In this document: positions 1 through 44,880 of the stretch, piece by piece
How positions within the stretch are numbered: position 1 is the stretch's first letter
Layout of the letters: the number at the start of each line of letters is the position of its first letter
From: Methanothrix harundinacea
Lineage (GTDB): Archaea; Halobacteriota; Methanosarcinia; Methanotrichales; Methanotrichaceae
Assembly: GCA_001509375.1 (NCBI GenBank)
Contig: LGFT01000006.1
Location: 1-44,880, forward strand
Length of the DNA: 44,880 nucleotides
Direction: 5' to 3'
Translations under genes and position numbers: made by a program
Notes under the pieces: model-generated
What the model was told of the DNA's origin: nothing
The model's input: only the letters and a program-made list of their open reading frames with translations
The model's database searches: none

Positions 1-1018
1 CCTTCTCCTTATCTTTCGTCCCCTCTTCGCCGAAGGCGTTATCCCAGGCGATCCGGGCCTCGCGGTTTGCAGCGTGCCTGAACATGTCCTTTCCGATGGC
101 GTCCCCGACGGCCCAGATCCCCGGCCTCGTCGTCTCCAGATAGTCGTCCACCACGATCCAGCCGTGGCGGTCGACCTCGACCCCCGTCTTTTCGGGCTTG
201 AGGATGTCGGTGTTCGGCCTCCTCCCCAGGGCCACCATCACCTCTTCGGCTGCAAACTCCCTCATCTCGCCGGTGTCGAGATCCCTGGCGGACACGACCT
301 TCTTTCCTTCCTCCCACTCCACTTTCAAAGCCTCATGACCAGTCTTGAGATTGACGTGCTCGGATAGCCTTCCTTCCACGATCTCGGAGATCTCGGGGTC
401 CTCATTGCTCAAAAGCCAGCGGCTTCTCCCGATTATCGTCACCTCAGTTCCCATCGCCGAGAAGAAGTGACCATATTCGCAGCCGATGTACCCCCCGCCC
501 AGGATGATCAGGCTCTTGGGAAGACGCTCCAGCTTCATGACAGAGACGTTGTCAAGGTAGCCCGCCTCCACGAGGCCCGGGATCGACGGGACTGAGGGCC
601 TCGCCCCCGAGGCGATGAAGATCTTGGGGGCGGCGATCGTCTCCTCGCCGACTCTGATCTCCAGATCGCTTACGAACTCGCCCCATCCCCGGTACCAGTC
701 CAGGTTCTCGGCCTCCTCGACGGACCGCTCCATCCCTCGTCTCCCGTCGTCGACGACGGTGTGCATCCGCCTCATTATCCGGTCGAAGTCGATCTTCTCG
801 ACGCGAGCCTCCACCCCGACGGCCTTCGCCGCCTTGAGGGTCCTTATCACGTCCGCAGAATAGATCAGAACCTTCGAGGGGATGCAGCCGTTGTTGAGAC
901 AGGTCCCACCCAAGGGGCCGTGGTCCACCAGGGCGACCTTCATCCCGGCCCTGACCCCCCGCGAGACGATGATCATCCCGGCTCCGGAGCCGACGACTAT
1001 CAGGTCGTACTTTTTCAT
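1..1018 (-). CDS. Class I pyridine nucleotide-disulfide oxidoreductase (Lpd/MerA-like), 3' end cut by window edge
   Basis: A flavoprotein disulfide reductase that should move electrons from NAD(P)H through FAD to an active-site disulfide. The ATG at 1018 opens with an FAD-binding GxGxxG-type motif (VVGSGAG, residues 8-14). The redox pair GGTCLNNGCIPSK follows, with Cys40 and Cys45. A second dinucleotide motif (ILGGGYIGCEYG) appears near residue 170, and the FAD motif WAVGD near residue 320. The frame is open for 339 codons and leaves the window before the dimerisation domain. It is the last visible gene of a minus-strand run after CopA (32-bp gap), so it may serve metal or thiol stress. The substrate is unresolved: dihydrolipoamide dehydrogenase, mercuric reductase and glutathione/CoA-disulfide reductases share these motifs. 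I see no MerA-type N-terminal HMA domain, and the C-terminal residues that would decide are outside the window. Confidence 0.88.
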   Translation of the reverse strand, partial: MKKYDLIVVGSGAGMIIVSRGVRAGMKVALVDHGPLGGTCLNNGCIPSKVLIYSADVIRTLKAAKAVGVEARVEKIDFDRIMRRMHTVVDDGRRGMERSVEEAENLDWYRGWGEFVSDLEIRVGEETIAAPKIFIASGARPSVPSIPGLVEAGYLDNVSVMKLERLPKSLIILGGGYIGCEYGHFFSAMGTEVTIIGRSRWLLSNEDPEISEIVEGRLSEHVNLKTGHEALKVEWEEGKKVVSARDLDTGEMREFAAEEVMVALGRRPNTDILKPEKTGVEVDRHGWIVVDDYLETTRPGIWAVGDAIGKDMFRHAANREARIAWDNAFGEEGTKDKEK

Positions 1019-1050
1019 GCCTTCACCCTGTCACCTCGAACTTCGAGCGT

Positions 1051-3741
1051 TCAAGTTTTCAGATACTTCTCAGGCTCCTTCTCAAAGGCCCTCTTGCATC
1101 CCGGAGCGCAGAAGTAGTAGGTCTTGCCCTCGTATTCGGCCTTGAACTTCGCAGTCTTCTCGTCTACGGTCATGCCACATACAGGATCTATAACCAAAAT
1201 TTTTGCCTCCAACGAACCTTCAGACGACTGAGATTTCACCCTCTCACCCTTCGACCCCTTCGCCCTCTTCGCTGGGGGAACGTATCCCTTCAGCATCAAA
1301 GATAGGCTCACCACCGTCACGGAGCTTAATGCCATGGCGAGCCCCGCCAGCTCAGGCCGGAAGGCTATCCCAAAGGAGGGGTAGAGAACCCCCGCCGCCA
1401 CCGGGATCAGAGCCGAGTTGTAGGCGAAGGCCCAAAAGAGGTTCAGCTTCACCCTTCCGATCACCTTCCGGCTGAGCTGGATTGCAGCCACCGCATCCAT
1501 CAGGTCGTCAGTTAAAAGGACGATCTCTCCGCTCTCGATGGCCACGTCCGTCCCGCTCCCGATGGCGATCCCAACATTGGCCTGGGCTAGGGCCGGAGCG
1601 TCGTTTATCCCGTCCCCGATGAAGGCGACGACCATACCCCTCTCCTGGAGCCGCTTTATCTCCCGGGCCTTATCCGGGGGGAGAACCTCGGCGAGGACCC
1701 TCTCGATCCCGATCTCTTTTGCCACGATCCCGGCGGTGGAGGGGTTGTCGCCGGTGATCATCAGCACATCAAAGCCCATCTCCTTCAGGCTTTCGATCGC
1801 CTCTCCGGAGTTCTCCTTGAGGGCGTCGGCGACGCCCACTATGCCTGCGACGCTCCCGCCGAGGGCGACGAGGAGGGCGGTCTTCCCCTCCTCCTCGAGG
1901 CGGAGGGCGGCCTCTTCGGCCTCTCCCGAGATCTCGATTCCCATCTCCCGGAGGAGAACCCTGTTTCCGACGCCCGCATCCCTTCCATCGATCCGGGCGA
2001 GGACCCCTTTGCCGCCCAGAGCCTCAAAGGAGGTGGCCTCAGCTAGGGCGATGCCTTCGGCTCTGGCCTTTCTCACCACCGCCTCGGCGAGAGGATGCTC
2101 CGAGTTCGCCTCGATCCCTCCGGCGATGCGAAGGAGCTCCGCATCGTCGATGCCGAACCCCTGAAGGTCGGTCACCTCAGGCCTTCCCACGGTGAGAGTC
2201 CCTGTCTTGTCGAAGACGACCGCATTGAGCTTCTCTGAGACCTCCAGGGCCTCGCCGCTCTTCACCAGGACCCCCAGCTCCGCGGCTCGGCCCAGGCCTA
2301 CAGTGATGGCTGTAGGGCTCGCGAGGCCCAGGGCGCAGGGGCAGGCCACCACCAGGACTGAGATGGCGGCGGTGAGAGCAAAGAGGAGCGGATCTCCAGG
2401 GACGAGATCTGAGAGGACGAAGCGCCATAGTATGAATGTCACGGCCGCGATCACGAGGACCGCGGGGATGAATAGGGCAACGGCCCCGTCCGCCAGCCTC
2501 TGGATTGACGGCTTGGAGCCCTGGGCCTCCTCCACCAGGGCGATGATCTGAGCTAGAGCCGTCTCTCGTCCGACCTTTGAGGCCTGAAACCTGATCGCTC
2601 CGTTCTTGTTGAGGGTCCCGCCGACGACGGCGTCTCCCTTCCTCTTCTTGACCGGGACCGGCTCGCCGGTAATCATCGACTCGTTGACGTAGCTTTCGCC
2701 GTCCAGGACGAGCCCATCAGCAGGAACCTTCTCCCCCGGCCGAACCAGGATCAAGTCGCCCACCAGAAGGTCATCGGCCGCCACCTCCACCTCCCGGCCG
2801 TCCCGAAGGACTGTGGCGGTCTTGGCCTTTAGGCCCATCAGCTTCTTGATCGCCTCGGAGGTCCTCCCCTTAGCTTTAGCCTCCAGGTACCTTCCCAGGG
2901 TCAGAAAGGCCGCAAGAAATACTGCCGTCTCGTAGAAGATAAATTCCCGCGTAAGGAGGATCCCGAAGGTCCCCATCAGGCTCGCTAAGAAGGCTACCCC
3001 GATCCCCATGGAGTACATGACGTCCATCGTCAGGCTCCTGTGCCGGAGGGCCCTGAGCCCGGCCGAGAAGATGGGGCGGCTCAGGTAGACGAAGGCCGGG
3101 GTTGATATGACCAGCATCAGGTAGGGCATCGGCACCGGCAGGGGGGGAGGCGTCATCCCCAGGATCATCAGGAAGGCCCCGACGGCGAAGCCGACGAGAA
3201 TCCTCCTCTTTTTATCCCGGAGGTCCCTCTCAGCCTCCTCTCTCTCTCTCTCCTCGATTTCCTCGCTCTCCTCTCCGGCAACCCCTAGGTACTGGTAGCC
3301 GGCCGCCTCGATCGCCGCCCTCATATCGGCGACGGAGGCGACCTTCGGGTTGTAGGTGACGTACGCCCTCTCAGCCCCCAGATTGACGCTGACGTCACCG
3401 ACCCCCTCCACCTCACCTATGGCCTCCCCCACGGCGGAGACGCAGGAGGCGCACATCATACCCCCTATCCTCAGGGCGACCTTCTCGTTGACGACACCAT
3501 ACCCCGCCTCCACCACGGCCCTCTCCAAGTCAGCGAGCTTCGCCTTCGAGGGATCACGCTCCACGGAGGCGGTCTCGGTTCCCAGGTTAACCCTGACCTC
3601 ATAGACACCTTCCACCCCCTTCAGGGCCTCCTTGACGGCAGAGGCGCAAGATGCGCACATCATCCCCGATATCTTGAGGTCAGCCTTCGTCTCCTTCCTC
3701 ACCATCTTCTGCTCCTCTTCAGCCATAGCCCTCTTCCCCAT
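1051..3741 (-). CDS. copA: Cu+ exporting P1B-type ATPase with two HMA domains and a C-terminal YHS domain
   Basis: Pumps Cu+ (or Ag+) out of the cytoplasm using ATP. Two N-terminal HMA domains each carry MMCASC (Cys29/32 and Cys97/100). After about eight membrane helices come the actuator TGE (358-360), the Cu+-type membrane motif ACPCA (Cys467/Cys469), the phosphorylated aspartate DKTGT (Asp511) and the hinge GDGINDAPA. The last about 45 residues (852-896) form a YHS domain with DPVCGM and a YFCAPGC motif, giving a further possible metal site. At 896 residues it is longer than usual CopA because of this tail. The start may be the first Met or Met6 (3726). It lies in a same-strand run behind glutaredoxin and ferredoxin:disulfide reductase. 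CPC and CASC favour copper over zinc or cadmium. Confidence 0.95.
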
Positions 3742-3776
3742 CTTTCGATCGTGCCTTCGAATTTCGGATCGTCTCT

Positions 3777-4295
3777 TCAGAGGAATAGCTCAAACCGGTC
3801 CATCTCGGCCTTGCATATGGGACAGACTCCCGGGGGCTCTTCTCTTGCGCAGAGGTACCCGCAGACTTTACACCTCCAGACCGGGTAAGAAAGGGTGGAT
3901 AAGGATTCTTCGGAGGGTGCGGAGAGGGGCCGCGACGCCTTTCCTCGCACCTCGGGCAACGGCCTTCTTTCGGGGACGGGCAAAAGCTCTCCCTCGCCGT
4001 CCAGGACATCCCCGGAGACGTAGAGGGCGCAGTAGCAGGACCCGTAATCGCTCAGATCCTGGTCCCGGTAGTCGCAGGGACATATTATGTCCAGATCCTC
4101 ATCCCTATCTCCTGAGGCAAGCCTGCAAGGGCAGGAGGGATAGCCATAGCGCTTTTCATTCACCAGCAGGCCACATACCAGGTCTCTGGTGAAGTCGAGG
4201 TCCGGGTTCAGGTGGTAGCCCATCTCCTCTGCCTCCCGGCCCAGCTGCTCGCGAAGTTTTTCCACCTCCTCAGAAGACGGCTCAAAATCGGTCAT
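3777..4295 (-). CDS. Ferredoxin:thioredoxin reductase-type disulfide reductase fused to a rubredoxin domain (FDR)
   Basis: A [4Fe-4S] enzyme that uses ferredoxin electrons to reduce a protein disulfide. The catalytic domain (about 1-100) holds the three paired-cysteine motifs of the FTR beta family: CPC (55/57), CPC (72/74) and CYC (87/89). The usual third motif in plant enzymes is CHC. A rubredoxin-like domain follows at 139-172 with two CxxC pairs (142/145 and 158/161). This fused architecture is known from methanogen ferredoxin:disulfide reductases, where the rubredoxin is thought to relay electrons. Its ATG overlaps the stop of the glutaredoxin gene by four bases, which indicates translational coupling and makes that protein the obvious substrate. 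CopA follows after 35 bp. Confidence 0.92.
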
Positions 4296-4573
4296 AGGCC
4301 AAGCGCCTCCTTCAACTCCTTATCCTTGTATCCGACGACACACTTATCATCATTTACGATCGTGGTGGGGAAGGTGGCCTTGGGGTTGTGCCGCTTCACC
4401 TCTTCCAGCGTTCTCTTTCGGTCCTCTCCATCAAGAAGATCGACGTAGACGTAGCGGTACTCGACCCCCAGGTCAGCGAGGAGCTTCTTCGTCTTCTTGC
4501 ACCAGGTGCAGGTGCTGAGGGCGTAGAGCGTCACCTTACCCCTCTTCTCCCCCTCGACGTGTTCGAACCCCAT
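4292..4573 (-). CDS. Glutaredoxin-like protein
   Basis: A small thiol-disulfide carrier of 93 residues with a thioredoxin fold. It has the active site STCTWCKK (CxxC), the cis-proline segment ATFPTTIV, and the C-terminal VVGYKDKEL that resembles the glutathione-binding loop of glutaredoxins. Methanogens lack glutathione, so the partner is likely coenzyme M/B thiols or proteins. I chose ATG 4573 because GGAG lies about 8 bp upstream and an AT-rich TATA-like stretch (4622-4632) sits where transcription would begin around 4600. A longer in-frame start at 4693 would lie upstream of that promoter. It is the first gene of the redox/copper run and overlaps the reductase gene by ATGA. Confidence 0.9.
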
Positions 4574-4713
4574 AGGATCACTCCATCTCGAAGATTTGAT
4601 GGTTACGTTGGTCGCTCTTGGAATTAATAAGTTGTCGCAGGCCTGTTCTGACGCGATGAGGGAGGATACGGGAGCGATGCTCTTATCAGCCATCAGAGGG
4701 AAAAGATATTTTC

Positions 4714-5451
4714 ATGACTGACGAAGTCCAGGTCATAGCCGAGAGGCCAAGATCCCAGAACCCAGTGGTCATAGAGGGGTTCCCCGGAATCGGGCTGATC
4801 GGAAACATCGCAAGCCAGTACGTCGTCAACCAGCTGGAGATGGACTACCTCGGCGCCATAGACTCTCGATTCTTCCCACCGCTATCAGTCCTAGTGGGGG
4901 GGATCGCCCACATGCCCGTGAGGATATACGAGAAGTCGGAGCTGGGAGTGGTGGTGATAAGCTCGGACATTCCCGTCCACCCCGCAGCCTCGTACGACGT
5001 CGCCCGGGGGATCGTATCCTGGGCGGAGTCGATCGGGACGAAGGAGATGGTCTGTCTCGCCGGGATAACGGTGATGGGCGAGGAGCAGCGGGTCTTCGGC
5101 GCCGCCACCACCGAGGAGATGTTGGATAGGATAAAGGGGAAGGTGGAGGTCTTCGAGATCGGGACGATATCGGGGATATCGGGATCCGTCATGAACGAGT
5201 GCCTGCTCAGGAAGGTGCCGGCGATATGCCTCCTCGGGGAGACCCACAGCATGGCCCCCGATCCCAGGGCGGCGGTCTTCACCGTCAAGATGCTCAACAC
5301 CCTCTACGGCCTCGAAGTCGAAACCGCGGAGCTGGAGGAAAGGGCTGACGAGATCGAGCTTTCTATGCAGAAGCTCGCAGAGCAGGTGAAGAGCACCTCC
5401 GCCGAAGAGGTCCCAGGCAAAAAAGAGCTCCAGTTCCCGATGTACGGGTGA
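4714..5451 (+). CDS. PAC2-family proteasome assembly chaperone homologue (PbaA/PbaB type)
   Basis: A 245-residue PAC2-family protein, a soluble homologue of archaeal PbaA/PbaB that helps assemble or bind the 20S proteasome. The N-terminus carries the family signature EGFPGIGLIGNIAS (about 21-34), then the conserved HMPVRIY and a charged region (about 205-230) likely to be helical. The protein ends Met-Tyr-Gly, which fits the HbYX pattern (hydrophobic-Tyr-any) used by proteasome activators to dock into the alpha ring. It is divergent from the glutaredoxin gene and overlaps the possible upstream starts of the DUF473-like gene, so the two are co-transcribed. Some annotations call this family '3-isopropylmalate dehydratase', which these features do not support. 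Confidence 0.88.
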   Translation: MTDEVQVIAERPRSQNPVVIEGFPGIGLIGNIASQYVVNQLEMDYLGAIDSRFFPPLSVLVGGIAHMPVRIYEKSELGVVVISSDIPVHPAASYDVARGIVSWAESIGTKEMVCLAGITVMGEEQRVFGAATTEEMLDRIKGKVEVFEIGTISGISGSVMNECLLRKVPAICLLGETHSMAPDPRAAVFTVKMLNTLYGLEVETAELEERADEIELSMQKLAEQVKSTSAEEVPGKKELQFPMYG

Positions 5452-5456
5452 TGATC

Positions 5457-5846
5457 ATGGAATGCGTTGCACTTACGGGGATATCCAGACAGGTGATCAG
5501 GGAGCTAGTTGCCAACGGGATCAGAACCCTCGAGATCAGGAGCCCTCATAACTTCCTCGCCCTCCTCCATCTGAGCCCTGGAGACGTCATATTCCTGACA
5601 GAGGCGAGCGGCCCCGACATCGTCACCGGGACCGGGGGGATGCTGACTCGGATCAGGGAGATTCAGGTGGTGACCCACAAGATGGTCCAGGCCGGAGCCG
5701 ACTTCTACGAGGAGAGGGAGGCCCAGGCAGCGAGGGTCCAGCTCGCGATGGTGGGGCACGGCCGGGTGAGGGGCGTCAAGAGCCTCAGCCTCGGATCGCC
5801 AACGATCTTGGACGTCGACGAGGTCTGCTACTACGACGCGGGATGA
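5457..5846 (+). CDS. DUF473-family protein, function unknown
   Basis: A protein of about 130 residues resembling the DUF473 family, which as I recall is largely confined to methanogens. Conserved-looking features are CVALTGIS at the N-terminus, RTLEIRSPHNFLAL, a GDVIFLT segment typical of a small beta-barrel, and YEEREAQAARVQLA. No catalytic motif or membrane segment is seen. Three starts are possible: GTG 5448, ATG 5451 and ATG 5457. I prefer 5457 because GGTGAT, complementary to the 16S rRNA tail, lies just upstream. The gene overlaps or abuts the PAC2 gene, which hints at a shared role in protein quality control, but that is inference from position only. Confidence 0.75.
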   Translation: MECVALTGISRQVIRELVANGIRTLEIRSPHNFLALLHLSPGDVIFLTEASGPDIVTGTGGMLTRIREIQVVTHKMVQAGADFYEEREAQAARVQLAMVGHGRVRGVKSLSLGSPTILDVDEVCYYDAG

Positions 5847-5924
5847 GGCAGAGGACCGTCCCGTTCCGCGATTTAATTCTAATTTAGCAAGATCCTGACC
5901 CCCCGGGAGAGCGAAAATCGATGG

Positions 5925-5948
5925 AGATCCGCCCCCGGGGACGGATCT
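5925..5948. terminator. Hairpin between convergent genes
   Basis: A perfect 7-bp stem, AGATCCG / CGGATCT, encloses a C/G-rich loop in the 139-bp gap between the DUF473-like gene and the convergent SIMPL gene. Read on the minus strand it is followed by ATTTTC, which suits termination of the SIMPL transcript. It may serve both directions. Confidence 0.45.
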
Positions 5949-5985
5949 TGAAGCTGCCGTTACCTTCAGACCCGGACTTTTCAGC

Positions 5986-6705
5986 TCAGTTCAGAATCTC
6001 GTAGGTGACGGTCACCGTCGCCGTCACCTCCACGTCTCCGGGAACTATTGGCGTCGCTGATGCCATGTCGGCGGCGAAGTAGACCCTGCTCTCGGCCATG
6101 GGGATGGGCGAGGCTCCGCTCTCTGATATCGATAAGATCCGGCCAAGATTCACCCCGGCGGCCTCGGAGATCACCAGGGCCTTACCCATGGCATCATCGA
6201 CGGCGTCCTCCAGGGCCTCCTCCTGGACAGAAGTCGGGTCCCGGAGGCCGAAGGTGACGCTCTCGGCGGTGTTTGCACCCGCACCGACGGCTCCGTCCAG
6301 GACCTCGCCCACGTCCCCCTCATCGGTGAGGTCGAGGGTGAGGGTGACCTGGTTATTGACCTCGAAGAAGACCTCCTCGGAGAGCTCGCCGTCTATCCAG
6401 TCCCGGGTGGGACGGATCGAGAACCGCGAGGTCTTGATCTCCTCCTCGGGGACTCCGGTCTCTTTCAGGGCCTCGATGGAGCTGGCCATCATCAGGGCGT
6501 TGTCGGCGACGGCCACCGCCGCGCTCTCGTTTCTCGTCTGGACTCCCAGTACTATAGTCACCATATCGGCTTCGGCGGTCGCTTCCCCCGTTCCAGAGAC
6601 GGTCAGGGTCGATACCTCCTCAGTTTCGTCGTCGGCTCCCAGGCAGGAGCTCGAAGACGCCAGAATCGCTACCATTGCAAGCAGAAGGGCTTCAAATATC
6701 CTCAT
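5986..6705 (-). CDS. Secreted SIMPL-domain (DUF541) protein
   Basis: An exported protein of 239 residues belonging to the SIMPL/DUF541 family, found in bacteria and archaea as periplasmic or surface proteins of unclear function (named after a mouse signalling protein). From ATG 6705 it starts with a signal peptide (MRIFEALLLAMVAIL to about residue 25), followed by the family hallmark LTVSGTGEATAEADMVTI. It ends with PGDVEVTATVTVTYEI, also typical. A longer frame back to 6774 exists. However, a TATA-like AT stretch at 6739-6748 places the transcript start near 6716, so the shorter start with its signal peptide is preferred. It is divergent from the ADH synthase gene and the two share the promoter region. 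Confidence 0.88.
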   Translation of the reverse strand: MRIFEALLLAMVAILASSSSCLGADDETEEVSTLTVSGTGEATAEADMVTIVLGVQTRNESAAVAVADNALMMASSIEALKETGVPEEEIKTSRFSIRPTRDWIDGELSEEVFFEVNNQVTLTLDLTDEGDVGEVLDGAVGAGANTAESVTFGLRDPTSVQEEALEDAVDDAMGKALVISEAAGVNLGRILSISESGASPIPMAESRVYFAADMASATPIVPGDVEVTATVTVTYEILN

Positions 6706-6774
6706 GAACAACCCCCGATGATGGTGGATTCGAAAGTAATTAAATAAATCGGTCATATCGGATCTGACCACCAT

Positions 6775-6783
6775 CTTTTAATC
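6775..6783 (+). promoter_or_regulatory. TATA box for ADH synthase, probable leaderless transcript
   Basis: An AT-rich CTTTTAATC lies about 29 bp before the ATG at 6808, the usual archaeal TATA-to-start distance. This implies an mRNA that begins at or within 2-3 bases of the start codon. Confidence 0.4.
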
Positions 6784-6807
6784 TCGACTCCTCGATCCCC
6801 TTTCCCC

Positions 6808-7605
6808 ATGAGGAACGTCGGAAAGTCCATCAGGATGGAGAGGATCTTCAACAGAAGGACAGGCAGGACGGTAATCGTCCCCATGGACCACGGCCTGACG
6901 GTAGGGCCCATCGGGGGGCTGATAGACCTCCAGGAGGCAGTGGACAAGGTGGCTGAGGGCGGGGCGAACGCCGTTTTGGGCCACATGGGGCTTCCCCTCT
7001 TCGGCCATCGGGGCTACGGCCGGGACGTGGGGCTGATCGTCCACATGTCCGCCAGCTCCAGCCTCGGCCCGGATCCCAACCACAAGGTCCTCGTCACCGA
7101 GGTGGAGGACGCCATCAGGATCGGCGCAGACGCCGTCAGCATCCACGTCAACGTGGGGGCCGAGGACGAGGCTCAGATGCTCCAGGACCTGGGGAGGGTC
7201 GCTCGGACCTGTGACGGCTGGGGGATGCCTCTCCTCGCCATGATGTATCCGAGAGGGGCAAAGGTGAAGTCCGAGCACGACGTCGAGTACGTAAAGCACG
7301 CCGCCAGGATCGGGGCGGAGCTGGGGGTCGACATCGTCAAGACGAACTACACCGGATCTCCCGAGACGTTCAAGGAGGTCGTCAAGGGATGCAGCGTTCC
7401 CGTCGTGATCGCGGGCGGCCCCAAGATGGAGACGGAACACCAGGTCTTGGAGATGGTCTACGATTCGATAAACGTCGGCGGCGGGGGGCTCTCCATAGGA
7501 AGGAACATATTCCAGGCAGAAAACCCGACTCTCTTTGTAAAGAGGCTCTGCAAGGTCGTCCACGAGAACTACTCCGTGGAGGAGGCCGAAGAGGTCACCC
7601 TCTGA
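6808..7605 (+). CDS. 2-amino-3,7-dideoxy-D-threo-hept-6-ulosonate (ADH) synthase
   Basis: A class I aldolase-fold enzyme that makes the seven-carbon precursor of 3-dehydroquinate in the archaeal route to aromatic amino acids, replacing DAHP synthase. The 265-residue length matches the family. Visible motifs are [11 protein letters not shown] (23-33), the Schiff-base segment DIVKTNYTG with the catalytic lysine (about 179-187), VVIAGGPK and the phosphate-binding [13 protein letters not shown] near 225-240. DhnA-type fructose-bisphosphate aldolase is the close alternative. The archaeal pathway and N-terminal [10 protein letters not shown] favour ADH synthase. The partner dehydroquinate synthase is not in the window. 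No Shine-Dalgarno is visible, in keeping with a leaderless message. Confidence 0.88.
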
Positions 7606-7665
7606 TCTCTCATCTTCTTACAAATTTAAATTCCAAAGGGCTTAAGGCGGCGGACGGCGCGACTT

Positions 7666-7678
7666 TATAAATAAGATC
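7666..7678 (+). promoter_or_regulatory. TATA-box promoter of ABC permease 1 (copy A of a duplicated promoter)
   Basis: The 13-mer TATAAATAAGATC stands about 72 bp before the chosen start codon. It recurs exactly at 8968-8980 before the second permease. The predicted transcript start is near 7695, so reading-frame extensions upstream of that cannot be translated from this promoter. Confidence 0.7.
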
Positions 7679-7737
7679 AGGACCACTTGCGACTTACTTA
7701 CGACCTAGGATGTCTGATCCACCACGAAGTGATCCCC

Positions 7738-8889
7738 TTGTTCGAGCTTTTCGTCGCAAAAAAGCACCTTGTCTCCCGAAGGAGGCAAACACTCCTCGTG
7801 GTGGGTGCCGTCGCCCTCGCCGTCGCGATCACCATCCTCTTTCGGTCCCTGATAAACGGCTTTGAGACGACCCTAAACGAGATCATTTTTCAGTTCGTCC
7901 CCCACGTCACAGTCCTCCCGGAGGGGAGCGAAAGCTACATCCACCTTTACAAGACCCTCATCGAGACGATCTGGGAGATTCCCGGCGTTATGGCCGTCTC
8001 CCCGGCCCTCTCGACGACGGCCTCTTTCGCCCACGACGACCACGTCGAGAACGTCGTTCTCCGGGGTGTCGTACCCTACGAGCTGAACATGATTTCGAAG
8101 ATCGGAATCGACTACATGGTGGCCGGCGACCTCGACTCCATCCAGAACGGGAGAAGGGTCGCCCTGGACCAGGGGCTCGCCGACGAGTTGGAGGTGAATC
8201 TGGGGGATACAGTCCAGGTGAGCTTTCCCGACGCCAGGACCATGAGCTTGGTGGTTTCGGGCATCTTCGATACTGGAGGCTTTTCGACGAACTACGCCTA
8301 CGTCTCGATGGAGACGGCGCGGGATTTCCTAGGCGAGGGGAACGTCGTAACCGACGTCCAGATCAAGCTCGAAGACATTTACCAGGCTGACGAGGTGGCA
8401 AGCGAACTTGAGGCGCGCGGGTACAACGCCGAGAGCTGGCAGAGCCAGTCGGGGATCGTGGAGACGATCGAGAGCCGCAGGTTCACCAACACCCTGATCA
8501 TGCTCCTGGTGATCGTGATCGCCTCTTTCGGGATAGCCAACATCATGAACCTCCTCGTCCTCGAGAAGACGAGGGAGATCGGGATGATGATGGCGATGGG
8601 TGCCGCCCCCAAGAGCGTCCGCAAAATCTTCCTCATCGAGTCCGGCATCCTGGGCCTCGCTGGCGGATTGGGGGGCTGCCTCATCGGCTATCTGATCGCA
8701 TCTTACGTCAACAGCCTCGCCATAGCCATCTCCTCGGGCCCCAGCTTCTCGGTGATTTTGACCTTCATCGTCGACCCCTGGGACATCCTCGCCTTCCCCC
8801 TGATAACCCTCCTCTTAAGCGTCGTCGCCGGGGTTTATCCAGCTCATCAGGCCTCGAAGCTGGATCCCGTCATCGCCCTCCGGGGCTGA
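7738..8889 (+). CDS. ABC transporter permease, FtsX/MacB type (paralogue 1)
   Basis: A membrane subunit of a type VII (MacB/LolCDE-like) ABC system. From TTG 7738 it begins LFELFVAKKHLVSRRRQ, then one membrane helix, a large extracytoplasmic domain (about 45-270, with a conserved YIHLYKTLIE segment), and three C-terminal helices. It ends AGVYPAHQASKLDPVIALRG, the family signature. I chose TTG 7738 for two reasons. GTGAT precedes it, and the third paralogue starts at the equivalent residue with ATG (MFELSIAERHI). A start at TTG 7687 would precede the likely transcript start. It is one of three paralogues feeding one ATPase at 11404. Such systems export lipoproteins or peptides or transmit mechanical signals. 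The substrate is unknown. Confidence 0.9.
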   Translation: MFELFVAKKHLVSRRRQTLLVVGAVALAVAITILFRSLINGFETTLNEIIFQFVPHVTVLPEGSESYIHLYKTLIETIWEIPGVMAVSPALSTTASFAHDDHVENVVLRGVVPYELNMISKIGIDYMVAGDLDSIQNGRRVALDQGLADELEVNLGDTVQVSFPDARTMSLVVSGIFDTGGFSTNYAYVSMETARDFLGEGNVVTDVQIKLEDIYQADEVASELEARGYNAESWQSQSGIVETIESRRFTNTLIMLLVIVIASFGIANIMNLLVLEKTREIGMMMAMGAAPKSVRKIFLIESGILGLAGGLGGCLIGYLIASYVNSLAIAISSGPSFSVILTFIVDPWDILAFPLITLLLSVVAGVYPAHQASKLDPVIALRG

Positions 8890-8967
8890 CTTGAGAAGAC
8901 TTGAGCAAAAGACGCGGTTCTTTTTCAGCGGCTTGGGGCTCGATTTGAGCCGATGGGGTCCGATCTC

Positions 8968-8980
8968 TATAAATAAGATC
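8968..8980 (+). promoter_or_regulatory. TATA-box promoter of ABC permease 2 (copy B)
   Basis: TATAAATAAGATC, identical to the 13-mer at 7666-7678, lies within the gap between permease 1 and permease 2. The predicted transcript start is near 8997, about 38 bp before TTG 9035. Confidence 0.7.
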
Positions 8981-9034
8981 CGAAGAACGGTTACTCGCAA
9001 AAAGGACGCTTTAAGATCCCTCAGGAGTGATTCC

Positions 9035-10192
9035 TTGCTCGAGCTGTTCGTCGCGATGAAGCACATAAGGACGAGGAAGAGGCAGACCGCCCTCGCCATG
9101 GGGGCCGTCGGCCTCGCCGTGGCCATCATCATCGTCTTTCGGGCGGTCATGAACGGCAGCATCGAGATCTTTTTCGACCTTATCTTCGAGCTGGCGCCTC
9201 ACGCTCTGGTCCTCCCCAAGGAGGGGGAGGAATACATCTACCTCTACAAGACCCTAATCGAGTTCATCTGGACGATCCCCGGGGTTGCAGCCGTCTCTCC
9301 CACCCTCAGCACCACGGCGACCCTCTCCTTTGAAGACGAAGTCGAGAACGTCGAGTTGACCGGGGGCATACCGTCTGAGATGAACAAGGTGATGAGCCTC
9401 GACAAATACATGATTGTGGGTGATTTCTACGCTATATCGAGTGGGAGGAGGGTCATTCTTGGGGAGGGGGTGATGGAGAAGCTGGACGTGAAAATAGGCG
9501 AGGACGTCGTCGCCAACTTCCCCGACGCTAAGACTATGAACCTGGTGGTTGCGGGCGTTTTCAGGACGGGGATTGAGGAGTGGGACCAGGGTGCCTACGT
9601 CTCCCTGGAGACGACCCAGGAGTTTCTGGGGGAGGGGGATGTAATAAACTACATCAACATCCATCTCGATGACCCCTACCAGGGCGACGCCGTCGCTGAG
9701 GAGATCTCCGCTCGCGGATACGACGCCGACAGCTGGAGGACCCTCTTCCCAGAGTTCGAGGAGACTCTGGCCTTTGAGACCTTCTCCAACAACCTGATCC
9801 TGGCCCTCGTCCTTCTGATCGCCTCCTTCGGGATCGCCAACGTCATGAACATGCTGGTCTTGGAGAAGACGAGGGAGATCGGGATGCTGATGGCCATGGG
9901 TGCAGACGGCCCATCGATCAGGAAGGTATTCGTTATCGAGAGTGGGATTTTGGGGCTCGCTGGCGGCACTGCCGGCAGCCTCTTCGGTTATATAGTCTCC
10001 ACCTACCTCCATAGCCTCCAGTACACCATCACAGCGCCGACTGCACCCCAGCCGATAGTCATCAAGTTCCTCGTCGACCCCTTCGACCTCATCGCCTTCC
10101 CCCTCCTCGCCCTGATTCTGAGCATGATCGCAGGTGTCTACCCGGCCCACAAGGCTTCAAAACTGGATCCAGTGATCGCTCTGCGAGGTTGA
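9035..10192 (+). CDS. ABC transporter permease, FtsX/MacB type (paralogue 2)
   Basis: The same architecture as paralogue 1: one N-terminal helix after LLELFVAMKHIRTRKRQ, a large external domain containing YIYLYKTLIEFIW and FPDAKTMNLVV, and three C-terminal helices ending AGVYPAHKASKLDPVIALRG. It is visibly closest to paralogue 1, including nearly identical C-termini, so the two arose by tandem duplication. The start is taken as TTG 9035 because GGAGTGAT lies 4 bp upstream and it aligns with the other paralogues. The frame is open back to 8891, but that would place 48 unlikely residues before a TATA box at 8968. Paralogue 3 follows after 6 bp. Confidence 0.9.
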   Translation: MLELFVAMKHIRTRKRQTALAMGAVGLAVAIIIVFRAVMNGSIEIFFDLIFELAPHALVLPKEGEEYIYLYKTLIEFIWTIPGVAAVSPTLSTTATLSFEDEVENVELTGGIPSEMNKVMSLDKYMIVGDFYAISSGRRVILGEGVMEKLDVKIGEDVVANFPDAKTMNLVVAGVFRTGIEEWDQGAYVSLETTQEFLGEGDVINYINIHLDDPYQGDAVAEEISARGYDADSWRTLFPEFEETLAFETFSNNLILALVLLIASFGIANVMNMLVLEKTREIGMLMAMGADGPSIRKVFVIESGILGLAGGTAGSLFGYIVSTYLHSLQYTITAPTAPQPIVIKFLVDPFDLIAFPLLALILSMIAGVYPAHKASKLDPVIALRG

Positions 10193-10198
10193 GATAGA

Positions 10199-11353
10199 AT
10201 GTTCGAGCTGTCGATCGCAGAAAGGCACATCCTCGGAAACCCCAAGATGGTCCTCTTCACAGTCCTGTCCGTAGCCCTGGCTGTGGGAGTTATCGTCGTC
10301 CTGATAGGGCTGACGGAGGGGTACAAGCAGAACCTCATCGATAACACCATAGAGAACTCGCCCCACGTCACCGTAGACCCAAAGTTGGATGAAGACTACG
10401 TCTATCTCTATCGGACCCTCTCCTCCATTGCCAGGGAGCGACCTGAGGTTCTGGCGGCATCGCCGAGGCTGGTGGGAAGGGCCGCGGCCAAGTATAAAGA
10501 TAACGTGGAGGGGGTCACCTTCATCGGAGCAGACCCCGTTCAGGAGGATATCCTCCTGAGGGTTCGGGAGGACATGGTCTGGGGAGACTATTACGACCTC
10601 CGGTTCAAGCGTTACGCCGCTGTGGTGGGGGACAAACTCGCAGAGAACCTGGAACTGAAACGGGGCGACGATTTCAGGCTCTTCCGGCAGGATCTCACCA
10701 TCCAGGTGAAGGCCGTCGGGATCATCGATACCGGGACCGGCCTCGACAGCACCCTCGTCTACCTCCCCCTGGAGACGGCCCAGATCCTCCTGGGGGACGG
10801 GGACGTGGTAACTGAAATGGGGCTGAGGCTTTCCGATATCTATGCAGCTCCCGCCGTTGCCGCGGATCTGAACGAAAGGACCCGATATAAGGCAGAGAGC
10901 TGGCAGGAGAAGAGCCGAGACATCCTGGATCAGCTGGAGACCCAGCAGGTCTACTCCGTCATATTCTATATATTGATCGCCATAATAGCTGGATTTGGCA
11001 TCGCCAACACCATGATCATGATAATAACTCGGAGGACGAAGGAGATAGGGATCTTGATGGCGATGGGGGCGGACCGGATCTCGATCATGAAGATATTCGT
11101 CCTGGAGAGCGTGATCCTGGGGCCGCCCTCAGCCCTCTTGGGAGGTGGCCTCGCCTACGTCGCGGCGAAGTTCATCGGGACGATCGAGGTCCCAGCCGAG
11201 ATGTACATGACCGACAGGATGACGGTAATCCTGGAGCTGGACACGTTTCTTTACGTCGCCCTCTTCGCCCTCATCGTCAACTTCCTGGCGGGGATATACC
11301 CAGCCTACAAGGCCTCGCGGCTCGACCCCGTGGAGGCGATAGCGACCGAGTGA
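10199..11353 (+). CDS. ABC transporter permease, FtsX/MacB type (paralogue 3)
   Basis: The third and most diverged permease of the cluster (384 residues). It starts with ATG at MFELSIAERHILGNPK, has one N-terminal helix (about 18-38), a large external domain with YVYLYRTLSSI, then three helices from about residue 255. It ends AGIYPAYKASRLDPVEAIATE. The position of its ATG fixes the starts of paralogues 1 and 2. It follows paralogue 2 by 6 bp, so it is co-transcribed, and it precedes the ATPase by 50 bp. A functional transporter of this type needs two permease chains, so several pairings are possible. Confidence 0.9.
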   Translation: MFELSIAERHILGNPKMVLFTVLSVALAVGVIVVLIGLTEGYKQNLIDNTIENSPHVTVDPKLDEDYVYLYRTLSSIARERPEVLAASPRLVGRAAAKYKDNVEGVTFIGADPVQEDILLRVREDMVWGDYYDLRFKRYAAVVGDKLAENLELKRGDDFRLFRQDLTIQVKAVGIIDTGTGLDSTLVYLPLETAQILLGDGDVVTEMGLRLSDIYAAPAVAADLNERTRYKAESWQEKSRDILDQLETQQVYSVIFYILIAIIAGFGIANTMIMIITRRTKEIGILMAMGADRISIMKIFVLESVILGPPSALLGGGLAYVAAKFIGTIEVPAEMYMTDRMTVILELDTFLYVALFALIVNFLAGIYPAYKASRLDPVEAIATE

Positions 11354-11403
11354 TATCTGCTCCTCGGCCGACTGTGGTCGAATATTTCTGAGGTGATCTG
11401 GCT

Positions 11404-12129
11404 TTGAGCAACATCATAGAGATCAAGAAGCTGAGAAAGGTCTACGGCGATGGGGTGGAGCTGGTGGCCTTGGACGACGTCGACCTGACGATCGAGGAGG
11501 GGGAGGTCCTCGCCATCGTGGGACCCAGCGGCAGCGGGAAGTCGACCCTTCTGAACATGATCGGCCTTTTGGACACCCCCTCCGGCGGCGAGATCTGGCT
11601 CAAGGGGCAGAACATCACCAAGGCCAGCCCAAAGGAAAGGGCTAGGCTGAGAAACAAAGAGCTCGGCTTCATCTTCCAGTATCATCATCTTCTGCCGGAG
11701 TTCACAGCCGTCGAGAACGTGATGATGCCGCTGCTCATCGCCGGGATGGACAAGAAGGAGGCGAGGCATCGGGCGATCACCCTCCTCGAAGAGGTGGGGC
11801 TCGGCGACCGGCTGAACAACAGGCCAAACCAGCTCTCTGGAGGCCAGAACCAGAGGGTGGCGGTGGCCAGGGCCCTGGCGGGCCATCCTTCCATCGTCAT
11901 CGGGGACGAGCCGACGGGAAACCTCGACTCCAAGAGCTCCGACATGATCTACGAGCTGTTGAGAAAGCTGAACCGAGAGATGAACCAGACCTTCATCCTC
12001 GTCACCCACGACATGGACATGGCCGAGAAGACCGACCGAATCCTCCGGCTCGTCGACGGCAGGATCGTCTGCGAGATGAGGAGGGAGGGAGACGAGTTCG
12101 TTTCCCGCGACATATGCCGGGCAGATTGA
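11404..12129 (+). CDS. ABC transporter ATP-binding protein, LolD/MacB type
   Basis: The ATPase that powers the neighbouring permeases. All nucleotide-binding motifs are present: Walker A VGPSGSGKST (39-48), Q-loop FQYHH (about 95), signature LSGGQNQRVAVARAL (about 139-153), Walker B IVIGDEPTG (about 159-167), and the H-loop in LVTHDMD. The 241-residue length is normal for LolD-like subunits. The start is TTG 11404, preceded by GAGGTGAT at a good distance. An ATG alternative is not present nearby. As the only ATPase in the cluster, it probably serves all three permeases. A hairpin follows the stop. Confidence 0.94.
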   Translation: MSNIIEIKKLRKVYGDGVELVALDDVDLTIEEGEVLAIVGPSGSGKSTLLNMIGLLDTPSGGEIWLKGQNITKASPKERARLRNKELGFIFQYHHLLPEFTAVENVMMPLLIAGMDKKEARHRAITLLEEVGLGDRLNNRPNQLSGGQNQRVAVARALAGHPSIVIGDEPTGNLDSKSSDMIYELLRKLNREMNQTFILVTHDMDMAEKTDRILRLVDGRIVCEMRREGDEFVSRDICRAD

Positions 12130-12134
12130 AGAAA

Positions 12135-12151
12135 CCCCTCCGATCCAGGGG
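12135..12151 (+). terminator. Short hairpin after the ABC cassette
   Basis: CCCCT / AGGGG stem with a 7-base loop immediately after the ATPase stop. It is not followed by a long T run, so it is a weak terminator candidate. Confidence 0.3.
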
Positions 12152-12169
12152 CTCAGGAGAATACATAGG

Positions 12170-12179
12170 TTTAAATAAT
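12170..12179 (+). promoter_or_regulatory. TATA box upstream of the TRAM gene
   Basis: TTTAAATAAT lies about 73 bp before GTG 12247. The predicted start of transcription is near 12200, giving a leader of about 45 bases, in which a cold- or structure-dependent control could sit. Confidence 0.45.
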
Positions 12180-12246
12180 CACTGGGCGTTGTCAACCATC
12201 GTGCGAGGCTGCTTTCACAGGTTTTCGCAAGATGGATGTGAACTGA

Positions 12247-12477
12247 GTGTACGGAAATAATCGAGGATCCTTCAGCAGTGGCGGATTCACAAGCTCGTCT
12301 CCAGTTGAAGCTGGAAAGACGTATGAAGTGGAGATTGAGGACATATCAAGGCAGGGAGACGGCATCGCCAGAGTTGAGGGCTTTGTCATCTTCGTCTCTG
12401 AGACAAAGGTCGGAGACAAAGTCAATATATGTATTGACAGGGTCATGCGAAGGTTCGCAATAGCCCACAAAGTCTGA
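12247..12477 (+). CDS. TRAM-domain RNA-binding protein
   Basis: A 76-residue protein made of a flexible Gly/Ser-rich head (about 1-22) and one TRAM domain (about 23-76), a small OB-like beta-barrel that binds RNA. The typical core is YEVEIEDISRQGDGIARVEGF followed by VIFVSETKVGDKVNI. Stand-alone TRAM proteins in methanogens act as RNA chaperones, and several are cold-induced. The start is GTG 12247, with GTGAA a few bases upstream. The downstream 160 bases contain strong hairpins that could be its own 3' UTR or a separate RNA, a natural place to look for TRAM targets. No operon partner is visible. Confidence 0.9.
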   Translation: MYGNNRGSFSSGGFTSSSPVEAGKTYEVEIEDISRQGDGIARVEGFVIFVSETKVGDKVNICIDRVMRRFAIAHKV

Positions 12478-12479
12478 AG

Positions 12480-12640
12480 TTATCTGTCCCCAAAGACGAA
12501 TTGGCCATGCGCAAGCTAGAAAGCTCAAGCATGACCAATTTGACAAGAATGCTCTTTCGCCTCTCCTGCTTGTCTTAACTGATAGGCTGGCAGCTAAATA
12601 GCTGCAAACAGGAGCAATCTAATTTTTGCTTTTGCTGTTA
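12480..12640 (+). ncRNA. Candidate structured RNA or structured 3' UTR after the TRAM gene
   Basis: Three separate stems are packed into about 110 bases. The first (12499-12540) pairs AATTGGCCATGC with GCATGACCAATT with one mismatch, and has an inner AGCT/AGCT stem closing a 4-base loop. The second pairs GACAAG (12542-12547) with CTTGTC (12569-12574). The third (12590-12605) is GCAGCTA-AA-TAGCTGC, possibly strengthened by CTCCTG/CAGGAG around it. A T-rich stretch (AATTTTTGCTTTT) follows. No protein frame explains the order. It may be the TRAM gene's 3' UTR rather than a separate gene, since I see no distinct promoter immediately before it. Confidence 0.4.
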
Positions 12641-13121
12641 ACGTTCGATTTCGAATTGAACTTGGCAAATGCCGTCTCCACTCTGTTATCCTCCCCACGT
12701 CTATAGCTTTAAAATATTCGAATTAAAAATGGGCACAAATGAGTGTGAAATTTTCATAACAATACGTCAAAGTAAACTACAAATAATTCAGATTTGTCGT
12801 CATTTGCTTAAAAGTTCGTTAAAAGCTCGTCAGATTTATATGCGATCAAACTGAAGGGCTGGATGTGCCCGACAAATGACTTCGATGCGGTTCGAGTCTT
12901 TTGTACGGGCCGGAAGCTCCTGGGGGTGGGCATAGCTTCTGCTGGAGTATCCCAGCTTGGTTGGATTTCGATGTCGCGCCTTTTTCAGGTGGGGCATTGA
13001 AACAAATCAGATCCGGCCTTCAACCTTAGGAGCGAAGCTGCTGCACCGCCGAAGCCCGCCTCCTTAAAAATCGGCAAACGAACGCGATTACAGATAAAAA
13101 AAGAACGGGAGTGGGAACTGA
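12641..13121. other. AT-rich intergenic region with an orphan TATA box
   Basis: Nearly 500 bases without a credible protein gene. The left part (to about 12830) is A/T-rich and otherwise featureless. A strong TATA-like TTTATATG at 12835-12842 is followed not by a start codon but by a stem-rich stretch (see the RNA candidate at 12866-12990). The right part contains a second TATA-like CCTTAAAAATC near 13061-13071 that probably drives the secreted-protein gene at 13122. Confidence 0.6.
12866..12990 (+). ncRNA. Candidate small RNA behind an orphan promoter
   Basis: The TATA box at 12835-12842 predicts a transcript start near 12866. The following bases fold into GAAGCT (12913-12918)/AGCTTC (12934-12939) and GCTGG (12941-12945)/CCAGC (12952-12956). 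A run of five T at 12981-12985 after a GC-rich stretch could end the transcript. No reading frame of note lies within. The evidence is promoter plus stems plus T run only. No known RNA family was recognised. Confidence 0.3.
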
Positions 13122-13844
13122 ATGAAGAGAGAACTGGCCATTTTGCTAGTCGTAGGAATTGCCCTGGTGGGCATGGCTGGCGCGGCCAACTACATGTACG
13201 AGAAGTCCAACATCAAGGGCGTTGGCTACAAGAACAAAGAGGTCGTCATTCAGACTCAGACCGGCCTCGCCGGAAACAAGCTGATCGAGAAGGTTTCTGG
13301 AAGCGGAAACATCATCACCGATAGGACCGAGATCGAGGCCCAGAGGGACCCTTCCAATACAGATCCGGCGACAGCTGATGATGTTTGCTGCCCCGACTAC
13401 ATCAATTTCTCCAAGGAGGCCGAATTTGAATACATGCCCGTGAGCTATCAGACCGGCACCTACGACCAAAAGTGGATCGATAAGCTCTGCGTCCAGAACT
13501 ACTACATCGGAGCTGTAGTCGTCGAGATGCACACTCACGCGGAGCACCTACAGAAGAACACCGAGGTCAAGACCAGGAAAGACTGCGATCCAGAATTGGT
13601 GGGAACCCAAGATTGCGGCCGGTGTACAGGGGCTCTTGAGGCCAACTTCAAATCCAACGTAATCGGCGTAGCTCACATTGGATGGCTCTCCAAGGACACC
13701 AACGCGAACTCCAAGGGCAGACACGACGAGTACGGCCGAAGCGTTGAAGACCTGACTGGCGTCTTTTCCATTGAGAAGTTCATCCAGCTATGGGGAAACG
13801 GCAGCTGTGGCGCTGTACAGGTTGACTGGCTGCCCTGCATTTAA
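13122..13844 (+). CDS. Secreted cysteine-rich protein of unknown function
   Basis: A 240-residue exported protein. A clear signal peptide (LAILLVVGIALVGMAGAA, residues 5-22) is followed by a hydrophilic, beta-rich-looking body. Eight cysteines are present, including an adjacent CC near residue 88 and a CGRC pair near 169-172. The even number suggests disulfides outside the cell. The segment after the signal (KEVVIQTQTGLAGNKLIEKV, then SGSGNIITDRTEIE) looks like repetitive strand-forming surface protein. I do not recognise the family. Its isolated promoter, hairpin terminator and long AT-rich flanks suggest a separately controlled, possibly abundant surface or sheath-associated protein, which is inference. 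Confidence 0.8.
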   Translation: MKRELAILLVVGIALVGMAGAANYMYEKSNIKGVGYKNKEVVIQTQTGLAGNKLIEKVSGSGNIITDRTEIEAQRDPSNTDPATADDVCCPDYINFSKEAEFEYMPVSYQTGTYDQKWIDKLCVQNYYIGAVVVEMHTHAEHLQKNTEVKTRKDCDPELVGTQDCGRCTGALEANFKSNVIGVAHIGWLSKDTNANSKGRHDEYGRSVEDLTGVFSIEKFIQLWGNGSCGAVQVDWLPCI

Positions 13845-13848
13845 ATTT

Positions 13849-13914
13849 GGTGGGGACGGTTAAGTGGCCCTTGAACCGGGGGCCAACCACCCTAACCTCA
13901 TTTTCATTCTTATT
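13849..13914 (+). terminator. Terminator of the secreted-protein gene
   Basis: Nested stems GGTGG (13849-13853)/CCACC (13887-13891) and TGGCCC (13865-13870)/GGGCCA (13880-13885) directly follow the stop codon. A T-rich tract (TTTTCATTCTTATTTT) follows. A well-formed terminator by archaeal and bacterial standards. Confidence 0.6.
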
Positions 13915-14424
13915 TTAAAATGAATACCCCCCAGCTTGCTGCAGTTGGTATGGTCAAGAAAACGTCTTAAGGATTGTTGCGTATTCTGTATTGGATGATC
14001 TGAGCATGTTCTTTAAAACGTTCACTGGGCCGATTCTGCAAGATACCTCCCTGCCAAATTTCTCGGCCGGAGCTTATGATAGTAATTCAAGGTATGAAAG
14101 GCGTCATCGCCGCTAGCTCTGGATGTATCTCTCTGGAGACCTGCGACTTTACAAACGCCGCCATGCGAACTGGCCCCCTGCTGACTGAACATGCAATTCC
14201 CCCCTCTGCCCTATTTCCCCAAGAGCCGGTTTCGTGTAGCAGAGAAGGATCGGGCTGGAGAGAGTCATTTTTCTGCCGATCGGCCTTGCGGCGCTGCAAG
14301 AAGAGGTTGATCGCAATTTATATAACAAAATTTAAAAATATTGGACGGGGATACCGACGTCTGGGCAGACCGCCGCCTTCCCCGCCCGCTCTGCATCTCC
14401 TCACAGTTGCGGGACGACCTTTTT
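13915..14424. other. Non-coding region between the secreted protein and the solute-binding protein
   Basis: About 500 bases with no supported gene. Open frames here lack coding-like codon use and known motifs. An AT-rich stretch (14316-14343, including TTTATATAAC) can be read either as a TATA box on the plus strand or as the T-rich end of the minus-strand solute-binding protein transcript. Nothing else stands out. Confidence 0.6.
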
Positions 14425-15984
14425 TCAAACCCCTACGAAGGAGAGCTTGTTCAGGGCGATGGGGATGCCCAGGGCCATCCCGTTGTGGGTGTAGTAGAGG
14501 TCGACCTGGCCGTCGTGTGCGATGAAGGACTCGGTGTAGTAGAGAGTGAGGGCCGGCACGTCCTCGGCGTAAAGTAGCTGAGCCTCGTATATCAGATCGC
14601 GCCTCTCGTCCTCATCGGTCTGCGTCACCTGCTCCTCCAGGAGATCGACGAGATCGGAGTTGTCATCGTACCGGGCGCTGTTGAAGCTCTCAATATCGAT
14701 GGTGTTGCTGGCGAGGAAGTTCGGGTCGCCTATTACCCCTCCGTGGCCGCTGATGGCCAGATCAAAGTCCCAGTCTTTGACCTTGGAGTCGACGGTCTTC
14801 GAGTCCATCGTCCGCAGGTCCACGTCGATCCCCACCGCCTCGAGGTCCGCCTCGATCAGCTCTCCGATCCTCTCGTCCTCGGCGTTGCCGCCCTTGACGA
14901 GGAGCTGGATCGTCTCGCCACCGTAGCCCATCTCATCGAGGAGCTCCTCGGCCTTTGCGGTGTCGTGAGGATAGTAGCCATCGATCTCGGGGTTATACCA
15001 GTCGTTGTCGGGGGGAACGAAGCCAGGGCTTCCGGCCAGGCCGTACCCTCGGCCCGCGATCTCCACCAGCTTCTCCCGGTCAATGGAGTAGGCTAGGGCC
15101 TGCCTGAACCTCTTGTCGGACATAGGCGCCTTCTGGTGGTTGATCATCAGCTTGTAGTTCCACCAGTGGGCCGGGACCTCCAGGATCTCAAAGCTCCCCT
15201 CCAGCTGATCGATCATCTCCGGTTCGATGGGGGCGTTGTCCACGTTCCCCTGTCGGAGCTCGGCCGCTGCGTTGGGGGCCGAGATCTTTCTGAAGATCAG
15301 CTCTGTGACCTTCGACACCCCCAGGTAATAGTCCTCGTAGGCTACATACCGATATGTCCCCTGGACCTTGTCGTAGTCGTTGACGGCGAGAGTGTAGGGA
15401 CCAGTGCCGATCAAAGCCTCCTGGTCTCGATAGTTGACAGGATCGTCCACCTCAGACCAGATGTGCTCGGGGAGGATCGGCAGGGTCCCGCCCACCTGGT
15501 CGAGGAACGGCGCATAGGGCGCTGAGAGGGTGACCTCCACCGTCAGGTCGTCGAGGGCCTCAGCGCTCTCGATGATCCCAGAGTCAACCCACATGTAGGG
15601 GTGCTCTTTGATGTACTCGACGGTGAAGACGACGTCATCAGCGGTGAAGGGCTCACCGTCATGCCAGGTGACCCCGTCCCTCAGGTGGAAGATGTAGACG
15701 TTGTCGCCCTCCGGATCCCAGCTCTCGGCGAGGGCCGGAACATATCCCTCGTCATCCTTCCAGACCAGGGTGTCGAAGAGGAAACTCATCCGGGTGTATC
15801 CCGGACCCCTCGCATAGTGAGCGTAAGGTGAGGGAAAGCCCCAGTCCCCTGTGGTATCGGCCACGGTGTAGACGGGAACCGAGCCGCCCTCATCGGCGGC
15901 GGCGGCGCAACCTGCGGCCAAAAGGACCAAAAGCCCCGCCGCAAGCCCCCATAATAACGAACATCTCAATCTAAATACCTCCAT
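14425..15984 (-). CDS. Peptide/nickel-type ABC transporter solute-binding lipoprotein (family 5)
   Basis: An exported binding protein of the SBP_bac_5 family (peptides, nickel or other ligands), 519 residues. The N-terminal signal (about 6-25) ends in a lipobox-like LLAAGC with Cys26, so it is likely lipid-anchored outside the cell membrane. Typical family segments are VPALAESWDPEGDNVYIFHL, GVTWHDGEPFTADDVVFTVEYI, GTGPYTL and FRQALAYSIDREKLVEIA. No permease or ATPase genes are next to it, which is unusual because these proteins normally sit in five-gene operons. It faces away from the KamA-like gene across a 293-bp AT-rich region. The substrate cannot be told from sequence. Confidence 0.9.
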   Translation of the reverse strand: MEVFRLRCSLLWGLAAGLLVLLAAGCAAAADEGGSVPVYTVADTTGDWGFPSPYAHYARGPGYTRMSFLFDTLVWKDDEGYVPALAESWDPEGDNVYIFHLRDGVTWHDGEPFTADDVVFTVEYIKEHPYMWVDSGIIESAEALDDLTVEVTLSAPYAPFLDQVGGTLPILPEHIWSEVDDPVNYRDQEALIGTGPYTLAVNDYDKVQGTYRYVAYEDYYLGVSKVTELIFRKISAPNAAAELRQGNVDNAPIEPEMIDQLEGSFEILEVPAHWWNYKLMINHQKAPMSDKRFRQALAYSIDREKLVEIAGRGYGLAGSPGFVPPDNDWYNPEIDGYYPHDTAKAEELLDEMGYGGETIQLLVKGGNAEDERIGELIEADLEAVGIDVDLRTMDSKTVDSKVKDWDFDLAISGHGGVIGDPNFLASNTIDIESFNSARYDDNSDLVDLLEEQVTQTDEDERRDLIYEAQLLYAEDVPALTLYYTESFIAHDGQVDLYYTHNGMALGIPIALNKLSFVGV

Positions 15985-16081
15985 TTCGTTTACAGGATCA
16001 TATGCTACGAAATCTATGAATATTCTTCTTATTTATGAATCTTTTCTTCTTAACATATAGAAAATAGTATCCCATTAGGAT

Positions 16082-16103
16082 TTATCGTATATTCATATGA
16101 TAA
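16082..16103. promoter_or_regulatory. Inverted repeat, possible operator
   Basis: A 22-bp imperfect dyad with half-sites TTATCGTATA and CATATGATAA (8 of 10 positions pair around a TT centre). It sits in the 293-bp AT-rich divergent region between the solute-binding protein and the KamA-like gene. Spacing and symmetry fit a dimeric regulator. The rest of this gap (15985-16277) shows only AT-rich promoter-like sequence. Confidence 0.3.
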
Positions 16104-16245
16104 GAAAAAAGAAATAAACACCTAAAGGCATATTTTTCCTAAAATGATTACAAAAAGTGCCATAATCCTCCTATGAGATATAACTGAAATTGAAGGATGG
16201 AGGTCTCTAGGGCTCGAAGGAAGACGATCCCGGCCTTCGAAGTGA

Positions 16246-16255
16246 TTTTTAAATA
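16246..16255 (+). promoter_or_regulatory. TATA box of the KamA-like gene (leaderless transcript)
   Basis: TTTTTAAATA is centred about 27 bp before GTG 16278, so transcription should begin at the start codon. Confidence 0.5.
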
Positions 16256-16277
16256 CCATCAGATTCAGTTTTAATGC

Positions 16278-18080
16278 GTGGACATGGCGAGCAGATGGCA
16301 AAAATGCTGGGATGTAGCCCCCGAGATTTACCTCCTCCTGAAGGGGAGCGATAGCCTGGAGGCCGCCCGAGACCTGGTCGTGGGCTACCTCCAGTCCCTG
16401 GACTGGACCCACCGACGAGAGACGGCCGAGATGGACCCCTGGGATTACGTCCTCTTCAATGAGGCGCTCGAGTGCCTCAAGAACATCTTCTCCCCTCGAA
16501 ACGAGAGGGCTGCAAAGACCTCCTCATTGGAGCAGCTCTGGAAGGCCGCCGTCACCGGAGACGCCGATGTGGCGGACGACTTCGTCGACGAGTTCTACCA
16601 CCTCTTCAAGGGCGTAAAGGTCCAGTCGGAGGTCTACCCCTCGATGCTCATGGAGGGCTTGGAAGTCTCCGACTTCGACGAGTACGAGGGGAGGGAGGCT
16701 GGGCAAAGGCGGTCCGACTACCTCGACGAGATGAGCCGCCGGATGGACGAGCACCTCTCAAGGTACAGGAGCGGCCTCGACCCCGAGATCGCCGAAAAGA
16801 GGATCGAGAATCGGGAGAGGATCCTCGCGGTCCTCGGCGCCGACCCTGACGACTGGAACGACTGGAGGTGGCAGTTCCGCCACGTCTTCAAGGATGAGAG
16901 GGGACTGGAGACGATTAAAGAGGTGATCGCCCTCAGCTCCGAGCATGACGCGGCGATCCGGCTCGCCGTGGAGAACGGCGTCCCCTTCGGCGTCACCCCC
17001 CATTACCTCCACCTGATGGATGAAAAGCCCTGCGACCTCGACTTCGCCGTCCGGCTCCAGGTATTTCCGCCCAAAAAGTACGTAGAGAATATGATCGCCC
17101 ACCGAAAAGACCGAAAATGGGCCTTCGACTTCATGCGGGAGCACGACACCTCCCCGACGGACCTGGTCACCCGCCGCTACCCGCGGGTCGCCATCGTAAA
17201 GCCCTACGACTCCTGCCCCCAGATCTGCGTCTACTGCCAGAGGAACTGGGAGATCACCACCCCCTTCATGCCCTCGGCGATGGCCTCGACGGAGGCGATC
17301 GACGCCGCCCTCGACTGGTACACCGAGCACGAGGCGATGATGGACGTTCTCCTCACCGGGGGCGACCCCCTGGTGATGAACGACGACCTCATCGATCGGA
17401 TATTGGGCCGCCTGGCGGAGATCCCCCACCTTTCGAGCATCAGGATCGCCACCCGAACCCCCATCACCGTCCCCCAGAGGATCACAGAAGAGCTCTGCGA
17501 GATATTCGCAAGCTACCACGAATTGGGGAGGCGGAGCCTCTGCGTCGTCACCCACCTCATGCACCCCTACGAGGTCACCCCCGAGACCCTAGAGGCGGTG
17601 AAGAGGATCAGGATGCTGGGGATGGACGTCTACAACCAGCAGGTCTTCACCTTCGCCAACAGCAGGAGGTTTGAGACCGCGGCCCTCAGGGTGATCATGA
17701 AGAAGATCGGGATCGACCCCTACTACACCTTCAACATGAAGGGAAAAAGTGAGATGGAAGATTACGCCGTCCCCATTGCCCGGATCCTCCAGGAGCGAAA
17801 GGAGGAGGCCCGGCTCCTCCCAGGGATCTTTCGGACCGACGAGCCGGTCTTCAACGTCCCCTTCCTGGGAAAAGATCACCTCCGTGCCTGGCAGAACCAT
17901 GAGATCATAGCCATCCAGCCCGACGGCAGGAGAACCTACCGATTCCTCCCCTGGGAGAAGAACATCGTCCAGGTCAAGCCCTATATCTACGACGACGTAA
18001 GCATCGCTAGCTACCTCGAAAAGCTGAGGCGGCGGGGCGAGGACCCAGAGAAGTACAAGAGCATATGGTACTATTACTGA
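16278..18080 (+). CDS. KamA-family radical SAM protein, long form (lysine 2,3-aminomutase-related)
   Basis: A radical S-adenosylmethionine enzyme related to lysine/glutamate 2,3-aminomutases. The [4Fe-4S] motif is CPQICVYC (Cys313, Cys317, Cys320), followed by LLTGGDPLVMNDDLIDRIL in the barrel and the KamA-like HLMHPYEVTPETLEAVKRI. At 600 residues it is about 180 longer than classical aminomutase, with an extra N-terminal region (about 1-210) rich in acidic and aromatic residues. The glycine-rich PLP-lysine motif of true lysine aminomutase (PGGGGK) is not seen. The best counterpart is NVPFLGKDH near 534. No beta-lysine acetyltransferase (AblB) gene adjoins, so a role in acetyl-beta-lysine osmolyte synthesis is not supported. 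Starts GTG 16278 and ATG 16284 are both possible. Confidence 0.85.
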   Translation: MDMASRWQKCWDVAPEIYLLLKGSDSLEAARDLVVGYLQSLDWTHRRETAEMDPWDYVLFNEALECLKNIFSPRNERAAKTSSLEQLWKAAVTGDADVADDFVDEFYHLFKGVKVQSEVYPSMLMEGLEVSDFDEYEGREAGQRRSDYLDEMSRRMDEHLSRYRSGLDPEIAEKRIENRERILAVLGADPDDWNDWRWQFRHVFKDERGLETIKEVIALSSEHDAAIRLAVENGVPFGVTPHYLHLMDEKPCDLDFAVRLQVFPPKKYVENMIAHRKDRKWAFDFMREHDTSPTDLVTRRYPRVAIVKPYDSCPQICVYCQRNWEITTPFMPSAMASTEAIDAALDWYTEHEAMMDVLLTGGDPLVMNDDLIDRILGRLAEIPHLSSIRIATRTPITVPQRITEELCEIFASYHELGRRSLCVVTHLMHPYEVTPETLEAVKRIRMLGMDVYNQQVFTFANSRRFETAALRVIMKKIGIDPYYTFNMKGKSEMEDYAVPIARILQERKEEARLLPGIFRTDEPVFNVPFLGKDHLRAWQNHEIIAIQPDGRRTYRFLPWEKNIVQVKPYIYDDVSIASYLEKLRRRGEDPEKYKSIWYYY

Positions 18081-18181
18081 AGACGAGCGGTGCAACAATA
18101 ATATTTTTCTCGTCTCAGATTCTGAGACGTTGGCTGGCTGAGATGCCCCATCCTCCGCCGCCAATCACCCTGGCAGTTGCC

Positions 18182-18515
18182 CTAGCCTCGGCCCTTCCCG
18201 CAGGATTGGCACAAGATATTGTAGGTCGTCGTCTCCAGGGGCAGGAGGGCAAACTTCCCCCTCCGGCGCCACAGGGCCGATCCCGGGCTCGATGGAGACA
18301 TTGGCGGCTTGGCCCACGCCGGATACATTCCAGCTCAATATCGAGCTCTCCCCAGGCCGGCTCTCGGCGGGGTCAGCTTCAAACCGCTCGATCACCGGCG
18401 GGCTTGGTTCTCGATCGTATCCTTGCGGGCTCATGAACCCCAAATGGTCGATGGCCAGGAGGAGGCCGCTGAAGATGGCGGCCATGATGAATACTCCGAG
18501 AAAAAACCTGGCCAT
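18182..18515 (-). pseudogene. Membrane-anchored Ig-like protein with a probable frameshift
   Basis: The frame opening at 18515 encodes one membrane helix (about 4-22) and an Ig-like strand pattern (PPVIERFEADPAESRPGESS, then ILSWNVSG and IEPGIGPV) common in archaeal surface proteins. That frame then continues to 18165 as unrelated sequence (VCPPAPGDDD). In the neighbouring frame the expected end of the fold reappears at once as PLETTTYNIL, stopping at 18182. The switch lies near 18250-18262 in a G-run. So either the gene is broken or the assembled sequence carries an indel. The uninterrupted frame would be 116 residues. It follows PolX on the same strand after 64 bp. Confidence 0.6.
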
Positions 18516-18579
18516 ATATCCGCCGGGGGACCTCCATCCCGGCCCTCTTTTTTCTTCATCGCTGCCCCTCCTCTCCCCT

Positions 18580-20298
18580 TCAGACTTTGTCGAGGTATTT
18601 CAGCAGATCCGCGATCCCCAGAGTGTTGAGGACGTCTTTCTCCTCCAGCCAGCCACGCCTTGCGGTTTTGATCCCATACTCGATCGCCATCAGGCCGCAG
18701 GTGCTGTGGGCGTCGGTGTTTATCGCGAGCTTTACCTCCAGCTCCTTCGCCCTCCTCGCCCACCGGCCGTTCAGGTCGAGCCTGCTGGGGTGGGCGTTGA
18801 TCTCCATGGCGGTCTTCGTTCTAGCCGCAGCCTCTAAGACCCTCTCCATATCCACCTCGTAGGCTTCCCTCTCCCCGATCTTCCTTCCGGTGGGGTGGCC
18901 GATGACGTCGACCTCTTCGCTCTCCATCGCCGATATGATCCTGTTTGTCATCTCCCTCTCCCTCTGGTTGTAGGCTGAGTGGACCGAGGCTACGACGACG
19001 TCGCACTGCGATAGAATTTCGTCCGGATAGTCGAGCTTCCCGTCGGCCCTGATGTCCACCTCAGTTCCCACCAGGATCGAAAACCCCTCGATCGAGCCGT
19101 TTAGGCTTCTGATCAGCTCCATCTTCTCTTTGAACCTGTCCTCAGCGAGGCCGTTTGCGATCCCGAGGCTCGGAGAGTGGTCGCAGATCGCCATGTACTC
19201 GTAGCCGAGCTTTTTGGCGGTTTTTACCATCTCCTCGATGGAGTGGCGGCCGTCCGACCAGTCGCTGTGGACGTGAAGGTCGCCCTTGATGTCCGAGACC
19301 TCGATGAGCCTCGGGAGCCTCCCTGCCAGGGCCGCCTCCACCTCCCCCTGGTCCTCCCGGATCTCGGGAGGGATCCAGTCCATCCCTAGATGGTGGTATA
19401 AGTCCTCCTCCCGGTCGAAGAAGAGCTCCTCGCCGTTTGCTACCCTGGTCAGAGAGTACTCAGAGAGGGAGTAACCCTTTGAGAGGGCGACCTGCCGGAG
19501 CCGGACGTTATGCTCCTTGGATCCTGTGAAGTACTGGACCACCGTCCCGAAGGACCGGGGCTCGACGATCCGGAGGTCCACCTGCACCGTCTCATCGACT
19601 ATGACGGAGGCCTTCGTCGGCCCCTTCATCAGAACCTCCTCCACGGCGGGGATCTCGACGAAGGCCCGGATCGCCGCCCCCGGTGACTCGGACGTCGCAA
19701 GGATGTCGATGTCCCCCACCGTCTCCCTCCCCCGCCGGAGGCTCCCCGCCAAGGTGAGGTTTCTGACCCCCTCCACCCTTCGCAAGGAGCCGAGGATCCT
19801 CTCTGCGATCGGCAAGGCCACCCCCAGGGGAATTCGATCGCTCCTCTTCTTCCACCTCTCGATGGCCCGAAGGATGTTCTTCTCGGAGGTGGGTCCCATC
19901 CGGGGAAGCCGCCGGACCCGATGCTCCCTCACCGCACGCTCCAGCTCTTCAACGGTCGATACCCCCAGCTTCTCATGAAGCATCGATATGGTCTTGGGGC
20001 CCAGCCCCGAGATCTCGAGAAGCTCGGCCATACCCTGAGGCGTCTCCTGAAAGAGCCGATCGTGAGCCCCGATCTTCCCGGTATCGAGAAACTCAGAGAT
20101 CTTGCTGGCGATGGCTTTGCCCACCCCGGGTATCGTCTCGAGCTCGCCGCGGCGGGAGACCTCCTCCAGGTCCTCTTTCATCGACTCTACGGACCGGGCA
20201 GCCCTCCGGTATGCCACTACCTTAAAGCCGCTCTCTCCCCGAAGCTCCAACAGATCCCCCATCTCCCGGAGGAGACGAGCAACCTCTTCGTTCTTCAC
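18580..20298 (-). CDS. polX: Family X DNA polymerase with PHP domain (PolX)
   Basis: A repair polymerase (572 residues) that fills short gaps, with a C-terminal PHP nuclease domain. The N-terminus has two helix-hairpin-helix segments (IPGVGKAIA near 56-64 and ISGLGPKTI near 96-104). The polymerase palm follows with LAGSLRRGRETVGDIDIL (Asp196 and Asp198) and the third aspartate in VQVDLRIVE (Asp241). The PHP domain begins near residue 340 with HVHSDWSDG and includes ICDHSPS, GTEVDIR and AINTDAHST, which carry metal ligands. Length and order match bacterial and archaeal PolX. The start is GTG 20298. A TATA-like CTTTATAAC at 20321-20329 is about 27 bp upstream, indicating a leaderless message. 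Confidence 0.94.
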   Translation of the reverse strand: MKNEEVARLLREMGDLLELRGESGFKVVAYRRAARSVESMKEDLEEVSRRGELETIPGVGKAIASKISEFLDTGKIGAHDRLFQETPQGMAELLEISGLGPKTISMLHEKLGVSTVEELERAVREHRVRRLPRMGPTSEKNILRAIERWKKRSDRIPLGVALPIAERILGSLRRVEGVRNLTLAGSLRRGRETVGDIDILATSESPGAAIRAFVEIPAVEEVLMKGPTKASVIVDETVQVDLRIVEPRSFGTVVQYFTGSKEHNVRLRQVALSKGYSLSEYSLTRVANGEELFFDREEDLYHHLGMDWIPPEIREDQGEVEAALAGRLPRLIEVSDIKGDLHVHSDWSDGRHSIEEMVKTAKKLGYEYMAICDHSPSLGIANGLAEDRFKEKMELIRSLNGSIEGFSILVGTEVDIRADGKLDYPDEILSQCDVVVASVHSAYNQREREMTNRIISAMESEEVDVIGHPTGRKIGEREAYEVDMERVLEAAARTKTAMEINAHPSRLDLNGRWARRAKELEVKLAINTDAHSTCGLMAIEYGIKTARRGWLEEKDVLNTLGIADLLKYLDKV

Positions 20299-20387
20299 GG
20301 AAAAAGGGTTGGATACAGATGTTATAAAGAGCTTGGCCGAAGGCCTCCGCCGACCGAGCCATGGACTAGGAACCGTCGGAGGAGCCG

Positions 20388-21113
20388 TCAGACGAGATCC
20401 TCGATGTGGGTCATCTCCCCGACCTCGGTGAGATCGCTTATCGACTCGGTTTTTATTCTGATCCCGCGGCTCATGGCGGCAGCGATGATGTTTGTCCCGC
20501 CGACTAGGGAGATGCCAACGTGATCCCTCTCTACAGAGACCCCCAGGACGTTCACGTTCGGTTCGCCCAGGTCCAAAACCCCCGAAAATCCGGCCTCGGC
20601 AAGATCCTCGAGCTTCTCCACGATCCTCTCTCCCGCCAGCATCGGAGCCTCCTGGAGGTTTCCCAGGATCCTGCCGCTCCCAGTCTCCATCATCTCCACC
20701 ACCGATGTGAGCTCCTGGCTGATGAGGACGTCTATGGGATCGATGGTGGTGGCCCAGTACATCAGCATGTCAGTGAACCGGACGGGCTCGCGGTCGATCA
20801 CCTCGATGACGCCCCCTCCCTTGGGCCTTATGGGAACTCCGGCCTTGAGGAGGACTCCGCTGATGGTGATGCTACAGGTGGACATGATCTTGGCTTTGGT
20901 GCCCAACGTCTCCAGCTTCAGATAGGGGCTGACGGCGAGGCCGCTCTCCATGACGTCCCGGAATATCTGGAGGGTGGGATCCAGCATCTCCAGATCCACC
21001 AGGGAGGTGTTGGTGATGATCTTCCCCACCATCCTCCGGGGATCGAAGCTCACCTTATGCATCAGGTTCTCAATTCTGCTCAGGGAAAAGACGAGGGGTT
21101 TCAAACCTACCAC
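20388..21113 (-). CDS. Stand-alone NrpR regulatory (DUF128) domain protein
   Basis: The protein consists of one NrpR domain (DUF128), the 2-oxoglutarate-sensing module of the methanogen nitrogen repressor NrpR. Recognisable family segments are [51 protein letters not shown], a [14 protein letters not shown] segment, and [20 protein letters not shown]. There is no room for the winged-helix DNA-binding domain that starts NrpR/NrpRI, so this resembles the NrpRII type, which works by binding an NrpRI partner. The start is GTG 21113 with AAGGA upstream. A TATA-like CATATTTAAAGG (minus strand, 21179-21190) lies above it. No nitrogen-assimilation genes are nearby. Confidence 0.85.
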
Positions 21114-21244
21114 CGAATCCTTCTTGCCGTCGGCTGGGGCCGCCGCCAGGTTGCTCCGAGATCCCCAAAGTAGCTCATCCTTTAAATATGGTGAAGATCG
21201 GGCGGGAAAGCCGTCTTATATCACCTCTTACATACTTGGCCAAG

Positions 21245-21982
21245 ATGTTGCGCCAGAGGTTTGTGCTCGATACCACTGCCCTCACTGACTCCCTCGCCTG
21301 GGAAGGGGAGGGTTGCACCAACATTTGCGAGGGGATGAACGCCATCCTCGACTGCATAGCCGAGGCGAGGCTCCACCTCGGCATAAGCTGCTACATCCCC
21401 TACCCCTCCGTCTACAACGAGATCAGGGACTTCGTCAGGCACAACGACTGCGATGAGGCGGTTTTGATTAAGGTCGACACATGGCTTGTTAAGATGACCC
21501 CGGACCGCTACGAGGTGAAGATTCCATCGAAGGTCTTCTACGAGTACGTCTTCTACATGCGGAGCAGGATCAACAAGGGAATGAACGTCGCCGAGGAGGC
21601 CATCTGGGAGGCGGTGGCAAGGTGCATCGCCATGAGCGCGAGCGGAGGGGACCTGACGGCCCTGAAGGGCGAGATCGAGAGGGAGGCTGTAGGGGGCATC
21701 GTGAGAAAGTTCCGCGAGAAGTACAGAAATGCTCTCCGGTATGGCATCCTCGACAGCGCCCCCGACATCGACATCCTTCTCCTGGCAAAGGAGCTGAACG
21801 CCGCAGTGATCTCCCAGGACCTGGGGGTTCAGAGATGGGCGGAGCAGCTGGGCCTCCGGTACCTGGAGGCGAGAACTTTCCCCGTCATGATCAAGGAGTA
21901 CCTGAGCCGAGCGAGGGCGATCCAGAAGAGCGATGGCTTGCCCCTGTACGTCCCGCCCTCCAGCGATGAAGATACATTCTAA
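21245..21982 (+). CDS. RNA ligase partner protein (PIN-like, UPF0278)
   Basis: A 245-residue archaeal protein of the 'RNA ligase partner' family, usually encoded next to an ATP-dependent RNA ligase. A PIN-like nuclease fold is suggested by acidic residues in [11 protein letters not shown] at the N-terminus and in [18 protein letters not shown] near residue 180. Other family blocks are [14 protein letters not shown] and [18 protein letters not shown]. No ligase gene adjoins it here. ATG 21245 is chosen because a TATA-like CTTATATC (21214-21221) stands about 27 bp upstream, implying a leaderless message. The in-frame ATG at 21188 precedes that box. VapC-type toxin is an unlikely alternative given the length and absence of an antitoxin gene. 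Confidence 0.88.
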
Positions 21983-22053
21983 ATTTTATAAGTTTAATTA
22001 TAAGGAAAAATTGGAGGCAAAAAATGGGGGGGGACAAAAAAGCCCTTTTCGCT

Positions 22054-23160
22054 TCAAGATCCAAGGAGCCTCTCCAGGAGCCAGTCCGGCTCGAACTTCA
22101 CCAGGTCGGGATAGTCCTGCCCCACCCCCAGAAAGAGGATCGGCTTTCCTGTTACGGAGGATATGGATATGGCGGCCCCGCCCTTGGCGTCGGCGTCGGT
22201 CTTGGTGAGGATCGTCCCGTCGATCGGAACCGCCTCGTTGAAGAGCCTCGCCCTCTCGACAGCGTCGTTTCCCGCGATCGCCTCATCTACAAATATCAGA
22301 AGATCGGGCTCCACAACCCGAACTATCTTCTTCATCTGGTCCATGAGGTTGACGTTGGTGTGGAGCCTTCCCGCGGTGTCTGCGAGGACCACGTCCCTGT
22401 GGTGGGCTTTCGCGTACTCCACGGCATCGAAGATGACGGCGGCGGGATCTTTTCCGTCCTTATGCTTGACGAGCTTCACCTCCAGCTTATTCGCGTGGAC
22501 CTCGATCTGCTCCACCGCCCCCGCCCGGAAGGTGTCCCCGGCGGCGAGGACGATGGAGTAGCCCCGATCTCGGAGGTACCTCGCGACCTTCGCGATGGAG
22601 GTGGTCTTGCCCGTACCGTTCACCCCGACGAAGACGATCTTCACCGGCTTATCGGCCTCTGCGATGAACTCGTCGACGTCGAAATAGTTCTCAGAGAGGA
22701 CCTTATAGAGGGCTGACCTCAAAGCCTCTTCGACGATCTCACCGGTGTCGGCCCGGATCTTCTTCTTTTGCCCCACCAGATCGTCCTTGACGGAGGCGAC
22801 GATCTTCTCGGCTACTGGGAGGGCGACGTCGCTTTCGAGGAGGGCCATCTCCAGCTCCCAGAGAGGATCCTGCAGATCATTTTCGTCGAGGACGACCTCC
22901 TGCTCGAAGATGAGGGATTTGGCCCGGGAGGTGAAGGACTGCTTCGTTTTCGAGACGTTTTTCTCAGGGGCGGGTTCCGCCTCGCTCTCTTTTGCGACGA
23001 CGGCCGCGCTCTTCTCCGAAGCAGGCCCCTTCTCTTCGGCTCCGCCCTTCTCGGCGGCCTTCGCCTCGGCCTTCTTTGCCTCGGCCTCGCCCTTCTCCTG
23101 GATCTTGGTGGAGACGGCCTCTTTGAACCCCTTCAGCCTCTCCTTGAACCTGTTGAACAA
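22054..23160 (-). CDS. ftsY: Signal recognition particle receptor FtsY
   Basis: The GTPase receptor that docks the SRP-ribosome complex at the membrane for co-translational insertion. The N-terminal region (about 1-75) is highly charged and Ala/Glu/Lys-rich, the typical membrane-associating A region. The NG domain follows with P-loop GVNGTGKTTSIAKVA (about 176-190), the DTAGR motif, TKTDADAKGGAA and the C-terminal FLGVGQDYPDLVKFEPDWL. The length of 368 is normal. It closes the nine-gene translation run, 11 bp after the prefoldin alpha gene, an order shared widely among euryarchaea. Confidence 0.97.
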   Translation of the reverse strand: MFNRFKERLKGFKEAVSTKIQEKGEAEAKKAEAKAAEKGGAEEKGPASEKSAAVVAKESEAEPAPEKNVSKTKQSFTSRAKSLIFEQEVVLDENDLQDPLWELEMALLESDVALPVAEKIVASVKDDLVGQKKKIRADTGEIVEEALRSALYKVLSENYFDVDEFIAEADKPVKIVFVGVNGTGKTTSIAKVARYLRDRGYSIVLAAGDTFRAGAVEQIEVHANKLEVKLVKHKDGKDPAAVIFDAVEYAKAHHRDVVLADTAGRLHTNVNLMDQMKKIVRVVEPDLLIFVDEAIAGNDAVERARLFNEAVPIDGTILTKTDADAKGGAAISISSVTGKPILFLGVGQDYPDLVKFEPDWLLERLLGS

Positions 23161-23171
23161 CCTTCCCGCTC

Positions 23172-23609
23172 CTACTCAGAATACTGCTGCTCGTACCTGG
23201 AGGCTATCGACTGGATCTTGCCCATCTCCTGCTCGATCTTGGAGAGTGTCTGGTTCAGCTTGGCCGAGGCCTCCGAGAGCTGAGCTTTCCTCTTGCTTAG
23301 GGACTCCTTCGCCTCGGCATTGCTCTTCTCGATGCTCACCCCGGCGCCGACGCCCACGATCACCTTGTCTATGGTGGCGAGCTTTGCGTGGATGAAAGAG
23401 TCTTGGCCAATGGGCACCAGCATCTCCTGCCCCTCCTCGGCCTTCTCCATCTCCTCTACCACCTTGAGGGCCTTCTCGCACCCCTCCACGGAGAGCTGGA
23501 AGAGACCGAGCTGTCGGACGATCGCCTCAGCCTCAGCCTGGTACTGCTGATAAACCGTCAAGAGTCTCCTGACCTCCTCCTCGCTGGAAGCAGCCGGAGA
23601 CTCAGCCAA
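23172..23609 (-). CDS. pfdA: Prefoldin subunit alpha
   Basis: A subunit of the hexameric prefoldin chaperone, which captures unfolded proteins and passes them to the thermosome. At 145 residues it has two long coiled-coil arms (about 10-50 and 95-140) flanking a central beta-hairpin region that includes LVPIGQDSFIHAKL and DKVIVGVGAGVSIE, characteristic of the alpha subunit. Its start overlaps the end of the L18Ae gene by 8 bases, and FtsY follows after 11 bp. The beta subunit is not in the window. Confidence 0.95.
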   Translation of the reverse strand: MAESPAASSEEEVRRLLTVYQQYQAEAEAIVRQLGLFQLSVEGCEKALKVVEEMEKAEEGQEMLVPIGQDSFIHAKLATIDKVIVGVGAGVSIEKSNAEAKESLSKRKAQLSEASAKLNQTLSKIEQEMGKIQSIASRYEQQYSE

Positions 23610-23781
23610 GAGCCTTCACCTCTTCTATCCTGATCAGGTTCCTCTTCACGCCCTGCTTACTTCCGAGCAGGGAATACGTCTTCTCCAAGGCGTTCTTCTC
23701 GCTGTTGCTCTCGATCACCTTGGAGAAGGACTGCCACTCGTTCCTAACCCTAAACTTTCCCTTGACCTCAAAATCGACCAT
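23602..23781 (-). CDS. rpl18a: 50S ribosomal protein L18Ae (LX)
   Basis: A small archaeal large-subunit protein (59 residues) related to the N-terminal half of eukaryotic eL20 (L18a). It begins MVDFEVKGKF and ends RIEEVKALG; the block NALEKTYSLLGSKQGVKR is typical. ATG 23781 is chosen over an upstream frame (to 23808) because the family starts at this Val-Asp-Phe sequence and the longer form would overlap aIF6. Four bases separate it from aIF6, and it overlaps pfdA. Confidence 0.93.
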   Translation of the reverse strand: MVDFEVKGKFRVRNEWQSFSKVIESNSEKNALEKTYSLLGSKQGVKRNLIRIEEVKALG

Positions 23782-23785
23782 AATA

Positions 23786-24463
23786 CTACCCCATAAAACC
23801 CAACGCATCTTCGATGCGGCCCAGCTCCGGCCCCGTCGTCTCGTCTCCGGCGACGTACCCTCGACAGTTGGCGAGGACTCCGGAACCCACCAGAGGCGAG
23901 CCGAAGTTCACAGTCCCCACGTCCACGGGAAGGCCGAAGAGGTCTTCGAGCTCTGCCAGCTCTGCATCCGTCATCCTCGGATGGGCGAGAACGCCCCGAT
24001 TTGTCACGACGGAGGTCATTCCGACGGTCTTCAGCCCCCCTATCGTCCCTCTTCGAAGATCGACTCCAAGGGTCCTGGAGATGCTCTCGCAGGCCCGATC
24101 CGAGAGGCCGGGATGGACCATGGCGGCGGTGTCGTTGGCGAGGATGACGTTCCCGGCGGCGCTTATCTTTCCGGGGAGCCTAGCCACCCTGCCGAAGGAG
24201 GAGAGCCTCGCGAGATCCTCGTCGCTGGCGTGAGGGGTTAGGACGAAGCCGCTGCTATTGCCGCAGACGAGAGACCCCACCACCGAGCTTCCCGCCACCA
24301 GCATCTTCTGAGGCTCGATCCCCAGGTACCTCTCCAGAGTCCTCATCGCTCCGGGCGCGGTCTCCGGGGGGACCAGGATCGCCCTTTCGGTGCAGCAGGC
24401 GAAGACCCCCAGAAGGAAGCTTCCTGCGATCTTCAGCCGCTTATCTGACCCGTTCGCCTGCAA
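23786..24463 (-). CDS. eif6: Translation initiation factor 6 (aIF6)
   Basis: A ribosome anti-association factor that binds the 50S subunit. The five-fold pentein repeats are visible, for example GSSVVGSLVCGNSSGFVLTP, MVHPGLSD, GGLKTVGMTSVVTNRGVLAHP and VGSGVLANCRGYVAGDETTGPEL. The length of about 225 fits. The start is uncertain: there is no ATG. TTG 24463 or TTG 24475 lie inside the end of the L31e gene, whereas the conserved fold begins only at LKIAGSFLLGVF about ten residues later. Translation is probably coupled to L31e. Confidence 0.93.
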   Translation of the reverse strand: MQANGSDKRLKIAGSFLLGVFACCTERAILVPPETAPGAMRTLERYLGIEPQKMLVAGSSVVGSLVCGNSSGFVLTPHASDEDLARLSSFGRVARLPGKISAAGNVILANDTAAMVHPGLSDRACESISRTLGVDLRRGTIGGLKTVGMTSVVTNRGVLAHPRMTDAELAELEDLFGLPVDVGTVNFGSPLVGSGVLANCRGYVAGDETTGPELGRIEDALGFMG

Positions 24464-24713
24464 ACTCTGCCTCAACCCCGCCGTCGTCGAATTTCGCCGC
24501 TTTGACCCGGACCCTCGCCGGCGGCTTCTCTGAGCCCCGAGCCCAGATCGCCTCGTTGAGGTCGCTTGAGATCTTAACCTCCTCAGCTGAGGTCTTCATG
24601 TGCCTTGCGAGGTAGCTTCGTACCTCGTCCACGGCCCTCTTGCTCCTTTTCCATCTTGGAGCCTTCTTAACTCCCCTCAACGGAATCGTGTATACCCTTT
24701 CTGTCTCCGCCAT
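24441..24713 (-). CDS. rpl31e: 50S ribosomal protein L31e
   Basis: A large-subunit ribosomal protein near the polypeptide exit (90 residues). Family blocks are YTIPLRGVKKAPRWKRSKRA, VRSYLARHMK and DLNEAIWARGSEKPPARVRV. It begins MAETER at ATG 24713, ten bases after the L39e stop, and overlaps the start of aIF6. It is part of the conserved archaeal L39e-L31e-aIF6-LX order. Confidence 0.96.
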   Translation of the reverse strand: MAETERVYTIPLRGVKKAPRWKRSKRAVDEVRSYLARHMKTSAEEVKISSDLNEAIWARGSEKPPARVRVKAAKFDDGGVEAEFAGERVR

Positions 24714-24723
24714 CTTTCATCCC

Positions 24724-24873
24724 TCACTCTATGCTGCTCCGTCTCCAGTGGCGCCTCTTGGGATGGCTCACCACGTTTCGCATCGTCTTTATGATTACCC
24801 AGCCGGGGACACGCCTGTTCTGGCCGAAGGCCTTGGCGTGTCTGATCTTCTTCCCTTTGCTTCTCTTGCTCAA
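24724..24873 (-). CDS. rpl39e: 50S ribosomal protein L39e
   Basis: A tiny, very basic protein of 49 residues lining the ribosome exit tunnel. The translation starts [20 protein letters not shown] and contains [10 protein letters not shown] and [14 protein letters not shown], matching L39e closely. The start is TTG 24873, which overlaps the stop of the upstream PP-loop gene by four bases (TTGA). A strong AGGAGG lies 8 bases before it. It is easily missed because of its size and its TTG start. Confidence 0.95.
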
Positions 24874-25466
24874 ATCCGCTTCCTCCTGATAACTCTTGTA
24901 TGCATGTGGAGGGCAGGAAATATCCTGGTTACCTCATCCTGCCCAAATCGCTCCACCAGCGCCATCCTCAGCCCCACCTCGAAGTCTGAGGCGGGCCGAA
25001 GCTCGCTATTGAGCGTCTCGAAATCCATGTAGCTTGATGCCAGGGCATTGATGGTCTTGCTCCCGTATCCGGCGAGGGGCCTTATGTAATGGACATTATT
25101 TCTGTCCTCGAGGCTCCGGACCCCATCCGGGGTCATCATGGGAACCCGGTCTTCCCTCTTCGTCCCGTCGGCCAAAAACTCCTCGTCCCGGGATAGGATC
25201 TCCAGGGCGCGCCGGTGGAGAAGGTTAAGGCCGTCCCTCGGATATCCGGCCGCTTGGAGCATCCTGAGAGCCTCCTCGAGAACCTCGTCATCGAAGACGA
25301 TCGTTCTGTGGGGAAGGTTCAGAACCTTCGCTGCCTCTACCGCCGCCCCGTCCGTATCGTAGGGACCGAAGGCGAAGGTTGCCAGCTCCACATCAAAGAA
25401 CGGTTCCAGAAGAATCGAGGCTAAGGCGCTGTCCTTGCCGCCGCTGAAGAGAACTACGACCTTCAT
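24870..25466 (-). CDS. PP-loop ATP pyrophosphatase-like protein
   Basis: A 198-residue member of the adenine-nucleotide alpha-hydrolase (PP-loop) superfamily, whose members adenylate a substrate in tRNA modification, amidation or sulfur transfer. The PP-loop is [10 protein letters not shown] (7-16). A further conserved block is [17 protein letters not shown] near 125-141. No zinc-finger or THUMP domain is present. The substrate is unknown. It sits inside the translation operon, overlapping PDCD5 by 4 bases upstream and L39e by 4 bases downstream, which favours a translation-related modification. That is inference from context. Confidence 0.85.
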
Positions 25467-25816
25467 CGCCTGGTGATGTTGATCTCCCTCTTCTTGGGCT
25501 GAATCTGTTTGAGTATGGCTTTGAGCTGCTCGTCTGTTATGGCGCTCTGGAGCCGGCCGCTCTGGGCCAGCATCACCAGCTGAGACTCGATCTGAGATGC
25601 GAACTCCGGACGGGCCATCCTTATGCTGCTGAGCCTCTCCCTCGCCTCGGGGGTGAGGATCGTCCTCAGGATCGCCTGCTTTCGGGCTTCCATCTCCTGC
25701 TGCATCTGCTCCTGCTGGGCCTGCTGGGCAGCGTACATCTGAGATTCCGACTGCTGCCTCTGGAGCTCTTCCATCCTTTTGCGCTTCAGCTCTGCAAGCT
25801 CATCATCCATATCCAT
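25463..25816 (-). CDS. PDCD5-family DNA-binding protein
   Basis: The archaeal homologue of the human PDCD5/TFAR19 protein (117 residues), a compact helical bundle with a charged N-terminal helix. The Gln/Met/Glu-rich first third (about 10-47) is helical and the core reads [21 protein letters not shown] then [16 protein letters not shown]. It ends with a basic tail ([12 protein letters not shown]). The cellular role in archaea is not settled. It follows S19e by 3 bp and overlaps the PP-loop gene, as is common in euryarchaea. Confidence 0.94.
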
Positions 25817-25819
25817 GAG

Positions 25820-26269
25820 TCAGTACCTCTCAAGCTCCGGGATCGACTTCTGTACCTCCATCTTGACCTGATGGGATATGTTGTCCAGGAAGGACTGGCC
25901 CGCTGGGGTGAGCTGCCGTCCAGCCTTCATCTTCTTCACGTACCCGGCCTTCTCCAGCTGCTGGAGGGCCACCCGCACGACAGACCCGCTCCCCTTGGCG
26001 AAACTGGCTGTAACCGTCTTTCGTCTGTGTTTGCCGCCGTAGTAAGACCGGAGCCTTGATACGCCGACGGGTCCGTCGATGTAGAGGCGGCGGAGCACCG
26101 ATGCGCACCGCACGTACCACCAGTCGGGGTTGACGGGCGGCATCTCCTTGTTCACTCCAGTTTTGGCATACGCCGACCACTCTGGCGGCTCGATCTTCCC
26201 GCTGGTCTTCAGCTCTTGTGCCACCGCATCTATTAGGTTGGTTGGAGGCACATCATAAACAGTCGTCAA
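25820..26269 (-). CDS. rps19e: 30S ribosomal protein S19e
   Basis: A small-subunit protein of 149 residues with a winged-helix-like fold, needed for 30S maturation. Family motifs: TTVYDVPPTNLIDAVA at the N-terminus, PPVNPDWWYVRCASVLRRLY, GVSRLRSYYGGKHRR and LQQLEKAGYVKKMKAGRQLT. TTG 26269 is preferred because GGAGGA lies 9 bases upstream. TTG 26278 directly abuts that site. It is the first gene of the nine-gene translation operon. Confidence 0.96.
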   Translation of the reverse strand: MTTVYDVPPTNLIDAVAQELKTSGKIEPPEWSAYAKTGVNKEMPPVNPDWWYVRCASVLRRLYIDGPVGVSRLRSYYGGKHRRKTVTASFAKGSGSVVRVALQQLEKAGYVKKMKAGRQLTPAGQSFLDNISHQVKMEVQKSIPELERY

Positions 26270-26328
26270 ATCATTCAATCCTCCGATTGCGAGATAATCA
26301 ACGAATCAGAGTCCTTAAACTCCGTCAA

Positions 26329-26337
26329 GTATAAATG
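26329..26337 (-). promoter_or_regulatory. TATA box of the translation operon
   Basis: CATTTATAC on the minus strand lies about 64 bp before the S19e start, giving a leader of roughly 35 bases. The rest of the gap to SerB (26340-26539) shows nothing recognisable. Confidence 0.5.
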
Positions 26338-26539
26338 CTTTTTCCGGATCTGGCGGCCACCCCTCATCCCGTCCGGAACAAATCGAGATCAGGAGACGGG
26401 GCGTCTCCGACCGGCTGGGTGGGTTCCCGGCGAAATCCTCGATGGAAGGACGGGGCGGGCCGTAACAGAGATTATCGGCATGCTGGAGGCGGCCGGCCCC
26501 CGCGGGGCAGAGCTCCCAGAGGGCGGATCGCATCCAGAT

Positions 26540-27757
26540 CTAAAGGAGATCTCCGCCCTTGTCCGCCAGTCCCAGGACGTTCAATAGGCCGATAAGGTTC
26601 TCCTTGGATAGGCTTCCGTCGGAGACTTTCTTCAGTATCCCCTTGGCGTTGAAGGCGACGCCGAGACCTGCGTTCTGGATCATGAGGCAATCGTTGGCTC
26701 CATCGCCCACCGCCACCACGTTGTCGGGGCTGATCCCCTCGATTCTCGCGAGATCGTTCACAATTCTCCCCTTGGCGGATGCGTCGATGATCTCCCCCTC
26801 AATCTCGCCGGTGAGGACGCCGTCCTTGATCTCCAGGGTGTTGGCGAAGGTATAATCGAATCCGAGCCTCTCCTTCAGGATGTCTGTAAAATATGTGAAG
26901 CCGCCGCTGATCAGGGCGGTCTTGTACCCCACCTGTTTCAGGTGGTGGATCAGCTCTTCAGATCCCTGGGTGAGCTGGATGTTCTTTGCGATCTCATCCA
27001 GGGCGGATGTCGGAGTCCCCTTCAGGAGGCGGACTCGGCTTCGGAGGGCCTCCTCAAAGTCCAGCTCCCCGTTCATCGCCCGCTCAGTGATCTCCTCCAC
27101 CTCTCTGTCAACGCCCGCGAACGAGGCCATCTGGTTTATCGTCTCGAAGTCGACTATCGTCGAGTCCATGTCGAAGACTATGAGCCTCTTCTCCTTCGCG
27201 GACTTGTCCAAGTCTTGGACGACGACGTCTAGGCCCAACTTCTCGCACTCGACCTTCAGATTATCTCGCTGCCGATTCGAATCGACGGCGCCGAAATCCA
27301 TCACGAACTCAATGGATATCAGCTCGCCTCGGGCCGTTACCAGCGCCTTCTCGATGTTGATCCCCCTATCCGCAGCGAGGCTCGCGACGTCGTAGATTAT
27401 CCCCACCCTGTCCCTGGCCAGGATCGTCACCACCTGAAGGTTCTTTCTACCTCCCCTCCTGCCACGATATTGCTCGAGAGGGAGAAGGCTGATCTCCAGA
27501 CCGAGATCCGCGGCTAGCTTCTGGAGAACCGTATCCAGCTCCTTCGGGGTTGCGGTGGCCCGTCCGAAGTCGGCCACCATAGACATCACGAAGAGGCCCT
27601 GGAGGATTCTCTGGTCCAGATCGACGATGTTGACCATCATCTTTGCTGGAGCCTCCAGAAGGTCGCGAATTATCCCCGGTCTGTCCTTTCCCAGGACTGA
27701 GATCACCCAGAGGTCAAAGTCGTAAGCCGGCCCTGCCTTCGATTCCGTATCTCTCAT
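26540..27757 (-). CDS. serB: Phosphoserine phosphatase SerB with two N-terminal ACT domains
   Basis: Catalyses the last step of serine synthesis, phosphoserine to serine, in the cytoplasm. Two ACT-like domains (about 16-95 and 106-185) precede a HAD phosphatase domain. The HAD motifs are VFDMDST (nucleophile Asp197, acid Asp199), a SGGF motif in TALISGGFTYF, and VAVGDGANDCLM. ACT domains usually bind amino acids, so feedback by serine is likely. ATG 27757 is used; a TTG immediately before it is possible. The gene stands alone, divergent from AglB, with a TATA-like TATTTAG around 27791-27798. Confidence 0.94.
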   Translation of the reverse strand: MRDTESKAGPAYDFDLWVISVLGKDRPGIIRDLLEAPAKMMVNIVDLDQRILQGLFVMSMVADFGRATATPKELDTVLQKLAADLGLEISLLPLEQYRGRRGGRKNLQVVTILARDRVGIIYDVASLAADRGINIEKALVTARGELISIEFVMDFGAVDSNRQRDNLKVECEKLGLDVVVQDLDKSAKEKRLIVFDMDSTIVDFETINQMASFAGVDREVEEITERAMNGELDFEEALRSRVRLLKGTPTSALDEIAKNIQLTQGSEELIHHLKQVGYKTALISGGFTYFTDILKERLGFDYTFANTLEIKDGVLTGEIEGEIIDASAKGRIVNDLARIEGISPDNVVAVGDGANDCLMIQNAGLGVAFNAKGILKKVSDGSLSKENLIGLLNVLGLADKGGDLL

Positions 27758-27970
27758 CAATCTGACCGAGAGGGTGTGAGCATCCCAGCCTAAATACTTT
27801 TTCAGCGCTGATCGAAGGGCGGAATTGGTGATGAAGAGGTATTATCCACCAATCTTCAGAGACGAATTCAGATGAGAACATACCTGTATCTTCGCCGACA
27901 AACCCATAAGTGTTAAAAGGGTTCGCGACTTAGGAGAGGGCTGGAAGGGGCGATCCTACTGGGAGGAGTG

Positions 27971-30163
27971 ATGTCGAAGGTCGTGGGTCGGGAAGAGTCG
28001 TACGGGTGTTTGTGCGTTCTGGGAGCATTCCTGCTGGGCCTTCTTTTGAGGCTGGTTCCTGCGAGAAACGCCCTCATCGGAGGTGACATCCTCTTTTACG
28101 GGTACGACTCCTTCTATCACGTCCGCCGGATCTTCTACACCACGGAGAACTTTCCGGAGACCCTCTGGTTCGATTCGTACCTCAACCATCCCTGGGGTTT
28201 TGAGCTTTCGTGGCCTCCCCTCTTCGATCAGGTCGTAGCGGCCGTCGCCCTAATCTTCGGGGGTGGCGAACGCGTCGTCGAGATAGCGGCGGCACTCGTG
28301 CCTCCGATCCTGGGATCGGCCTCGATTCTGGTCCTTTATCTTCTCGGAAAGAAGCTCTTTGGGGCGAGGGTGGCGCTTCTATCTGCCCTCCTCTTGGCGA
28401 TCGATCCAAAGCATATCGCGAGAACCCATTTCGGATGCCCAGACCACGATGTTCTGGAGTCACTTTTTATCTTGGTGGCGATCCTCCTCCTCGCATATGC
28501 CCTCACCGAAAGGGAGAAGAAGATCTGGTTTGGGACTGCTTCTGGGGTTTTGATCGCTGCCGTTGCCTATACCTGGCTCGGCGCGCCCATTTACATGGTC
28601 GCGATCCTGATCTATGCGACGATACAGGGGGCCTTGGACCTCAGAGGGGGCACATCCTCGACGGAGACGGTGACGCCTTTGATGGCTGCCTTTGGGGTGG
28701 CTCTCCTCCTATTGCTGCCCTTCTGGGACGAGGCGTGGCTCATTCCTTCGTTCTCTGGATGCTTCGGGGCTCTTGCCGCCCTGGCTTTCCTTTACCTCTT
28801 ATCGAGCCTCTTTGCTGCAAAGAAGGTGACGTGGCTGGCCTTCATACCAGTGGTGGCGATCTTGGGCTATGTCGCCATAGTCTTGAGCTACCTCACTGAA
28901 ACGACCCGGGAGATTCATTCGCTCTTCTGGAATGGGATTCACTACTTCTTTGGATCCGGTCTTGCAAGGCAGAGCATAATCGAGGCTGCGCCTGTATACG
29001 AGGTCTTCGATCTGATTTCCCTTTCTGGCCTTGGTTTGGTCTTCTCATTCCTTGGGCTCGGAGTCGCTGCGAGGCGGACCTGGCGCAATCGTCTTCCGAA
29101 AGATCAGGTTCTGTTCCTGGTCTGGGCCGTCTTCACCCTCGTTTTGACGATTTTTCAGGCACGATTTCTCTACCTCTTCTCCGTCGGAGGGGCGATCCTG
29201 GTGGGCCTCTTATTCTTCTGGGCTGTCGACTGGGTGAGGGCTTCAAAACGGGCGGGTCCTCTGGCGGGGAAATTCCTCCCTCTCGTCATCCTGGGATTAC
29301 TTCTCCTTCCAAACGCCATCGGAATTGTTGAGATCGCCAAGGATCGGCCGGAGGTGGCGGGAGACTGGCTCGAAACCCTCGATTGGCTGGAAGAGAATAC
29401 GCCCGCTACCGAAGGGTTCGAGCAGCCCGTCCGAGAGGGGGAGTACGGTGTTTTGAGCTGGTGGGATTACGGCAACTGGATCCTTCAGCAGTCGAGAAGG
29501 CCGGTGGTGGCGAACAACTTCCAGGCAGGGGCTACAGATGCTGCCAAGTTTTTCCTCTCGGAAGACGAAGAGGAGGCCCTGACTCTGGCGAAGTCGAGGA
29601 ACGTCCGATATATAATAACCGACGAAAAAATGGTCTACACGAAGCTGCCAGCAATCGCCCGCTGGAAGAATGTAGACCCAGAGAGCTACATAGCCATATC
29701 CACAGATTCGGATCTGGTCACTTTTGAGCACTCTGAGAGGTTTTTGAGGACCATCCTGACGGGACTTCACCTCCTCGACGGCACGAACCTGGGTCACTTC
29801 CGTCTCCTCTACGAATCCGAGACCTCGGTGGGACTCAAGTTTCCGACGAGCGAGGTCAAGGTCTTCGAAAGGGTCGAGGGGGCGAAGATCGCGGGGTCTA
29901 CACCTTACGAGAAGCCGATGGGCGTTATCCTGGAGATGACGTCAAACCAGGGGAGAAGGTTCCAGTACTTCAACTCGGCGATGCCAGTGGATGGACGCTA
30001 CGAGATCACAGTCCCCTATTCGACCGACGAAAGCCTCGAAACTCACTCTATTGGCCCTTACCTCGTGGGCCCTGTGGAAGATTTCGTCGGAGGGGATTCC
30101 AGAGACGTCGAGGTGAGCGAGGAGGATGTCCTTCTGGGAAGGGTCGTTGAGGTCAACTTCTGA
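27971..30163 (+). CDS. aglB: Oligosaccharyltransferase AglB (STT3 family)
   Basis: The membrane enzyme that transfers a lipid-linked glycan to Asn-X-Ser/Thr in exported proteins. The N-terminal two-thirds has about 13 membrane helices. Metal and catalytic motifs are the first-loop GYDSFYH (Asp near 46) and the second acidic motif CPDHDVLE (near 157-164). The C-terminal domain carries the diagnostic WWDYG (about 497-501). It ends in a soluble beta-rich domain. ATG 27971 is preferred, with GGAGG 4 bases upstream; a GTG directly before it is the alternative. No glycan-assembly genes surround it. Proteins with sequons in this window, such as the TPR membrane protein at 37245, are possible clients. 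Confidence 0.94.
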   Translation: MSKVVGREESYGCLCVLGAFLLGLLLRLVPARNALIGGDILFYGYDSFYHVRRIFYTTENFPETLWFDSYLNHPWGFELSWPPLFDQVVAAVALIFGGGERVVEIAAALVPPILGSASILVLYLLGKKLFGARVALLSALLLAIDPKHIARTHFGCPDHDVLESLFILVAILLLAYALTEREKKIWFGTASGVLIAAVAYTWLGAPIYMVAILIYATIQGALDLRGGTSSTETVTPLMAAFGVALLLLLPFWDEAWLIPSFSGCFGALAALAFLYLLSSLFAAKKVTWLAFIPVVAILGYVAIVLSYLTETTREIHSLFWNGIHYFFGSGLARQSIIEAAPVYEVFDLISLSGLGLVFSFLGLGVAARRTWRNRLPKDQVLFLVWAVFTLVLTIFQARFLYLFSVGGAILVGLLFFWAVDWVRASKRAGPLAGKFLPLVILGLLLLPNAIGIVEIAKDRPEVAGDWLETLDWLEENTPATEGFEQPVREGEYGVLSWWDYGNWILQQSRRPVVANNFQAGATDAAKFFLSEDEEEALTLAKSRNVRYIITDEKMVYTKLPAIARWKNVDPESYIAISTDSDLVTFEHSERFLRTILTGLHLLDGTNLGHFRLLYESETSVGLKFPTSEVKVFERVEGAKIAGSTPYEKPMGVILEMTSNQGRRFQYFNSAMPVDGRYEITVPYSTDESLETHSIGPYLVGPVEDFVGGDSRDVEVSEEDVLLGRVVEVNF

Positions 30164-30691
30164 TCATTTCATCACACCTATGATCTCCCTGCAGAAAGCG
30201 GGCAGATCCGGGGGCGATCTCGAGGATATCATATTTCCGTCAACTACGACCTCATCATCGACCCAGATGGCTCCTGCATTTCTCATGTCGTCTTTTATCG
30301 CCGGGGCCGAGGTCATCCTCTTCCCTCGGACGACGTCGGCGGAGATCAGGACCTGGGGTCCGTGGCAGATGGCGGCCACCACCTTTCCGTCTTCGAAGAC
30401 AGTTCTCACCAGATCCAGGGTCTTCTCGCACCTCCGCAGCCTGTCTGGGGCCCAGCCTCCGGGAACTATCAAGCCATCTAACTTCTCCGCCTCCATCAGG
30501 GCTGAGTCTGCTCGTAGATCAATCTCGGCGGGGTATGCGTGCTTGCTTTCCACGACATCGTCTCCGTCAGCTGTTCCAACGATGACCACCTCGACTCCCG
30601 CCTCAGTCATCCTGTAATAAGGGTACCAGAACTCAAAGTCCTCGTAATCCTTCGCCACCAGCAGAGCGACCTTCTTTCCCTCAAGTTCCAT
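30164..30691 (-). CDS. DJ-1/PfpI family protein
   Basis: A cytoplasmic protein of the DJ-1/PfpI (C56) superfamily, about 175 residues, members of which act as proteases, glyoxalases or deglycases. The nucleophile elbow is AAICHGPQVL with its cysteine near residue 110. The supporting acidic residue is in KDYEDFEFWYP near the N-terminus, and VPGGWAPDRLR is the typical loop. ATG 30691 is supported by GAGGTGA seven bases upstream. An in-frame start at 30715 would overlap the preceding gene. It follows the CoA-binding protein gene by 7 bp, so the two form an operon. Confidence 0.92.
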   Translation of the reverse strand: MELEGKKVALLVAKDYEDFEFWYPYYRMTEAGVEVVIVGTADGDDVVESKHAYPAEIDLRADSALMEAEKLDGLIVPGGWAPDRLRRCEKTLDLVRTVFEDGKVVAAICHGPQVLISADVVRGKRMTSAPAIKDDMRNAGAIWVDDEVVVDGNMISSRSPPDLPAFCREIIGVMK

Positions 30692-30698
30692 TCTATCG

Positions 30699-31136
30699 TC
30701 ACCTCTCCTTCCCATTATCTTGCAGCAGGAGCTGGCAGCAGGTCTTGATGCAGAGTCCGGGGACCACGTTTCTCCCCTCCTGTTCCAGCGCCTCGATCAC
30801 CTCTCGGTTCTCGGTCCCGGGCTGGAGCCAGAAGGTCCCAAAGCCCGTCTCTCGGGCCTCATCGGCCAGTTCGAAAATCGCTTCGGGCCTCCTGAAGACG
30901 TCCAGAATGTCGATATTTTCGGGAACATCCTTCAGGGACCCGAGGACCTTCTCCCCCAGGATCTCCTCTCCCTCGTGCTCGGGGTTTACGAAGTACATCT
31001 TGAAGCCGTACCTCTTCACCACCTCCGATACGAAGTAGCTCGGCCTCTGGCTCTCGGGCGATATCCCAACGACGGCGACGGTTCTGCTCTTCTTCAGGAT
31101 CGATCTCAGCTCATCGCTGTCCTCAATGACCGGCAT
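30699..31136 (-). CDS. CoA-binding domain protein (YccU-like)
   Basis: A 145-residue Rossmann-fold protein of the CoA_binding_2 family, related to the N-terminal domain of succinyl-CoA synthetase alpha. It shows TVAVVGISPESQRPSYFVSE (nucleotide/CoA loop), FVNPEHEGEEILG, DILDVFRRPEAI and the C-terminal LCIKTCCQLLL. No catalytic domain is attached. The exact role is unknown, and binding of CoA is inferred from the family. It is co-directional with the DJ-1/PfpI gene. Confidence 0.9.
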   Translation of the reverse strand: MPVIEDSDELRSILKKSRTVAVVGISPESQRPSYFVSEVVKRYGFKMYFVNPEHEGEEILGEKVLGSLKDVPENIDILDVFRRPEAIFELADEARETGFGTFWLQPGTENREVIEALEQEGRNVVPGLCIKTCCQLLLQDNGKER

Positions 31137-31175
31137 AGGAAATCGCCTCCTTGAACGAATAAATTCTTTCTCTCA

Positions 31176-32165
31176 TCATCCTCGGGCTATCATCTCTCCG
31201 GGCGCATCTCCGTATGCTGTCGAGTTCTCCTCTGAGCAGAGCTGAGCGACCTCGGCGCCCCCAATATCTTGAAGAAGCAGATTGAGGTTCTCTGAGTAGG
31301 TGGCCACCGTGGGATCGTTTGTGCCGCGACCTGTCACGCCGATCGCCAAGGCCCCCTCGAAACAGGCCTTCGCGCCCGAGAGGTCGCCCATCTCCCAGAG
31401 GACCCAGCCCAGGTTGTTGACGGTCGTGGCCACCATGGGGTGATCGAAGCCAAAGGCCCCCTCACCGATGACAAGAGCCCTCTCGAAGCAGGCCTTTGAG
31501 CCGAGAAGATCACCCATCTCCCAGAGGACCCCGCCGAGGTTGTTGACGTCGGTGGCGACGTTGGGGTGGACGGGCCCATAAGTTCTCTCGTCGATAGCAA
31601 GCGCCCTCTCAAAACACCCCTTCGCCACCTCTAGGTCGCCCATCTCCTGGAGGACCAGGCCCAGGTTGTTGACGTTTATGGCGACGTTGGGGTGGTGTGG
31701 GCCGTAGGCCTGCTCTTCGATGGCAAGGGCCCTCTCAAAACAGCGTTTCGCCTCAGGCAGGTCCCCCATATCCCTGAGAACGAGACCCAGATTGTTGAGG
31801 TAGGTGGCCACCATAGGATGGTCGAGTCCATACGTTCTCTCGCCGATGGCAAGAGCCCTCTCAAAACAGGCTTTGGCCCCCGTCGCATTCCCCGAGTCTC
31901 TCAAGGAGAGGCCCAGATTGTTGACGACGGTGGCGACGTTGGGGTGGTCTGGACCGTATGCCCCCTCGGCGATCTCAAGGGCCCCCTCAAAGCAAATCTC
32001 AGCCCCCTCAAGGTCTCCCGAGGCGTAGAGGGCGAGACCCCTGTTGTTCAGATCGACGGCCTCTGCCGGATCGCCCCCTCCGAATCCCGGATCGGCAGCC
32101 ACATGGAGGGTGAAGGATGCGCAGATTAAACAAATCAGTATGGCTGAAAAGGTTCCCGGTTTCAT
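31176..32165 (-). CDS. Secreted tetratricopeptide-repeat protein (kinesin-light-chain type)
   Basis: An exported protein of about 329 residues. After a signal peptide (ATG 32165; hydrophobic AILICLICASFTLHVAA) it contains at least six 42-residue repeats of the kinesin-light-chain TPR type, each with a variant of CFERALAIGERTYG, an HPNVAT-like segment and VNNLGLVL. Such arrays form a solenoid that binds peptides or proteins. The DNA repeats have an exact 126-bp period. An in-frame TTG at 32174 is the alternative start. Upstream, 32175-32391 is very AT-rich, with a 7-bp inverted pair TATAATA/TATTATA, and probably holds its promoter. Confidence 0.85.
   Translation of the reverse strand: MKPGTFSAILICLICASFTLHVAADPGFGGGDPAEAVDLNNRGLALYASGDLEGAEICFEGALEIAEGAYGPDHPNVATVVNNLGLSLRDSGNATGAKACFERALAIGERTYGLDHPMVATYLNNLGLVLRDMGDLPEAKRCFERALAIEEQAYGPHHPNVAINVNNLGLVLQEMGDLEVAKGCFERALAIDERTYGPVHPNVATDVNNLGGVLWEMGDLLGSKACFERALVIGEGAFGFDHPMVATTVNNLGWVLWEMGDLSGAKACFEGALAIGVTGRGTNDPTVATYSENLNLLLQDIGGAEVAQLCSEENSTAYGDAPGEMIARG
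31290..32050 (-). repeat. 126-bp coding repeats of the TPR gene
   Basis: The landmark AGGTTGTTGA or a close variant occurs at 31411, 31537, 31663, 31789, 31915 and 32041, exactly 126 bp apart each time. The uniform period and high similarity suggest recent unit amplification. Confidence 0.85.
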
Positions 32166-32391
32166 TAAATTCAATTATCTTTTATCCTTAAGAGGGATAA
32201 AATATTTTCGGCGAGGTTCTTTTTATAGCAACAATCTGATGTGACAATAGTCTAAATATAATATAAATATTATAAATATATTTAGTTATCGAAAGATCAA
32301 GACCCGTCCACCATTTGCGCCAAATATTTCATTGTCGCCTCTAATCAATTCGATTGATAGAACAATCCTTACAGCAATTTGGAGGATATGC

Positions 32392-33183
32392 TCAAATTTG
32401 TGTATATCTCCGGCCATAGCCCCGGTTCCCGAAGGCGTAGTACCGGCTCTGGTCGATGAGGTCAGAGAGCGCCCCCTCGGGGGTGGACTCGCCGCCCCGA
32501 CCGAGAGGCCCCAGGATCTGGGCGATCTCCTCCAGGGTCGGGGTCTCGGCCTCGCACTGGGATATGACCCGGGCGATCAGGTCGATGATGGGGTCGACGG
32601 AGGGACCCGATGTGAGAAGGAGGAGGAGGACATCGTCGTGGGTGAGGCGGTAATCCTTCGCGATCTTCGAGAGGACCAAGAGCGCAGAGATCGAGATCGT
32701 CCTAACCAGCCCCCCTGAGTCCCCCCCGACGATCGCCTCCTCCACCCGGAGAAGCTCCGAATCCTGGGCGACGATAAGAACGAGGACGCTCAGCTCATCC
32801 TTCTCGTCCGCTGCCCCACCGTCCTCGTCCTGCAGCACTCCCTTTTCTGCGGCCTCCGCCCGGCCGACGAGGGCGGCTATATCGAGGGGCCCATCACCGG
32901 CCACCAGCTCCAGAAGAAAGACGACCCCCGCGAGCGATTTCCAGTGTCCGCCGAAGGAGAGGCCCGGATTAAAGCCCATCGGCGTCCCAAGGCTCAGGAC
33001 GATGTCCTGGAGGGCGAGGTGGTGTTGGGTGTCGGAGACCTTCAGGGCCGAAGTCGCCAGCTCCCTGATGGAGTCGGAGTCCATTGCTGAGTCGAGAAGG
33101 AATCGACGGAAACGGTCCCTCGCGCCATCCTCCACCAGGTCGCCTGCGAGATTTAGGATCTGATCGAGATCGACTTTCATCAT
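32392..33183 (-). CDS. Hypothetical protein, alpha-helical, family not recognised
   Basis: A 263-residue frame with GC-rich third codon positions like its neighbours, so probably real. It is predicted to be soluble, acidic and mostly helical (for example LVFLIVAQDSELLRVEEAI-type amphipathic stretches and ILEEIAQILGPLG-like ends). No signal peptide, metal motif or catalytic signature is seen. The last residues (YYAFGNRGYGRRY) are Tyr/Gly-rich. Two adjacent ATGs (33183 and 33180) are possible starts. It shares strand with the TPR gene but is separated by an AT-rich gap, so an operon is unlikely. Confidence 0.65.
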   Translation of the reverse strand: MMKVDLDQILNLAGDLVEDGARDRFRRFLLDSAMDSDSIRELATSALKVSDTQHHLALQDIVLSLGTPMGFNPGLSFGGHWKSLAGVVFLLELVAGDGPLDIAALVGRAEAAEKGVLQDEDGGAADEKDELSVLVLIVAQDSELLRVEEAIVGGDSGGLVRTISISALLVLSKIAKDYRLTHDDVLLLLLTSGPSVDPIIDLIARVISQCEAETPTLEEIAQILGPLGRGGESTPEGALSDLIDQSRYYAFGNRGYGRRYTQI

Positions 33184-33564
33184 CCAATCTCATCGAGGCC
33201 GGTTTAGAAATAATTATCTCCCAGACTCCGCACCCCTGGACGCACCATGCGAAGCGCCCGCCGCAGGCAACATCAGAGGCGCCGCATGCGCCAGGACCAG
33301 GATCGATCTCCTCGTATGTCAAGCTCCTCAAATCGAACTGGCGCTGAAGCTATAAAAAGATCCATAGTTCAGGCCTCAAATCCGCCACCTATTCAGTGCT
33401 GAGATGGAGCCAGGCTCTGGAAATATCCGCTAGATCCGGAGAGGGGCATTTTTATAGAGGCGGGGTGCAGGGATAGAGAAAACCCCGGTCTTTAGGCCGG
33501 GGATGAATCGTACCCCGCCTTAAGCTATGGATTATTAAATACTATAATAGCATAAGTGAGTGTA
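33184..33564. other. Non-coding region left of TnpB
   Basis: About 370 bases with no credible protein gene. From 33449 there is a TATA-like TTTTTATAG, then a strong hairpin at 33483-33502, then an AT-rich stretch containing AAGCTATGGATTAT (33522-33535). These probably form the left end and promoter of the TnpB element. The part 33184-33440 shows nothing recognisable. Confidence 0.55.
33483..33502 (+). repeat. Left-end hairpin of the TnpB element
   Basis: CCCCGG/CCGGGG with loop TCTTTAGG, followed by ATGAAT. The style (GC stem, loop with TTTAG, then a short A/T-rich tail) matches subterminal hairpins of IS200/IS605-type elements. The hairpin lies near the predicted transcript start set by the TATA box at 33449-33457. 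Confidence 0.5.
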
Positions 33565-34695
33565 ATGCTTAAGACCTTCAAATATAGGATCTATCCGACA
33601 AAAGCACAGCGGTCTAAGATGGAACAGACCTTGGAGCTGTGCAGATGGACCTATAACGAGACTTTAGCATATCGAAAAAACACTTTCGAACAAGAAGGCA
33701 AATACATATCTAAGTATGAGACTCACAACTTGCTGCCAGAGTGGAAGAAAAACAAGCCAGAACTAAAGGAGGTATTCTCTCAGACCCTCCAGAACGTCCA
33801 AGAACGGGTAGATCTGGCCTTTAAAGCGTTCTTCCGAAGGGTCAAAGCAGGAGAGACCCCGAGGTATCCCAGGTTCAAGGGGAAAGGATGGTACGATTCG
33901 TTCACCTATCCACAGCTGGGATTCAAACTGCTCTCCGGGAAGCTGCGTCTCTCCAAGATCGGAGATATCAAGATCAAGCTCCACAGACCCATCGAAGGTA
34001 AAATCAAGAGGTTAACCGTTCGGAGATCTTCGACCGAAAAATGGTTTGCCTGCTTCTCAGTAGAGATCAACGATCCTCCGAAGCCTCCCTGGAAAGATGG
34101 ATTGACGGCGGGCATCGATGTGGGGCTGGAGAATTTCGCTACGCTGTCCAACGGAGAGAAGATCGATAACCCCCGGTTCTTCAGATCTGAGGAGAAGGCG
34201 TTGGCCAAAGCTCAAAGACGACTATCCAAATATGAGACGGGAACTCCTGAGAGGAGGAAAGCTCTCAAAGTCGTCCAGCGGACGCATGAGCGGATCGCTA
34301 ACCGGAGATACGATTTTGCTCATCAGGTCAGTCACAACCTGGTCGAAAGGTTCGGGCTGATTGCTTTCGAGGATCTGAGTATCACAAACATGCTCAAGAA
34401 TCACTGCCTGGCTAAAAGCATATTAGACGCTGCCTGGAGATTGCTAATAATAACCACATTGTACAAGGCTGAGAGCGCCGGTTCGATGGCGGTTCTAGTA
34501 GATCTCAGGAACACAAGTCAGCTATGTTCCAGGTGCGGTCTTAAAGTCACGAAGTCGCTATCGGAGCGGGGCCATGAATGTCCTCGATGCGGGCTAGTCA
34601 TGGACCGTGACGAGAATGCTGCGATAAACATTTTGAGACTGGGACTACAGTCTCTGCCAAAAGCTAGAAGCTTCGCCCTTCAGGGCGGGGAGTAG
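33565..34695 (+). CDS. tnpB: TnpB, RNA-guided nuclease of an IS200/IS605-type element
   Basis: A 376-residue TnpB (OrfB), the transposon-encoded ancestor of Cas12 that cuts DNA guided by an RNA from the element's right end. Catalytic RuvC residues are all present: Asp185 in GIDVGLENFAT, Glu269 in FEDLSI and Asp349 in DRDENAAINIL. The zinc finger CSRCG/CPRCG (Cys321, 324, 339, 342) is intact. The N-terminus (LKTFKYRIYPTKAQ) is canonical. No TnpA transposase gene is in the window, so this copy could move only with help from elsewhere. ATG 33565 or GTG 33556 may be the start. Hairpins flank both sides. Confidence 0.94.
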   Translation: MLKTFKYRIYPTKAQRSKMEQTLELCRWTYNETLAYRKNTFEQEGKYISKYETHNLLPEWKKNKPELKEVFSQTLQNVQERVDLAFKAFFRRVKAGETPRYPRFKGKGWYDSFTYPQLGFKLLSGKLRLSKIGDIKIKLHRPIEGKIKRLTVRRSSTEKWFACFSVEINDPPKPPWKDGLTAGIDVGLENFATLSNGEKIDNPRFFRSEEKALAKAQRRLSKYETGTPERRKALKVVQRTHERIANRRYDFAHQVSHNLVERFGLIAFEDLSITNMLKNHCLAKSILDAAWRLLIITTLYKAESAGSMAVLVDLRNTSQLCSRCGLKVTKSLSERGHECPRCGLVMDRDENAAINILRLGLQSLPKARSFALQGGE

Positions 34696-34700
34696 TCACT
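34660..34700 (+). ncRNA. Right end of the TnpB element, probable 3' part of its guide RNA
   Basis: The stem CGCCC/GGGCG around TTCA (34677-34690) overlaps the tnpB stop codon and is followed by GGGGAGTAGTCAC, a typical right-end layout where the reRNA (omega RNA) scaffold ends and the guide is read from flanking DNA. The scaffold's start cannot be fixed from sequence. Confidence 0.45.
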
Positions 34701-35049
34701 GTATGTCGATCTTACTGTCACCAGAGCTTACTGTCACCAAAGGGGGTCATTGCTCTTTCGCAGAGTCTCATGTTACACCCTGGCGGCGATCCACCTCCTC
34801 GCCCTCGACGGAGGCTGGGCTAGCACGTGGCGGCCATCGAGAGGGACAGCGAGGGGATCCCCGCCACCGGCCCCCGAGACGACGGTGAAAAGGGGAGACC
34901 TCCTCGCGATGATCGGGAGCTTCGTGAGAATGGAGCAGTACAGCCGCCCTTAACGATGGCGAAAACCTGAGGCAAAGGCAGAGGGTCCTGATCTCTACCA
35001 TTACCAGGAGGGGATAAATAATGGAGATTCTCGTATAGGTGATACTCGG
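34696..35049. other. Intergenic region right of TnpB with a tandem repeat and possible gene remnant
   Basis: A tandem 16-bp repeat (34711-34742) is followed by a stretch (about 34770-34953) with coding-like GC-rich codons ending LLAMIGSFVRMEQYSRP and a stop, but without a convincing start. It may be the tail of a gene cut off by the insertion. A GGATAAATAATGG near 35013-35025 may be the promoter of the next gene. Confidence 0.4.
34711..34742 (+). repeat. Two tandem copies of a 16-bp sequence
   Basis: CTTACTGTCACCAGAG is followed directly by CTTACTGTCACCAAAG (15 of 16 identical). It starts about ten bases beyond the TnpB right end. Confidence 0.7.
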
Positions 35050-36963
35050 ATGAAAGAAGGCTCTTATGGTTTGGACTATGAGCGGGAGAGGGAGATCTGG
35101 CCCGAGAAGTTCGCGAGCCTTCCCGCCATATTCAGGAATATCCACCCGGGCGATCGGATATTCATAGGAACAGGCTGCGGCGAGCCCCAGCACCTCCTCA
35201 GGTCTCTGGTGGAGTACGTAAAGAACAACCCCAAGGCCTTCTTCGAGGCAGAGGTAATCCACGTCTGGAGTCTGGGGGTGGCTCCCTACGCCGACGAGAA
35301 GCTAGCGGAAAACTTCAGGCTCGACTCTTTCTTCATCGGCGACAGCACCAGGGACGCCGTCAACCGGGGGGCCGCTGACTACACCCCTATCTTTCTCTCC
35401 CAGGTCCCAGACCTCTTCCGCCGGGAGATCACCCCCATCGACGTAGCCCTCGTCCAGACCTCGCCCCCCGACGAACACGGGTACATGAGTTTGGGGGTAA
35501 GTGTCGACATAGTCAAGGCGGCCCTGGAGATGGCGCCCCTGGTCATCGCCCAGGTGAACCGGTTCATGCCGAGGATCCACGGCGACGGCTTCATCAACGT
35601 CGAGGATGTGGACTATCTGGTTCCCCAGGACGAGCCGCTCCTGGAGTACCGGCCCGCAGTCGTTTCCGACACCGCCGCGAGGATCGCCTCCTACGTCGCC
35701 AGGATCATCGAGGACGGCTCGACGGTCCAGGTGGGGTACGGCTACGCCCCCAACGCCCTCCTCTCCCACCTCCAGAAGAAGAGGCACCTGGGGGTTCACA
35801 CCGAGCTTCTCACCGACGGGATCGTAGAATTGATGAAGTTGGGGGTCGTGGACAACAGTCAGAAGACGATCGACCGGGGAAAGACCGTCGCGGCATTCTG
35901 CATGGGGCGGGCCGAGACCTACGAGTACCTCGACGATAACCCCTCGGTGGAGTTCAAGACCATCGACTACACCAATAACCCCCTGATCATATCGAAGATC
36001 AAGAGGATGACCGCCATCAACAGCGCCATGGAGATCGACCTCACCGGCCAGGCGACGGCCGAATCTTTGGGCAGCACCTTCTATAGCGGGATCGGGGGGC
36101 AGGCGGACTTCATGCGGGGAGCCCTCCTCGCCCCCGGCGGAAAGTCGATCCTCGCCCTCCCCTCCACCGCCCTCGGCGGCAAGGTCTCAAGAATCGTCCC
36201 CGCCCTCCTCCCCGGATCGGGGGTGACTCTGACGAGGGGAGACGTCCAGTACGTGGTGACGGAGCGGGGGATCGCCTACCTCCAGGGCAAAAACATCCGG
36301 GAGCGGGCGATGGACCTGATATCCATCGCCCACCCGGACTTTCAGCCCTGGCTGATCGAGGAGGCGAAGAGGCTGAATTTGATCTACCCCGACCAGCCCT
36401 TCGTCCCCGGCAAGGGCGGCGAGTACCCCGAGAGCCTTGCGATCCATCGAACGACCCGTTCCGGCCAGGGGCAGGAGATTCTCCTCCGCCCCGTCAAGAT
36501 CAGCGACGAGCCCCTGATCAAGGATTTCTTCTACAGCCTCTCCGACGAGAGCCTCTACAGGAGGTTCATCTCGGCGAGGATGAACGTCCCCCGGGAGATG
36601 AGGCAGGAGTTCGTCGCCGTCGACTACTCCCGGGACATGGTGATCCTCGCCATCGTCGAGGATAAGGACGAGCCGGAGCAGGAGACGGTCGTGGGCGTCG
36701 GCCAGTACAGCCTCAATTCGGATATGCACACCGCCGAGGTCGCTTTAGTGGTCCGGGACGACTTCCAGGGTAAGGGAATCGGCACCGAGCTCCTCCACTA
36801 CCTCACCTACCTCGCCAAGAGGCAGGGGCTTCTCGGCTTTTCCGCCGAGGTCCTCGTCACCAACCGGCCGATGATGGCCCTCTTCGAGGGGATGGGCTTT
36901 GAGATCGAGAAGAGGAGCGAGGAGGGGGTCTTCGAGATGAGGATGACGTTCGGGGAGGTGTGA
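35050..36963 (+). CDS. Acetyl-CoA hydrolase/transferase fused to a GNAT acetyltransferase domain
   Basis: A 637-residue two-domain protein. Residues about 15-460 are an acetyl-CoA hydrolase/4-hydroxybutyrate CoA-transferase. The likely nucleophile is Glu252 in LGVHTELLTDG, which forms a CoA thioester intermediate. Glycine-rich segments such as FYSGIGGQADFMRGA also fit. Residues about 480-637 are a GNAT domain with the acetyl-CoA loop FQGKGIGTELLHYL. The fusion recalls protein acetyltransferases joined to acyl-CoA synthetases, so the tail may acetylate and control a CoA enzyme. That is relevant to an acetate-using methanogen but unproven. GGTGAT lies 6 bases before ATG 35050. Two broken copies of the GNAT part occur downstream. 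Confidence 0.9.
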   Translation: MKEGSYGLDYEREREIWPEKFASLPAIFRNIHPGDRIFIGTGCGEPQHLLRSLVEYVKNNPKAFFEAEVIHVWSLGVAPYADEKLAENFRLDSFFIGDSTRDAVNRGAADYTPIFLSQVPDLFRREITPIDVALVQTSPPDEHGYMSLGVSVDIVKAALEMAPLVIAQVNRFMPRIHGDGFINVEDVDYLVPQDEPLLEYRPAVVSDTAARIASYVARIIEDGSTVQVGYGYAPNALLSHLQKKRHLGVHTELLTDGIVELMKLGVVDNSQKTIDRGKTVAAFCMGRAETYEYLDDNPSVEFKTIDYTNNPLIISKIKRMTAINSAMEIDLTGQATAESLGSTFYSGIGGQADFMRGALLAPGGKSILALPSTALGGKVSRIVPALLPGSGVTLTRGDVQYVVTERGIAYLQGKNIRERAMDLISIAHPDFQPWLIEEAKRLNLIYPDQPFVPGKGGEYPESLAIHRTTRSGQGQEILLRPVKISDEPLIKDFFYSLSDESLYRRFISARMNVPREMRQEFVAVDYSRDMVILAIVEDKDEPEQETVVGVGQYSLNSDMHTAEVALVVRDDFQGKGIGTELLHYLTYLAKRQGLLGFSAEVLVTNRPMMALFEGMGFEIEKRSEEGVFEMRMTFGEV

Positions 36964-36971
36964 GGAATTTT

Positions 36972-37082
36972 ATGGAGCTTCGCCAAAAGCAGGGACTCCT
37001 CGGCTTCACCGTCGAGGTCTTCTCCAGCAATCAGCCGATGCGGAGGCTCTTCGCGGCTCAATGGCAGAGGCTGGCTCAATAA
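36972..37082 (+). pseudogene. Fragment of a GNAT domain (diverged copy)
   Basis: Translates as MELRQKQGLLGFTVEVFSSN followed by QPMRRLF and a stop. This matches the part of the upstream GNAT domain reading RQGLLGFSAEVLVTNRPMMALF. It starts nine bases after the stop of the intact gene. It lacks the acetyl-CoA loop and is too short to work. Confidence 0.7.
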
Positions 37083-37117
37083 CAGTATCGGAGCGAGGGA
37101 ACGGGAAAGCATTTTGA

Positions 37118-37225
37118 CTCCGCGCCACCTGGGAGTTGGCCGACATCAATCATCGGTGGAAGCTGGAAGGGGTCCAGGATCTGAAGGACAACGGGTTTGA
37201 ATTTGATCGTGAAAAAATACAGTGA
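37118..37225 (+). pseudogene. Short coding remnant of unknown origin
   Basis: An open stretch bounded by stops reads LRATWELADINHRWKLEG and continues to FEFDREKIQ with coding-like codons but no start codon. It could be the tail of a deleted gene. The family is not recognised. Confidence 0.3.
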
Positions 37226-37244
37226 GGCAGAAAAATTTGATGGG

Positions 37245-38729
37245 TTAGCTGGATATCGAGCTTTCACAATGGAATGATGGAGATCCTGAAACACTTGCTG
37301 TCTCCATCTCTAGCTTCGCCTCTCCCAGGGAAAAGACCTTTACTCGTGGGTGGACCAAAAGGAAGAATATCAGCACTGTGATCAGCATCTTATTAACCAG
37401 ACCTGGCCTATTCTCCGTTGTTGTGGTCTTTGTGACATTGGTTATTGTGATTTCGGAGGTGCCGTTAGTGACATTCTTCAGGGTATCCTCCGTTATCTCG
37501 GTAACGTCTGTATCGTTTAGGGAAAATTGGCCCAATCCTGAGACAGATACCCCCAATCCTGCAAAAGAGGTGACCACCAAATTGCCTATCATCACGAGAA
37601 GGGAGACAACAAGCACCAATCCCACAGTATGCCGAAGCATCTCGATCCATTTGATACTGTCTGATGAACCTGGCTTAAACCACCACTCCCACCAGCTGGT
37701 ACCGCCTCCTCCTCCTCCCGCCAACCGATCTAGGTTGGCTTTTGCCACCTTCATATTAGGATCCAAGCGAAGAGCGTTCTTGAGGAAGATTTCCGCCTTA
37801 TCCTTCGCTCCCTCCTTATTGTATACCGCCGCCAAATTATTGTAGGTTTCCGGGAGCTCCTCAGATTTTATGGCAGATTTATACTCCTTCTTTGCCTCGT
37901 CAAAAAATCCCTGATTAAAATATAATCTTCCTAGATTATTATGGAGCGCAGCGATGGTCTTTTTCTCCTTCCTCTTTGCTCGGGGAGAAAACGTCTTGAT
38001 CTGTTCTTGGCACTCCTTCATTTCACAGATCTCTAAACCTTCGAGGAATAGGCTCTTTGCCTTTTTATAATCGCCAACGTCCATCTCGATCCGGCCTAAG
38101 TTATTTAGAGAAGAGGCCTTCATCAGGTTATGGGAGATATTTGCTGGTTCATCGAACTTTTTGATGGACTCTTCCAGTTCCTCCCTGGCGCGTTCGAGCT
38201 CGCCCGTCTTAATTAAGGCCAAACCAAGGTAAAAGTGAACATGGCCGCTGTCATCTCCTTCCCTGATAGACTCTTCGTATAGCTTTGTTGCCTTATCGGG
38301 TTTGTCCCATTTGTAATATACCCACCCAAGATCGTTCCTAACCCAGTTTATTTTTTTATATTTAAAGGATTCTTTAAGATATAACTCCGCTTTGTCATAA
38401 TCTTCCAATCCAAGAAATGCCATTCCAAGGTCGTGATAGGCCCAGGCCAAATTACCGTTTACTTCGCCCTTCTCCTCATCAAAGGTTTCGGGACATTCAG
38501 AAAGATCCCTGAAATTTTTATCCTTTGCTTTTGCCACGTTAGAAAGTTCTATGATAGCTTTTTCAAGCTCCTCCAACTCTAGATAGACTATTCCCAGGTA
38601 TCTACGGGCATTAAGATATTCATCTTTTTTGGCTACTTTTTCTAGAATTAAGGCAGCTTTATACCAGTTATTCTGGTTTATTGCTTTGAAAGCAGAACAA
38701 TACTCATTTATAATTGCAGCATCATTCAT
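37245..38729 (-). CDS. TPR protein with two C-terminal membrane helices and a glycosylation-rich loop
   Basis: A 494-residue protein. About nine TPR-like units (about 10-335; for example YHDLGMAFLGLEDYDKAELY, LNNLGRIEMDVGDYKKAKSL and YNNLAAVYNKEGAKDKAEIF) precede a Gly-rich linker (338-343). Membrane helices follow at about 367-390 and 447-460. The 55-residue loop between the helices holds four N-glycosylation sequons (NDT, NVT, NGT, NVT), so it is probably outside, with the TPR part in the cytoplasm. The C-terminal tail is Ser-rich. The codons are visibly more A/T-rich than in the flanking genes, a sign of acquisition or of a different origin. The function is unknown. It is probably a scaffold. 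Confidence 0.8.
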   Translation of the reverse strand: MNDAAIINEYCSAFKAINQNNWYKAALILEKVAKKDEYLNARRYLGIVYLELEELEKAIIELSNVAKAKDKNFRDLSECPETFDEEKGEVNGNLAWAYHDLGMAFLGLEDYDKAELYLKESFKYKKINWVRNDLGWVYYKWDKPDKATKLYEESIREGDDSGHVHFYLGLALIKTGELERAREELEESIKKFDEPANISHNLMKASSLNNLGRIEMDVGDYKKAKSLFLEGLEICEMKECQEQIKTFSPRAKRKEKKTIAALHNNLGRLYFNQGFFDEAKKEYKSAIKSEELPETYNNLAAVYNKEGAKDKAEIFLKNALRLDPNMKVAKANLDRLAGGGGGGTSWWEWWFKPGSSDSIKWIEMLRHTVGLVLVVSLLVMIGNLVVTSFAGLGVSVSGLGQFSLNDTDVTEITEDTLKNVTNGTSEITITNVTKTTTTENRPGLVNKMLITVLIFFLLVHPRVKVFSLGEAKLEMETASVSGSPSFHCESSISS

Positions 38730-38854
38730 AACTATTTTAGTGATTATATCTTCTATTTAAATTTTACTCAAACAGTAATTAATGTTAGAAATTTATAGAT
38801 ATCGAGGAAATCGAGAAATGGATAAGGTAGCAAGGTAGATCGAGGGCGAGAACC

Positions 38855-39310
38855 TCAGACGAACTCGATCGCCCTGGCAGGACAGGTCACGATACAGGCG
38901 TTGCAGACAACCTTCTCGGGGCCAAACCGCCTGCACTGATCCACGTTCACGCACTTGATCACGCCGTCCTCCACCATCAGGATCGCCTTGTCGCTGACAG
39001 GCCCCCTCCCGATGGCCGTCCCCTTGGGGTCGTTGGCCACGTTCATGGGGCAGGCGACGACGCAGTTGCCACACCCAAAACACCTCTCTTCGTGGATCAC
39101 CATCCCCGTCTTGGGGGTCTCGGTGCTGAGGAGGGGGGCCAATAGCTCCCTCAGACCTTCGAGCTTCTCTTCGTACTTCGGTTCTTCCACCAGCGGCGTG
39201 CAGTCCTCGATCGCCTTCCTCTCCCTCAGAAGCTCGACGGCGAAGGCCATGCATGTGGATAGGCCGCACCTCTTGCAGTTGGTCTTGGGGAGAAGCTGAT
39301 AAACTTCCAT
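38855..39310 (-). CDS. Iron-sulfur protein: CdhE/RnfB-like cluster domain plus two-cluster ferredoxin
   Basis: A 151-residue electron carrier. It starts MEVYQLLPKTNCKRCGLSTC, the 4Fe-4S motif found at the N-terminus of the corrinoid protein of acetyl-CoA decarbonylase/synthase and in RnfB-like proteins. A linker follows, then a ferredoxin part with CFGCGNCVVACP and a second set of cysteines in KCVNVDQC and VCNACIVTCP. No membrane segment is seen. The second cluster set has unusual spacing (CVNVDQC). Its partner enzyme is not in the window. The frame continues upstream without sense, while another frame there looks coding (see findings). TPR lies 125 bp downstream on the same strand. Confidence 0.8.
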   Translation of the reverse strand: MEVYQLLPKTNCKRCGLSTCMAFAVELLRERKAIEDCTPLVEEPKYEEKLEGLRELLAPLLSTETPKTGMVIHEERCFGCGNCVVACPMNVANDPKGTAIGRGPVSDKAILMVEDGVIKCVNVDQCRRFGPEKVVCNACIVTCPARAIEFV

Positions 39311-39515
39311 GGCGCTGATCATCGTCGTGCACCTTGATGAGCGGGATCTCTCGGCCCTGTAAATCGTCGACCGCATTAAGGATGTTGGCGCAGAGGCCGC
39401 CCGCCAAGTCTGGCGTAAACCTCTTCTCGCCCCGCAACGTAAAAAGTCGATTGCCCGCCTCTCCAACTTCGGCAAATCAGATCGGTGGGCTGGCTGATTG
39501 AAGGGGAGATCCACG

Positions 39516-39812
39516 ATGAAACGCGAAAGATGCACCCGACTGGAAGATATCCCCAACGTTGGACCCTCTATAGCTGAGGATCTGCGCCTGGTGGGGGTCT
39601 CTCATCCCCGGGATCTGATAGGGCGAGATCCCTACGAGATGTATGAGGAGCTGTGCTGCAAAAAAGGGGAGCGTCAGGACCCCTGCGTCATCGACGTCTT
39701 CATCTCCGCGGTCAGATTCATGGAAGGCGAGCCCAAGCGCCCCTGGTGGGCTTATACCTCGGAGCGGAAGCAGAGGCTTGCCGGTGGGGATGCATCCGGC
39801 GAGACCAAATAG
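39516..39812 (+). CDS. Helix-hairpin-helix protein of the Cdd1 (pathogenicity locus) family
   Basis: A 98-residue protein resembling the Cdd1 family, which binds DNA or resembles the TfoX C-terminus. Key blocks are LEDIPNVGPSIAEDLRLVGV (helix-hairpin-helix), a DPYEMYEEL segment, and DPCVIDVFISAVRFMEG. The tail is basic and poorly conserved. ATG 39516 is preferred because GGGGAGA stands upstream. A TTG at 39498 is in frame. The function is unknown. It faces away from the iron-sulfur gene. Confidence 0.85.
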   Translation: MKRERCTRLEDIPNVGPSIAEDLRLVGVSHPRDLIGRDPYEMYEELCCKKGERQDPCVIDVFISAVRFMEGEPKRPWWAYTSERKQRLAGGDASGETK

Positions 39813-39866
39813 CTCCCGCAGACGGACAGAAGGAAGCCGCTGAGCCTGCAGACTCTAGGCTAATCC

Positions 39867-39886
39867 CCCACCTTTTCAGAGGTGGG
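39867..39886 (+). repeat. Solo hairpin resembling IS200/IS605 ends or a terminator
   Basis: CCCACCT/AGGTGGG with loop TTTCAG, followed by ATACATC, 55 bases after the Cdd1-like gene. The loop and tail resemble the TnpB left hairpin at 33483. No T run follows. Confidence 0.4.
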
Positions 39887-40006
39887 ATACATCCGGTCCA
39901 TATTACTTCCGCCGCATGCTGTCAATAAATATATCTCCTTAGGTATCATTACAGATGTCAGGAGAAAGGGCTATTACCAAGTGCTAGCTGAGGTGGAGGA
40001 ACTTGC

Positions 40007-40843
40007 ATGTTTGAGATCCCGGAATATGTTACCCTGGCTCGCCAGATGGCTGAAAGCCTTTCAGGCAAGCGCATCGCCGAAGGAACTTTAGGCAACTCTC
40101 CACATAAGTTCGTCTGGTACAATCGAGAACCGGCTGAGTTTGCCGCCATTGTCAAAGGAAAAACCATAGGAGAGGCCTATTGCAGGGGAAGATGGCTGTT
40201 CATCCCCCTCCAGCCAGGCTACGTGCTCGTATTTGGAGAGTGCGGCGGCAAGATTATCCTTCACGAGTCGGAATCACAACTGCCAAAGAAGTACCATCTA
40301 TCACTTCATTTCGAGGATGGCAGCTTTCTCTCAGCAACCACCCAAATGTGGGGCGCCATGGAACTCTATGAGAAAGGGGATGAACTGGAACGGCAATACA
40401 TCAAAGGCATGCGGACCGCTCCAGTTGATCCAGAGTTCAGTCTCGAATACCTGTCAGCTCTCATCGAGGAATGTACAAACAAAAAAAGTAGATCTGTAAA
40501 AGGGCTGCTCACCCAGGATCAGCTGATACCCGGACTGGGAAACTCGATCGCTCAGGATATCATGTTCAAGGCGAAGCTCCATCCAAAGCAGCCCATAGCA
40601 AACTTGAGCAAGGCTCAAATCAAGAATTTACATCAAGCCATTGTAGAGACTGTGGCCGAAGTGATCCGGCAGGGCGGCAGAAATGACGAGACAGATCTAT
40701 ACGGGAATAAAGGCAAGTACAAGCGCATAATGGACAAAGACGCTGCAGGACGGCCCTGTCCTGAGTGTGGAACCAAGGTTCTTAAGATGAACTACTTGGG
40801 GGGAGCCTGCTATTATTGTCCAAAATGTCAGAGCATGGAGTGA
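40007..40843 (+). CDS. Fpg/Nei-family DNA glycosylase homologue lacking the N-terminal proline
   Basis: Homologous to formamidopyrimidine-DNA glycosylase/endonuclease VIII (278 residues), which excises oxidised bases. The H2TH region (QLIPGLGNSIAQDIMFKAKL, about 168-187) and a four-cysteine zinc finger (CPECG and YYCPKC) are intact. Two catalytic features differ. The protein starts MFEIPEYV, so the Schiff-base proline at position 2 is Phe, while Glu3 remains. The zinc-finger hairpin reads GGACYYCP without the usual arginine. It may be inactive, bind DNA only, or use another nucleophile. GGAGG a few bases upstream supports ATG 40007. The gene is less GC-rich than its neighbours and abuts a GNAT fragment. 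Confidence 0.85.
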   Translation: MFEIPEYVTLARQMAESLSGKRIAEGTLGNSPHKFVWYNREPAEFAAIVKGKTIGEAYCRGRWLFIPLQPGYVLVFGECGGKIILHESESQLPKKYHLSLHFEDGSFLSATTQMWGAMELYEKGDELERQYIKGMRTAPVDPEFSLEYLSALIEECTNKKSRSVKGLLTQDQLIPGLGNSIAQDIMFKAKLHPKQPIANLSKAQIKNLHQAIVETVAEVIRQGGRNDETDLYGNKGKYKRIMDKDAAGRPCPECGTKVLKMNYLGGACYYCPKCQSME

Positions 40844-40850
40844 GAGAGGA

Positions 40851-40952
40851 AAGGGGATCGGCTCAGAGCTTCTCCACTACCTCACCTACCTCGCCAAACG
40901 GCAGGGGCTCCTCGGCTTCACCGCCGAGGTCCTCTCCAACATCTCCCGATAG
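40851..40952 (+). pseudogene. Second fragment of the GNAT domain (close copy)
   Basis: Reads KGIGSELLHYLTYLAKRQGL then LGFTAEVLSNISR and a stop, nearly identical to the acetyl-CoA loop region of the intact gene at 36769-36870. It starts 7 bp after the Fpg-like stop and has no start codon. Confidence 0.8.
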
Positions 40953-40974
40953 TCCCAACGAAAAAGATCTTAGA

Positions 40975-41004
40975 GGACCGGACCGTTAATACCATGCCCG
41001 GTCC
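40975..41004. terminator. Terminator hairpin between Fpg-like region and MerR gene
   Basis: A perfect GGACCGG/CCGGTCC stem (40975-40981, 40998-41004) is followed on the plus strand by TTATTATTTC. It lies 9 bases past the MerR-type gene's stop, so it can serve both strands. Confidence 0.6.
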
Positions 41005-41012
41005 TTATTATT

Positions 41013-41879
41013 TCAGCCCTTTATCGGCACCTGTATCTCCGTCATCAGCTCCTCGGGCGGCACCTTTGATGGGTCGTTCAGATAAAGCTCCCTGACGGGA
41101 CCAGCTATCTCGATGCAGCTCTTCATAATATGCTTGAAGATATCCCGGTAGGTCATATACAGCGTATCATAGCTCCCCTTGTGCACCACAGACAGCACCT
41201 TTGTCTCAGCTAGGCTTTTCAGCTCCATCTTCGGGTCGCCCACCTCCAGCTTGCCCACTACTGGCACTGCCACCTCGATCTCCGCCTCTTTCTCCGCCCA
41301 GCAATCCAACTCGTCCGGGCTGCCCTCGGCGCAGTTCTCATCATGATAGATTGTCATCAAAGGGCCGGTCATCTTCACCTGATTCCTCTGGTTCTTAGGG
41401 GCAAAGACCACTGCCATCAGGTCGCCAATTGTCTTTTCTATAGTTGCACTGAGCGGACCTCTATCCCTTCTGCTCAAAACCCGTATAGCGGGTACCTCTT
41501 TTATTGTCGGGTCAATCAGGGCCATCTTCATCATCTCCTTGCCTTTCTGTTTGAGCAATGCCTCGGTCCTCTGCAGCCTGGCGATCTCGCTCTGAGTTTT
41601 TGAGAGCTGCTCTTCGAGCAGCGCCTCAACGGCTGTGCCGTCTCCTTTAGCCTCGGCCTCCAGGAAGCTCGCTATATCTTCGAGGCTAAAGCCCAGATTG
41701 CAGAGCGTCTTGATCCGGACACCTCGATCCAGCTGGTCTGCAGTGTAGTAGCGGTAGCCCGTCATGGGGTCCTTTGCCTCCGGCACGAGCAGACCCTTCT
41801 GGTCATAGTATCTCAGCGCCTTGGGCGAGAGCCTCGTGATAAACGAGAACCTGCTGATGGGAATCTGGTCGGCGGTCAT
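41013..41879 (-). CDS. MerR-family regulator with GyrI-like effector-binding domain
   Basis: A 288-residue transcription factor. The N-terminal MerR winged helix (about 6-75) reads ISRFSFITRLSPKALRYYDQ, then GYRYYTADQL and LGFSLEDIASFL. A coiled-coil dimer helix follows (about 80-118). The C-terminal half (about 125-288) is a GyrI/BmrR-like effector pocket, including VLSVVHKGSYDTLYMTYRDI. This layout is typical of multidrug-responsive activators. No cysteine metal site of MerR/CueR is seen in the linker. The target may be the divergent CMD fragment region, but nothing intact is encoded there. The family is commoner in bacteria, suggesting transfer. Confidence 0.92.
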   Translation of the reverse strand: MTADQIPISRFSFITRLSPKALRYYDQKGLLVPEAKDPMTGYRYYTADQLDRGVRIKTLCNLGFSLEDIASFLEAEAKGDGTAVEALLEEQLSKTQSEIARLQRTEALLKQKGKEMMKMALIDPTIKEVPAIRVLSRRDRGPLSATIEKTIGDLMAVVFAPKNQRNQVKMTGPLMTIYHDENCAEGSPDELDCWAEKEAEIEVAVPVVGKLEVGDPKMELKSLAETKVLSVVHKGSYDTLYMTYRDIFKHIMKSCIEIAGPVRELYLNDPSKVPPEELMTEIQVPIKG

Positions 41880-42012
41880 TGCTCAAGCCTATAGAGATCG
41901 CTTTATTTGTAAATTCATGCAGTCTGCCCTATGGAAGAGTTTGCTTTCCCGTTGTAGCAGGACAACGATAGAAATGCATGTATCGCGTCTATAACAGCCG
42001 CAGCTATTAGCG

Positions 42013-42240
42013 GTGGCTCTGCAGTGTGTACCATGTATGGCAAATCATGCAAACAACGCGGTGGAGGCTGGTGCAACCAAACAGGAGATCCTCGAGGCGG
42101 CCGCTATAAGCGTTGAGTTTGGCGGCGGACCTTCTTTCGTGGTGGTCAGAGATAACCTGTTGGACTTTCTGGAGGAGATAGGGCAGGACCAGTTAAGTCG
42201 ATCGGCCCACATGAGGCAAAAAGTACTTCCTCTCAGATAA
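42013..42240 (+). pseudogene. N-terminally truncated AhpD-like carboxymuconolactone decarboxylase protein
   Basis: A 75-residue frame from GTG 42013 holds the AhpD/CMD redox core CVPCMANHANNAVEAGATKQ (CxxCxxxH), then EILEAAAISVEFGGGPSFV. Whole family members have a further 25-30 residues before the CxxC, but here an in-frame TAA occurs only 18 bases upstream of the GTG (41995-41997). The catalytic cysteines survive, so a small product might be made, but a broken gene is more likely. It ends 20 bp before uvrB. Confidence 0.6.
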
Positions 42241-42260
42241 TCCTGCTTTCCGGCAGGTTC

Positions 42261-44252
42261 ATGACGAAATCAAGCCAAATTCCCGATGCCCTCCAAGAGC
42301 CCCAGTTTCGCCTCGCCTCCGACTTCGAGCCGAAGGGCTCCCAGCCCCAGGCGATCCGAAAGCTCGTGAGTGGCCTTGAGGCGGGGCAGAGGTTTCAGAC
42401 CCTCCTGGGCGTCACCGGATCTGGCAAGACCTACACCGTAGCCAAGGTCATCGACGCCGTCAAGAAACCAACGCTGGTCATAGCCCACAACAAGACACTG
42501 GCAGCCCAGCTCTACAATGAGTTCCAGGAGTTCTTCCCTGAGAACAGGGTCGAGTACTTCGTCTCTTACTACGACTACTACCAGCCCGAGTCCTACATCC
42601 CGGCGAAAGACCAGTACATCGAGAAGGACGCCACCATCAACCCCAAGATCGAGCAGATGCGTCTCGCGGCGACGGCATCCCTTATGTCCCGGCAGGACGT
42701 CATCGTGGTGGCGTCGGTCTCCTGCATCTACGGCCTCGGAAATCCCGAGAATTTCCTCGAGATGGGATTTGAGCTGAAGGTCGGCGACCGGATATCCCGA
42801 AGGGAGATCCTGGAGAGGCTCGTCTCGATCCAATACGAGAGAAATGACTTCGAGCTGGCTCCGGGTCGGTTCCGGGTTAAGGGGGATACAATCGATCTCG
42901 TCCCCGGATACTACAACGATATCGTGCGAATCGAACTGTTCGGAGACGAGGTGGATCGGATCAACGAGATCGACCGGCAGACCGGCGAACGGCGAGAGGA
43001 GATGAAGTACTTCTATGTCTACCCAGCCAGACACTACGTCATCCCCGAAGAGGAGCTGAAGGGCGCCATCTCCTCGATCCTGGCGGAGCTGGAGGAGAGG
43101 CTGCCGGAGCTGGAGATGCTCGAAGCCCATCGGCTCAGGCAGAGGACCCTCTACGACATCGAGATGATTGAGGAAACCGGAAGCTGCAAGGGTATCGAGA
43201 ACTACTCCCGCCACTTCGATGGAAGGCGGCCCGGCGAGCCCCCCTACTGCCTCCTCGACTACTTCCCCGAGGACTTCCTTTTGGTGATCGACGAGAGCCA
43301 CCAGACGATCCCCCAGCTCCGGGCCATGTACAAGGGAGATCGGTCCCGGAAGAAGAGCCTCGTAGACTACGGCTTTCGGCTTCCCAGCGCCTACGACAAC
43401 CGGCCGCTCCGGTTCGAGGAGTTCGAGCGGTTCATGAGAAATGTCATATTCGTCTCGGCGACCCCCGGCCCCTTCGAGCTCGCGCGTTCCACCCAGGTCG
43501 TAGAGCAGATCATCAGGCCTACGGGCCTCCTCGACCCCCTCGTCGAGGTCAGGCCAGTGGAGGGGCAGGTTCGGGACGTGATGCTGGAGATCGGACGGGT
43601 CGTCGCCGAGGGCGACCGGGCCCTGGTGACGACCCTGACAAAGAAGCTCGCCGAGGAGCTGACCGACTTTCTGGCTAAAAACGGGATCCGGGCCCGCTAC
43701 CTCCACTCCGAGATCCAGACCATCGAGAGGACCGAGATCATCCGGGAGCTTCGCCTCGGAAAGTTCGACGTCCTGGTGGGGATCAACCTCCTCCGGGAGG
43801 GGCTCGACATCCCCGAGGTGGGGTTCATCGGTATCCTGGACGCTGACAAGGAGGGCTTCCTCCGGGACGAGAGAAGCCTCATCCAGACCATCGGCCGGGC
43901 CTCGCGGAACGCCAACTCCAGGGTCGTCCTCTACGCCGATCGACTGACCGATTCAGTCCGGGGCGCGGTCCGGAAGACTGAGGAGAGGCGGGCCCTCCAG
44001 ATGAGGTACAACTCCGAGCACAATATCGTCCCTCAGACGATCAAAAAGCCGATCCGAGAGAAGGTTGTCGAGATCACCGACACTCGGCACATCCCCAAGT
44101 CCGATATCCCGAACCTGGTCATCGAGCTGGATGCCGAGATGAGGGCGGCCGCCGATGTCCTCGACTTCGAGCGGGCTATCCAGCTGAGGGATACGATAAA
44201 AAAGCTCGAAAAAGATATGAGGGACCGAGAAAAAGAGATTGAAGCGGCGTGA
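42261..44252 (+). CDS. uvrB: UvrABC excinuclease subunit B
   Basis: The damage-verifying helicase of nucleotide excision repair; it is loaded by UvrA and recruits UvrC. Motifs: Walker A LLGVTGSGKTYT, the beta-hairpin YYDYYQPESYIPAKDQYIEK, helicase motif II LLVIDESHQTIPQL, motif VSATPGPFEL, motif VI in QTIGRASRNANS, and the C-terminal UvrC-binding UVR region (EMRAAADVLDFERAIQLRD). At 663 residues it is full length. It is bacterial in origin but common in methanogens. uvrA and uvrC are not in the window. ATG 42261 is used, and the alternative starts are no better. Confidence 0.97.
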   Translation: MTKSSQIPDALQEPQFRLASDFEPKGSQPQAIRKLVSGLEAGQRFQTLLGVTGSGKTYTVAKVIDAVKKPTLVIAHNKTLAAQLYNEFQEFFPENRVEYFVSYYDYYQPESYIPAKDQYIEKDATINPKIEQMRLAATASLMSRQDVIVVASVSCIYGLGNPENFLEMGFELKVGDRISRREILERLVSIQYERNDFELAPGRFRVKGDTIDLVPGYYNDIVRIELFGDEVDRINEIDRQTGERREEMKYFYVYPARHYVIPEEELKGAISSILAELEERLPELEMLEAHRLRQRTLYDIEMIEETGSCKGIENYSRHFDGRRPGEPPYCLLDYFPEDFLLVIDESHQTIPQLRAMYKGDRSRKKSLVDYGFRLPSAYDNRPLRFEEFERFMRNVIFVSATPGPFELARSTQVVEQIIRPTGLLDPLVEVRPVEGQVRDVMLEIGRVVAEGDRALVTTLTKKLAEELTDFLAKNGIRARYLHSEIQTIERTEIIRELRLGKFDVLVGINLLREGLDIPEVGFIGILDADKEGFLRDERSLIQTIGRASRNANSRVVLYADRLTDSVRGAVRKTEERRALQMRYNSEHNIVPQTIKKPIREKVVEITDTRHIPKSDIPNLVIELDAEMRAAADVLDFERAIQLRDTIKKLEKDMRDREKEIEAA

Positions 44253-44301
44253 GGGGAGAATTGCAGTCATCGACTTCCCCCCCATCCGCCCTTAACGCCC
44301 T

Positions 44302-44619
44302 CTACTTCAGCTCGTACAGGATCTTCATCGCCTTGGTGAAGGGCGGCATCCCCGAGGTGAGGAGGACGACCCTCAGAACGTCCACGATCTCGTCCGTGGA
44401 GACACCAAACTCCTTTTTGGCGCTCATCATCTGCTTCTTGGTCGCCCTCTCGTCGGAGGAGGAGGCGGCAATCCCCACGGCGATCAGCTTCTGGGTCTTG
44501 TAGTCCAAAACCTTTCCCGTGTACGCCGCCTCGTTCAGGCCGGTGATAGCCTCGTAAAGGTCGGGGTGATCCTTTTTGACGTGTACCATCCCTTCGCCGA
44601 AGAATACCTCTTCTTTCAT
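44302..44619 (-). CDS. Carboxymuconolactone decarboxylase-family protein without redox cysteines
   Basis: A 105-residue CMD-fold protein (FTKAMKILYELK at the end, and ITGLNEAAYTGKVLDYKTQK at the start of the fold). In AhpD-like relatives a CxxCxxxH motif follows the LIALAIA helix. Here the same place reads VGIAASSSDERATKKQ, with no cysteine anywhere, so peroxidase-type redox activity is unlikely. It may be a decarboxylase-like or structural member. GGAGG lies 7 bases before ATG 44619, and a TATA-like ATATAAAATATAAG lies at 44650-44665. It is convergent with uvrB. Confidence 0.88.
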   Translation of the reverse strand: MKEEVFFGEGMVHVKKDHPDLYEAITGLNEAAYTGKVLDYKTQKLIAVGIAASSSDERATKKQMMSAKKEFGVSTDEIVDVLRVVLLTSGMPPFTKAMKILYELK

Positions 44620-44649
44620 TTTCGAGCCTCCTATAAGTACTCCTCACTC

Positions 44650-44665
44650 TTATATTTTATATCTT
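44650..44665 (-). promoter_or_regulatory. TATA-rich promoter of the CMD gene
   Basis: On the minus strand AGATATAAAATATAAG precedes the ATG at 44619 by about 35 bases, so the leader is only a few bases long and contains the GGAGG. Confidence 0.5.
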
Positions 44666-44822
44666 TCTCCACTGATTTTCAGATGTAGAGTCCTGAAATC
44701 ATTTTGCACCACTCTTGAATCCATGTAGTTTGAATTATCCATATGATTCTCACAACCCAAACAACCTGTGGCCGATAGTAAAATAGGTTTCAGGTGGCGT
44801 CTTTCGTCTGAAAGCCATTTCT

Positions 44823-44880
44823 GGATTATCCAAGCTATGGATTATCCAAGCTATGGATTATCCAAGCTATGGATTATCCA
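44823..44880. repeat. 16-bp tandem repeat running off the right edge
   Basis: The unit GGATTATCCAAGCTAT is repeated exactly at 44823, 44839 and 44855, with a partial fourth copy from 44871 to the window end. Each unit contains the near-palindrome TGGATTATCCA and the palindrome AGCT. The region 44666-44822 before it shows nothing recognisable. Confidence 0.95.

What the first reader, a model, noticed from the sequence alone, without database searches (positions are those of the whole stretch)
12480..12640. Cluster of stems after the TRAM gene
Three stems, including an almost perfect 12-bp arm pair (12499-12540), lie in about 110 bases and end in a T-rich stretch. They directly follow an RNA-chaperone gene. 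This could be a regulatory 3' UTR bound by TRAM or a separate small RNA.
Basis: partly seen in the sequence, partly recalled or inferred. Interest (0 to 1): 0.6.

Follow-up and report, generated by a model that had tools for sequence, protein, structure and literature searches.

The report
Conserved hairpin behind archaeal chaperone gene
A small RNA hairpin sits just after a cold-shock-type RNA-chaperone gene in every examined species of a methane-making archaeal genus, most likely shaping the end of that gene's own messenger RNA; only the first of the three reported stems is conserved, and the start of the same message carries a more widely conserved element.

Summary
The stems are real, but only stem 1 (12497-12545) is conserved. 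A hairpin lies at the same place, 14-29 nt after the TRAM stop codon, in 9 of 9 genomes of the genus, in three different downstream gene contexts, so it belongs to the TRAM message. Corrected for composition, all 9 flanks fold unusually well (z -2.1 to -4.9; 13.9% of 173 control 3' flanks go below -2). Covariation in this set is modest and comes mostly from the window's own sequence; the second TRAM copy has its own 3' hairpin with clear covariation. Stems 2 and 3 have no counterpart in relatives. I read stem 1 as an ordinary but conserved mRNA 3'-end hairpin (termination or end protection); binding by TRAM is possible and untested; a separate small RNA is not supported. Following the locus upstream gave a stronger result: a TRAM-specific 5' leader (12199-12241), found in 42 of 50 family genomes, 64 of 69 matches directly before a TRAM gene, absent from Rfam. 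It is a concrete candidate for the TRAM autoregulation predicted in PMC6705878.

The parts
12170..12177 (+). TATA-like box TTTAAATA of the TRAM transcription unit
   Evidence: read in the sequence; the box is present in all 9 genus leaders, one as TTTATATA; no transcription start has been mapped
12199..12241 (+). TRAM 5' leader element (sequence motif with a weak possible stem, then the ribosome-binding stretch GGATGTGA)
   Evidence: model R2, 37.1 bits, E 1.1e-8 in the window (this leader is one of the 32 the model was built from); 42 of 50 family genomes, 64 of 69 matches directly 5' of a TRAM gene; pairing without covariation
12247..12477 (+). TRAM RNA chaperone gene, 76 aa, GTG start
   Evidence: PF01938, NF053605; TRAM matches in 50 of 50 family genomes
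12497..12545 (+). stem 1: conserved 3' UTR hairpin
   Evidence: same place in 9 of 9 genus genomes; folding z against 173 control flanks; best of 6 matches in the window to model R1, built without the window's sequence (E 0.11), but not above background genome-wide
12568..12605 (+). stems 12568-12587 and 12590-12605: lineage-specific, no counterpart found
   Evidence: stem 12590-12605 falls partly on gaps in the two alignable relatives; no DNA match of the region below E 0.016 in 8 congeners
12609..12634 (+). weak last stem containing the T-rich stretch 12621-12633 (possible termination U-tract of the window's own transcript)
   Evidence: fold; not conserved

Best explanation
Stem 1 is a structured element of the TRAM mRNA 3' UTR. 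It most likely acts as a 3'-end hairpin: it marks or protects the end of the message, working with the U-rich stretch at its foot (in most relatives) or further downstream (in the window) in archaeal U-tract termination and 3'-end formation. Shown: position, conservation of a hairpin in the genus, independence from the downstream neighbour, similar hairpins after the second TRAM copy. Inferred: that it is transcribed with TRAM, and that its job is termination or stability. Stems 2 and 3 are lineage-specific sequence without evidence of function.
For: Hairpin 14-29 nt after the stop codon in 9 of 9 genomes. Folding z of the first 75 nt after the stop: -2.1 to -4.9, 9 of 9 below -2 and 6 of 9 below -3, against 13.9% and 2.9% of 173 control 3' flanks of congener G004, and 4.7% (170 5' flanks) and 6.4% (173 coding stretches) below -2. 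Downstream neighbours differ (one ORF family in 6, an oppositely oriented ORF in 2, gene 13122 in the window). Hairpins also follow the second TRAM copy in 8 of 8 fetched loci (degraded in the window's own genome), with 5 pairs changed on both sides (covariation score 0.306; 4 of 500 shuffles and no slid version reach it). In 25 family flanks, 36% have z below -2. Four Us at the hairpin foot in 6 of 9. Hairpins can take part in archaeal termination: one tested hairpin ended 59% of transcripts in Haloferax volcanii (passages of PMC7237163).
Against: Uncorrected fold energy is not exceptional: 18.5 to 53.2% of control flanks fold at least as well. Without the window's sequence the genus hairpin shows no excess covariation; 7 of the 9 both-side changes in my hand alignment come from the window's sequence, whose inner stem I aligned by position. 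In the window's own genome model R1 does not place this hairpin above background. Archaeal terminators are reported to be U-tracts without a required hairpin (passages of PMC8716108), the window hairpin is followed by only three Us, and the consensus terminator scan found none. The tandem TRAM unit's 3' flanks have z below -2 in only 1 of 8.
Confidence: 0.55

Rival explanations
1. The hairpin, together with the conserved 5' leader, is an autoregulatory element: TRAM binds and melts structures in its own mRNA, adjusting termination, stability or translation of TRAM with temperature.
For: Both UTR elements go with TRAM genes: leader matches are 64 of 69 directly 5' of TRAM; the 14 matches of the 3' hairpin model R1 at E <= 0.1 in the 8 congeners all lie in TRAM 3' flanks (reverse-strand matches to the same palindromes included). 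TRAM0076 binds its own transcript and its authors predict autoregulation; it unfolds 5' UTR hairpins (PMC6705878). TRAM proteins antiterminate at a terminator hairpin in E. coli (PMC5572242).
Against: No binding data for this lineage; TRAM0076 has low sequence specificity. The leader's pairing has no covariation support. No temperature-dependent 5' UTR structure was found for Methanolobus TRAM genes (PMC5572242). 3' hairpin sequences differ between TRAM units and between genera, which suits a structural role better than one sequence-specific site.
Confidence: 0.27
2. A separate small RNA is encoded at 12480-12640.
For: Several stems and a T-rich end.
Against: Stems 2 and 3 are not conserved; no conserved promoter-like sequence seen ahead of stem 1 in the 9 flanks; no Rfam match in 12130-13130 at E <= 1.
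Confidence: 0.05
3. The hairpin has no function of its own and reflects slow drift of an intergenic stretch next to a conserved gene.
For: Covariation in the first TRAM unit is weak; 3' hairpins are fairly common in control genes.
Against: A hairpin persists while most of the surrounding flank can no longer be aligned, z values are below -2 in 9 of 9, and the second TRAM unit shows compensatory changes.
Confidence: 0.13

Closest known systems
Archaeal 3'-end U-tract terminators (aCPSF1/FttA-dependent)
   Same: Directly 3' of a gene; U-rich foot in most relatives.
   Different: A conserved GC-rich hairpin is present, which archaeal terminators are reported not to need (PMC8716108 passages); the window copy has a weak U-tract.
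Bacterial bidirectional intrinsic terminators (recalled)
   Same: A-tract, GC-rich stem, U-tract in most congeners.
   Different: Different RNA polymerase; not met in the window (scan found none).
Bacterial csp cold-box leaders and autoregulated archaeal leaders such as L7Ae's k-turn leader (recalled; starts of two L7Ae abstracts seen)
   Same: For the 5' leader 12199-12241: an element shared by paralogous genes of an RNA-binding protein, next to the ribosome-binding stretch.
   Different: Sequence and structure unrelated as far as recalled; no autoregulation shown here.

Membership tests
TRAM RNA chaperone (NF053605 / PF01938) | match above curated cut-offs, stand-alone small protein | tested here: met
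   100.1 bits against cut-off 85; 54.4 against 21; 76 aa
bacterial-type intrinsic terminator | stem followed at once by at least 5 T in 8 bases | tested here: not met
   0 found in 12100-13150; foot of the window hairpin is AATTTGACA
archaeal U-tract terminator | U-tract at the transcript 3' end | tested here: inconclusive
   UUUU at the hairpin foot in 6 of 9 species, 3 Us in the window, a longer U-rich stretch at 12621-12633; no 3' ends mapped
any Rfam family | covariance-model match | tested here: not met
   0 at gathering score in the window; 0 at E <= 1 in 12130-13130
independent small RNA | own promoter and conserved body | tested here: not met
   body beyond stem 1 not conserved; no conserved promoter-like sequence seen by eye
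autoregulatory UTR of an RNA-binding protein | element specific to the gene and conserved | tested here: met
   5' leader: 64 of 69 matches directly before TRAM genes; 3' hairpin: TRAM loci only among 14 matches at E <= 0.1
autoregulatory UTR of an RNA-binding protein | binding by the encoded protein and change of its expression | not testable with these tools
   needs binding and reporter experiments

The most novel reading that the evidence does not exclude
TRAM mRNAs of the family to which the window belongs (Methanotrichaceae by the names of two congeners) are bracketed by two TRAM-specific RNA elements, a family-wide 5' leader and a genus-wide 3' hairpin, through which the RNA chaperone controls its own synthesis: an archaeal counterpart of the cold-box circuit of bacterial cold-shock proteins.
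Probability: 0.27. Interest if true: 0.7.

Novelty: new member of a known kind. Interest (0 to 1): 0.42.

Why it matters
How archaea control their TRAM cold-shock chaperones is open: autoregulation has been predicted without a known RNA element (PMC6705878, passages), and few cis-regulatory RNAs are known in archaea (PMC7247131, passages). The leader and the hairpin give two short, defined sequences to test. By itself the 3' hairpin is probably an ordinary mRNA end.

Tried and rejected
Rfam: nothing. Model R1 as a genome-wide detector of the window's own hairpin: failed (13.7 bits in the window; other places in the genome score 14 and 16). Leader model outside the family: 6 weak matches in the class search (48 of 237 genomes with a match, 42 of them in the family), none of the 6 with a TRAM gene within about 500 nt, taken as chance. 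Five weak family matches (E above 0.03) also lie away from TRAM. My first structure string for the second TRAM unit's hairpin was mis-registered (53.3% paired); it was corrected from the fold of one sequence, so the slid controls favour it to some degree. The first alignment of TRAM flanks mixed orientations and was redone. Energy alone as a criterion was rejected, because 3' flanks in this genus fold well in general. A search for the leader in the order returned only the same 50 family genomes.

Dropped rows: one search skipped flanks shorter than 75 nt and duplicates. Leader alignment A5 uses 32 stretches out of the 56 distinct ones printed, leaving out intercistronic stretches, near-duplicates and the second unit's longer-loop leaders (the longer-loop ones are still found by the model). 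In the script the G008 flank begins at its stop codon, because that protein is one residue longer; its z therefore includes the three stop bases, and its hairpin starts 14 nt after the stop rather than the 17 printed.

Full report
Setting. The window is contig C86 of a 2.38-Mb archaeal genome. The identification by equal contig length is my inference. The gene before the finding, 12247-12477, encodes a stand-alone TRAM RNA chaperone. TRAM matches occur in 50 of 50 family genomes; the window's gene has a closest counterpart at 88-93% identity in all 8 other genomes of the genus.

Observation. The region folds better than its shuffles (z -3.4), and a comparable arm pair appears in 24 of 1000 shuffles.

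Conservation. In all 9 genus genomes a GC-rich hairpin starts 14-29 nt after the TRAM stop codon, typically RAAATGGYC-N-GCGCAGC-loop-GCTGCGC-N-GGCC-N-TTTTA. The full helix is degraded in G001 and G003: 14 of 18 pairs each, as in the window's own sequence; the others have 16 to 18. The downstream neighbour differs: one ORF family (transporter-like by eye, not tested) in 6 of 9, an ORF on the opposite strand in 2, gene 13122 in the window. The hairpin therefore goes with the TRAM gene. A covariance model built from the 8 other species ranks the window's hairpin first of 6 matches in the window, but at E 0.11 with the runner-up at 0.21, and genome-wide it is not above background. In the 8 congeners the model's 14 matches at E <= 0.1 are the TRAM loci, on either strand because the hairpin is nearly palindromic, plus one at G008:C1:3937-3980, directly downstream of the second TRAM copy.

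Strength of the structural evidence. Raw energies are ordinary for this genus: 18.5 to 53.2% of 173 control flanks are at least as stable. Against dinucleotide shuffles they stand out: z -2.1 to -4.9, each within the best 0 to 11% of controls. The controls come from one congener and from ORFs called by a simple longest-ORF rule. Covariation among the 8 congeners (7 distinct) is no greater than in shuffles. Adding the window gives 86.8% paired cells (0 of 2000 shuffles as high) and 7 pairs changed on both sides (13 of 2000), but 7 of the 9 such cells are the window's own, in a hand alignment. The second TRAM unit is independent support: 16 pairs, 82.0% paired cells, 5 pairs changed on both sides, covariation score 0.306 against 0.220 in shuffles and at most 0.138 when slid. 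The tandem TRAM unit carries another hairpin, GTTCAGCCC...GGGCTGAA or close, in most of the loci read, but only 1 of 8 of its flanks has z below -2. In other genera of the family, 36% of 25 flanks have z below -2, several with a GGTTC...GAACC hairpin followed by a U-rich stretch.

Stems 2 and 3. In the closest alignable relatives, G008 and G002, the stem 12590-12605 falls partly on gaps and the last stem on dissimilar sequence. A DNA search with 12478-12660 found nothing better than a 21-base match at E 0.016 in the 8 congeners. They are specific to this lineage.

Mechanism. I favour a 3'-end hairpin of the TRAM mRNA. In 6 of 9 species four Us stand at the hairpin foot; in the window a longer U-rich stretch follows at 12621-12633. 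Archaeal termination is reported to rely on U-tracts without a required hairpin (PMC8716108, passages), although hairpins lie upstream of some ends in Haloferax and one tested example terminated 59% of transcripts (PMC7237163, passages). None of this has been measured for this organism.

The stronger neighbour: the 5' leader. Upstream of the TRAM gene a TATA-like box is followed by a leader kept in all 9 species. The same leader, GCG-nn-AAACU-loop-GGUUUUUCGC-AAGGACGGUG in consensus, precedes all three TRAM units of the genus and TRAM genes across the family. A model of 32 leaders matches in 42 of 50 family genomes at E <= 0.1; 64 of 69 matches lie 5' of a TRAM gene on the same strand (62 within 41 nt, 2 at 179 nt), and the 5 others have E above 0.03. 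The model was built from such leaders, so its finding them is partly by construction; what is informative is the near absence of other strong matches in these genomes. The search scored only a limited number of candidates per genome. Outside the family the 6 weak class matches have no TRAM nearby. The possible stem pairs in 92.6% of cells but with no change on both sides, so a sequence motif is shown and a structure is not.

Literature. TRAM0076 of Methanococcus maripaludis unfolds 5' UTR hairpins, binds many RNAs including its own transcript, and is predicted to be autoregulated (PMC6705878, abstract and passages). Three of four Methanolobus psychrophilus TRAM genes are cold-induced, and no RNA thermometer was found in their 5' UTRs (PMC5572242, one section and passages). 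The leader found here is a candidate site for the predicted autoregulation. That is an inference.

Verdict. A real, conserved, probably ordinary 3'-end hairpin. Its companion stems are not conserved, and the more interesting element is the TRAM-specific leader at the other end of the same message.

Noticed in passing
window 12825-13121: A second conserved noncoding stretch with its own TATA-like box, directly upstream of gene 13122-13844. Its first 140-180 nt recur at 73-78% identity ahead of homologues of that gene (75-81% protein identity) in G003, G004, G005 and G006, where homologous genes stand in tandem; another copy is at G000:C108:225-403. It looks like a long conserved 5' leader of an unnamed, possibly secreted protein family (no Pfam match).
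   Followed up: partly
L042:1159-1772 and L043:1159-1494: TRAM genes in tandem, two or more copies, where each later copy is preceded by a repeat of the 3' half of the leader (TTTTTATGTTTTCTCGCGAAGGATGGTG or close) without the 5' GCG half.
   Followed up: no
L046, L050, L053, L059, L061, L062, L069 (first 75 nt after the last TRAM gene): In other genera of the family a hairpin with the recurring core GGTTC...GAACC or close, usually followed by a U-rich stretch, stands after the last TRAM gene.
   Followed up: partly
window 12199-12241: The family-wide TRAM-specific 5' leader, outside the coordinates given.
   Followed up: yes

Follow-up and report, generated by a model that had tools for sequence, protein, structure and literature searches.

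An N-terminal proline is treated as a signature of the Fpg/Nei superfamily, and proteins of this fold are labelled accordingly: a homologue of the protein described here is called formamidopyrimidine glycosylase family by fold alone. What, then, is the function of a protein that has the fold and carries phenylalanine in place of the proline? Such a protein of 278 amino acids is encoded at 40007-40843 on the forward strand of the window, which is the whole 44,880-nt stretch of Methanothrix harundinacea DNA that was analysed. The original prediction was that the fold is kept and the chemistry lost or changed, leaving a damage-binding protein or a different lyase mechanism. Based on comparison with its relatives, the underlying observation is real and broader than stated, as it applies to a whole clade.

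An intact reading frame and a complete Fpg fold

The frame and coordinates of the gene are exact by translation, and the N-terminus reads MFEIPEYVTLARQM. The ATG at 40007 is preceded by a Shine-Dalgarno region (GGTGGAGGAACTTGC, 39992-40006, forward strand) with a GGAGG box 7 nt 5′ of the start codon. Upstream of this ATG there are just five in-frame codons and then a stop, so that no longer, proline-bearing N-terminus is possible. The same start is used by the relatives: a Shine-Dalgarno match of at least 4 nt is found at 72 of their 75 starts (63 ATG, 8 GTG and 4 TTG) compared to 21% of control windows. The upstream stop, the Shine-Dalgarno region at the ATG and these 72 supported starts together rule out a mis-annotated start.

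Pfam matches over the cut-off are found for both domains, Fapy_DNA_glyco (PF01149, 8.8e-11) and H2TH (PF06831, 9e-15); zf-FPG_IleRS gives no score on the protein. An AlphaFold2 model built with 56 aligned relatives has a pLDDT of 94.6 and shows a full Fpg fold, including a beta hairpin at residues 259-270, as expected for the finger hairpin of the superfamily. The top Foldseek matches are MutM-DNA complexes, with a TM of 0.88 and 28% identity to 1r2y (Bacillus stearothermophilus MutM, hereafter Bst). These results bear out the predicted retention of the fold. The score against the fpg equivalog is nevertheless below threshold (TIGR00577, 135 bits vs a cut-off of 203.3), and the Nei and Nei2 equivalogs are not reached (NF007763, 62.6 vs 252; NF040775, 35.8 vs 400). 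Judged by these profiles, the protein, which we call the MFE protein, is a member of the superfamily and not a recognised Fpg.

Lesion-reading residues are rewritten around a conserved core

We defined invariance on 72 full-length relatives with at least 50% identity, drawn from many bacterial phyla. All features below are on the forward strand. In the N-terminal M1-F2-E3-I4-P5-E6 (40007-40024), Phe in place of the Pro2 nucleophile is found in 72/72, as are both Glu3 and Glu6. The same is true of Lys165, of the H2TH Asn179 (40541-40543; Bst N174) and of the four cysteines of the C4 zinc finger (C251, C254, C271 and C274; 40757-40831), within which YLGG replaces the hairpin Arg and Gly266, at the position of Bst R264, is again invariant. 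Lys260 is present in 68/72. Thus, the replacement of Pro2 by Phe, the absence of the zinc-finger Arg and the presence of Glu3, H2TH and zinc finger were all correctly read from this one gene.

The comparison with Bst MutM also indicates that the extent of the change was understated. The MFE protein shares with Fpg/MutM the fold, H2TH and C4 zinc finger and has equivalents of Glu3, Glu6, Asn174, Lys160 and, in 68/72, K258. In contrast, H74 is replaced by Gly, R76 by Glu, M77 by Cys (Cys79), E78 by Gly and Y176 by Ile. Lys60 of Fpg (Lys52 of Nei) corresponds to Arg62 (40190-40192), a position that is Arg in 57/72 and Lys in 15/72 MFE proteins and Ala, Met or Gly in MIE proteins, the second Pro2-less branch described below. 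The opposite-base wedge R112-K113-F114 of Fpg is replaced by Q113-M114-W115 (40343-40351; 66/72, 71/72 and 72/72, respectively), so that R112 becomes Gln and F114 becomes Trp.

Two further segments differ from Fpg. A new PH(K/R)FxWYN insert, S31-PHKFVWY-N39 (40097-40123), is clade-specific; its P32 and H33 are found in 72/72 MFE and 4/4 MIE proteins, and the alignment has a gap there in Pro2-bearing relatives and in Fpg. The lesion-recognition loop is rewritten as G224-R225-x-D227-E228-x-D230-L231 to R240 (40676-40726), with G224, R225, D227, E228, G236 and R240 invariant in A1; R225 is new in the clade, D227 is MFE-specific and E228 is common to the Pro2-bearing sister. Since R112/F114 are among the opposite-base contacts of Fpg and its recognition loop is G218-G233 (PMC3188539), these changes suggest that lesion reading has been rebuilt, beyond the loss of the nucleophile. 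The median net charge is also lower, +2 here compared to +6 in Fpg.

A Pro2-less clade with a single origin

The MFE and MIE branches are monophyletic (100/100) in two trees, one of which was built after removal of the trait-bearing ends (residues 1-6 and the zinc-finger terminus). The stem of the group corresponds to 1.75 and 1.25 changes per column, and position 2 is Phe in 72, Ile in 3 and Leu in 1 of its sequences. We define this group as the MxE clade, an ancient, selected, Pro2-less Fpg/Nei-fold group. Its traits are F/I/L2, Gly at the zinc-finger Arg, the PHxF insert and R225, and the protein encoded at 40007-40843 has all of them. Within the literature searched, which covers few subscription journals, we found no paper on a proline-lacking Fpg/Nei clade. 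The MxE clade could overlap with an NCBI CDD subgroup that comprises bacterial FpgNei N-domains, so far uncharacterised. The existence of a large, conserved Pro-less branch makes the fold-based label unsafe as a claim of function.

The MIE/MLE form is found in Parabacteroides (WP_128577557.1) and in human-gut contigs at 35-40% identity, and a spirochaete carries another copy of this type. These proteins resemble the MFE form in the lack of Pro2, the Gly at the zinc-finger Arg, the PH(K/R)F insert and the GGRxxExDL loop, and differ from it in Ile/Leu2, YG instead of WG and the loss of the Lys60 equivalent. MLE/MIE copies are also present in two records named "Bacteriophage", which are gut scaffolds without annotation and may be bacterial. 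No relative was found in the viral contigs scanned and a viral origin is rejected.

The nearest Pro2-bearing relatives (30-40% identity) start with MPELPEIYNLA (L126, L152-L154) and occur in some Chloroflexota and in three genomes of one archaeal family of the host's phylum. They share with the MFE protein the GGxxxExDLxG loop, Gln-Asp in the H2TH helix and the absence of the zinc-finger Arg, which is Thr. In contrast to the MFE protein, they keep Pro2 and Lys60, have FWWFG instead of QMWG and lack the PHxF insert. They form another subfamily, which is apparently uncharacterised. Examples with the Thr and the FWWFG wedge are located at 365-1174 in L126, 1498-2307 in L152 and 1495-2304 in L154; L126 and L152 score below the Fpg and Nei equivalog cut-offs. 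Because these Pro2-bearing, Arg-less relatives neighbour the MxE clade, the zinc-finger Arg was likely lost first and Pro2 later, in what would most parsimoniously be a single event. The clade and its neighbours thereby offer a likely order of loss.

In the genome collection we found 78 loci, distributed over Chloroflexota (Anaerolineae and Dehalococcoidia), WOR-3, Spirochaetota, Cloacimonadota, Gemmatimonadota, Fibrobacterota, KSB1 and Caldisericia, plus two archaeal relatives. The two nearest relatives are from the records Methanosarcinales archaeon Methan_01 and Methanosaeta sp. PtaU1.Bin060. The three archaeal MFE sequences are nested in a Dehalococcoidia group (100/100). In addition, the GC3 of the MFE gene is 0.56 compared to 0.83-0.88 in two nearby genes, and the gene occurs patchily, in the window's genome, in one of the eight other genomes of the genus and in one genome from a different genus in the family. 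Based on this nesting, low GC3 and patchy occurrence, the host probably gained the gene laterally from Dehalococcoidia-like bacteria.

The dN/dS ratios against close relatives are 0.16, 0.11 and 0.07 (NG86; dS is near saturation for the 0.07 value), which indicates conservation far beyond chance. As judged from these ratios, the gene is under purifying selection and is not a decaying copy. Together with the residue invariance, they rule out a pseudogene or a single mutation.

A PF01149 scan of 16 host genomes found a canonical Fpg alongside the MFE form in 8 of them, and some of the 16, the window's genome included, have MFE-type copies only. Replacement of the canonical Fpg is therefore not general, and in the 8 genomes with both, the coexistence argues for an extra function instead of a spare copy. 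The window's genome also encodes an Nfo AP endonuclease; Xth gave no match there. When the neighbours were clustered in about 80 loci, we found no operon partner conserved across phyla, just local, lineage-bound genes and common ABC ATPases.

Base removal may be independent of the proline

In mycobacterial Nei2, the P2A mutant has an AP incision of 3.3% compared to 93.8% for the wild type, releases the 5-hydroxyuracil base at wild-type level and gives full rescue in vivo (PMC11323726). The E3A mutant keeps the lyase and loses both base release and rescue, and P2C rescues with no base release (PMC11323726). In E. coli Fpg, R108Q and R258A have 0.3% and 0.4% of the oxoG activity, respectively (PMC4737139).

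Together with the alignment and the tree, the Nei2 P2 and Fpg R108Q/R258A mutants suggest that the AP lyase and oxoG excision, and with them the classical proline Schiff-base chemistry, are very probably lost in the MFE protein, and to this extent the original prediction stands. It left out of account that the Nei2 glycosylase needs Glu3 and not Pro2 (PMC11323726), so that a loss of Pro2 need not by itself entail a loss of base removal. Nei2 is thus a precedent for Pro2-independent, Glu3-dependent base release and repair in vivo. Unlike the MFE protein, Nei2 is itself a lyase with Pro2 and Lys51, and it is distant in sequence (the NF040775 score above).

We therefore favour a lyase-dead protein that acts on a lesion other than oxoG, most likely as a monofunctional glycosylase, with a damage binder close behind. 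Our best explanation, which we hold tentatively and at somewhat less than even confidence, is that the MxE clade dispenses with the proline AP lyase and the reading of 8-oxoguanine, and that Glu3 drives the removal of another base lesion. The protein would grip damaged DNA via H2TH and the zinc finger, and its pocket would admit a lesion that is not 8-oxoG:C. Glu3 would then donate a proton to O4′ of the sugar, water would serve as the nucleophile, and the AP site would be left for a separate AP endonuclease, such as the Nfo-type enzyme of the host.

Several results are in line with a Glu3-driven glycosylase. The invariant Glu3, Glu6, Asn179 and Lys165 and the nearly invariant Lys260 stand beside an equally invariant Phe2 and Gly266, and the changes of R112 to Gln and R264 to Gly match or resemble E. 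coli R108Q and R258A (PMC4737139). The single origin, the low dN/dS, the TM to MutM, the presence of Nfo and the coexistence with Fpg point the same way. On the other side, Glu3 and Glu6 lie at the N-cap and N3 of the first helix, which in the model begins with residue 4, so they could be conserved for helix capping and not for chemistry. The Lys60/Lys51 equivalent, which is needed for both Nei2 activities, is absent in MIE and mostly Arg in MFE. The lower net charge, the lack of a conserved gene neighbour indicating a pathway and the glycosylase-dead Nei2 P2C, which shows that substitutions of residue 2 are not all as well tolerated as Ala, also argue against it.

With more hesitation, this explanation can be extended to the whole branch, which would then comprise widespread proline-independent, monofunctional, Glu3-driven glycosylases whose re-tooled pocket (PHxF, GGRxDExDL) accommodates a lesion of anaerobes. 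If this is true, the superfamily is able to do without the Schiff-base chemistry that is its hallmark. In either case, the MxE clade provides naturally occurring variants with which to ask where in base excision the proline is truly needed.

It is possible, if somewhat unlikely, that the protein is a non-catalytic binder of damage or AP sites, as the original prediction also suggested, which would hold on to lesions, fork or AP DNA in order to shield or mark them and would break no bond. Consistent with this, the nucleophile and the zinc-finger Arg are lost, in MIE the active-site Lys as well, and Lys165, Asn179 and Lys260 are kept. The strict N-terminus could be steric, since any extra residues there would occupy the lesion pocket. 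E3 and E6 can act as a helix-capping box, and a non-catalytic role has been cited for NEIL3 (PMC11323726). However, Glu3 is invariant over 76 sequences while the nearby Pro5 drifts to Ser or Ala, and the newly invariant polar residues (H33 and R225, plus D227 in MFE) fit a re-tooled and not a relaxed site.

Retention of a lyase would require another nucleophile. Among the columns that are conserved in both Pro2-less branches and absent from the Pro2-bearing relatives, none is Lys or Cys. A compensating Lys or Cys is rejected on this basis, and the proposed lyase mechanism through such a residue finds no sequence support. Methionine aminopeptidase removes Met before small residues only (PMC1266368), so that with F/I/L at position 2, Met1 should stay in place and leave no Pro-like amine exposed. 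The sole amine left at the nucleophile site would then be the alpha-amine of Met1. We consider it improbable that this amine forms the Schiff base one residue further out and keeps the lyase. In favour of this, position 2 of the clade has Met-retaining residues only, the Met-Phe start is fixed in all relatives from many phyla and backed by the Shine-Dalgarno matches, and NEIL3, a family member with Val2 in place of Pro2, demonstrates that a primary N-terminal amine can serve (PMC11323726). Yet active NEIL3 requires Met1 removal to expose its Val2, whereas Phe2 should stay unexposed. Moreover, Nei2 P2A and P2C, in which the new N-terminal amine would be primary once Met is cleaved off, have hardly any lyase activity left (PMC11323726), and the lyase Lys is altered as described above.

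Repurposing outside base excision repair, for RNA, structured DNA or regulation, appears quite improbable. The lower positive charge, the rewritten loop, the mostly absent conserved repair neighbours and the MerR/GyrI regulator downstream on the opposite strand would suit such a role, but Fpg N-terminal and H2TH matches are still obtained for the two domains, lesion complexes of Fpg come closest in fold, and Glu3, Glu6 and Asn179 persist in the pocket. Finally, it is scarcely credible that an ordinary active Fpg is masked by a misassigned start, by processing of the N-terminus or by a mutation in this one gene: a homologue's generic label "DNA-formamidopyrimidine glycosylase family protein" is all we found for it, against the five open upstream codons, the Shine-Dalgarno region at the ATG, the invariant Phe2, the TIGR00577 score and the lack of methionine aminopeptidase cleavage before Phe (PMC1266368).

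Genes and repeats in the surrounding DNA

The gene upstream of the MFE gene (39498-39812) encodes a Cdd1 (pathogenicity locus) protein (Pfam, 5.4e-35), and the corresponding DNA precedes the MFE gene in the relative L083 as well (82% identity). Downstream, on the opposite strand, 41013-41879 encodes a MerR regulator with a GyrI-like effector domain, which is likewise downstream in L083 (94% DNA identity).

Just 3′ of the MFE stop codon, 40848-40950 contains stretches of 87 and 61 nt that are 85-89% identical to 36769-36855, the end of an acetyl-CoA hydrolase/GNAT fusion gene, and to 36980-37039, just beyond that gene. By this identity, they are the remnant of a second copy of the acetyl-CoA hydrolase/GNAT region. 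About 2.4 kb of other genes occupy this place in L083.

Elsewhere in the window, the neighbouring stretches 7728-8889 and 9026-10192 are 67% identical in DNA and are probably tandem paralogues. An open reading frame at 33556-34695 resembles IS605-type OrfB/TnpB with a C4 zinc ribbon, as recognised by eye only, and another at 31176-32174 contains TPR-like tandem units of 126 nt that are mutually about 70-73% identical.
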